Under the pieces are notes generated by a model that was given only the letters and a program-made list of their open reading frames with translations, had not been told where the DNA came from and searched no databases. From an uncultured Bacilli bacterium (GTDB lineage: Bacteria > Bacillota_I > Bacilli_A > RF39 > UBA660), in contig CANRPE010000016.1 in assembly GCA_947632405.1 (NCBI GenBank), forward strand, positions 1-35,428: a stretch of DNA of 35,428 nt, in the 5' to 3' direction. The position numbers and the translations under genes were made by a program. The number at the start of each line of letters is the position of its first letter. Positions within the stretch are counted from its first letter, which is position 1. Of this stretch, positions 1 to 35,428 are shown in pieces.

Positions 1-40
1 AAATTGCTTAAAAGATATTATATATGATTATAAAATTTAC

Positions 41-68
41 TGCACAACTTCTGTGCACTTCATTTTTT
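41..68 (+). terminator. Possible terminator of an upstream gene
   Basis: A 6-bp hairpin (TGCACA, loop ACTTC, TGTGCA) is followed five bases later by six Ts. The gap between stem and T-run makes it weaker than the other terminators here. It would end a transcript entering from the left edge. The remainder of bases 1-110 shows no gene. Confidence 0.35.
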
Positions 69-111
69 AAATTACATTAGAAAAATAAGTAATTAATTTT
101 TATTTCTTTCA

Positions 112-141
112 TTTACTAATTAGTATTATACGTGCTAAAAT
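112..141 (+). promoter_or_regulatory. Likely galE promoter, extended -10
   Basis: TTTACT (112-117), 18-base spacer, TAAAAT (136-141) preceded by TG at 133-134, giving TGCTAAAAT. Transcription would start close to the GAGGTG ribosome binding site at 148-153, so the leader would be only about ten bases. Confidence 0.5.
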
Positions 142-158
142 ATTATTGAGGTGAAAAT

Positions 159-1163
159 ATGAAAGTATTTGTAACAGGTTGTTGTGGTTACATTGGTAGT
201 CATACTTGTGTTGAATTATTAAATAAGGATTATGAAGTAATAGGTTTAGATAATTTTAGTAATAGTAAAAAAGAAACTTTAGAAAAAATTAAAACTTTAA
301 CGGGAAAAACAATTAAATTTTATGAAGGAAATATGCTTGATGAAAATTTATTAACACAAATATTTTCTGAAAATGAAATTGAATGTGTAATTGATTTTGC
401 TGCATATAAAGCTGTAGGTGAATCTGTTCAAAAGCCAGTTGAATACTATATTAATAATGTGGCAACAGTTCTTAATTTATTAAAAGTAATGACTAAATTT
501 ACTTGCAAAAAACTTGTATTTAGTAGTAGTGCAACAGTTTATGGTGATCCAGAAGTTGTTCCAATAACAGAAGAAGCTAAAACAGGAAATACAACTAATC
601 CATATGGAACTAGTAAATTGTTTGTTGAACAAATATTAAAAGATTTATATAAATCTGATTCAAATTGGGATATTTGCATATTAAGATATTTTAATCCAAT
701 TGGTGCTCATCCTACTGGTTTGATTGGCGAAGAACCAAATGGAATTCCAGCTAATTTAATGCCATATATATCAAAAGTTGCAGCTAAAAAATTAGAATGT
801 TTATCAGTATTTGGTAATGATTATGATACTAAAGATGGAACAGGAGTAAGAGATTATATTCATGTTGTTGATCTTGCTCGTGGCCATATTAAAGCTGTAG
901 AAAAACTTAATAAAGAACAAAAAGGATTATATATTTATAATTTAGGAACAGGAGTTGGCTATAGTGTCTTAGATATGATTGCAGCTTTTGAACATGCTAA
1001 TAATATTAAAATTAATTATAAGATAGTACAACGTCGTCCTGGAGATATAGCTACTTGTTATAGTAATCCAACTAAAGCCAAAGAAGAATTAGGTTTTACT
1101 TGTGAGTTTACTTTAGAAGATATGGTAAGAGATGCTTGGAATTATGAAAAAAATCTTAAATAA
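159..1163 (+). CDS. galE: UDP-glucose 4-epimerase
   Basis: Interconverts UDP-glucose and UDP-galactose (or the GlcNAc/GalNAc pair) in the cytoplasm, supplying sugars for surface polysaccharide. It is an extended short-chain dehydrogenase: the NAD-binding GxxGxxG loop is at residues 7-13, SSSATVYG at 122-129 supplies the catalytic Ser/Thr, and the YxxxK pair is Y149/K153, the same numbers as in E. coli GalE as I remember it. The 334-residue length is normal. The ATG follows GAGGTG at good spacing. The next gene, a FemX-like wall enzyme, starts 86 bases later with no clear terminator between, so the two may be co-transcribed; that link is inference. Substrate preference cannot be read from the sequence. 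Confidence 0.95.
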   Translation: MKVFVTGCCGYIGSHTCVELLNKDYEVIGLDNFSNSKKETLEKIKTLTGKTIKFYEGNMLDENLLTQIFSENEIECVIDFAAYKAVGESVQKPVEYYINNVATVLNLLKVMTKFTCKKLVFSSSATVYGDPEVVPITEEAKTGNTTNPYGTSKLFVEQILKDLYKSDSNWDICILRYFNPIGAHPTGLIGEEPNGIPANLMPYISKVAAKKLECLSVFGNDYDTKDGTGVRDYIHVVDLARGHIKAVEKLNKEQKGLYIYNLGTGVGYSVLDMIAAFEHANNIKINYKIVQRRPGDIATCYSNPTKAKEELGFTCEFTLEDMVRDAWNYEKNLK

Positions 1164-1249
1164 AAGATTTTAAAATTTATTTTAGTAAATAATTAAATTT
1201 AAATAGAAAATACTAAAAGAAGAAACATAATAAAGGAGCGTAAATTAAT

Positions 1250-2548
1250 ATGGAATTTAAAGAAATTACAGCAGAAGAATTTGATTTATTTTCAAGTAAA
1301 CATGAACAAACGAGTTTTAGTCAAACTAGCTCTTGGGGAAAATTAAAGGAAGTAAATGGTTGGAAAAGTCATTTTTTAGCTCTATATGATCATAAAAAAA
1401 TTGTAGGTGCAACACTTTTATTAACCAAAGATTTACCTATTATTCATAAAAATATGTGTTATGCTCCTAGAGGATTTTTAATTGATTATAGTAATACTAA
1501 GTATTTAAAAGAATTTACTAATAATATAAAAATTTATGCTAAAAAACTTAATGCTATTTTTGTAAAAATTGATCCATATCTTAGTTATCAAGAAAGAGAT
1601 TTAGATGGAAATATTGTTAAAAATGGAAAGAATAATAAGAAAGCATTTTCTAATTTAATTAAGTTAGGATATAAGCATTTTGGATTTAACCTAATGCAAG
1701 ATACACTTCAACCTAGATGGATTTTTATAACTGAAACAAAAAATAAAACTGTTGAAGAAGTTATGGCTGGTATGGATTCAAAAACAAGACAAATCATTAG
1801 GAAAAATGAAAGATTAGGTATTACAACAAGAGAGTTAACTTATGATGAATTACCACTTTTTAAAGATATTATGCAGCATACAGGTGATAGAAGAAATTTT
1901 ATTGATAGGCCTTTATCGTATTATCAAAATATGTATAAAAATTTAGAACCAAACGGAATTTTAAAGATTTTAATTGCTGAATTACATGCTGATAAATTAA
2001 TTAAAAATTTAAAAGAAGAAATTAATACATATCAAAAAGAGTATGATGATAGAAAATATAAGCATGATGAAAAAATTAATATTATGAATGAAAATAAATA
2101 CCTTCAAAAACAAAAAGCTACTGAAAATGAAATTAAAAGAGTAACTTCAAAATTAGAAGAAATAAAAAAACTTCAAAAAGAAAATGGAGATACAATTACT
2201 TTAGGTGGAATTTTATTTTTAATTCATGGTAATGAAGTTGTTTCACTTGTTGGTGGTTCTTATGAAAAATTTATGGAATTTCAATCTGCATATACTGTTC
2301 ATTGGGCAGGATGCAAATATGCAATTGAAAAAGGTTATGATCGCTATAATTTTTATGGAATTACTGGTGACTTTAGTGAAGATAATCCATTAGTAGGCTT
2401 GTATTTATTTAAACGAGGATTTGGTGGAAAAGTCGTAGAATTAATAGGAGAATTTGATCTTGTCATATCAAAATTTTGGTTTTTTGTTTATAATGCTTCT
2501 TTTAAAATTTATCATAATTTAAAAAATTTAAAATCAAAAATTAAATAA
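1250..2548 (+). CDS. FemX/MurM-like peptidoglycan aminoacyltransferase
   Basis: Predicted FemABX-family enzyme, which adds amino acids from aminoacyl-tRNA to the peptidoglycan stem peptide to build the interpeptide bridge at the cytoplasmic face. The N-terminal half (SFSQTSSWGKLK near residues 22-33, then a GNAT-like fold with YAPRGFLIDY) and the C-terminal part (VHWAGCKYAIEKGYDRYNFYGITGDF) are family-typical. Residues about 243-310 are a long charged heptad-rich segment matching the antiparallel helical arm that distinguishes this family. Length (432) is normal. AAAGGAG at 1232-1238 supports the ATG. Which amino acid it adds and at which bridge position cannot be determined; femA, femB, femX or murM would all be over-precise names. 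Confidence 0.88.
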   Translation: MEFKEITAEEFDLFSSKHEQTSFSQTSSWGKLKEVNGWKSHFLALYDHKKIVGATLLLTKDLPIIHKNMCYAPRGFLIDYSNTKYLKEFTNNIKIYAKKLNAIFVKIDPYLSYQERDLDGNIVKNGKNNKKAFSNLIKLGYKHFGFNLMQDTLQPRWIFITETKNKTVEEVMAGMDSKTRQIIRKNERLGITTRELTYDELPLFKDIMQHTGDRRNFIDRPLSYYQNMYKNLEPNGILKILIAELHADKLIKNLKEEINTYQKEYDDRKYKHDEKINIMNENKYLQKQKATENEIKRVTSKLEEIKKLQKENGDTITLGGILFLIHGNEVVSLVGGSYEKFMEFQSAYTVHWAGCKYAIEKGYDRYNFYGITGDFSEDNPLVGLYLFKRGFGGKVVELIGEFDLVISKFWFFVYNASFKIYHNLKNLKSKIK

Positions 2549-2577
2549 TTGACGAATGCTTAGAATAAAAGTATCAT
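2549..2577 (+). promoter_or_regulatory. Promoter of the first H-x-H-G membrane protein
   Basis: TTGACG (2549-2554), 17-base spacer, TATCAT (2572-2577): five of six consensus bases in each hexamer. The -35 begins immediately after the stop codon of the FemX-like gene and the start codon lies 18 bases downstream of the -10. Confidence 0.6.
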
Positions 2578-2594
2578 AAATAAGAGGTGGTAGT

Positions 2595-3167
2595 ATGTTA
2601 TATCAATTAAAAACTAGAAAAAAAGAAATCATAATTATTTTATTTATTTTAGTATTTGCACTTTTTTTTACATATAAAATATATTATAAATTTAAAAATT
2701 TAAGAAATGTTGACTATAATACTCCAACTATTGACACTACTTTTCATGAAAAAACAGGAGCAGAAATAAATTTAACTAAATTAACTCCAGTTACAGATGC
2801 TATTGGATTATCTTCACGAGCTTATACTTTTACAATTAAAAATACTACTAATTCTAGTTTAAAATATTCTATTACAATAGAGGATAATGCAAAAAAAATA
2901 AAAAGTGATGATTGTTATGAGTATCAGATTCCACATAATTTAATAAAATTTTCTATTCATAAAAAAGGTGAAAAGAATAGTATTTATACTTTAAATAATT
3001 TAATAAATGGTGAAGTATTAACAAGAATTATTAAGTCAGGTCAAGAAGAAGAATATACAATGAGATTTTGGATATCAGGTGATTCCTTACAGATAGGAAC
3101 AAATCTTCATTATCATGGTTTAATTAAAGTAAATGATTTAGGAGCTCAAGTAGCAATTAGTAAATAA
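2595..3167 (+). CDS. Single-pass membrane protein, H-x-H-G family, copy 1
   Basis: Function unknown. Residues 1-12 are basic, 13-30 form a transmembrane helix or uncleaved signal anchor, and the remainder is a predicted extracytoplasmic beta-rich domain. It shares an ordered set of motifs with proteins at 3280-3855 and 32937-33593: P-x-x-D near the domain start, AYTFTIKN, an aromatic-S/R-I strand, a single Cys in DDC, FWIS, and NLHYHGLIKV near the end. The fold outline (signal anchor, beta-sandwich, YTF-x-I-x-N) recalls TasA/camelysin-type proteins, but I see no definite family signature and no SipW peptidase gene here. Its own promoter and GAGGTGG ribosome binding site precede it. Expected on the cell surface; secretion and partners unknown. 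Confidence 0.8.
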   Translation: MLYQLKTRKKEIIIILFILVFALFFTYKIYYKFKNLRNVDYNTPTIDTTFHEKTGAEINLTKLTPVTDAIGLSSRAYTFTIKNTTNSSLKYSITIEDNAKKIKSDDCYEYQIPHNLIKFSIHKKGEKNSIYTLNNLINGEVLTRIIKSGQEEEYTMRFWISGDSLQIGTNLHYHGLIKVNDLGAQVAISK

Positions 3168-3174
3168 TTAAATT

Positions 3175-3223
3175 AAACAAAAACTTATATTTATGTAAAG
3201 TAAAAAAAGTAGTTTTTGTTTTT
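3175..3223 (+). terminator. Terminator after H-x-H-G copy 1
   Basis: An 11-bp perfect inverted repeat, AAACAAAAACT (3175-3185) and AGTTTTTGTTT (3211-3221), with a 25-base loop and U-rich 3' arm. The long loop lowers confidence. Confidence 0.5.
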
Positions 3224-3224
3224 A

Positions 3225-3253
3225 TTTACAAAAAAATAAAATTTAGATATAAT
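3225..3253 (+). promoter_or_regulatory. Promoter of H-x-H-G copy 2
   Basis: TTTACA (3225-3230), 17 bases, TATAAT (3248-3253). Ideal spacing and a perfect -10. The predicted start of transcription near 3260 favours the ATG at 3280 over the ATG at 3268. Confidence 0.75.
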
Positions 3254-3279
3254 CAAAGTAAGTTAGGATGTGGACTATT

Positions 3280-3855
3280 ATGGAAAAGAAAAAGAAAGAA
3301 AATAAATTAGGGTTAATTGTATTAATATTTAGTATAATTATTTGTTTATTGACAGTTAGTTATGCAATTTGGACACAAATGTTTCCAGGAACAAAAGAAA
3401 ATAAATTAAATACAGCAACATTAATATTAACAATGAATGAAGCAAATAATACTGCTATTTCATTAACTAATGCTGTACCTGTTTCTGATCAAAAAGGTTT
3501 AACTTATAAACCATATACTTTTACAGTAAAAAATTCAGGAACGGCTAGTGCAAATTACAGAATTATGCTTGTTAATGATACTAATTCATATGAAACAGAT
3601 GGTTGTGAAGATATGAAATTAGACTGGTCAAATATTAAATACTCTTTTGCTAAAAATAATGAAGTAACAACAACAGGAGTTTTATCTGATACTGCAGGAG
3701 TATTAAATATAGGAACTATTAGTCCTAAAGAAACAGATTCTTACAGTTTAATTTTATGGATAAGAAGTGAAGCAACATCTGAAATTATGAATCATCATTT
3801 TCATGGAAAAATCAAAATAGATGCTATTCAAAGTGATCAAGCTCTTAGTGATTAA
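3280..3855 (+). CDS. Single-pass membrane protein, H-x-H-G family, copy 2
   Basis: Paralogue of the preceding protein, function unknown. A Lys-rich N-terminus, a hydrophobic helix (about residues 10-27) ending in VSYAIWT, then an extracytoplasmic domain. Shared motifs: VPVSDQKG, YTFTVKNSG, TDGC with the only extracellular Cys, LILWIRS and HHFHGKIKID. The SYAIWT segment after the hydrophobic core resembles the cleavage region of TasA-like exported proteins, so it may be released rather than anchored. The ATG at 3280 is chosen because AGGATGTGG lies upstream at suitable spacing; an in-frame ATG at 3268 lacks a ribosome binding site. It has its own promoter and a strong terminator overlapping the stop codon, so it is a single-gene unit. 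Confidence 0.8.
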   Translation: MEKKKKENKLGLIVLIFSIIICLLTVSYAIWTQMFPGTKENKLNTATLILTMNEANNTAISLTNAVPVSDQKGLTYKPYTFTVKNSGTASANYRIMLVNDTNSYETDGCEDMKLDWSNIKYSFAKNNEVTTTGVLSDTAGVLNIGTISPKETDSYSLILWIRSEATSEIMNHHFHGKIKIDAIQSDQALSD

Positions 3856-3881
3856 AGACTTCGTTTAAGTCTTCTTTTTTT
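3855..3881 (+). terminator. Rho-independent terminator
   Basis: AAGACTT, loop CGTTT, AAGTCTT, then C and seven Ts. The stem starts at the last base of the stop codon of H-x-H-G copy 2. Confidence 0.85.
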
Positions 3882-3929
3882 AAAGATGATACATAAAATG
3901 ATAGTATAGTGATTAAGGGACGTGATATA

Positions 3930-5018
3930 GTGAAAGTTATCATTTGTGCAGGAGGAACTGGAGGACACATTTATCCAGCTATAGCAATTATTAATAAAAT
4001 CAAGGAAAAAGAACCAACTAGTGAGTTTTTATATATAGGAACAACAGACCGAATGGAAAAAGATTTAATACCTAACTTAGGAATTCCATATGTTGGAATA
4101 GAAATGGAAGGATTAAATCGCAAAAATATTTTAAAAAATATCAAAGTATTAATAAAATATAAACATGCTATAAATAGTGCTAAAAATATTATAAAAAATT
4201 ATAATCCAGATATTGTAATTGGAGTAGGTGGTTATATTACAGCACCTGTTTTAATTGCTGCTTATAAGTTAAAATATAAAATATTAATTCATGAACAAAA
4301 CTCAATTCCAGGAGTTTCAAATAAACTAATTGCAAAGTATGCAGATAAAATCTGTGTTTCACTTCCTAATTCAACTAAATACTTTGCTAAAGATAAAGTA
4401 GTTTATACTGGAAATCCTCGAAGTGAAGAAATTTTTTATATTAAAAAGAAAAATAAAGAAGAATATGGATTAACTAATAATAAAAAATTAGTAATTATGG
4501 TCATGGGGTCATTAGGATCAACGACAATGACTGAAAAAATAAAAGAAATGATTCCAAAATATAAAAATAAACCCTATCAAGTTTTAATTATCACGGGTAA
4601 AAATTATTATGCTGAATACGAAAAAATAACAATTCCTAAAAATGTAGTTATCGTTCCATTTATTGAAGATTTTACTTCTCTTTTAAAGTCAGCAGATTTA
4701 ATTATTTCACGTGCAGGAGCTTCTACAATTGCAGAGATTACTTCCATTGGTATTCCATCTATTTTAGTACCATCTCCATATGTTACAAATAATCATCAGT
4801 ATAAAAATGCTAAAGAATTAGAAGATATTGGTGCAGCGAAATTGATTCAGGAACAAGATTTTTCTACTGCTTTAGTTTTAGAACAAATTGATAAAATTTT
4901 AACTGATCAAACATTGTATCAAAAAATGAAAAAAAGTTCAGCGAGTTTAGGTGTAAAAGATTCTGCTACTAGAATTTATTTAGAAATAAAAAAATTAGTA
5001 AAGGAAGATACAAAATGA
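3930..5018 (+). CDS. murG: MurG, lipid II-forming GlcNAc transferase
   Basis: Transfers GlcNAc from UDP-GlcNAc to lipid I, giving lipid II, at the inner face of the membrane. Family marks: the N-terminal GGTGGHIYPA glycine loop, HEQNSIPG, and in the C-terminal UDP-GlcNAc domain GSLGS and SRAGASTIAEI followed by the P-S-P-Y stretch. About 362 residues, normal. I place the start at the GTG at 3930 (MKVIICAGGTGG) because AAGGGA at 3915-3920 is correctly spaced. The upstream GTG at 3909 adds seven residues unlike the family N-terminus. The last four bases overlap murB (ATGA), so the pair is translationally coupled. It opens the murG-murB-divIB run. Confidence 0.96.
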   Translation: MKVIICAGGTGGHIYPAIAIINKIKEKEPTSEFLYIGTTDRMEKDLIPNLGIPYVGIEMEGLNRKNILKNIKVLIKYKHAINSAKNIIKNYNPDIVIGVGGYITAPVLIAAYKLKYKILIHEQNSIPGVSNKLIAKYADKICVSLPNSTKYFAKDKVVYTGNPRSEEIFYIKKKNKEEYGLTNNKKLVIMVMGSLGSTTMTEKIKEMIPKYKNKPYQVLIITGKNYYAEYEKITIPKNVVIVPFIEDFTSLLKSADLIISRAGASTIAEITSIGIPSILVPSPYVTNNHQYKNAKELEDIGAAKLIQEQDFSTALVLEQIDKILTDQTLYQKMKKSSASLGVKDSATRIYLEIKKLVKEDTK

Positions 5019-5920
5019 AAAGTTGGATAGATGAATTAAAACTACTAAATATTGGTAAAATAGAAATAAATGTTTCTTTAAAAAAATATAATACTTATAA
5101 AATTGGTGGTAAAGCTGTTTGTATTATTTATCCAAAAAATATTGAAAAATTAATTACATTAATGAAGTTTATTAAACAAAATAAGTTAAAATATAAAATT
5201 TTAGGTAATGGTTCAAATTTGATTTTTAGTAATGAATTATTTGATGGAATTTTAATAAAATTAACTGAATTTGATAATATTCATATTTTTCAAAATAAAA
5301 TAAAAGTAGGTGCAGGCTATTCTTTAATGAAATTATCAAGAGTTGCTTTAAAAAATTCTTTAACTGGTTTAGAATTTGCAGCAGGTATTCCTGGTACTAT
5401 TGGAGGAGCTATTTTTATGAATGCAGGGGCTTATAAAAGTGATATGGGATATGTAGTTCAATCAGTAAAAGTTTTAACTCCAGATTTTAAAATTGTTGAG
5501 TTAGAAAATAAAGAATTAAATTTTCATTATCGAACTTCTTTTTTTAAAACACATAAAGACTATATTTGTTTAGAAGCTATTATTCGTTTAGAATATGGTA
5601 AAAAAGAAAAAATAGAAGAACTTATGAAAAATCGTTTAAAAAGAAGATTAGAATCACAACCTTTAAATTATCCAAGTGCAGGTAGTGTCTTTCGAAATCC
5701 AAAAGATATGTTTGCTGGTGAATTAATTGAAAAATGCAAACTAAAAGGTAAAAAAATAGGTGGCGCTATGATTAGTAATAAACATGCTAATTTTATTATT
5801 AATTATGATGATGCCAGTAGTAATGATATTAAAGATTTAATTTTATATACACAAAAAAAAGTAAAAGAAAAATATCACATAGATTTAGTAATTGAACAAG
5901 AATTTGTAAATTGGGAGTAG
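5015..5920 (+). CDS. murB: UDP-N-acetylenolpyruvoylglucosamine reductase, MurB
   Basis: FAD- and NADPH-dependent second committed step of peptidoglycan precursor synthesis, giving UDP-MurNAc. The FAD domain shows YKIGGKA, LGNGSNLIFS and LEFAAGIPGTIGGAIFMNAG; the catalytic serine sits in SAGSVFRNP (S224), and the acidic catalytic residue is E294 or E296 in IEQEF near the C-terminus. The 301-residue length and absence of the extra E. coli-type loop fit the type II enzyme of Firmicutes. It overlaps murG by four bases and is followed five bases later by divIB. Having murB inside the division cluster is common in Gram-positives. Confidence 0.96.
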   Translation: MKSWIDELKLLNIGKIEINVSLKKYNTYKIGGKAVCIIYPKNIEKLITLMKFIKQNKLKYKILGNGSNLIFSNELFDGILIKLTEFDNIHIFQNKIKVGAGYSLMKLSRVALKNSLTGLEFAAGIPGTIGGAIFMNAGAYKSDMGYVVQSVKVLTPDFKIVELENKELNFHYRTSFFKTHKDYICLEAIIRLEYGKKEKIEELMKNRLKRRLESQPLNYPSAGSVFRNPKDMFAGELIEKCKLKGKKIGGAMISNKHANFIINYDDASSNDIKDLILYTQKKVKEKYHIDLVIEQEFVNWE

Positions 5921-5925
5921 ATACT

Positions 5926-6615
5926 ATGGCAAAAAGACTTGTAAAAAAAAGAAAAATAAGATTATTTAGATTTTTTCTAGTAATGATTATACTAGGTCTT
6001 TTTGTCTTACTAGTTTATTATTTTTTTAATGATAATATTAAAAATATTATTATTAAAAATACTAGTTATTTAAATGATGATTATATAATTGAACTTGCAA
6101 ATCTTCAAAATTATCCTAGTTTTTGGTTTACTTCTAGTACAAAAATTAAAAAACGGTTAAAGAAAAGTATTTATATTGAAGATGTTAAGATTAAAAAGAA
6201 GTTTTATAATGTCTTAGTACTTGAAATTAAAGAAAATACACCCTTATTTGTATATGAAGGTGATCAAACTATAGTTTTTGAAAATAAAGAAAAATTAAAA
6301 GTAGAAGATGAGATTGATCTTTTTAGAGTTCCTAGACTTATGAATTATGTTCCTGATACAAAGTATCAAGAATTTATTAAAGGGTTACAAAAAATTGATA
6401 GAGAAATATTAGGTAAAGTTTCAGAGATTACATATAAACCTAATGATTATGATAAAGATAGATTTTTATTATATATGGATGATGGAAATAGTGTATATTT
6501 AACACTTACTAAATTTAAAATGTTAAATTATTATAATAAAGTATTAACTCAATTAGATGATAAAAAAGGAATTTTATATTTAGATAGTGGAAATCATTTT
6601 CAAATTAAGGAATAG
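5926..6615 (+). CDS. divIB: Cell division protein DivIB/FtsQ
   Basis: Bitopic component of the division machinery that, with DivIC and FtsL, links the Z-ring to septal wall synthesis. A highly basic cytoplasmic tail (KRLVKKRKIR) is followed by one membrane helix (about residues 14-36) and an extracytoplasmic POTRA domain (IKNTSYLNDDYIIELANL... VKIKKKFYNVLVLEIKENTPL), then the beta domain. The ATG at 5926 is preferred because GGGAG at 5913-5917 precedes it; an in-frame TTG at 5911 would lie inside that site. Sequence similarity in this family is always low, so the assignment rests on topology, the POTRA pattern and position between murB and ftsA. About 229 residues, slightly short. Confidence 0.88.
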   Translation: MAKRLVKKRKIRLFRFFLVMIILGLFVLLVYYFFNDNIKNIIIKNTSYLNDDYIIELANLQNYPSFWFTSSTKIKKRLKKSIYIEDVKIKKKFYNVLVLEIKENTPLFVYEGDQTIVFENKEKLKVEDEIDLFRVPRLMNYVPDTKYQEFIKGLQKIDREILGKVSEITYKPNDYDKDRFLLYMDDGNSVYLTLTKFKMLNYYNKVLTQLDDKKGILYLDSGNHFQIKE

Positions 6616-6656
6616 GAAAGAAAGAAGTATTTTTCTTTTTTTTTATATAATAAAAC

Positions 6657-6685
6657 TTGTTCAAAAAAAATATTTATAGTATAAT
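6657..6685 (+). promoter_or_regulatory. ftsA-ftsZ promoter
   Basis: TTGTTC (6657-6662), 17 bases, TATAAT (6680-6685), then GGAGTGAT and the ftsA ATG. A weak A-rich/T-rich hairpin with a T-run (about 6616-6643) precedes it and may partly terminate the murG-murB-divIB transcript. Confidence 0.7.
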
Positions 6686-6711
6686 GATTGTAATAGGATT
6701 GGAGTGATGCT

Positions 6712-7950
6712 ATGAGTTGTTATTATACCGGTATTGAACTTGGTACTGATACCATAAAAATACTGGTTTGTAGTAAAGTAGGTAATCAATTTCATGTAAT
6801 CGGTCAAGTTTGTGAACCATCACTCGGTATAAAAAAAGGTATTGTTATAGATTCAAAACAAGCTATTAGTTCGATAAAGAAAGCTTTAAAAAAAATAAAT
6901 GAGATGCTTCAAATAAAAATTACAAAAGCAATTGCTTTAATCCCTCCAATTAATTGTAGAACTGATATTGTAATTGGAAGTTGTGATATAGCAGATTATC
7001 AATGTATTACGGGTGAAGATGTTACTAATGTTTTAAAAGATTCTTTAGTTGGTCAAATTCAAGATGATGAAGAATTAATCACAGCAATTCCAATTAGTTT
7101 TAAAGTAGATGAAGAAGGTAATATTAAAGATCCAAAAGGTATGGCTGGAAAATCATTAGAAGCTAGAGTATTAATAACTACTTCGCCAAAGGATTTAGTT
7201 TATAAAATTTTAGAAGTATTAAAATTAAGTGGTTTAGAGGCTATTGATGTATGTTATTCCACAACAGCTGATTATTATACTTCAAAAAATCAAAATTTAG
7301 ATAAATTAGTAGGATCTATTATTAATATTGGGGAAGATAAAACTACAATTTCAATCTTTAATAAAGGTATTATGATTAAAACTAAAATATTAAATGTAGG
7401 TAGTAAAAATATTGATAATGATATTACATATATTTATAAAACTCCTAAAAAGGAATCAAGAAATTTAAAAGAAAATTTCGTAGTAGCAGCATCTAGATAT
7501 GCTGATATTAATGAAGTATATGATATTAATTTGAAAGATGGAAAAAGTAAGCAAATTAATCAATTAGAAATATCTAAAGTAGTAGAAGCAAGATGCGCTG
7601 AAATATTAAATTTAGCAAAAAATGAATTAAAAAACTTAACAAAAAGAGAAATACGTTATATAATTGTTACAGGTGGAGTAAGTGAACTTGCAGGGTTTCA
7701 ATATTTAATAGAAGATATTTTTGGAATCAAAGCAAAAGTTTGCAATATTACTACTATGGGAATTAGACATAATAAATATAGTAGTGTTTTAGGAATTATT
7801 AAATATTTTGATAGTAAACTATCTTTGCGTGGTAAAAAAATAAACATGCTAAGTGAAACAGATATTAATAATTTAATTACAATAAAAGAAGAAAAAGAAA
7901 ATAATACTAATATTATTAATAAAGTATTTGGTCGTTTTTTTGAAAATTAA
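6712..7950 (+). CDS. ftsA: Cell division protein FtsA
   Basis: Actin-like ATPase that tethers FtsZ to the membrane and recruits later division proteins. It begins with the phosphate-1 segment (TGIELGTDTIKILV, about residues 6-19), contains the SHS2-like 1C region (IGQVCEPSLGIKKGIVID), the phosphate-2 motif (VGSIINIGEDKTTISIF) and the adenosine motif (IIVTGGVSELAGF). The tail is Lys/Asn-rich and ends in a short hydrophobic-aromatic stretch (NIINKVFGRFFEN), consistent with the amphipathic membrane-targeting helix. 412 residues, usual for Gram-positives. It has its own promoter and lies 12 bases ahead of ftsZ, so the two are co-transcribed. Confidence 0.95.
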   Translation: MSCYYTGIELGTDTIKILVCSKVGNQFHVIGQVCEPSLGIKKGIVIDSKQAISSIKKALKKINEMLQIKITKAIALIPPINCRTDIVIGSCDIADYQCITGEDVTNVLKDSLVGQIQDDEELITAIPISFKVDEEGNIKDPKGMAGKSLEARVLITTSPKDLVYKILEVLKLSGLEAIDVCYSTTADYYTSKNQNLDKLVGSIINIGEDKTTISIFNKGIMIKTKILNVGSKNIDNDITYIYKTPKKESRNLKENFVVAASRYADINEVYDINLKDGKSKQINQLEISKVVEARCAEILNLAKNELKNLTKREIRYIIVTGGVSELAGFQYLIEDIFGIKAKVCNITTMGIRHNKYSSVLGIIKYFDSKLSLRGKKINMLSETDINNLITIKEEKENNTNIINKVFGRFFEN

Positions 7951-7962
7951 GGAGGAACAGAT

Positions 7963-9105
7963 ATGGTAGGCGGATTAGAAATGGATCAATTAGCTAAGAT
8001 TAAAGTAATAGGTCTTGGTGGCGGTGGCGGTAATGCCATCAATAGAATGGTAGAATCTGGAGTAAAAGGTGTAGAATTTATTGCTGCTAATACAGATTTA
8101 CAAGTATTAAATAGTTCAAAAGCAGATGTTAAAATTCAAATTGGTGCATCTTTAACAGATGGATTAGGAGCAGGTGCAAGACCAGAAATTGGTAAAGAAG
8201 CAGCTGTTGAATCAAAAAAAGAAATAGAAGATGCCTTAGCTGGAGCAGATATGGTATTTGTTACTTGCGGCATGGGTGGAGGAACTGGTACAGGAGCTGC
8301 ACCTATAGTTGCTGAGATAGCTCAAGCTCTTGGAGCTTTAACTGTAGCAATTGTTACAAAGCCTTTCTCTTTTGAAGGGAAAAAAAGAATGCAAAATGCA
8401 TTAGAAGGTTTAGAAGAATTAAAGAAACATGTTGATACTTTAATTGTTATTCCAAACGATAGATTAAGAGAAATCATTGATAAAACAACACCAATGTTAG
8501 AAGCATTTAAAGAAGTTGATAATGTATTACGTCGTGGTGTTCAATCAATCTCAGATTTAATCGCAGTAGTTGGACTTGTTAACTTGGATTTTGCAGATGT
8601 TAAAGCTGTTATGGAAAAATCTGGTCATGCTATTATTGGTATTGGTATTGGTATGGGAGAAGATCGTGCTATTGAAGCTGCAAAACAAGCTGTCTCATCA
8701 CCACTTCTTGAAACTTCGATTGAAGGAGCTACTGATGCTATTATTAATATTACAGGTGGTGTAAATTTAACTTTATTTGAGGCAGAGCAAGCAGCAGAAG
8801 TTGTACGTGCCGCAGCAAATACAGATATTAATACAATTTTTGGTTCCGTAATTAATGAAAACTTATCTGATGAAGTAATTGTTACTGTTATTGCTACTGG
8901 TTTTGATAAAAATGGTAAAGAAGTAGAAACAACTCAACCAATTTATAGTAATGTTCAACAAACAAGAAGAAATCAAAGACCAGAACCTGAAGTAATTTAT
9001 CAAACAACTCCAGCAAGTGAAATATTAACTCCAGAAGATAATAGTGATGATGACGATGATACTGAATTTGATTTACCACCATTTTTAAAAGATAGAAATT
9101 ATTAG
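7963..9105 (+). CDS. ftsZ: Cell division GTPase FtsZ
   Basis: Tubulin homologue forming the Z-ring. The GTP-binding domain shows [13 protein letters not shown], the tubulin signature [10 protein letters not shown] and NDRL; the synergy (T7) loop is [11 protein letters not shown]. The C-terminal peptide [13 protein letters not shown] is a clear version of the D-x-P-x-F-L-[KR] tail that binds FtsA and SepF. The linker is short, with an Asp-rich run ([11 protein letters not shown]) just before the tail. 380 residues, normal. GGAGG at 7951-7955 supports the ATG. A strong terminator follows, closing the ftsA-ftsZ unit. Base use is G-richer than its neighbours in Gly/Ala stretches, as expected for a conserved protein. 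Confidence 0.98.
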
Positions 9106-9110
9106 GAATT

Positions 9111-9133
9111 AGTCAATATATATTGACTTTTTT
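9111..9133 (+). terminator. ftsZ terminator
   Basis: Perfect palindrome AGTCAAT, loop ATAT, ATTGACT, followed by a T-run interrupted by a single C. It starts five bases after the ftsZ stop. Confidence 0.88.
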
Positions 9134-9135
9134 CT

Positions 9136-9163
9136 TTGCAAGAAAATAATTTAGTGTTATAAT
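9136..9163 (+). promoter_or_regulatory. ftsK promoter, extended -10
   Basis: TTGCAA (9136-9141), 16 bases, TATAAT (9158-9163) with TG at 9155-9156. The -35 begins inside the ftsZ terminator tail. The same TTGCAA plus TGTTA-type -10 pattern recurs at 26706-26733. Confidence 0.75.
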
Positions 9164-9187
9164 TTTTATAGTGAGGAGTTATACATT

Positions 9188-11434
9188 ATGGCAAAAAAGA
9201 AAAAGAAGAAAGAACCAAAAAAGAGTTTTGAACATTCTATAGAATTGTATGGTGTATTACTAGTTTTAGGAGCAATTTTAGGATTAGGAAAATATGGGAT
9301 GGTAGGAAGATTTATTACTTCATTTTCTGTTTTTTTATTTGGTTCTATATATATGTTATTTTTATTAGCTATTTTTATTATTGGTGGTTATTTAATTATT
9401 AATCGTGAATGGCCTGATTTTTTTACCAGTAAATTAATAGGGTTATATATATTTACATTAGGTTTATTAATTTTAATGCATCAAGGTTTTGTTACAGCTA
9501 AAGATCATAATATGATAATGATTTTTCAAGAAACAATGGATCAATTAGTAAGTGGTTTTAACAGTATAATGAAAACGGGAGTTTTATCTGATTTTTCTGC
9601 AGTAGGCGGTGGAATTATTGGTGGTGTTTTTGCAATTTTATTTGATACATTATTTTCATATACAGGAATGCAAATAGTATCTTGGACATTATTGGGAATA
9701 GGTTTTTTCCTATTTATAGGTTTCTCAATCTTTGATACATTAAAAGAAAAATGGGAAAATAAAGAACCAAGAGAGAAAAAAGAAAAAATAAAAGCTGACA
9801 AGCCAAAAGGCGTAATAATTAAAGATGGAACTGAAGAAATTACTACAGAATTAAAAGATGATGATAAACATATTAAGATTAGTAGTATTAATGAGATAAC
9901 AAAAGTTGATCAAAAACCAGAAGAAAAAGCAAATCAGTTATCTGAAAATAAAGTTTCAACAAATAAAGATTATAAATTACCAAGTATTGATATTTTAGAT
10001 AAACCAAAGAAAAAGAGTAAAGCAACTGATCAAAGTATTATTGAAAAGAATATTGTTACTTTAGAAAAAGTATTAAGCGATTTTAAAATTAGTGGAAAAG
10101 TAGTTGAAGTACATATTGGTCCAACTGTTGTTCAATATGAATTAGAAATTGCTAGTGGTACAAGAGTTAATAAAATTACAAGTATAAATAGAGAAATATC
10201 TTTAGCTCTAGCTAAAAAAGATGTTCGAATTGAAGCTCCTATTCCTGGTAAAAATACAGTTGGAATTGAATTTGCTAATGATGATCCAACACCTGTTAGT
10301 TTTTATGATATTATTAGTAGTAGACAAATGATGAATTCTTTTGATAAGAAATTAATGGTACCACTTGGTAAGAGTATCATGGGTGATATTGGAGTATGTG
10401 AAATTAATAAAATGCCTCATTTATTAATTGCTGGTACAACAGGTAGTGGTAAATCAGTTTGTGTAAATGGTATTATTTGTTCTATTTTGATGCGAGCACG
10501 ACCAGATGAGGTAAAACTTGTTATGGTTGATCCTAAGGTTGTTGAATTATCAGTTTATAATGGGATACCACATTTATTACGTCCTGTTGTTACTGATCCA
10601 AAACAAGCCGCTATTGCTCTATCAAAAATGGTTGCAGAAATGGAACGTCGCTATCAAGTTTTTAGTGAATCAAAAACTAAAAATATAGAGGGATATAATG
10701 AATATATTGAAAAAGAAAATAAAAAAATAACCGATTCTGAAATGAAAAAAGAAAAGATGCCTTATATTGTCATTATTATTGATGAATTGGCTGACTTGAT
10801 GATGGTAGCTGCAAAAGAAGTTGAAGATTCTATTTTAAGAATTACTCAAAAAGCTCGTGCAGCTGGTATGCACTTAATAGTTGCAACTCAAAGACCTTCA
10901 ACTGAAGTTATTACTGGTTTAATTAAGGCTAATATTCCTTCACGTATTGCTTTTTCGGTAGGATCTGGAATTGATTCTAGAACTATTTTAGATCAAACAG
11001 GTGCTGAAAATTTACTTGGTAAAGGTGATATGTTATTTTTACCAATAGGCTTAAATTCACCACTTCGTATTCAAGGTTCTTTTATTACTGATAGTGAAAT
11101 TAAGCGAATTATTGATTATACTATTTCTCAACAAGAAGCTCAATATGATGATAATATGATGAATTTAGATACAGCTACTGATAAATCAGCTTCTCAAATC
11201 GAAGATATGAATCAACCAGAAGAATATGACGATCCTTTATATAATGATATTGTTGAATTTGTTATTAGTACTCAAAAAGCAAGTGCTTCTTTATTACAAA
11301 GAAAATTTAAACTAGGCTATAATCGTGCCGCTAGAATTATAGATCTTTTAGAAGAAAGAGGCATTATTGGTCCTGCTAATGGATCAAAACCTAGAGAAGT
11401 TTTAATTCAATTAGAAAACAGTGAAGAAGAATAA
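9188..11434 (+). CDS. ftsK: DNA translocase FtsK/SpoIIIE
   Basis: Septal double-stranded DNA pump that clears chromosomes from the closing septum. The N-terminus carries about four membrane helices (residues 20-185), followed by a charged linker of some 90 residues and the alpha/beta motor. Walker A is GTTGSGKS at 416-423 and Walker B is IIIDELADLM with D532/E533. The C-terminal gamma winged helix (about 680-745, ISTQKASASLLQRKFKLGYNRAARIIDLLE) reads KOPS/SRS-like polarity sequences. AGGAG before 9188 fixes the ATG. 748 residues, close to SpoIIIE/SftA size; four helices argue for FtsK/SpoIIIE rather than soluble SftA. Whether it serves sporulation cannot be told; no sporulation gene is in the window. 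Confidence 0.96.
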   Translation: MAKKKKKKEPKKSFEHSIELYGVLLVLGAILGLGKYGMVGRFITSFSVFLFGSIYMLFLLAIFIIGGYLIINREWPDFFTSKLIGLYIFTLGLLILMHQGFVTAKDHNMIMIFQETMDQLVSGFNSIMKTGVLSDFSAVGGGIIGGVFAILFDTLFSYTGMQIVSWTLLGIGFFLFIGFSIFDTLKEKWENKEPREKKEKIKADKPKGVIIKDGTEEITTELKDDDKHIKISSINEITKVDQKPEEKANQLSENKVSTNKDYKLPSIDILDKPKKKSKATDQSIIEKNIVTLEKVLSDFKISGKVVEVHIGPTVVQYELEIASGTRVNKITSINREISLALAKKDVRIEAPIPGKNTVGIEFANDDPTPVSFYDIISSRQMMNSFDKKLMVPLGKSIMGDIGVCEINKMPHLLIAGTTGSGKSVCVNGIICSILMRARPDEVKLVMVDPKVVELSVYNGIPHLLRPVVTDPKQAAIALSKMVAEMERRYQVFSESKTKNIEGYNEYIEKENKKITDSEMKKEKMPYIVIIIDELADLMMVAAKEVEDSILRITQKARAAGMHLIVATQRPSTEVITGLIKANIPSRIAFSVGSGIDSRTILDQTGAENLLGKGDMLFLPIGLNSPLRIQGSFITDSEIKRIIDYTISQQEAQYDDNMMNLDTATDKSASQIEDMNQPEEYDDPLYNDIVEFVISTQKASASLLQRKFKLGYNRAARIIDLLEERGIIGPANGSKPREVLIQLENSEEE

Positions 11435-11452
11435 AATTTCTTCTTTTCTTTT
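11424..11452 (+). terminator. ftsK terminator
   Basis: AAGAAGAA, loop TAAAAT, TTCTTCTT, then T-rich tail. The left arm encodes the last codons of ftsK and the loop contains its stop. Confidence 0.6.
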
Positions 11453-11494
11453 AATATCTTTTTTTCTTTTACATATATTGTAATAGGTGAGAAT

Positions 11495-11851
11495 ATGTCA
11501 AAAGAAACATTCAAAAACTTTGTTAGAAATTATCCAGAATTAAGTACTAGTGTTATGAATAATAAAACAAGTTGGCAAAAGCTATATGAATTATTTGAAT
11601 TATACGGAGAAGATAGCAATGTTTGGGATCAATATATTCCTAGTAGATTAAAAGAATCTTTTGATACTACAAAAACTTCGTCATTTTCAGAATTAATTAC
11701 AATGATAAAAAATATTGATTTAGATTCAGTTCAAAGAGGAGTTAATAGTTTACAAAAAACCATAGGATTATTACAAGATATTGGTATAGGTAGTAAAAAT
11801 AACCAAAATACTTATGAACCTAGACCATTATATCGATATTTTGATGATTAA
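11495..11851 (+). CDS. YlbD-like small protein
   Basis: 118 residues. The N-terminal half (FKNFVRNYPELSTSVMNNK, TSWQKLYELFELYGEDSNVW) matches the pattern of the YlbD family: F-V-x-x-x-P, a T/S-W-Q-x-L-Y block, an acidic turn and W. In Bacillus YlbD is called a spore coat protein, but that label is thin and no other spore gene is visible. The assignment is strengthened by order: a YlbE-like gene follows with a one-base overlap, then a YlbF-like gene and rsmD, the Bacillus order without ylbG. AGGTGAGA precedes the ATG. Real function unknown; a role tied to the Y-complex neighbourhood is only inference. Confidence 0.72.
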   Translation: MSKETFKNFVRNYPELSTSVMNNKTSWQKLYELFELYGEDSNVWDQYIPSRLKESFDTTKTSSFSELITMIKNIDLDSVQRGVNSLQKTIGLLQDIGIGSKNNQNTYEPRPLYRYFDD

Positions 11852-12072
11852 TGGATATAAAAACTCAAATTTTAGTTAGAACTAATCCTAATATATATAG
11901 ATTTTTAAGAGAAGAATCCTATTGGTATAAATATTTAAATAGAGATCCAAATTATATTAAAGAACTAGAAAAAGCAATGAAAAATAAATATAGACTAACA
12001 ACAGAAGATAGATTAGAAAAAATAAATCAAAGTATGAATCTAATTCATAATTTTATGGATATTTTAAAATAG
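11851..12072 (+). CDS. YlbE-like small protein
   Basis: 73 residues, no membrane helix. Family-like features: NPNIYRFLREESYWYKYLNRDP (hydrophobic-R-x-x-P/S-x-W-Y-x-x-L-x-R-x-P), then KAMKNKYRLTTEDRLEKI with the Y-x-x-T-x-x-x-R spacing. Start and upstream stop share a base (TAATG) and there is no separate ribosome binding site, so translation depends on the YlbD-like gene. A very strong terminator overlaps the stop, closing a two-gene unit. No biochemical role is established for YlbE that I know of. The identity rests on the motif plus gene order. Confidence 0.7.
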   Translation: MDIKTQILVRTNPNIYRFLREESYWYKYLNRDPNYIKELEKAMKNKYRLTTEDRLEKINQSMNLIHNFMDILK

Positions 12073-12094
12073 AAATTGAATTTCTATTTTTTTT
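12066..12094 (+). terminator. Terminator after ylbE
   Basis: An 11-bp perfect stem AAAATAGAAAT / ATTTCTATTTT with a three-base loop and four more Ts. It includes the ylbE stop codon. Confidence 0.88.
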
Positions 12095-12100
12095 GGTTTA

Positions 12101-12109
12101 TGATACAAT
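12101..12109 (+). promoter_or_regulatory. Extended -10 promoter of the YlbF-like gene
   Basis: TGATACAAT, 17 bases before the ATG, with no good -35 (that position falls in the preceding terminator). The identical 9-mer plus the following AAATTT occurs before ruvA at 33695-33709. Confidence 0.45.
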
Positions 12110-12126
12110 AAATTTGGAGATGTATT

Positions 12127-12420
12127 ATGAATAAAATATATGAAATATTAGATGAAATCAAAATAAATTTAGATGAATTAGAAATATTTAAAGAATTAAA
12201 AGAAGCTATACTTAAAATTAAAAATAATAAAGTTTTAAAAGAAAAAATAGAAAAATATAATGAATTTCCTACGGAAGAATTAAGACTTGAAATTTATAAA
12301 TATGAAGAAATTAAGAAATATAAACATATAGAAACTGAAATTAATTTTTTAATTTTAGAAATTAATCAAAAATTAAAGAAAATAAATATAAGTAGGAGTT
12401 GCTCAAATGAAAATCATTAG
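12127..12420 (+). CDS. YlbF-like small helical protein
   Basis: 97 residues, almost entirely charged helix. The first 70 residues (LDELEIFKELKEAILKIKNNKVLKEKIEKYNE) resemble the YlbF/YmcA fold: a short helix, then K-x-A-x-x-x-I-x-x-N/D-x-x-L-x-x-x-I-x-x-F/Y. In Bacillus YlbF forms the Y-complex with YmcA and YaaT and steers RNase Y processing. The protein is shorter than usual (Bacillus YlbF is near 150), lacking the C-terminal extension and its Cys residues, so it might be only the core. Position between ylbE and rsmD supports the call. It overlaps rsmD by 14 bases. Alternative: an unrelated helical protein that happens to be here. Confidence 0.55.
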   Translation: MNKIYEILDEIKINLDELEIFKELKEAILKIKNNKVLKEKIEKYNEFPTEELRLEIYKYEEIKKYKHIETEINFLILEINQKLKKINISRSCSNENH

Positions 12421-12949
12421 TGGTAAATTAAAAGGAAGAAAAATAGAAGGTTTTGACTTAGATGGAACTAGACCAACTATGGATCGTGTTAAGGAATCAT
12501 TGTTTGCTATTATACAAGATAAAATTATAAATAGTAGTTGTTTAGATCTTTTTGCTGGAAGTGGTAATTTAGGCATTGAAGCTATAAGTCAAGGAGCTAA
12601 TAAAGTATATTTTGTTGATTATAATATAAAAGCGATTCAAACAATTAAAAAAAATATTAAATTACTACAAATAGAAGAAGCAACAAATGTGATTCATAAA
12701 GATTTTAAAGTAGCTCTAAGTGAGCTTTATCCTTTAAAATTTGATATTATTTTTTTAGATCCACCATATCATACAAAAAATATTGAAATAGCTATTTGCT
12801 TAATTACAAAATATGATATTTTAAATGATAATGGTTTTATAATTTGTGAAAGTGACTCTTTAGAAAAAATAATTTATCCAAATAATTATCAAGAAATAAA
12901 GACGAGAAAATATGGGAGCAAATATATAGTAATATTAAAAAAAATATGA
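12407..12949 (+). CDS. rsmD: 16S rRNA (guanine966-N2)-methyltransferase RsmD
   Basis: SAM-dependent methylation of G966 (E. coli numbering) in the small subunit head. The start MKIISGKLKGRKIEG and TRPTMDRVKESLFAII are characteristic; the SAM loop is DLFAGSGNLGIEA (about residues 47-59) and the catalytic motif IV is FLDPPY. 180 residues, normal length. TAGGAG at 12393-12398 provides the ribosome binding site inside the end of the preceding gene. In many Firmicutes coaD follows rsmD; here it does not, and a pilin-like gene lies next. Confidence 0.95.
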   Translation: MKIISGKLKGRKIEGFDLDGTRPTMDRVKESLFAIIQDKIINSSCLDLFAGSGNLGIEAISQGANKVYFVDYNIKAIQTIKKNIKLLQIEEATNVIHKDFKVALSELYPLKFDIIFLDPPYHTKNIEIAICLITKYDILNDNGFIICESDSLEKIIYPNNYQEIKTRKYGSKYIVILKKI

Positions 12950-12985
12950 TAAACTAAAATTAATAATAAGGGTTAGTGAGATAAA

Positions 12986-13828
12986 ATGAAAAAGTTTAAT
13001 AATAAAGGTTTTGCTATTTCTACCATGTTATATGGACTTTTAATTATAATTGTCTTAGTAGTAGGAACAATTTTAGCAACAATGGCTTTTAATCGAAAAA
13101 CTAGTAAAGAATTTACTTCTGAAGTTATTGAAGAATTAGAAGGCAAATTAGGAAGTTCTTATAGTCCATATTTTAAGGTATATAATTATAATGAAAAAAG
13201 TTGCCCAACAGGCGATGAAGAAACTTGTGTTGAAACAGATTGTTATAAAGAGGGAAAATCAGAATGTAGTGTAGGTACTATTGTTGATTATAAAGTAAAT
13301 AATGAGAAAACTATTACTTTTAATGTTTTAAAAGATAATAGAAGTACACTTATTATGCAATCAAAAGATAGTATTGTAACTAGTAAGTGGTATACAGGTT
13401 CTGATACAACTACTTATCCAGGTGATGCACTAGATGCATTAAAAAATGCAACACAAGATTGGACAAATGTAGAAGAATTAAATTATATTACAGGAAAATC
13501 TTGGTTTGGAATTCAGCCATGGACTAATGCTTTTTGTTCTAATGCTATCTATAAAGATTGCAGTGGTGCTGCTACTCAAAAGAACAGAGAAGGTGATAGA
13601 GCTAGAATAATTTTATTACAAGAGTTACTATCTTTTGGTTGTACTAGTTCTAATTACTCATGTGATAATTGGATTAGACCAAGTAATACTTCTGTTTGTT
13701 ATTGGACTATGAATGCAGGAATTAAAGATTATATGGCATGGTATCTTCAAGGTTCATCTGTTCATTCTAAAAATATATCTTATGAATGTGGAATTCGCGC
13801 AGTAGTAATAGTAAAAAAAGTAAAATAA
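12986..13828 (+). CDS. Pilin-like N-terminus with Cys-rich surface domain
   Basis: 280 residues, function unknown. The start MKKFNNKGFAISTMLYGLL resembles a class III (prepilin) signal: short basic leader, K-G-F, then an uninterrupted hydrophobic helix (about residues 8-30). The Glu expected at +5 of a mature pilin is absent, so cleavage by a PilD-type peptidase is doubtful. The outer part has ten Cys in several local groups (for example CPTGDEETC, SYSC-type pairs and YEC near the end), an even number suggesting disulfides, and a C-terminal segment CYWTMNAG...GIRAVVIVKK that recalls lectin-like surface domains of gut Firmicutes. Ribosome binding site weak (AAGGG at distance). A clear terminator overlaps the stop. 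No pilus assembly gene is in the window. Confidence 0.7.
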   Translation: MKKFNNKGFAISTMLYGLLIIIVLVVGTILATMAFNRKTSKEFTSEVIEELEGKLGSSYSPYFKVYNYNEKSCPTGDEETCVETDCYKEGKSECSVGTIVDYKVNNEKTITFNVLKDNRSTLIMQSKDSIVTSKWYTGSDTTTYPGDALDALKNATQDWTNVEELNYITGKSWFGIQPWTNAFCSNAIYKDCSGAATQKNREGDRARIILLQELLSFGCTSSNYSCDNWIRPSNTSVCYWTMNAGIKDYMAWYLQGSSVHSKNISYECGIRAVVIVKKVK

Positions 13829-13851
13829 ACGATTTAAATATCGTTTTTTTT
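13827..13851 (+). terminator. Terminator after the pilin-like gene
   Basis: AAACGAT, six-base loop, ATCGTTT, then five more Ts; overlaps the stop codon. It insulates the heat-shock promoter. Confidence 0.85.
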
Positions 13852-13881
13852 AATAAAGTGTAAATAAATTAGCAAAAAAGG

Positions 13882-13911
13882 TTGACAAGTGCTAAAAGAT
13901 TGTCATATAAT
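13882..13911 (+). promoter_or_regulatory. hrcA operon promoter
   Basis: Consensus TTGACA (13882-13887), 18-base spacer, consensus TATAAT (13906-13911), directly followed by the CIRCE operator. The spacer starts with AGTGCTAA (13888-13895), a perfect match to a CIRCE half-site. Confidence 0.92.
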
Positions 13912-13915
13912 ATCG

Positions 13916-13942
13916 TTAGCACTCGTAAAATTATAGTGCTAG
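13916..13942 (+). promoter_or_regulatory. CIRCE operator (HrcA binding site)
   Basis: Left arm TTAGCACTC (perfect), nine-base spacer, right arm TAGTGCTAG (seven of nine consensus). It lies between the -10 and the AGGAGGT ribosome binding site of hrcA, the usual place for HrcA autoregulation; GroE-assisted HrcA is expected to repress here until heat shock. Confidence 0.95.
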
Positions 13943-13953
13943 GAGGTAAAATA

Positions 13954-14940
13954 ATGTTAACTAAAAGACAAGAAAATATTCTAAAACTGATAGTTGAACA
14001 TTATGTTAAACTAGCTAAGCCAATCAGTTCTAATTCAATTTGTAAAAAGTTAAAATGTTCAAGTGCAACAGTAAGAAATGAAATGGCTTTTTTGGAAGAT
14101 GCGAATTTACTTGAAAAAACACATACATCTTCTGGCAGAATTCCAAGTGAAAAAGGTTATCGTTATTATGTTGACCATTTAATGGAATTGAAAAAAATGA
14201 ATGCTGAAGATATGTTAAAATTACAAATTATTTTCCATAATAATCAATTGCCACTTACTGATTGTATTAATAAAAGTTTACAAGTTATTTCTGATATGAC
14301 AAGCTATGCTACTATTATTTTAGGTTCATCTTCACATAATAATTTGCTAAAGCAAATTGAAGTAGTACCAATTAATGATTCTAATCTAATTGTAATTATT
14401 GTCACAGATAAAGGTCATGTTCAACATAAAGAAATGAAATTAGATAATATTTCTTTAGAAGATATTAAAAAAACAGTAGGTTTAATTAATAATTTAATTA
14501 TAGGAACACCTATTGATGAAATTAGTACAAAATTAGAGTATGAAATTAAACCAATTATTGGTAGATATGTCACAGAACATGAAAAATTATATAATGCTTT
14601 TTATAATGTATTTACTGATTTTACAACAAATGATATTAATGTTGTAGGTCGAACTAAATTTTTGGAACAACCAGAATTTAGTAGTGTTGATAAAATTAAA
14701 ACAATCTTTGAAAAACTTGATGATGAAAATGTATTAAGAGAAATTGAAAAAGATGATGACAATAATATTAAAATCTATATTGGTAAAGAAAATAATATTG
14801 ATGATGATGTGACTGTAATTAAAACTAAATTTAAAAATGGTCATGAAGAAGGAACCTTAGCAATCGTAGGTCCTAAGCGAATGGATTATGAAAGAGTAGT
14901 TTCTATGCTTGAATTTATTAAAGATCAAGTAGAAGATTAA
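13954..14940 (+). CDS. hrcA: Heat-inducible transcription repressor HrcA
   Basis: Represses its own operon by binding CIRCE. The N-terminal winged helix (residues 1-90) contains TKRQENILKLIVEHYV, the SSATVRNEMAFLED recognition region and the SGRIPSEKGYRYYVD hallmark; the remainder is the GAF-like and dimerisation part ending EEGTLAIVGPKRMDYERVV. The ATG at 13954 is fixed by AGGAGGT at 13941-13947. A longer in-frame opening from 13882 would start in the -35 box and read through the promoter and operator, so it is not real. 328 residues, slightly short of typical. First gene of hrcA-grpE-dnaK(-dnaJ). Confidence 0.96.
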   Translation: MLTKRQENILKLIVEHYVKLAKPISSNSICKKLKCSSATVRNEMAFLEDANLLEKTHTSSGRIPSEKGYRYYVDHLMELKKMNAEDMLKLQIIFHNNQLPLTDCINKSLQVISDMTSYATIILGSSSHNNLLKQIEVVPINDSNLIVIIVTDKGHVQHKEMKLDNISLEDIKKTVGLINNLIIGTPIDEISTKLEYEIKPIIGRYVTEHEKLYNAFYNVFTDFTTNDINVVGRTKFLEQPEFSSVDKIKTIFEKLDDENVLREIEKDDDNNIKIYIGKENNIDDDVTVIKTKFKNGHEEGTLAIVGPKRMDYERVVSMLEFIKDQVED

Positions 14941-14956
14941 AAAAGAGGTGAGATAA

Positions 14957-17369
<2,413 letters not shown>

Positions 17370-17371
17370 AA

Positions 17372-17399
17372 TTAAAGTTCTAGGAAACTAGAACTTTAA
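17372..17399 (+). other. Strong hairpin without T-run, dnaK-dnaJ gap
   Basis: TTAAAGTTCTAG, loop GAAA (a stable GNRA tetraloop), CTAGAACTTTAA: a 12-bp perfect stem. No T-run follows, so it is unlikely to be a full terminator; it might stabilise or delimit the hrcA-grpE-dnaK message. A second small hairpin, CAGTTT/AAACTG, lies at 17415-17431. The 114-base gap has no CIRCE copy and no convincing promoter. Confidence 0.7.
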
Positions 17400-17483
17400 C
17401 TAATGTAATTAAAGCAGTTTAAATAAAACTGTTATTATAAAATATTTTGTAGCCTAATCAAAAACAGAAGGGAAGTGATATTA

Positions 17484-18623
17484 ATGAGTAATGATAAACG
17501 TGATTATTATGAGGTTTTAGGCGTTTCTAAAGATGCAACAGAAGCTGAAATAAAATCTGCTTTTAGAAAAAAAGCAAAAGAATTTCATCCAGATTTAAAT
17601 AAGGATAATCCTGCTGCTGCAGAAAAATTTAAAGAAGCTCAAGAAGCATATGAAGTATTATCTGATGAATCTAAAAGAAAAATGTATGATCAATATGGTC
17701 ATGCTGGAGTAAGTGGTTCAGCTGGTTCAGGCTTTTCAGGATTTGGAGGAGCTGGATTTAGCGCTAGTGATTTTGATTTTGGTGATATTTTTGATAATAT
17801 TTTTGGTGGAGGTTTTGGTTTTGGAAGTGGAAGTTCCACAAAATCTAGAGCGACTCGTGGATCCGATTTATTAATGCGAATTGATTTAACTTTTGAAGAA
17901 GCTATTTATGGTTGTGAAAAAGATATTAAACTTGATGTTATAGAAGAATGTGATGATTGTGATGGAAAAGGAGGTCATGGTGAAACTACTTGTGAGAGAT
18001 GTCATGGAAGTGGAACTATTACTTCAGAACAACATACAATTTTAGGATCATTTGTTTCAAAAACTACATGTCCAATCTGTGAAGGTCGTGGAAAAGTATA
18101 TGAACGAAAATGTTCTACATGTCATGGTAAAGGAAAAATAAAGAAAAATAAAACTATTACTGTTAATATTCCTGCTGGAATTGATACAGGAGATAGACTT
18201 CGTTTATCTGGTAAAGGTAATCCAGGAACTAATGGTGGCTCTAATGGTGATTTATATTTAGAATTTAGAGTAGCAGAACATAAATATTTTAAAAGAGATA
18301 ATGATGATATTTATATAGAAGTACCAATTACTATTACTGAAGCTATACTTGGTTGTAAAAAAGATATTCCAACATTATATGGTAATGTTAAATTAACAAT
18401 TCCAGCAGGAAGTGATTCTGAAGATAAACATAGAATTAAAGGTAAAGGAATTGATAATAAAAGTAAAAGAACTAAAGGGAATATGTATATTATCTTAAAA
18501 GTTGTTACTCCAAAAAGAATTACTAAAGAACAAAAGAAATTACTTGAAGCACTTCATAAAACAGATTTAGAAGATTCAACTATCGATGAATTTAATAAAT
18601 TTACAAAGAAAAATGATAAATAA
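17484..18623 (+). CDS. dnaJ: Chaperone DnaJ (Hsp40)
   Basis: Stimulates DnaK ATPase and delivers substrates. J domain residues 6-70 with the HPD motif at 35-37, a G/F-rich region (about 75-120), four CxxCxGxG zinc repeats between residues 156 and 217 ([32 protein letters not shown]), and the C-terminal beta domains with [13 protein letters not shown]. 379 residues, full-length type I DnaJ. The ATG at 17484 is chosen because GGAAGTGAT precedes it; an in-frame GTG at 17475 lies inside that site. It is separated from dnaK by a hairpin-bearing gap and ends at two tandem terminators. Confidence 0.97.
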
Positions 18624-18634
18624 AATCATTTTTT
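18609..18634 (+). terminator. dnaJ terminator 1
   Basis: AAAAATGAT, seven-base loop, ATCATTTTT and one further T. The stem spans the dnaJ stop codon. Confidence 0.75.
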
Positions 18635-18642
18635 CTTTTCAA

Positions 18643-18670
18643 AAAAAACTAAGAAATTTCTTAGTTTTTT
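18643..18670. terminator. Bidirectional terminator, dnaJ / rnhC
   Basis: A 28-base perfect palindrome (14-base arms AAAAAACTAAGAAA / TTTCTTAGTTTTTT) between convergent genes, with A-run on one side and T-run on the other, so it can serve both strands. Confidence 0.88.
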
Positions 18671-19574
18671 AATATATCATTGTATGTAAAATTCGTTCAG
18701 TATTTTTAAAATTAACTTTAGCAACTTCATTTAATTTTTCTTTTCCATATTTCTCAACTAATTCTTCTCCAATTTTATCTACATCTTTAGATGCTCCTTT
18801 TACAAGAGGTAAAGATAAATCATCACAAATCTTATCAAATTCTTTTATAAAAATGTAGCGACTAATAATTGAAGAAGCTGCTACGGCAAGATTTTTATCT
18901 TCAGCTTTTGTCATAAATGTAATATTTCTTTGAATATTACTAATACCTTTTAAATATTCATAATATCTAGCTTCTTTAGCAAATTCATCAACAATAATAT
19001 AATCATAATTTGGTTTTAATTCATTAATTAATTGAAATAAAACTTTATTATGCATAATCGCTTTTATTTTATTCATATTAACATTTTTATCGTATTTTTC
19101 ATTATATTCTTTATTTGATAAGATAAGACTTCGATAAGGAATTTTTTTTGCAATCTCTGGAGCGATTTTTAAAATTTTTTCATCTGTTAATTTTTTAGAA
19201 TCTGTAACTCCTAACTTTTCTAAAAATTCTATATCTTCTTTTTTCACAAAGGATGCTGTAACAACAATAGGACCAAAATAATCACCTGTACCTACTTCAT
19301 CTGAACCAACAGATGAACATAGATAATAGATATTATCTTTAGGATTTTGTTTTGCATCTTTAGATTGCTCTAAAGAAACAGCCCACATTGAAGCATCTAC
19401 ATCTGCTGATGTTCCTTGAAACATAACTTTTCCAGATTCATACATTGTAATAACAGTATCTTCATCTTGAGCTTGAAAAACAACATAAGGAATAACTTTA
19501 TTTCTTCTTTTATCTTTATAATATTCAATCATTTTTTCCTTAATTTCGTCATTTACTTTAATAACAACGTTCAT
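18669..19574 (-). CDS. rnhC: Ribonuclease HIII
   Basis: Cleaves the RNA strand of RNA-DNA hybrids. N-terminal TBP-like substrate-binding domain (residues 1-75), then the RNase H fold with GSDEVGTGDYFGP (D92, E93), DSKKLT (125-130), VDEF (D196) and KAEDKNLAVAASSIISR (E225/D226). The double acidic start and the N-terminal domain separate it from RNase HII. 301 residues, normal. Transcribed leftward from its own promoter with GAGGTG before the ATG. Its neighbour cvpA is divergent; in Bacillus rnhC likewise sits beside zapA-yshB(cvpA), here without zapA. Confidence 0.96.
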   Translation of the reverse strand: MNVVIKVNDEIKEKMIEYYKDKRRNKVIPYVVFQAQDEDTVITMYESGKVMFQGTSADVDASMWAVSLEQSKDAKQNPKDNIYYLCSSVGSDEVGTGDYFGPIVVTASFVKKEDIEFLEKLGVTDSKKLTDEKILKIAPEIAKKIPYRSLILSNKEYNEKYDKNVNMNKIKAIMHNKVLFQLINELKPNYDYIIVDEFAKEARYYEYLKGISNIQRNITFMTKAEDKNLAVAASSIISRYIFIKEFDKICDDLSLPLVKGASKDVDKIGEELVEKYGKEKLNEVAKVNFKNTERILHTMIY

Positions 19575-19591
19575 ATCTACACCTCAAAAAT

Positions 19592-19599
19592 ATTATAGC
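19592..19599 (-). promoter_or_regulatory. rnhC extended -10 promoter
   Basis: On the minus strand TGCTATAAT-type element (TATAAT at 19592-19597, C at 19598, G at 19599, T at 19601 not adjoining; read 5'->3' ATGCTATAAT), 17 bases ahead of the start codon. No good -35 is visible. A plus-strand TATAAT at 19619-19624 probably serves cvpA in the divergent direction. Confidence 0.5.
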
Positions 19600-19644
19600 A
19601 TATTTTTAGGAAATAAGTTATAATTAAAATAGGAGATGACTAAC

Positions 19645-20358
19645 GTGAATATATTTGACATCATCATTATTTTACTAATTATACTATCTGGTGTTTCAGG
19701 ATTAAAACAAGGTATCTTAAAATCTTTTGTTAACTTAGTTGGAACTATTTTAGTCTATTTTATTGCTTTTAATTTAAAAGATAAGGTTGGTATTTTTTTA
19801 TGTAAAATTTTTCCATTCTTTTCATTTGATGGTTATCCAACACTTAATATTTTAGTTTATCAATTAATTTCATTTATTTTTATTGCTTCGTTTTTATTTG
19901 GAATATTTAGTTTAGTAATAAAATTAACAGGAATTATACAAAAATTTGTTGATTTAACTATTATCTTAACAATTCCATCTAAAATTTTAGGATTTATTGC
20001 AGGATTAATTGAAGGGTATATGGTAATGTTTATTATTGTTACTTTATTATTTATTCCATTTAGAAATATAGATATATATAAAAATTCAAAATTGATAAAT
20101 AGTATGGTTTATCATAGTCCAGGCTTAACAAATTCTTTAGGTGGTATTACTGATAGTTTAACAGATATTTTTGCTATTATTTCTAATGTTGATTCTAATG
20201 ATGAAAACACTAAAAACCAAGTTAATTTAGATATTATGAAAGTATTATTGAATTGTCATGTCATAACTAAAGAAGACGCACTTGCATTAATAAATATGAA
20301 AAAGTTAGATTCAGTTAAAAATATTTTGGAAGTAGTTGAAAATTATAATAGTGTGTAG
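19645..20358 (+). CDS. CvpA-family membrane protein
   Basis: Four hydrophobic helices (roughly residues 2-30, 62-92, 99-110 with a break, 115-145) followed by a soluble tail. The N-terminal pattern NIFDIIIILLIILSGVSGLKQGILKSFVNLVGT is typical of CvpA/YshB: N-x-x-D, then G-x-x-x-G-x-x-x-G/S-F. The family was named for colicin V export, but its general role in Gram-positives is unknown. I place the start at the GTG 19645 because AGGAGATGA at 19631-19639 is well spaced; the ATG at 19636 lies inside that site. About 238 residues. Adjacent divergent rnhC supports the call. Confidence 0.85.
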   Translation: MNIFDIIIILLIILSGVSGLKQGILKSFVNLVGTILVYFIAFNLKDKVGIFLCKIFPFFSFDGYPTLNILVYQLISFIFIASFLFGIFSLVIKLTGIIQKFVDLTIILTIPSKILGFIAGLIEGYMVMFIIVTLLFIPFRNIDIYKNSKLINSMVYHSPGLTNSLGGITDSLTDIFAIISNVDSNDENTKNQVNLDIMKVLLNCHVITKEDALALINMKKLDSVKNILEVVENYNSV

Positions 20359-20371
20359 ATTCATTTTTTCC

Positions 20372-20400
20372 TTGATAAAAAACAAGAAATATGTTATAAT
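20372..20400 (+). promoter_or_regulatory. Sigma factor gene promoter
   Basis: TTGATA (20372-20377), 17 bases, TATAAT (20395-20400) with TG at 20392-20393. Among the strongest promoters in the window, combining a near-consensus -35 with an extended -10. Confidence 0.85.
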
Positions 20401-20430
20401 ACAGCTAATTTAAAAAGGGGATGGGTTATT

Positions 20431-21990
20431 ATGAAAGATGCAAAAAATAAAATGCAAATACTTGAAGAAGAATTAGTTCCATTTGTTATGAAGTTAAAAA
20501 AAACATATTTAATCTATGAAGTAAATACTAAAATAATTGATAAATTATTTCATCAAGAATTAGCTAATTGTTATAAGCAATATCCTAATATTTCAATTGC
20601 TTTAATGATTTCCAAAATAAAAAAATCTTTTATAGAAAAATTAAATAATTATACTATTAAATTATTAAAGAATAATCCTCAAATACTAAATAATTATTTA
20701 AATAAAAATTTACTTGTTCAAGATAATTTACATGATAATTTAAATCAATTAAAAAAATTTGAAAAATATTTTACTTATCTAAATTATTATCCTAATATTG
20801 ATGAAATGATGGGAATAATTCAAAAAAATGAAATTTTAAATGAACTATTATCTAAAATTATTGAGCCTTTTATTAGTAATAATTCAACTGATGAATCTTG
20901 TGTTCAATTAAATAAAATTACTAATAATGAAAAATTAAACAATATTTTAGAGTGTTATTGTATTTTAAAAAATATTGATATAGAAGATATGGAAATGATT
21001 AATGAAGATTTTTCTGAAAAATCATTAAACTCTATTAAATTATACTATGATAGTTTAAATAAAAAAGTATTATCAGCTCAAGAAGAAAAAGAATTAGCTT
21101 TAAAAATTGCTAGTAGTGAAGGTAGTCAGAAACAAGCTTATATTAATGAATTTCTAGAACATAATTTAAGATTAGTTCTTCCATTTGCTAAAAAGTATGC
21201 TTATGATGATAATTTATATTTAGATACTATTCAACAAGGAAATATTGGTTTAATTGATGCTATTAATCATTATGATGTTTCTAAGAAAGTTAAATTTAGT
21301 GTTTATGCAAAATGGTGGATTAAACAAAGTATTATTAAGTATCATAAAGAAACTAGTAGAGCAATAAGATTACCAAATCATATGTGGAATAAAATTAATA
21401 AGTATAATAAAACAAAAGAAGAATTAGAATCTAAATTCAATAAAAATATTACAGATGAAGAAATAGCTGAAAGTTTAAATTGGAATAAAGAATTAATAGC
21501 TACTATTAGAAATCATAAAGGTGATAGTTATTCATTAAATATTCCTATGAATAAGGTAACAAGTTATTTTGATGATTCAGAAATAGAATTAATTGATTCA
21601 ATCGTTGATCCTAATGTAGAAGTAGAAAAAGAAGCTATTGATAAAACTTCATATGATTCTATTATGAAAATTTTTGATTTAGCTAAATTAACAGATTTAG
21701 AAAGAAAAATATTATTGTATCGAAATGGATTTTATGGTTACTATGATATGACTTTAGATGAAGTAGCCAAAGTAATTGGAATAAAGCATCATCAAGAAGT
21801 TAGTTTAATTGAACAGAGAGCTTTAACTAAGTTAAGAAATTCAAATAGTATATTTTTATTACTTGATTATACCAATAATCCTATTGCTGCTGAAGAATAT
21901 ATATATGATTGTCGAAATAAAGATAATCAGAAAAAATTAAATAAAAAATTAATATATCAACAAAAAAAACAAGTCAAAAAAGCTAATTAG
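20431..21990 (+). CDS. Divergent sigma-70 factor with long N-terminal extension
   Basis: RpoD-like in the core: region 1.2 (SIKLYYDSLNKKVLSAQEEKELA, about residue 200), region 2 (NLRLVLPFAKKYAY, LDTIQQGNIGLIDAINHYD, KFSVYAKWWIKQSI), region 3 and region 4 (LTDLERKILLYRNGFYG...TLDEVAKVIGI). Two oddities. The first 195 residues are Asn/Leu/Ile-rich helix with no motif I recognise, not acidic region 1.1. In region 4.2 the usual T-R-E-R-I-R-Q-I recognition helix reads HHQEVSLI, with a one-residue insertion, so the residues that contact the -35 are changed. It is a single gene with its own promoter and terminator, not next to dnaG. It may be an alternative sigma; I cannot exclude that it is the primary one. 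AAGGGG precedes the ATG. Confidence 0.88.
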   Translation: MKDAKNKMQILEEELVPFVMKLKKTYLIYEVNTKIIDKLFHQELANCYKQYPNISIALMISKIKKSFIEKLNNYTIKLLKNNPQILNNYLNKNLLVQDNLHDNLNQLKKFEKYFTYLNYYPNIDEMMGIIQKNEILNELLSKIIEPFISNNSTDESCVQLNKITNNEKLNNILECYCILKNIDIEDMEMINEDFSEKSLNSIKLYYDSLNKKVLSAQEEKELALKIASSEGSQKQAYINEFLEHNLRLVLPFAKKYAYDDNLYLDTIQQGNIGLIDAINHYDVSKKVKFSVYAKWWIKQSIIKYHKETSRAIRLPNHMWNKINKYNKTKEELESKFNKNITDEEIAESLNWNKELIATIRNHKGDSYSLNIPMNKVTSYFDDSEIELIDSIVDPNVEVEKEAIDKTSYDSIMKIFDLAKLTDLERKILLYRNGFYGYYDMTLDEVAKVIGIKHHQEVSLIEQRALTKLRNSNSIFLLLDYTNNPIAAEEYIYDCRNKDNQKKLNKKLIYQQKKQVKKAN

Positions 21991-21998
21991 CTATTTAA

Positions 21999-22037
21999 AA
22001 AAATGTCTTCTCAATTATGAATAGACATTTTTATTTT
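21999..22037. terminator. Bidirectional terminator, sigma gene / yigZ
   Basis: AAAAATGTCT (21999-22008) and AGACATTTTT (22023-22032), 14-base loop, A-run and T-run on opposite sides; lies between convergent genes and covers the yigZ stop. Confidence 0.75.
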
Positions 22038-22609
22038 GAAGATTCAATATAATCACTTTTAATAATTTGATAATTATATTTTATTAATTTATTTAAACTA
22101 TTATCATCAATTAAAACTCTATATTTTATATTTTCTGTAAATTCTTGATTTAATATAGTAGAATCTTTTAATAAATAATCAATTTGTTTTTGTTCAGAAT
22201 AAGTAAAGGTTAGATCAATTATTTTTCCAGAAATTAATTTACAAATTTTTGAAGATTTTAAAGCTTCCTTAATACTTTTTGTATATGCTCTTACTAAACC
22301 ACTTGCTCCTAATTTAATTCCTCCAAAATATCTAACAACAACAGCTAAAATCTTATTCATATCTTCTTTTTCTAAAACATTTAATATTGGTATACCAGCA
22401 GTACCACTAGGTTCTTTATCATCATTAGAATGTTTTTGTTGATTTAAAATATAGGCATAACAATAATGGGTTGCTTTAGGATATTTAATTTTTACACTAT
22501 CTAATTTTTGTTGAATATCTTCGATATTATCAATTTTATATAAAAGAGTAATAAATTTAGAATTTTTAATTATTATTTCATTTTCAGTATCTGTTGTTAT
22601 GGTATTCAT
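22031..22609 (-). CDS. yigZ: YigZ/YvyE, IMPACT-family protein
   Basis: IMPACT-family protein linked in other organisms to translation control; the bacterial role is not settled. Family marks: KNSKFITLLYKI near the N-terminus, YPKATHYCYAY (about 44-54), SNDDKEPSGTAGIPILNVL and VVVRYFGGIKLGASGLVRAYT. The C-terminal ferredoxin-like domain is present but weakly conserved. 192 residues, a little under the usual 200-215. The minus-strand start follows GTGGTGAT, with TATAAT (22626-22631 on the plus strand) about 17 bases further upstream. It is divergent from the ABC transporter operon. Confidence 0.93.
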   Translation of the reverse strand: MNTITTDTENEIIIKNSKFITLLYKIDNIEDIQQKLDSVKIKYPKATHYCYAYILNQQKHSNDDKEPSGTAGIPILNVLEKEDMNKILAVVVRYFGGIKLGASGLVRAYTKSIKEALKSSKICKLISGKIIDLTFTYSEQKQIDYLLKDSTILNQEFTENIKYRVLIDDNSLNKLIKYNYQIIKSDYIESSK

Positions 22610-22671
22610 CTATATCACCACTTTTATTATAGCGGATAACCTAAAAAAAAGCTATGTATAATCTAAAGATA

Positions 22672-22680
22672 TGATATAAT
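22672..22680 (+). promoter_or_regulatory. ABC exporter operon promoter
   Basis: Extended -10 TGATATAAT 25 bases before the start codon; no good -35. The opposing yigZ -10 is some 45 bases to the left, forming a compact divergent promoter region. Confidence 0.55.
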
Positions 22681-22705
22681 AAGATAAGTTAGAAAGGAGA
22701 ATCTT

Positions 22706-23413
22706 ATGGCTAAAGTTTATCGACTAGAAAACATATATAAAACTTATCCTTTTAATGATCATGCAATTCATGCATTAGAAGATATTGATTTAAATATAGA
22801 AGAAGGTGAAATTGTTGTTATATTAGGACCAAGTGGCTCTGGTAAATCAACTTTACTTAATTTGCTTTCTGGATTAGATTATCCAACTAGAGGAAAACTA
22901 TATTATTATGATAATAAATTAACTAATTATAATGATGAAAAATTATGTGAATATCGTCGTAATCATTTAGGATTTATTTTTCAAAGTTATCATTTAATTT
23001 CTAATTTAACAGTTGAAGAAAATATTATCTTAGGTAAAAAGTTATCTCATAATCCATTAGATATTGATGAAGTATTAAAAGCTGTTGAGTTAGATCAACA
23101 AAAATATAAGTATCCTTATCAGTTATCTGGTGGTCAAATGCAACGAGTTGCGATTGCTAGAAGTTTAGTAAAAAATCCAGAAGTTTTATTTTGTGATGAA
23201 CCAACGGGAGCTTTAGATGAAAAAACAGGAAAAAAAGTATTAAAATTACTTCAAAATATTAATAAAAAATACAAAACAACAATGATTATTGTAACTCATA
23301 ATCCTTCAATTGCTGATATTGCAAATACAGTAATTAGGATGAATAGTGGTAAAATTGAAACTATTATTAAAAATAAAACAATCAAAGATGCAAAAGATTT
23401 GAGGTGGGCTTAA
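22706..23413 (+). CDS. ABC transporter ATPase 1 (LolD/MacB type)
   Basis: ATP-binding subunit of an FtsX-type (mechanotransmission) ABC system. Walker A GPSGSGKS at residues 41-48, Q-loop in FIFQSYHL, signature LSGGQ at 140-144, Walker B LFCDEPTGALD (161-171), H-loop THNP. 235 residues. AAAGGAG before the ATG. Its stop overlaps the permease start by one base (TAATG). It is a close paralogue of the ATPase at 25974-26678, even sharing the C-terminal D/E-x-x-W-A/G ending. Substrate unknown; such systems export peptides or lipoproteins or act in antimicrobial peptide resistance, and no sensor kinase pair sits here. Confidence 0.95.
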   Translation: MAKVYRLENIYKTYPFNDHAIHALEDIDLNIEEGEIVVILGPSGSGKSTLLNLLSGLDYPTRGKLYYYDNKLTNYNDEKLCEYRRNHLGFIFQSYHLISNLTVEENIILGKKLSHNPLDIDEVLKAVELDQQKYKYPYQLSGGQMQRVAIARSLVKNPEVLFCDEPTGALDEKTGKKVLKLLQNINKKYKTTMIIVTHNPSIADIANTVIRMNSGKIETIIKNKTIKDAKDLRWA

Positions 23414-25965
23414 TGAGATTACTATTTCTTAATGCACTTAAAGGTTTAAAAAGAAAGAAAGTTCAAATGCTATGCATTATTTTTATGGTTATGTTGTCAA
23501 CAGGAATTTATGCTGCAATGTCAATGGCTTTAGATTGTATGGAAGATAGTTACTATAACTATTTAGAAAATCAAAATGTAGAATATTTAAGTGTTGATGT
23601 AAATATTAATTATAGTAAAGATATTAGTCAAGGACAGATTAATAAATTATTAGAAAAAAATTTGACGGCTGAAGAAAGAAATATTATTTTAATTTATCAA
23701 AATGCTTTGAAGATGAATTTAGCAAGTCAAAATAATCCCCTAAATATATCATCTTTTATTTTACAAGTAGAATCTATTTTTACAAAATATGATATCTTAT
23801 TAGATATAAAAAAAGAAAAATTAGATGCTTTCAAAGAAGAATATAAATACGATTATGAACTTGATTGTAGTAAAACTTTAAAAGAAGATAAAACATATTT
23901 AAAATTAATTCCCTATAGTCAAGATAAAAAAATAAATAAAGCTTATTTATTAGAGGGAAAATTACCAACAGAAGCTAATGAAATTACAATGATGCCTAAA
24001 TATGCTAAACTTCATCATATTAAAATAGGTGATTATTATAAAATAGATAATCAAAAATATAAGGTAGTAGGCTTCACTTATGCTCCTGATTATATTTATC
24101 CTTTAATTTCTTTTTCTGTTCCTGTATTTGATGAAAGTACTAATAATGTAATTTATATAAATCAAGATAATTATAAAGATATTATAGGTACAGAAGAAAA
24201 AACTTTTTCTATTGTCTATCATGATAAAAATGTTAAAAGAGAATTTGAAATTACAGATACAGTCAAAGAAAAATATAGTGATACTAGTATGTTAAAGATT
24301 TTAAATAATAACCAAATTACGATGAGTCCATTTACTATTACAAGACTTGGTAGAATTTCAGCACTTCAATTAGAATTTGCAACTGATCGTTTATTTGCTC
24401 AATATTTTCTATACTTATTGCTTACTATTTCTGTTGTAGTTATTACAATTATTACTAAAAAACGAATAGATGATGAAAAATTACAAATAGGAGTTTTAAA
24501 ATCACTAGGGTATAGTCGCTTTAGTATTGCTATTAGTTATTTAACATATCCAATTGTTGGTTCAATTATTGGGGGAGTTTTAGGTTATCTTATTGGAATT
24601 ATCTTTTATCAATATATTGCACAAATATATGTTAGTTATTTTGTAATTCCTTTAACTTCATTAGCAGTTAGTATTAAATATCTTAAAAGTTGTATTTTAA
24701 TTCCTCTTATTTTCTTATCAGTATTATGTTATTTTGTAGCTATTTTTATGCTTAGGAAAAAACCAATTGCATTACTAAAAGAAGGAAGTAATTTAAAAGT
24801 AAATTTATTTAGTAAAATAGTTAATAAAATTACATGTAAATTTCCATTTAAGTATAGATTTAAATATAGTTTAGCACTTCGATCAATTCCTAAACTTTTA
24901 ATAGTTGCTCTTACATCTTTTGCAACGGGAATGTTAATTGTTTTAACTTTAATTGGTATGGATTTAATGAGTGATGTATTAAATCATTCATTTCAAGGAA
25001 TGAAGTATGATTATTTAGTAATTATGAATTATTTAGAAAGTGAGAAAATTGATACTACTAGTGATTATGTTTTATCATCATCTCTTAAATTAGATAAAAT
25101 AACAACTCCAGAGGGAAAAACTAAAAATATGAATAAAGAAGATATTACAGTTTCAATTACTGGAATAGATTTAGATGCAAAATATATTGACATTTTAAAT
25201 AAAGATAATAAAGATCTTAAAAATAAATTAGAAGATAAAAATGGAATTATTATTAATTCTAATATGCAAGAATTATATAATTTAAAAATAGGTGATACTT
25301 TAACTTTTAAGGTAGATAACTCAACAATAATTGAATATAAAATTATAGATATAGCAGAAGAATATATGAATATTTCTGGCTATGTTAATAGAGATGAATA
25401 TAGTAAAAAAATAGGTTTTTCAAAACCAGTATATACATTTTTATATTCAAAGAATAAAGACTTTGCTAATATGAAAAATTTAGATTCTACTACAGTAGAT
25501 AAAGTAGCAACAGTAATTAATTTTAAAGATTTAAAAAATAGTATAAGTAAACAATTAGATAAATATAATGCTAGTATTTATGTGGTTATTATATTTGCTT
25601 CAATTATGGCTTTTGTTATTATTTTAGTAATTGCTAATATTATTGTTGAAGAAAATAAAAAGACAATTTCTTTAATGAAAGTTATGGGATATAAAAATAA
25701 AGAAGTTTCATCGATTGTTTTAAATATTTATACACCAATCATTATTATTTCTTACTTACTTAGTATTCCTGCTATGATAAAATTTTTACAAAAAGTAATA
25801 GCAGTTCTATCAAGTGATACAGAGATGGTAATTCCAATTACTTTATCATTTTCTAAAGCTATTATTGGCTTAATTGGTTTATTAGTTGCATATTATATTG
25901 CATTATTAATCTGTAGAAAAGTTTTAAATAAAATTCCTTTAGCAGTAGCTTTAAAAAGAGAGTAG
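23413..25965 (+). CDS. FtsX-type ABC transporter permease, double domain
   Basis: 850 residues with two FtsX modules. Helix 1 at about 18-40, a large extracytoplasmic domain to about 330, three helices with the FtsX coupling region (about 333-455, ending KKPIALLKEGS), another helix at 490-515, a second outer domain (about 516-715), and three terminal helices ending in KIPLAVALKRE. The VLKSLGYS and LMKVMGYK segments are the paired cytoplasmic coupling helices. The ATG at 23413 is chosen because GAGGTGGG at 23401-23408 precedes it; a GTG at 23404 lies inside that site. One polypeptide thus supplies both membrane halves, fitting two ATPase genes on either side. Substrate unknown. Confidence 0.93.
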   Translation: MRLLFLNALKGLKRKKVQMLCIIFMVMLSTGIYAAMSMALDCMEDSYYNYLENQNVEYLSVDVNINYSKDISQGQINKLLEKNLTAEERNIILIYQNALKMNLASQNNPLNISSFILQVESIFTKYDILLDIKKEKLDAFKEEYKYDYELDCSKTLKEDKTYLKLIPYSQDKKINKAYLLEGKLPTEANEITMMPKYAKLHHIKIGDYYKIDNQKYKVVGFTYAPDYIYPLISFSVPVFDESTNNVIYINQDNYKDIIGTEEKTFSIVYHDKNVKREFEITDTVKEKYSDTSMLKILNNNQITMSPFTITRLGRISALQLEFATDRLFAQYFLYLLLTISVVVITIITKKRIDDEKLQIGVLKSLGYSRFSIAISYLTYPIVGSIIGGVLGYLIGIIFYQYIAQIYVSYFVIPLTSLAVSIKYLKSCILIPLIFLSVLCYFVAIFMLRKKPIALLKEGSNLKVNLFSKIVNKITCKFPFKYRFKYSLALRSIPKLLIVALTSFATGMLIVLTLIGMDLMSDVLNHSFQGMKYDYLVIMNYLESEKIDTTSDYVLSSSLKLDKITTPEGKTKNMNKEDITVSITGIDLDAKYIDILNKDNKDLKNKLEDKNGIIINSNMQELYNLKIGDTLTFKVDNSTIIEYKIIDIAEEYMNISGYVNRDEYSKKIGFSKPVYTFLYSKNKDFANMKNLDSTTVDKVATVINFKDLKNSISKQLDKYNASIYVVIIFASIMAFVIILVIANIIVEENKKTISLMKVMGYKNKEVSSIVLNIYTPIIIISYLLSIPAMIKFLQKVIAVLSSDTEMVIPITLSFSKAIIGLIGLLVAYYIALLICRKVLNKIPLAVALKRE

Positions 25966-25973
25966 GTGTAAAA

Positions 25974-26678
25974 ATGGAATTTATGAAATTAGAACATATT
26001 GTTAAAAAATATAAATTGGGTACTGAGGAAACTATAGCTTTAGATAATGTTTCGTTAGAATTAGAAACAGGAGAAATAATTGTTATATTAGGACCAAGTG
26101 GTTCTGGAAAAACAACTCTTTTAAATTGTATGTCTGGTTTGGAAAAAATAACAAGTGGTAAGATTTTTTATCAAGGAAAAGATATTTCTAAATATAGTGA
26201 TCGAAAGATAACAAAGTTTAGAAAGAAAAATATTGGTTTTATATTTCAAAATTATCATTTACTTGAAAATTTAAATGTATATGAAAATATTTTAGTAGGA
26301 GCAAATTTAGGTAAAAATAAAAAAAATATTGACGATATTATTGAAACAGTAGGTTTAAAAAATCATCAAAAGAAATATATTCATCAATTATCAGGTGGAG
26401 AACAACAAAGAGTATCAATTGCTCGTGCTATTGCTAAAAATGCTAATATTATGTTTTGTGATGAACCAACGGGAGCTTTAGATGAAAAAACAGGCAAAAA
26501 AGTATTAACAGCCTTAGTTAAAGTTAATCAAAAATATCATACAACAATGGTTATTATTACTCATAATCCAGGAATTCAATATATTGGAGATAGAATTATT
26601 AAGATGAATAGTGGAAAAATTATTAGTTGTGAAAAAAATAATCAAAAAATGAATCCAAATGAGATTCCTTGGGGTTAA
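25974..26678 (+). CDS. ABC transporter ATPase 2 (LolD/MacB type)
   Basis: Second ATPase of the same operon. Walker A GPSGSGKT at residues 40-47, signature LSGGE at 139-143 (Q to E relative to ATPase 1), Walker B MFCDEPTGALD, H-loop THNP. 234 residues. AGGTG precedes the ATG at five bases; an ATG at 25983 is a possible alternative. The Walker B region shares 54 of 55 bases with ATPase 1, pointing to recent duplication or gene conversion. The two ATPases probably form a heterodimer on the single permease, although each could be used in different settings. A terminator follows directly. Confidence 0.95.
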   Translation: MEFMKLEHIVKKYKLGTEETIALDNVSLELETGEIIVILGPSGSGKTTLLNCMSGLEKITSGKIFYQGKDISKYSDRKITKFRKKNIGFIFQNYHLLENLNVYENILVGANLGKNKKNIDDIIETVGLKNHQKKYIHQLSGGEQQRVSIARAIAKNANIMFCDEPTGALDEKTGKKVLTALVKVNQKYHTTMVIITHNPGIQYIGDRIIKMNSGKIISCEKNNQKMNPNEIPWG

Positions 26679-26679
26679 G

Positions 26680-26704
26680 AAATTACACTTTGGTGTAATT
26701 TTTT
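26680..26704 (+). terminator. ABC operon terminator
   Basis: AAATTACAC, loop TTTG, GTGTAATTT and further Ts, two bases after the stop. Confidence 0.88.
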
Positions 26705-26705
26705 C

Positions 26706-26733
26706 TTGCAAAAATCTAAAATTGTGTTAAAAT
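26706..26733 (+). promoter_or_regulatory. Promoter of the orphan 167-residue gene
   Basis: TTGCAA (26706-26711), 16 bases, TAAAAT (26728-26733) with TG at 26725-26726. Same design as the ftsK promoter. Confidence 0.65.
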
Positions 26734-26762
26734 ATACACTGATTTAGGGGAGGTATATAATT

Positions 26763-27266
26763 ATGTACAAAATTAGTCAAGTTTTAGAAAATGTTGCAAA
26801 ATATGGTAATTGTGTAGTGTATAAATCTCATCATAATAATAAAAGAGCTAATCAATTTTATGAATTTATTGTAAATTCAGAAGGTGATTTAGTATTTCGT
26901 AATGGTTTAGCTATATTTGATCAAGAATTTTTTGATGGTAAAATCAAAAATAAAGATGCAAGAGTTGTGCAAACTATATTAGCAGATAAGGATAATGTTA
27001 TTTCTTTAGCAACTGCTATTAATAATCTTTTTTCTTATTCACTATACGATTCATATAAGGGAGAATATATATGTATTACAGCAGATAAAATGAGAAAGTA
27101 TCCAAAATCTAATAAGGCAACATGTATATTATATAAAACTATTTGTAAAGAATTTGGTATTAGTGATGATTTTAGTTCTTTAGATGAGATAGTTTCTAGT
27201 ATGGATCAAGCAGTTGCAAAATTAGATTGTAAATTATTAAAAAAAGAAATTCAAAAGCAAAAATAA
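26763..27266 (+). CDS. Unrecognised 167-residue cytoplasmic protein
   Basis: I do not recognise a family. No signal peptide or membrane helix. The N-terminal half is mixed alpha/beta (YGNCVVYKSHHNNKRANQFY, EGDLVFRNGLAIFDQEFFDG), the middle has VVQTILADKDNVISLATAINNLF, and the end is basic helix (KLLKKEIQKQK). Codon use resembles the neighbours, so nothing suggests recent transfer. It has its own promoter, a GGGGAGG ribosome binding site (26747-26753) and its own terminator, so it is a single-gene unit between the ABC operon and an AI-2E-type permease. Function cannot be inferred from context. Confidence 0.8.
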   Translation: MYKISQVLENVAKYGNCVVYKSHHNNKRANQFYEFIVNSEGDLVFRNGLAIFDQEFFDGKIKNKDARVVQTILADKDNVISLATAINNLFSYSLYDSYKGEYICITADKMRKYPKSNKATCILYKTICKEFGISDDFSSLDEIVSSMDQAVAKLDCKLLKKEIQKQK

Positions 27267-27282
27267 CTCTTGCTTTTTTTTT
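27253..27282 (+). terminator. Terminator after the orphan gene
   Basis: AAAAGCAA, nine-base loop containing the stop codon, TTGCTTTT and five more Ts. Confidence 0.85.
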
Positions 27283-27310
27283 AAATTTTACTAGTAAATA
27301 TTTTTGATTA

Positions 27311-27319
27311 TGCTATAAT
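27311..27319 (+). promoter_or_regulatory. Extended -10 promoter of the AI-2E-type permease gene
   Basis: TGCTATAAT, 18 bases before the GTG start; no clear -35. Confidence 0.55.
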
Positions 27320-27337
27320 GATAATAGGTGATATATA

Positions 27338-28486
27338 GTGTTAAAAAAGAAAAAAACAAGTGAATTAGATATAGAATCTTTAAACGAAGTAATTATATTA
27401 GGAAAAAAAATTTTAGGCGTTGGTTTTACCGTTATTATAATTTCTTTGATTTTATTAGTATTATATTTATTAAAGATGTTGAATATTTTTGGCATTTTAA
27501 AAGATATTTTAGTAATTATTTCTCCAGTTTTTATTGGTCTTTTAATAGCGTGGTTATTTGATCCAGTAGTTGATTTTTTAGAAACAAAGAAATTTCCAAG
27601 AATAGTGGGTTGTATCGTTGTATATTTAGTTTTCATTGGAATTTTATCTTTTTTATTGTTCTTAATGCTTCCTTCATTTATTGATCAAATTAAAGAATTT
27701 ATTACAACAATACCTAGCTTATTATCAGAAGCCAAACAATTTGTATCAAGAACTTTATCATCAATTAGTGTAGGAACAGATATTGATGTTTCATCAATAA
27801 AACAGCAAATTTTTGCTAGTTTAGAAACACTTGGAACAAACTTAACAACGAGTTTACCAAATACGTTACTATCACTTGGTAAAAGTATTATTAGTGGTGG
27901 AGTTTTTGTTATTTTAGGATTAATGATAGGATTTTATATGCTATATGATTTTGATCGAATTAACACAAGTATTTTAGAATTTATTCCTAAAAAATTTCAT
28001 GAAGATGCAAAAGATTTAAAAAATCGAATTAATCATTCATTACGTGAATATGTAATGGGATTACTTACAGTTATGACTTTAGTTTTTATTTCTCAAGGAA
28101 TATGTCTTACATTAGCTGGATTAGAAGCACCACTTATTTTTGCCCTTTTCTGTGCAGTAACTGATATTATTCCATACTTTGGTCCATATATTGGTGCTAT
28201 TCCAGCAGTTTTTGTTGGATTTACAATCTCACCATTTACAGGAATATGTTGTATTATTTCTATAGTTATTGTCCAACTTCTAGAAAATAATTTTTATCAA
28301 CCATTAATCATGGGACATGCAATGAAACTTCATCCTGTAACAATTATGTTAGGACTATTGATTTTTCAACATTTTTTTGGTATCATAGGTATGATTATTG
28401 CAACTCCTGTTATTGCAACCTTAAAAATAATATTTAAATTTATAGATGAAAAAATAAAAGTAATGGAAAAAATTAAAGAAAATTAA
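27338..28486 (+). CDS. AI-2E-type (PerM/YtvI) membrane protein
   Basis: Polytopic protein with about eight helices in the family arrangement: two near the N-terminus (IILVISPVFIGLLIAWLFDPVVD block), a third after RIVGCIVVYLV, an outer or amphipathic middle, one at GGVFVILGLMIGFYMLYDF, and a C-terminal bundle with AVTDIIPYFGPYIGAIPA and LLENNFYQPLIMG, which are diagnostic. 382 residues. The family name comes from one E. coli member; most are uncharacterised or sodium/proton antiporter-like, so autoinducer transport should not be assumed. The start is GTG with AGGTGATA upstream. No terminator lies before the T-box 15 bases downstream, so read-through into that leader is possible. Confidence 0.92.
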   Translation: MLKKKKTSELDIESLNEVIILGKKILGVGFTVIIISLILLVLYLLKMLNIFGILKDILVIISPVFIGLLIAWLFDPVVDFLETKKFPRIVGCIVVYLVFIGILSFLLFLMLPSFIDQIKEFITTIPSLLSEAKQFVSRTLSSISVGTDIDVSSIKQQIFASLETLGTNLTTSLPNTLLSLGKSIISGGVFVILGLMIGFYMLYDFDRINTSILEFIPKKFHEDAKDLKNRINHSLREYVMGLLTVMTLVFISQGICLTLAGLEAPLIFALFCAVTDIIPYFGPYIGAIPAVFVGFTISPFTGICCIISIVIVQLLENNFYQPLIMGHAMKLHPVTIMLGLLIFQHFFGIIGMIIATPVIATLKIIFKFIDEKIKVMEKIKEN

Positions 28487-28500
28487 AACAATGATAAAAG

Positions 28501-28668
28501 AAAAGTAATAAAATTAATTTATTATAGAGAACTAACGGTGGTGAAAGTTAGTATAAATTGTTTTATGAAAGCTACTTTTTAGTTTTAAAGGGAGACCTTT
28601 ATCTAATTAAGACCAATTTTAGGATGGTACCGGGCATTTTGTCCTCCTAATTCTTGGTCTTTTATTTG
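28501..28668 (+). promoter_or_regulatory. T-box leader, alanine specificity
   Basis: Transcription-attenuating tRNA sensor. Stem I: AAAAGT/ACTTTT base, specifier loop containing GAAAGCTA (codon GCT, Ala, at 28571-28573), ATAAAA/TTTTAT, AATTTAT/ATAAATT, AGAGA bulge (28526-28530), and CTAAC/GTTAG closing GGTGGTGAAA. Stem III: AAAGG, GAGA loop, CCTTT (28586-28600 region). T-box sequence AGGATGGTACCGGG at 28621-28634, where the TGGT bulge would pair with the ACCA end of a tRNA with discriminator A, as in tRNA-Ala. Uncharged tRNA-Ala should allow read-through into the kinase gene and alaS. No distinct promoter is evident in the 15 bases before it. Confidence 0.95.
28609..28668 (+). terminator. T-box terminator
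   Basis: AAGACCAA (28609-28616) pairs with TTGGTCTT (28654-28661), and inner TTAGGA (28619-28624) with TCCTAA (28645-28650), followed by TTATTT. The inner arm uses the first bases of the T-box, so terminator and antiterminator exclude each other. Confidence 0.88.
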
Positions 28669-28694
28669 TTTTATAAATAAAAGGAGGAATAAAT

Positions 28695-29249
28695 ATGAAA
28701 AAATTAATTGCGATAGTAGGTATGAGTGGTAGTGGTAAGAGTGTAGCTTCAGATTATTTAGAACAACAAGGTTTTACTAAAATTTATTTTGGAGGAGTAG
28801 TTTTAAATGAATTAAAAAAGAAAAATTTAGAAATTACTCCTGAAAATGAAAAAAATATGCGTGAAAATTTAAGAAAAGAATATGGAATGGCAGCAATGGC
28901 AAAAATATTATTACCAGAAATAAAAGAAAGTATAGAAACTAATGATACAGTATTAGATGGTCTATATTCTTGGGATGAGTATGTTGTTTTAAAAGAAGAA
29001 TTTAAAGATACATTGAAATTAATCGCTATAATTACTGATAAAGATATTAGATACTCTAGAGTAAAATTAAGAAAAATACGTTCTCTAAATAAAGATGAAA
29101 TAGAACAAAGAGATATTTCTGAAATAGAAAACTTAGCTAAGGGTGGTCCTATTTCTATTGCTGATTATTATATATTAAATAATAGTAATTTAGAAGATTA
29201 TCAAAAACGATTAAATGAAATTTTAAATATATTAGAAAGGGAGAAATAA
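28695..29249 (+). CDS. UPF0200-like P-loop kinase
   Basis: 184 residues. P-loop GMSGSGKS at residues 9-16, then the order seen in the UPF0200 (dephospho-CoA-kinase-related) family best known from archaea: GGVVLNELKKKNLEITPEN, the RKEYGMAAMAK block, LDGLYSWDEYVVLKEEF, a D-x-x-x-R-x-x-R lid-like stretch (DIRYSRVKLRK), EQRDISEIENLAKGGPISIADYYILN. It looks like a small nucleotide or metabolite kinase, substrate unknown. It is the first gene after the Ala T-box and four bases ahead of alaS, so it is co-regulated with alanyl-tRNA supply. AAGGAGG precedes the ATG. A real CoaE is a less likely reading, because the CoaE C-terminal motifs are absent. Confidence 0.8.
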   Translation: MKKLIAIVGMSGSGKSVASDYLEQQGFTKIYFGGVVLNELKKKNLEITPENEKNMRENLRKEYGMAAMAKILLPEIKESIETNDTVLDGLYSWDEYVVLKEEFKDTLKLIAIITDKDIRYSRVKLRKIRSLNKDEIEQRDISEIENLAKGGPISIADYYILNNSNLEDYQKRLNEILNILEREK

Positions 29250-29253
29250 ATAG

Positions 29254-31941
29254 ATGAAAAAACTGACAAGTAATGAAATTAGAACTATGTGGTTAGATTT
29301 TTTTCAAAGTAAGGGTCATAAAATATATGAATCAGCTCCACTAGTTCCTATTAACGATGATAGTTTATTGTGGGTAAATGCAGGAGTTACTCCTTTAAAA
29401 AAATTTTTTGATGGAACTATGGTTCCAGATGTAAAAAGAATTACAAGTATTCAAAAATGTATTAGAACTAATGATATTGAAAATGTTGGAGTTACTAGAC
29501 GTCATCAAACTTTTTTCGAAATGATGGGTAATTTTTCTATAGGTGATTATTTTAAAGATGAAGCTATTGAATATGCTTTTGAATTATTAACATCAGAAAA
29601 ATGGTTTAATATTGATAAAAATTTACTATACGTAACTGTTTATCCAGAAGATACAAAGACTTATAATAAATGGTTAGAAGTTGGATTTATTGAAGATCAT
29701 ATTATTAAATTAGAGGGTAATTTTTGGGAAATTGGAGAAGGACCTTGTGGACCAGATTCTGAGATATTCTTTGATCGTGGTGAAAAATATGATCCTAATC
29801 ATGATGCTTTTGAAAAATTTAAAAATGATGAAGATCAAGAACGCTATATAGAAATTTGGAACAATGTATTTTCTCAATTTAATTCTAAATTAGGAGTAGC
29901 TAGAAAAAATTATAAAGAATTACCAAATAAAAATATTGATACGGGAGCTGGTTTAGAAAGATGGTGTTGTATCTTCCAAAATGTTGATAGTAACTTTGAT
30001 ACTGATTTATTTATACCTATTATTAAACATATTGAAGAATTGACACATACGTTATATGATTCTCAAAAGGAATTCAAAATAATAGCAGATCATATTAGGG
30101 CAATTGTTTTTGCTTTAGCTGATGGAGCCTTTTTTGATAACAGTGGACGAGGTTATGTTTTAAGAAGATTATTAAGACGTAGTATTCGTGTTGGTAAAAC
30201 TTTAAATTTAAAAGAACCATTTATGTATAAATTAGTATCTGATGTTGTTGATATTATGGGAGAATTTTATTCAAATTTAGTTGAAAAAAGACCAATTATT
30301 GAAACTCAAGTATTAGAAGAAGAAAAATTATTTTTTAAAACTTTAGATGCTGGTGAAAAAAGATTAAAAGAATTAATTGAAAATTCATCAACAAAAACAA
30401 TTAGTGGTGAAGATGCTTTTAAATTATATGATACATATGGTTTTCCATTTGAATTAACAGTAGAATATTTAAATGAAGTAGGCTATACAACGTCAAAAGA
30501 AGAATTTGATAAATTTATGAATATTCAAAAATTATTAGCTAAACAAAGTGCTAAGACTAAAACAGCAATGGCTGCTCAGAATAAAGTACTATTAGATTTT
30601 CAAAAAGAATCTAAATTTGTTTATGGAATCTATAGGTTAAAAAGTAATGTTTTAGCAATTTTTTCTAAAGATGGTTTAGAAAAAAAATTAGATCATAATG
30701 GTTATATTGCATTAAAAAGAACTTGCTTTTATGCTGAAAGCGGTGGACAAGTTAGTGATACTGGAATGATTATTGGAAAAACATTTAAAGCTAGAGTTGT
30801 TGATGTTTTTAAAGGACCAAATGGTCAACATATTCATAAAGTTAGGCTATTAGATGGTGTTATAAATTTAAATGATGATTGTGAAATTATTATTGATAAG
30901 GATCGTCGAAGAAAAATAGAAGCTAATCACTCTAGTGTGCATTTATTACAACTTGCATTACAAAAAGTTATTTCTCCTACAATTAAACAAGCAGGTAGTT
31001 ATGTTGATGATGATAAATTACGTTTTGATTTTACTTATTCTGGTAAAATTTATGATGAGACAGTAGCAAAAGTTGAGGATTATGTTAATCAAGAAATTAA
31101 AAATGCAAATATTGTTTCAACGGAAATTATGCCTTTGACTAAAGCTAAAGAAATAGGAGCAATGGCATTATTTTCTGAAAAATATGGTGATATGGTTCGA
31201 GTTGTTAAAATGGGAAAATCAATTGAACTATGTGGTGGAACTCATGTCAATAATACTAAAGATATTTCTAAATTTGCTATATATAATATAGAATCAAAAG
31301 GAAGTAATACATTTAGAATAGAAGCAGCAACAAAAGAAAAAATTACACAAGCTTTATTTGATGTTATTAAACCATACAATGATGAAATGATTAAATTATT
31401 AATTAAAGCTAAAGAAATAATTGCTAAAGCTAAAAAAGATGGAATTGAATTAGAATTTAATGTTGATATTGATAATTCACAACCAAAATCTTATCATGAT
31501 ATTATTTTTAATAAAAATGAACTTGCTTATGTCCAAAAAGAAGTAAAAATGTTAGAAAAAAAATATAATGAAGAAAAAGAGCATAAAATATTATCTAACT
31601 TAGATCATTATCGCACAAATATTACTAAAATTAATAATCAAAATGTTCTTATTATGAAAGTTGAAAATGAAGATATAAATTTATTAAAATCTGTAGCAGA
31701 TCAAATGATAAATGAAATGAAGGAAGGATTAGTTTTCTTTATGAATATTAGAAATGATACTGTAAATTTAGTAGTAAGAAGTAATAACAGCTTAGATGCT
31801 GGCAAAATTGTTAAAGAATCAGCCTTTTTACTTGGAGGAAATGGGGGAGGTTCTAAAACTTTTGCTCAAGGTGCAGGAAATTTAGTAGATAAATTAGATG
31901 AAGTAGTTGATTTAATTAAAAGTGAGTTAGAAAATGAATAA
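29254..31941 (+). CDS. alaS: Alanyl-tRNA synthetase
   Basis: Charges tRNA-Ala. Class II core at the N-terminus: motif 1 region (WLDFFQSKGHKIYESAPLVP), CIRTNDIENVG, RRHQTFFEMMGNFSIGDYF and the Gly-rich motif 3 (GAGLERW), followed by the tRNA-binding helices. The editing domain has the zinc residues H559, H563 (NHSSVH), C660 and H664 (CGGTH). The C-terminal C-Ala/DHHA1 part ends LLGGNGGGSKTFAQGAG. 895 residues, full length. It sits second behind the Ala T-box, the expected feedback, and overlaps holA by eight bases. Confidence 0.98.
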   Translation: MKKLTSNEIRTMWLDFFQSKGHKIYESAPLVPINDDSLLWVNAGVTPLKKFFDGTMVPDVKRITSIQKCIRTNDIENVGVTRRHQTFFEMMGNFSIGDYFKDEAIEYAFELLTSEKWFNIDKNLLYVTVYPEDTKTYNKWLEVGFIEDHIIKLEGNFWEIGEGPCGPDSEIFFDRGEKYDPNHDAFEKFKNDEDQERYIEIWNNVFSQFNSKLGVARKNYKELPNKNIDTGAGLERWCCIFQNVDSNFDTDLFIPIIKHIEELTHTLYDSQKEFKIIADHIRAIVFALADGAFFDNSGRGYVLRRLLRRSIRVGKTLNLKEPFMYKLVSDVVDIMGEFYSNLVEKRPIIETQVLEEEKLFFKTLDAGEKRLKELIENSSTKTISGEDAFKLYDTYGFPFELTVEYLNEVGYTTSKEEFDKFMNIQKLLAKQSAKTKTAMAAQNKVLLDFQKESKFVYGIYRLKSNVLAIFSKDGLEKKLDHNGYIALKRTCFYAESGGQVSDTGMIIGKTFKARVVDVFKGPNGQHIHKVRLLDGVINLNDDCEIIIDKDRRRKIEANHSSVHLLQLALQKVISPTIKQAGSYVDDDKLRFDFTYSGKIYDETVAKVEDYVNQEIKNANIVSTEIMPLTKAKEIGAMALFSEKYGDMVRVVKMGKSIELCGGTHVNNTKDISKFAIYNIESKGSNTFRIEAATKEKITQALFDVIKPYNDEMIKLLIKAKEIIAKAKKDGIELEFNVDIDNSQPKSYHDIIFNKNELAYVQKEVKMLEKKYNEEKEHKILSNLDHYRTNITKINNQNVLIMKVENEDINLLKSVADQMINEMKEGLVFFMNIRNDTVNLVVRSNNSLDAGKIVKESAFLLGGNGGGSKTFAQGAGNLVDKLDEVVDLIKSELENE

Positions 31942-32863
31942 TTATTTATTAGAAGCAAGTGATCATTTATTAATTCAAAAAGAAATTAATAATATTATTG
32001 CAAAAGAAAAATTTGAAAATCAATATCAAGTTTCATATGATTTAGAAGAAGTTCCTTTAGCCAATGCTCTAGAAGATTTAGATACTTATTCATTACTAAG
32101 TGATAAAAAAGTAATTATAATAAAAAATATTTTAGCAACTACTGTAGAAAATGAAATTAAACATTTATTAAAATATTTAGAAAATTATAATTCTAATAAT
32201 TTATTAATTCTTACATGTGATAAATTAGATTCTAAATCATTTGCTAAAAAATTAAAAGCTTCTAAAAATATTAAATATCAAAAAATAGAAATTGATGATA
32301 GAAATTATATTATTAATAAATTAAAGAATTATAAAATTGATAATGAAGCAATTTCTTATTTATTAGAATTATGTAAAGGCGATATTACTAAAATAGATAC
32401 AGAATGTGAAAAGTTAATATTTTATAAAATTGATTCAAAAGAAATAACTAAAGAAGATATAAAAAAGATTGCAATTGAAAAACTTGGAGAGAGTAATGAT
32501 ATTTTATTTTCTTTTGTAAATGCAATTATTAATAAAGATAAGAAAAAATCATTATCTTTATATGAACAATTAAAAAAATATGCAGTTGATAGTAGTTCAA
32601 TTATTGGACTTATGGCTTCTCAAATGAAATTAATTTCACAGATAAAAGTTTTAAAAGAACAAAATTTAAATAATATTGAAATTCAACAACAACTGCAATT
32701 AAAATCAATATATCAAGTAAAAAAATTAAGTGAATATATTTATTTATATACTCTAAAAGAAATTGGTGAATTTTTCAATAAACTTGCTGATATTGACTAT
32801 CAAATTAAAACAGGTAGGGTAGATGGAAATATTGCAATAGAATTATTAATTATAAATTTATAA
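31934..32863 (+). CDS. holA: DNA polymerase III delta subunit
   Basis: Clamp-loader subunit that opens the beta ring. Similarity is typically low in this family, but the layout fits: YLLEASDHLLIQKEINNII at the start, KKVIIIKN after the first strand-helix unit, LLILTCDKLDSK...KKLK, the three-helix lid (ISYLLELCKGDITKIDTECEKLIFY) and a C-terminal collar (DILFSFVNAIINKDKKKSLSLYEQL, the A-DYQIKTGRVDGNIAIELLI end). 309 residues. Translation is coupled to alaS by the ATGAATAA overlap, so a replication subunit is under the same T-box leader unless an internal promoter exists. Confidence 0.88.
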   Translation: MNNYLLEASDHLLIQKEINNIIAKEKFENQYQVSYDLEEVPLANALEDLDTYSLLSDKKVIIIKNILATTVENEIKHLLKYLENYNSNNLLILTCDKLDSKSFAKKLKASKNIKYQKIEIDDRNYIINKLKNYKIDNEAISYLLELCKGDITKIDTECEKLIFYKIDSKEITKEDIKKIAIEKLGESNDILFSFVNAIINKDKKKSLSLYEQLKKYAVDSSSIIGLMASQMKLISQIKVLKEQNLNNIEIQQQLQLKSIYQVKKLSEYIYLYTLKEIGEFFNKLADIDYQIKTGRVDGNIAIELLIINL

Positions 32864-32892
32864 AAAGATATCTATACTAGTTTTTGATTTTA

Positions 32893-32901
32893 TGATATAA
32901 T
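32893..32901 (+). promoter_or_regulatory. Promoter region of H-x-H-G copy 3
   Basis: Extended -10 TGATATAAT (32893-32901) and a second TATAAT at 32913-32918; neither has a good -35. AGGGTGCGTGAT at 32921-32932 is an extended match to the anti-Shine-Dalgarno complement. Confidence 0.5.
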
Positions 32902-32936
32902 TAATATGATAATATAATATAGGGTGCGTGATTTAA

Positions 32937-33593
32937 ATGGGAAAAAAAGTATATCGTTTTAGACCAAAACAGAAAATATCTCCTCAAACAGAACCACATG
33001 ATGATATTAATAATAAAAAGATTAAAGTAAATATTAGTAAATCTTTAGCTAGAGAAATTAATTTTACATTAGTTTTTGCTTTTTTAATATGTGTTTTTCT
33101 TTTAGCAAGTTCTTATTCTATATTTTCTGTCAAAAATAAAAGTAAAGATTATAATTCTATTACTGTAGGAACATTGAAAATTGATTTTTTACAGGATACT
33201 ATAAATGTTTTAAATTTAAATGGAGCTTATCCTACAAGTGATGAAGATGGTCAAAAAGAAGAACCATATACTTTTAAGATTACTAATAGTGGTTCTTTGA
33301 ATGCATCATATAGTATTAAAATTTTAAATGATAATGATATGATAGCGGCAGATGGTTGCCAAAATAATTTATTAGATGATTCACTTATAAAAGTTAGTAT
33401 AAATAATGGAACTCCTTTTTTACTATCTTCAATAAAAGATAATGATTATGTAATTGAAAATGGAATTATAGAAGCAAATGTAACAAAGAATTATGAAATC
33501 AGAATTTGGATTGTTGATACTGCAGGTAATGCTGTATTAGGTCGTCACTATCATGGTAAAATTATTGTTGATGGTGTCAATTTAAATACTTAA
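32937..33593 (+). CDS. Single-pass membrane protein, H-x-H-G family, copy 3
   Basis: Third paralogue, function unknown. It has a longer basic cytoplasmic N-terminus (about 45 residues, KKVYRFRPKQK... KIKVNISKSLAREI), a membrane helix at about 46-63, then the shared outer domain: GAYPTSDEDGQ, EPYTFKITNSG, ASYSIKIL, ADGC with a single Cys, EIRIWIVD and GRHYHGKIIVDG. The longer cytoplasmic tail could carry an interaction absent from the other two. It stands between holA and ruvA with its own promoter and a strong terminator, so it is an independent unit some 29 kb from its relatives. Confidence 0.8.
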   Translation: MGKKVYRFRPKQKISPQTEPHDDINNKKIKVNISKSLAREINFTLVFAFLICVFLLASSYSIFSVKNKSKDYNSITVGTLKIDFLQDTINVLNLNGAYPTSDEDGQKEEPYTFKITNSGSLNASYSIKILNDNDMIAADGCQNNLLDDSLIKVSINNGTPFLLSSIKDNDYVIENGIIEANVTKNYEIRIWIVDTAGNAVLGRHYHGKIIVDGVNLNT

Positions 33594-33597
33594 TCTT

Positions 33598-33626
33598 AAT
33601 ATTCAAAGAAATTTGAATATTTTTTT
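33598..33626 (+). terminator. Terminator after H-x-H-G copy 3
   Basis: AATATTCAAA, loop GAAA, TTTGAATATT, then Ts: a 10-bp stem four bases after the stop. Confidence 0.9.
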
Positions 33627-33634
33627 ATTATTCA

Positions 33635-33663
33635 TTGACAAACATTTGTTTGTTTAATATAAT
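33635..33663 (+). promoter_or_regulatory. ruvAB promoter P1, full consensus
   Basis: TTGACA (33635-33640), 17 bases, TATAAT (33658-33663): perfect hexamers at ideal spacing. Overlapped by the LexA-like palindrome. Confidence 0.85.
33639..33652 (+). promoter_or_regulatory. LexA-like (SOS) operator before ruvAB
   Basis: CAAACATTTGTTTG, core of the 16-base palindrome ACAAACA-TT-TGTTTGT (33638-33653). Against the Bacillus LexA/DinR consensus CGAACRNRYGTTYC, as I remember it, 11 of 14 positions agree. It covers the end of the -35 and half the spacer, where a bound repressor would block RNA polymerase. ruvAB is an SOS operon in many bacteria. Confidence 0.6.
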
Positions 33664-33673
33664 TAGGTTACGC

Positions 33674-33703
33674 TATACAAAATATAAAAGAAAATGATAC
33701 AAT
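33674..33703 (+). promoter_or_regulatory. Possible second ruvAB promoter P2
   Basis: TATACA (33674-33679), 18 bases, TACAAT (33698-33703) with TG at 33695-33696. It lies downstream of the palindrome and could give basal expression independent of it. Confidence 0.45.
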
Positions 33704-33722
33704 AAATTTAGGACGTGATATT

Positions 33723-34280
33723 ATGTATAATTATATAATAGGAAAAATTACAGAAATTAATTTTAATTCTATTACTATAGATAATAATGGTATTGGTTAT
33801 TGTGTTTATGTTGCAAATCCATTTTCTTTTGAAGAAAACAAAGAATATAAAGTATATATTTATCAGCAAATTAAAGAAGATGAACATAGTTTATTTGGTT
33901 TTAAAACTAAAGAAGAAAAAGATATCTTTTTAAAATTAATTAGTGTTAAAGGATTAGGTTGCAAAATGGCTTTGCCAATTTTGGCTGCTTCTTCTCCAAC
34001 AGGTATTATAGATGCTATTGAAAGAGAAAATATTTTGTATATTAAAAAATTCCCAAAAATTGGAGATAAATTAGCTCGTCAAATTATTTTGGATTTAAAA
34101 GGAAAATTAAATATGACTGATAATAATATAAATAAGGAAAATAATAATGATGAATTAAAGGAAGTACTTAAAGGATTAGGATATAAAGAAAAGGAAATAA
34201 AAGCAATTGTTCCGCAAGTTGATTCTAATTTAACAATAGAACAGCAAGTAAAAAATGCGTTAAAATTATTATTAAAATAG
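33723..34280 (+). CDS. ruvA: Holliday junction protein RuvA
   Basis: Binds four-way junctions as tetramers and loads RuvB. Domain I OB fold (MYNYIIGKITEINFNSITID, GYCVYVA, YQQIKEDEHSLFGFKTKEE), domain II with two helix-hairpin-helix motifs (ISVKGLGCKMALPIL and FPKIGDKLARQIILDLKGKL), a short linker, and domain III (NDELKEVLKGLGYKEKEIKAI) that contacts RuvB. 185 residues, slightly short. AGGACGTGAT precedes the ATG. ruvB starts 15 bases after its stop. Confidence 0.96.
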   Translation: MYNYIIGKITEINFNSITIDNNGIGYCVYVANPFSFEENKEYKVYIYQQIKEDEHSLFGFKTKEEKDIFLKLISVKGLGCKMALPILAASSPTGIIDAIERENILYIKKFPKIGDKLARQIILDLKGKLNMTDNNINKENNNDELKEVLKGLGYKEKEIKAIVPQVDSNLTIEQQVKNALKLLLK

Positions 34281-34295
34281 TGGGGAATGATAAAA

Positions 34296-35297
34296 ATGGA
34301 AGAAAATATTATTAGAAATGTTGAAATAGAAGATGATGGTATTTTAGATAATACAATAAGACCAAGTGTATTAGAAGAATATATTGGACAGCAAGATGTC
34401 AAAGAAAATATTAAGATATTTATTGAAGCAGCTAAATTACGTAAAGAAAGTTTAGATCATGTTTTATTGTATGGTCCTCCAGGTCTTGGAAAAACAACAT
34501 TAGCTTATATTATAGCAAATGAAATGGGCACTAATATCAAAACAGCTAGTGGACCAAGTATTGAAAAATCAGGAGATTTAGCAGCAATTTTATCAACATT
34601 AGAAGCAGGAGATGTTTTGTTTATTGACGAAATTCATCGTATTCCAAAATTTATCGAAGAAATTTTGTATCCTGCTATGGAAGATTTTTCCTTAGATATT
34701 ATTATTGGTGGAGAAGGTAGTAGTAGAAGTATTAAAATTGATTTGCCACCATTTACTTTAGTAGGAGCAACAACTAGAGCAGGAGACTTGACTTCTCCTT
34801 TACGTGATCGCTTTGGAATAATTGCTAAATTGCAATTTTATACTGAGGATGAATTAAGACAAATTATTTTACGAACAGCCCGTGTTTTAGATACAGAAAT
34901 TGAAGATGATGCTGCAATCGAACTTGCTAGAAGAAGTCGAGGAACTCCTAGAATTGCTAATCGCTTATTAAAACGAGTTAGAGATTTTGCTCTTGTAGAA
35001 GGTAACGGAATAATTGATAAAGAAATAACTAATCATGCGCTTGATAGACTTAAAGTAGATAAATTTGGTTTAGATGATGTAGATAGAGAACTTTTATTAA
35101 CTATTATAAAAAAATTTAATGGTGGTCCTGTAGGGGTAGAAGCTATTAGTAGTTCTATAGGTGAGGAAGTAGCTACTATTGAGGATGTTTATGAGCCATA
35201 TTTATTACAAAGAGGACTATTAAAAAGAACAAATCGAGGTAGAGTAGTAACTGAATTAGGTTATCAAGTTTTAGGTATTAAGTATTCTAAAAATTGA
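34296..35297 (+). CDS. ruvB: Holliday junction helicase RuvB
   Basis: Hexameric AAA+ motor driving branch migration with RuvA. Starts with [12 protein letters not shown]; Walker A GPPGLGKT at residues 60-67, Walker B FIDEIHR with D111/E112, sensor 1 VGATTRAG, arginine finger region LRDRFG, sensor 2 [17 protein letters not shown], then the winged helix ending [10 protein letters not shown]. 334 residues, normal. I choose the ATG at 34296 because GGGGA at 34282-34286 is nine bases upstream; an ATG at 34287 touches that site. No clear terminator follows. Confidence 0.98.
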
Positions 35298-35303
35298 TAT
35301 TTC

Positions 35304-35332
35304 TTTAAAAATAATTTAAAATGTGGTATAAT
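35304..35332 (+). promoter_or_regulatory. Promoter at the right edge, extended -10
   Basis: TTTAAA (35304-35309), 17 bases, TATAAT (35327-35332) with TG at 35324-35325. It is followed by an excellent ribosome binding site, TAGGTGGTGATA (35347-35358), so a transcript with a translated start is expected just downstream. Confidence 0.65.
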
Positions 35333-35360
35333 ATCAACGAATTTTGTAGGTGGTGATAGT

Positions 35361-35428
35361 CTGAAAAGAAAAACAAAATTTATTTTATAAAAATATGTAA
35401 AAAAGGGCAGACTTCCCCTTACCCCAAA
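35361..35428. other. Mini-ORF and GC-richer hairpin at the edge
   Basis: After the strong ribosome binding site the only in-place start is CTG at 35361, giving nine codons (KRKTKFIL after the start) and TAA at 35388-35390. A GC-richer patch follows from 35405. On the minus strand AAGGG, eight-base loop, CCCTT and TTTT (35399-35420) would form a terminator for a gene arriving from the right. The window ends eight bases later, so neither reading can be settled. Confidence 0.35.

Follow-up and report, generated by a model that had tools for sequence, protein, structure and literature searches.

Three genes of one protein family lie in the window, the 35,428-nucleotide stretch of contig CANRPE010000016.1 from an uncultured Bacilli bacterium. 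The initial annotation had described three ORFs of 190-218 residues, two of them in tandem, and all three are present:

2595..3167, + strand: copy 1 (group A), 190 aa; membrane helix and TasA-like beta domain
3268..3855, + strand: copy 2 (group B), 195 aa; SipW-type signal S-Y-A-I-W and TasA-like beta domain
32937..33593, + strand: copy 3 (group C), 218 aa; long basic cytoplasmic head, helix ending S-Y-S-I-F, and TasA-like beta domain

The relatedness proposed for the three proteins was borne out by BLASTP, with E values ranging from 1e-13 (copy 3 against copy 1) through 1e-24 (copy 1 against copy 2) to 2e-28 (copy 3 against copy 2); pairwise identities are 28-32% across most of the length, and the motif order said to be common to the three is found in the sequences. 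The copies are real paralogues. In a profile search of the genome copy 3 scored E 7.6e-85, and in the family tree it grouped with L004 and L023, the latter likewise adjoining ruvA. As had been claimed, copies 1 and 2 sit between a wall-bridge enzyme gene, femAB (FemAB match, E 1e-109), and a GT28 (MurG-type) gene, after which come murB, a POTRA/FtsQ-type gene and ftsA. Copy 3 is flanked by holA and ruvA-ruvB. Two further ORFs in the window gave no Pfam match, one of 167 aa at 26763-27266 and one of 280 aa at 12986-13828; in L117, L118 and L120, relatives of the latter are next to the orthologue of copy 1.

Each gene had also been credited with its own promoter, and most with a terminator. The sites that bear on these claims are:

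3168..3225, + strand: possible terminator of copy 1, an AT-rich hairpin with a T-rich tail (fold z -1.6, weak)
3225..3253, + strand: promoter-like site before copy 2, TTTACA-17-TATAAT (11/12 matches)
3856..3886, + strand: possible terminator of copy 2, a T-tailed hairpin (-4.9 kcal/mol, z -1.2)
33594..33632, + strand: likely terminator of copy 3, a T-tailed hairpin (-7.2 kcal/mol, z -3.0)

A separate promoter is plausible for copy 2 and less so for copy 1; across 2400-4000, however, promoter-like sites are just as numerous as chance predicts. Around copy 3 such sites are in excess (21 vs 12.5), but the perfect one, at 33635-33663, is downstream of copy 3 and upstream of ruvA. AT-rich, T-tailed hairpins do lie 3' of all three genes, although only that of copy 3 exceeds its shuffles, 0 of 200 of which were as good.

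At the level of databases, the description of the family as undescribed-looking was right. Neither copies 1-3 nor ten paralogues had a Pfam or NCBIfam match above cut-off, and a PHROGs search of copies 1-3 returned sub-threshold or chance matches only. The sole recurrent hint was to camelysin, PF12389, at E 0.001-0.06 in three paralogues, the best of which scored 19.3 bits against a cut-off of 22.5; no protein of the genome passed that cut-off. Membership of PF12389 was therefore rejected, since copies 1-3 had no match to it and the paralogues stayed below threshold. Among 195 genomes drawn from the phylum, PF12389 was matched in one. A profile search seeded with the three domains, as the initial annotation had advised, found 15 family genes at E < 1e-5 in the 1.35-Mb genome, and no curated Pfam or NCBIfam model claimed copies 1-3. 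Members were present in 92 of the 146 genomes of the same order that were searched, some of which hold more than 20. A pattern scan of genome contigs gave 69 family loci, nearly all metagenome-assembled, under titles naming Bacilli, Firmicutes, Erysipelotrichaceae, Tenericutes, Mycoplasma or plain bacterium. The plasmid and phage collections searched gave nothing meaningful for the family, so that an origin from mobile elements is without support. A literature search found no published account of TasA/SipW homologs in Tenericutes. Copies 1-3 are members of a large family of surface proteins, TasA-like, SipW-linked and uncatalogued, in uncultured gut-type Bacilli. The domain also heads larger proteins. 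On contig C10 of the same genome (L090, 1429-6990, - strand) one of the 15 members forms the TasA-like head of a surface protein of 1854 aa, which continues with bacterial Ig-like domains and Listeria-Bacteroides repeats, and proteins of 450-1400 aa elsewhere (L042, 2-7965; L052, L074, L038 and others) carry the family domain N-terminally, often in tandem. In the L042-type large proteins other Cys residues replace the C/HxH set discussed below, and one such L042 protein that was scanned in full gave zero Pfam matches.

The single N-terminal helix and outer domain that had been proposed were recovered in the AlphaFold2 models of copies 1 and 2 (mean pLDDT 90 and 88), each of which consists of one hydrophobic N-terminal helix and a beta domain; copy 3 aligns with them over its whole length. 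Copy 2 is predicted to adopt the TasA-type beta-sandwich (jelly-roll) fold. On superposition, the comparison that had been suggested at the outset, the best of 991 aligned chains was the TasA fibre 8aur (Z 8.0, rmsd 3.3, 125 residues), the only chain with Z >= 8; CanA 7uii and AbpA 7ueg were lower. Foldseek placed the bundling pilin AbpA 7ueg first for copy 2 (probability 1.00), with CanA second, and CanA first for copy 1 (E 8e-4). The similarity of the copy 1 model is at the level of CanA (9dlo, Z 6.6), and TasA was absent among the structures listed for it. The copy 1 model also matched other beta-sandwich domains at Z about 6, among them carbohydrate enzymes and a bacterial toxin receptor domain; these were set aside as reflecting tied, common arrangements and not function. 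PDB sequence searches found no TasA, and their only relevant sequence-profile match was a weak one to AbpX (9sj2, 9rhp; E 0.8). Values of Z 6-8 for predicted models could by themselves reflect a common beta-sandwich arrangement. The TasA-like assignment is convincing because three further findings point the same way as the fold match, namely the sipW locus, the weak camelysin matches and the signal motif, and the resemblance to TasA/camelysin noted by the initial annotation was the right lead.

The copies are of three kinds. In most members the signal helix ends in S/T-Y-A and is followed by a hydrophobic, often aromatic, residue; the cleavage column of the family alignment is that of Ala33 of copy 2.

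2676..2678, + strand: Lys28 of copy 1, in the column holding the Ala/Ser/Gly of S/T-Y-A in other members
3358..3372, + strand: putative SipW site S-Y-A-I-W in copy 2, with the presumed cut after Ala33 (alignment column)

Ala, Ser or Gly occupies this column in 86 of the 89 members outside group A vs none of 34 in group A (Fisher p 3e-27). A SipW-type signal, that is, a small residue followed by an aromatic or hydrophobic one, is found in copies 2 (SYA-IW) and 3 (SYS-IF) and not in copy 1. Group A proteins have a helix followed by I-Y-Y-K-F-like residues, are strongly conserved, and were seen as one copy per genome examined. Group B, that of copy 2, has the cleavable motif and adjoins the group A gene, before murG. 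Group C, which contains copy 3 and L004, combines a long basic head with a cleavable motif, and its genes lie beside ruvAB or are fused to a further domain. The three proteins had all been called membrane-anchored. This stands for copy 1, which probably stays in the membrane as a lasting anchor, given that none of the 34 sampled orthologues has a small residue in the cleavage column. Copies 2 and 3, by contrast, have SipW-type cleavage motifs and are probably released after cleavage. The simplest reading of these sequences is that group A would be a permanent membrane anchor and groups B and C released subunits.

It had also been suggested that the genome be scanned for sipW and for more copies of the family. 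In addition to the 15 members, the scan revealed a SipW-class peptidase (TIGR02228, 105.7 bits vs a cut-off of 51.85) inside an array of four paralogues on contig C1 of the genome; from its P-S-M ... T-H-R ... K-G-D residues we take it to be of the Ser/His ER type. Eight genomes of the order, the present one included, share the arrangement tatD-family-sipW-(family)-ksgA, sometimes with a family gene and two unnamed membrane proteins between sipW and ksgA. TatD and KsgA at the locus of the present genome were confirmed by Pfam. The locus of tatD, TasA-like genes, sipW and ksgA (L088, 4783-10914 on C1; L162-L168) is conserved chromosomally. Across genomes, a TIGR02228 gene is present in 91 of the 92 with the family vs 44 of the 54 without it (Fisher p 2e-4). 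Copies 1-3 are themselves not linked to the sipW locus, which counts against the overall reading given below. A second SipW-like peptidase, on contig C49 (L097, 1474-3046, - strand), forms the C-terminal part of a multi-spanning membrane protein of 364 aa and adjoins a secreted-looking protein of 166 aa of another SipW-type kind (GYSTFATNFNIKG).

The invariant H-x-H and a lone Cys had been taken to suggest a metal or ligand site. The Cys is single outside the membrane; within the helix, copies 2 and 3 carry another. Nor is H-x-H-G a hallmark of the family as had been supposed: it marks one branch only, being present in 4 of the 15 members of this genome. The residues concerned are:

2907..2915, + strand: D-x-C of copy 1 (Asp105, Cys107), putative metal ligands; Cys invariant in the HxH set
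3108..3116, + strand: H-Y-H of copy 1 (His172, His174), putative metal ligands; invariant in 28/28
3598..3606, + strand: D-x-C of copy 2 (Asp111, Cys113); follows the D/E/C/H rule at -2
3796..3804, + strand: H-F-H of copy 2 (His177, His179); tied to Cys
33351..33359, + strand: D-x-C of copy 3 (Asp139, Cys141), from sequence; follows the D/E/C/H rule at -2
33546..33554, + strand: H-Y-H of copy 3 (His204, His206), from sequence; tied to Cys

When the HxH set was aligned, the Cys and the two His were the only invariant residues beyond the general family positions. Of 84 relatives, 27 have both the Cys and H-x-H and 57 lack both; among 123 non-redundant members the counts are 58 with both, 65 with neither and none mixed. 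The residue at -2 to the Cys is mostly D and otherwise E, C or H in 63/63 members, including L046 and L117, which were scored by eye (both D), and C-x-C occurs in three members of two lineages (L024, L115, L123). The two elements, [DECH]-x-C and H-[FY]-H, are thus conserved and co-occur, and four positions are limited to metal-ligand residues, as a metal site predicts. If the domain is a TasA-like jelly-roll, its topology would bring the first residues of the final strand next to the last residues of the strand that enters the Cys loop. On sequence grounds, then, [D/E/C/H]-x-C with H-[FY]-H resembles a four-ligand metal site, and the joint occurrence and the restricted -2 residue support that idea indirectly. 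Three changes in the trait were counted on the tree, all joint, and five joint changes on a quick tree built without the trait columns; a sign test on independent pairs was not significant, the events being too few to test the Cys-HxH tie. A point against the overall reading given below is that group A can be present without another HxH member among the fetched paralogues, as in G009, G029 and G064.

It is possible, if rather doubtful, that the TasA-like fold and SipW processing have been read correctly while the Cys/HxH trio is not a metal site but a branch marker passed on by descent, serving as a structural hydrogen-bond cluster or, through the lone Cys, in a disulphide between subunits. 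The trio does mark mostly a single branch, so that its co-occurrence could largely be explained by shared inheritance, and the paired Cys found in the same loop in other branches (L128, L129) indicate that the Cys loop tolerates disulphides. Neither hydrogen bonding nor a disulphide sits well with a -2 residue that varies only among D, E, C and H, the C-x-C of two lineages included, or with the joint switching of Cys and HxH in all observed changes.

The neighbourhood of copies 1 and 2 bears on a different proposal, that the proteins are not fibre subunits but act as monomers, either attached to the membrane or secreted, and as wall-associated factors aid cell-wall building. Their place between femAB and murG favours it, and the copy 1 and copy 2 orthologue pair precedes murG in several other species. 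In many genera, however, the copy 1 orthologue is elsewhere, or directly 5' of a gene that is followed by rpmF (L32) and that, though without a Pfam match, we take from its context and from family features to be DUF177/YceD-like. The murG neighbourhood is therefore not essential to copy 1 orthologues, and a murG/FemAB-specific function was rejected as a general explanation because orthologues occupy other loci. Copy 3 adjoins ruvAB, and the structurally solved relatives are fibre or tube subunits, so that we regard a wall-factor role as unlikely. That the HxH branch is an extracellular metalloenzyme, as the label 'camelysin metalloendopeptidase' might suggest, is very improbable: it has in its favour the invariant metal-type residues and the weak PF12389 matches of sister proteins without HxH, but H-E-x-x-H is absent, none of the conserved residues other than the putative ligands looks catalytic, and most family members keep the domain without the Cys/HxH site.

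We consider it somewhat better than an even chance that copies 1-3 are surface proteins of the TasA/CalY/archaeal-bundling-pilin type, with SipW-cut fibre subunits, copy 1 as anchor, and a branch with a metal site. A Sec signal helix would carry each chain across the membrane, and a SipW-type peptidase would cut copies 2 and 3 after S-Y-A or S-Y-S, freeing an N-terminal aromatic segment as donor strand. The released subunits could then join head to tail by donor strand into surface fibres or coats. Uncleaved copy 1 and its orthologues would form the membrane base or anchor, with a beta groove into which a released subunit could insert its donor strand. In the HxH branch, all three window copies included, the [D/E/C/H]-x-C of the loop and the H-[FY]-H with which the last strand begins may make up a four-ligand site, most likely for zinc, that would lock the fold or a subunit interface. 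Of this picture, the homology, the pattern of signal motifs, the linkage of the family to sipW, the TasA-like predicted fold and the coupling of Cys with HxH were observed; cleavage, donor-strand exchange, fibre formation, anchoring and metal binding are inferred from them. More tentatively, the family may be a branch of the superfamily of TasA-like donor-strand fibres that is latched by metal, has an uncleavable group A anchor and has expanded to at least 15 surface subunits in very small genomes of uncultured Bacilli. In this genome the group A gene sits within the wall/division cluster.

Among known systems, TasA of Bacillus subtilis (8aur) forms a donor-strand fibre to which some archaeal pili are structurally related, and a cation is possibly held by two Asp in its fibres (PMC9674648). 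The likeness to TasA lies in the SipW-type signal, the beta-sandwich of copy 2 and a sipW gene adjoining family genes; unlike TasA, to which identity is 14%, the window family has a shorter domain, D-x-C and H-x-H, an uncleavable copy 1, 15 paralogues and PF12389 scores below cut-off. TasA homologues, which are found in bacteria and archaea, are called camelysins, and that of Bacillus cereus, CalY, is encoded in a sipW-calY1-bc_1280-calY2 operon (PMC10151520). Several TasA-like genes are arrayed with sipW in both cases, but the present array is flanked by tatD and ksgA, the window copies are elsewhere, and PF12389 is not matched above cut-off. AbpA (7ueg) and CanA (7uii, 9dlo), the top Foldseek matches of copies 2 and 1, are, with AbpX (9sj2, 9rhp), known subunits of surface filaments or, for the cannula protein CanA, tubes; unlike the window copies they are archaeal, and identity to them is very low. 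A possible functional parallel to copy 1 is TapA of B. subtilis, which is membrane-associated and starts TasA filaments (PMC10151520). TapA, however, is cleaved and has an Ig core with disulphides, whereas copy 1 is a subunit paralogue that keeps its helix.

Most of what is known of TasA-type fibres comes, to our knowledge, from Bacillus biofilms and from a small number of archaea. The TasA relatives described here make up a large paralogous family, invisible to Pfam and NCBIfam, in the reduced genomes (about 1-1.5 Mb) of uncultured gut-type Bacilli. If the Cys/HxH residues bind metal, they would offer a testable way to lock such fibres or to sense metals in them. Group A would suggest attachment of fibres to the cell without TapA or sortase.

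Follow-up and report, generated by a model that had tools for sequence, protein, structure and literature searches.

An accessory RpoD-class sigma factor with a shared N-terminal head and an altered -35-reading helix in an uncultured bacterium of the order RF39

Known RpoD-like factors and the sigma factors of the genome

Group 2 sigma factors are RpoD-like alternative factors, as in cyanobacteria or RpoS, and primary-type sigma factors are, to our knowledge, usually few and conserved. The window considered here (the whole stretch of DNA analyzed, 35,428 nucleotides) comes from an uncultured Bacilli bacterium of the order RF39, and at 20431-21990 (+) it contains one uninterrupted ORF, starting with ATG, for an accessory RpoD-class sigma factor of 519 amino acids. 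This protein resembles the group 2 factors in being an RpoD-type paralogue that is dispensable and has the complete set of core domains but differs from them in possessing a head without a Pfam match and in the loss of its -35 residues. In MzaA of the MZA anti-phage system, an RpoD-like core likewise follows a long N-terminal part, and MzaA is among the lower-ranked matches of the window sigma (151.4 bits, residues 215-484 aligned). In contrast, this score is far under the cut-off of 800, the MzaA of PADLOC aligns at residues 226-471 only, and no MZA partner genes were recognized among the neighbors in the window, which read by eye as housekeeping genes. For a phytoplasma genome, one report (PMC3750655) describes 20 ORFs annotated as rpoD beside one housekeeping sigA, a situation that is similar to the present one in its many divergent RpoD-like paralogues. 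According to that report, the phytoplasma genes lie in transposase-bearing mobile units, whereas the factors described here (NTD-sigmas) possess a head and in most cases have housekeeping genes on either side.

The genome (1.35 Mb, 54 contigs, 96% complete) contains eight region-2 matches. On contig C21, dnaG, named from its translation, is directly followed by a standard RpoD of 364 amino acids and then by one more gene, and this RpoD passes the curated cut-offs of TIGR02393 (399.1 bits; cut-off 354) and NF006666 (598.3 bits; cut-off 572). The best NCBIfam model for the 519-residue protein is also RpoD_Cterm (TIGR02393), but its scores of 164.8 bits with this model and 142.4 bits with NF006666 miss both cut-offs. 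The preliminary description had proposed an alternative RpoD-class factor and pointed to the surroundings of dnaG as the place to look for another rpoD. Because the standard RpoD is present there, the window gene adds a second RpoD-class factor to the genome, and a role as the sole RpoD or housekeeping sigma is excluded by the dnaG-rpoD pair together with the missed cut-offs. The two proteins share the order of regions 1.2, 2, 3 and 4 and, largely, the core-binding and -10-melting residues. They differ in that RpoD possesses a short region 1.1, with which the 195-residue head of the window sigma has no profile kinship, and an intact R/E/R helix instead of H/Q/S; in addition, RpoD is present throughout the genus, although split into pieces in G002 and G005, whereas the window gene is accessory. 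Assignment of the head to RpoD region 1.1 found no support (hhalign probability 0.2).

The six further region-2 matches of the genome include one over one of two SigG cut-offs, and SigE/SigK-like (over the SigK subfamily cut-off), SigF/SigG-like, SigH-like and ECF-like proteins are represented once each; the match on contig C45 is interrupted by the contig end. Sporulation is predicted for the order RF39 in PMC10868615, which would fit the sporulation sigma factors of this genome. A YlbD_coat match in the window (11495-11851; PF14071, 68 bits) also fits the sporulation sigma factors encoded elsewhere in the genome.

The locus, its core domains and its promoter-reading residues

The sigma gene starts 72 bases past cvpA and ends 40 bases short of the convergent yigZ (neighboring genes were named from their translations, cvpA additionally with Pfam support), and its codon-position GC (0.33/0.20/0.08) resembles the values of cvpA and holA, two other genes of the window. 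Its best promoter match, at 20372..20400 (+), is of the RpoD type and consists of TTGATA, a 17-base spacer, TG and TATAAT, with 11/12 consensus positions; it is the top of the 16 promoter-like matches in 20300-22150, which are no commoner there than in shuffled sequences (19.5). Since cvpA and yigZ adjoin each other, without room for a gene, in five of the eight congeners (G002, G004, G006, G007 and G008), the sigma gene is accessory. The cvpA-yigZ junction of G005 holds an unrelated helix-turn-helix regulator gene (L156 4782-6194), and the site seems to accept insertions; the two genes are on separate contigs in G003 and both at contig ends in G001. Beside yigZ of G003, and in the same orientation, lies a gene for a headless RpoD-like sigma of 274 amino acids (L055:5916-6740; 34% identity with the window gene across 263 residues), which is possibly the same locus without the head.

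The closest models to the window sigma are those of RpoD, and the RpoD-like regions 1.2 and 2 and the start of region 4 previously recognized in the protein were recovered, with Pfam r2, r3 and r4 matched in order and region 1.2 weakly. Regions 1.2 and 2, delimited by Pfam and by alignment to RpoDs, comprise residues 201-310 (21031..21360, +), of which residues 242-310 match Sigma70_r2 with 50.5 bits and residues 201-226 match r1_2 with an E value of 0.11, under the cut-off of that model. Region 3 (Pfam r3) comprises residues 321-374 (21391..21552, +), and the part past it (residues 364-396) is longer and divergent and has a low-confidence prediction. Region 4, with an altered 4.2 recognition helix, follows at residues 417-470 (21679..21840, +; Pfam r4 and alignment), and the motif LLDYTNNPIAAEEYIYDCRN at residues 477-496 (21859..21918, +) is the counterpart of 'LAxYxxxPxxSLxNIExFR' in relatives.

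E. coli residue numbers were assigned to the window sigma by motif. On this basis, equivalents of D403, Q406, N409, Y430, W433, W434 and Q437 are retained in regions 1.2 and 2, with the substitutions E407Q, T429V, T432K, T440I and R441K, and just ahead of region 3 the equivalent of H455 is retained and E458 is replaced by N. The 4.2 helix reads KHHQEVSLIE where RpoD has TRERIRQIE. Alignment to the RpoD of the same genome (GIKHHQEVSLIEQ versus GVT-RERIRQIEA) gives the changes R584 to H, E585 to Q, R586 to E and R588 to S plus one inserted residue, which agrees with the H, Q and S and the one-residue insertion first noticed by inspection. All 26 RpoDs compared have R584, E585 and R588, that is, 18/18 from the same taxonomic family and 8/8 from other families of the class, the latter eight assigned as RpoD by best match and length. 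These replacements support the view that the window sigma would have lost consensus -35 readout.

The same positions were compared in two sets of 22 relatives with the head: the first consists of 21 hand-picked full-core members of 57 ORFs (some genes repeated) and the core half of L044, and the second of all rows of the relatives' alignment A6 except P0001. R584 is retained in 21/22 and 18/22, E585 in 21/22 and 14/22, and R588 in 20/22 and 16/22 of these relatives. At the -10-reading positions, W433 is W in 9/22 and 15/22 (versus 26/26 RpoDs), T440 is T in 11/22 and 10/22 (versus 25/26 RpoDs), and H455 is H in 9/22 and 10/22. The relatives thus mostly conserve the -35 residues and vary more at positions that read the -10 element. 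The window copy is an outlier within the NTD-sigma family: its -35 residues are lost, and W433, W434, Y430, Q437 and H455 stay beside T440I, R441K, E458N and E407Q.

Both kinds of promoter mentioned in the preliminary description occur in the window, namely TGnTATAAT with a poor -35 element and TTGACA-17-TATAAT, the latter at ruvA. TGnTATAAT with at most 3/6 -35 matches precedes rnhC, abc1, the permease gene at 27338 and the gene at 32937; these four genes, the sigma gene and ftsK account for the six of nine TGnTATAAT sites that lie just upstream of genes. The element is not enriched across the whole window (9 seen, 6.73 +/- 2.96 expected). In a comparison from which matches below 35% identity were dropped and in which the congener stretches yielded no ftsK, it is kept in congeners at rnhC in 7/7 loci, at the permease gene in 5/6 (G004 being without it), at abc1 in 1/1 and at the 32937 gene in 1/1. 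The profile gave no NTD-sigma match in G005 and G006, and a weaker search gave none in G001, G002 and G004; G003 and G007 carry other NTD-sigmas, and G003 also carries the headless sigma beside yigZ. The proposal that the TGnTATAAT promoters are the target set of the window sigma was therefore abandoned, as they are not enriched in the window and are kept at orthologous genes of congeners without the window gene; because of this conservation, RpoD can be assumed to read them.

Three small proteins encoded in the window (2595-3167, 3268-3855 and 32937-33593) are alike by eye and have an N-terminal membrane helix; they match no Pfam family over its cut-off, with one weak DUF1616 match, and a relative of the 32937 gene occurs in G003 (48% identity). 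Another gene (12986-13828) encodes a 280-residue protein without a Pfam match, the N terminus of which (NKGFAISTMLYGLLIIIVLV) looks pilin-like by eye.

The N-terminal head and the factors that carry it

The head can be divided into part 1 (residues 1-82; 20431..20676, +), with helices at residues 2-29, 33-50 and 56-81 in a predicted sigma-2-like arrangement, and part 2 (residues 83-186; 20677..20988, +), which is helical and contains the family signature around LNYYPNIDE and LECYCILKNIDIED. The N-terminal 200 residues match no Pfam family at E <= 1, and a scan of genome contigs with the single window protein as query found no relative. In contrast, the head matches a profile built from the N-terminal portions of nine further long sigma factors (hhalign probability 97.9, E 3e-13), a profile that includes L046 and two sequences of L047, from G023 and G015, genomes without a match to the head profile of the family-wide survey. 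The earlier statement that these 195 residues match nothing thus stands for the curated libraries searched and fails for related genomes, in whose sigma factors the extension is a common domain.

In profile searches, 291 genomes of the taxonomic family were sampled, of which at least 65 contain the head domain, representing 49 of 150 genera; class-wide, it was found in at least 12 of 395 sampled genomes, all 12 within the same family. Both counts are lower bounds, as a subset of the candidates per genome was scored, and G110 was matched in the family-wide survey and missed in the stricter class-wide one. Two or more head matches occur in 24 genomes, some of them pieces of one gene, as in G068. 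The 21 head-bearing loci in named contigs come from uncultured Bacilli, Tenericutes or bacterium entries, and one is binned as Methanobrevibacter. This contig (L121), inside a Methanobrevibacter MAG, probably reflects a binning error, and its NTD-sigma gene contains a stop codon. Searches of open-licence PMC papers returned no account of such a sigma family. Judged from sequence, the window gene appears to belong to a lineage-restricted, patchy, fast-evolving and often repeated family, the NTD-sigmas, with a common head of about 190 residues before region 1.2.

By reading, the layout of NTD-sigmas is a head of about 190 amino acids, regions 1.2-4 and the post-region-4 motif, and many continue with one to several repeats of about 65 amino acids and a C-terminal domain. 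The window copy stops after the post-region-4 motif, without C-terminal repeats, and L127 (525 amino acids) and L131 (532 amino acids) likewise end soon past it. The repeats of L125 span about residues 530-960, where both region-4 and FakA-like_C models match: the region-4 family PF08281 is best at 716-742, with the first half of the model, and the unrelated FakA-like_C exceeds its cut-off with 42.4 bits and is best at 534-577. In L123 and L132, the PF08281 matches are weak (E 0.053 and 0.18, respectively). A derivation of the C-terminal repeats from region 4 is therefore only partly supported.

Some members of the family are arranged in rows. G063 contains four NTD-sigmas between ileS and pflB and G196 three at the same site, in arrays of four (L097 4039-11057) and three (L098 4122-9288), and the members of the L097 array diverge strongly in the core tree. 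In G003, an NTD-sigma with repeats, broken into two ORFs, lies before queA (L044:5540-9842), and G015 possesses two tandem long RpoD-like genes (1196 and 913 amino acids) between queA and tgt (L047 1714-8111), although the head profile gives no match in that genome. The contig of the window ends just past ruvB (35298-35428), at the spot where G003 has its broken NTD-sigma, and the break at 35428 could hide another NTD-sigma-like gene. An integrase-like ORF, recognized by eye, adjoins the NTD-sigma of L107 (6223-6543) and was the one sign of a mobile element noticed next to an NTD-sigma among the inspected loci.

In a core-domain tree with unsettled bootstrap and long branches, the 26 RpoDs form one group (99/85), the NTD-sigmas are not united (9 changes), and the window gene joins a long-branch group. 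Its branch measures 1.63 changes per column, whereas the trimmed RpoD core is identical in G000 and G003. Since the window gene is without a close orthologue, dN/dS comes from relatives, in which it is 0.22-0.61 over seven pairs; the relatives are thus under purifying selection, though loosely.

The fold of the head was modeled alone with 22 sequences (pLDDT 88.1, pTM 0.78). In a structural comparison comprising 198 chains, nine of the top 12 rows are sigma entries, matched within residues 1-82 (Z 5.0-8.4, rmsd 3.0-3.4 over 75-79 residues), and they include the SigE N-terminal domain, sigma28, sigma32, SigB, sigmaS, SigA and sigma70, with 9n9q_C taken as a sigma chain from its entry title. The nine rows represent one homologous family and hence are not nine independent matches, Z below about 13 may arise by chance for helical folds, and rows without relation to sigma factors have Z values as high as 6.4 (rmsd 8.1) and 5.9 (rmsd 1.9 over 65 residues). 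Foldseek gave no match at E <= 0.001 against the PDB, where the top row was a SigB complex (E 1.4), and a search of viral structures gave none at that threshold either; a PDB search by sequence returned designed helical proteins and weak matches, a profile comparison with sigma cores gave nothing, and with a sigma-2 HMM the heads do not outscore their reversed sequences (median -1.6 for both). In a register test, 13 of 42 heads align to the sigma-2 HMM at the offset predicted from structure, compared with 2.65 +/- 1.46 for shuffles (maximum 6 in 40 rounds) and 0 for reversed heads. For this test, 8 near-duplicates were removed from 50 domains, the register range of 3-16 surrounds the offset of about 9 given by the structural match, its width was chosen after the HMM matches were known, and the heads are mutually related, which makes the test weaker than its numbers suggest. 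Residues 1-82 are thus predicted to resemble sigma region 2, a modest likeness, and the head may hypothetically represent a second, degenerate sigma-2 without the residues for core binding; by eye, neither the core-binding QEGN motif nor core-binding residues are visible in it. A by-eye suspicion that part 2 is a second region 3 was not supported (2/42 in register, shuffles 5.0).

Possible function of the window sigma and competing explanations

A possible mode of action is proposed for the window sigma, and we regard it as probable: the protein would be an accessory sigma that binds core RNA polymerase by region 2, melts the -10 element, makes little or no consensus -35 contact and is governed by its head. 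The gene itself would be expressed from an RpoD-type promoter. After binding to core RNA polymerase through region 2, the factor may open a private set of promoters by the -10 element or a modified extended -10 element, contacting the -35 element hardly or not at all and possibly with the help of an activator. The head could act as a regulatory or docking module, for example, by holding the factor inactive until it is released. Core binding, promoter choice and regulation by the head are what we infer for this protein. Several points weigh against this mechanism: E407, T440, R441 and E458 are also changed, which renders the -10 readout uncertain as well, the long branch of 1.63 with the altered 4.2 helix could also mean decay, the sigma-2 likeness of the head is modest, and the core-domain tree does not unite the NTD-sigmas.

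Decay would make the window gene a duplicate NTD-sigma on its way to a pseudogene, with the 4.2 changes and the insertion as neutral damage. The very long branch, the changes at otherwise (nearly) invariant positions, several of them beyond 4.2, and the missing C-terminal repeats that many relatives have are consistent with such a fate, and broken relatives exist, such as the G003 copy in two ORFs (L044) and the stop-containing matches. We nevertheless consider it unlikely, as 519 codons stay open in an AT-rich genome, the codon-position composition is like that of the neighbors, a promoter match is present, the head and the post-region-4 motif are recognizable, and the relatives are under purifying selection. 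It is still less plausible that the protein is an ordinary group 2 sigma that uses the same promoters as RpoD and contacts the -35 element with other residues of the altered helix. RpoD_Cterm being the best NCBIfam model and the retained equivalents of W433, W434, Q437 and H455 would suit such a factor, but the replacement of R584, E585 and R588 together with an insertion, unlike in any of the 26 RpoDs, and the differences T440I, R441K and E458N argue against it.

An origin from a phage or mobile element, in which the sigma would redirect the host polymerase toward mobile genes, is the explanation to which we give very little credence. The patchy presence, the varied insertion sites, the matches of PHROG 351 and gut phage contigs to the sigma core and the integrase-like ORF of L107 point toward it, as do the many rpoD-like genes in mobile units of phytoplasmas described in PMC3750655. 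In contrast, the head was not found in viral contigs, searched with two short patterns, or in phages or plasmids, searched with the L117 domain; 136 phage records match the window protein, and among the 12 listed the match begins at residue 163-200. Furthermore, the genes on both sides, in the window as in most of the relatives inspected, look like chromosomal housekeeping genes by our naming.

A bolder proposal, which we put forward as doubtful, is that NTD-sigmas are internally duplicated sigmas, with a degenerate sigma-2 ahead of a working sigma and, in many of them, repeats possibly derived from region 4.1 behind it. The head would then serve as an intramolecular decoy or switch, the -10 readers would change fast, and the window copy would act on -35-free promoters.

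Returning to the preferred explanation of an accessory, head-governed sigma, the repeated duplication and the fast divergence of the -10 readers suggest that NTD-sigmas may be factors with differing promoter choice. In one family of gut Bacilli with small genomes, additional RpoD-class factors that share a head, many of them with C-terminal repeats, occur repeatedly, and the residues with which they read promoters drift, whereas RpoD hardly changes. NTD-sigmas would therefore offer a natural test set for the evolution of -10 and -35 specificity and would also inform the regulation of sigma factors by a built-in domain.
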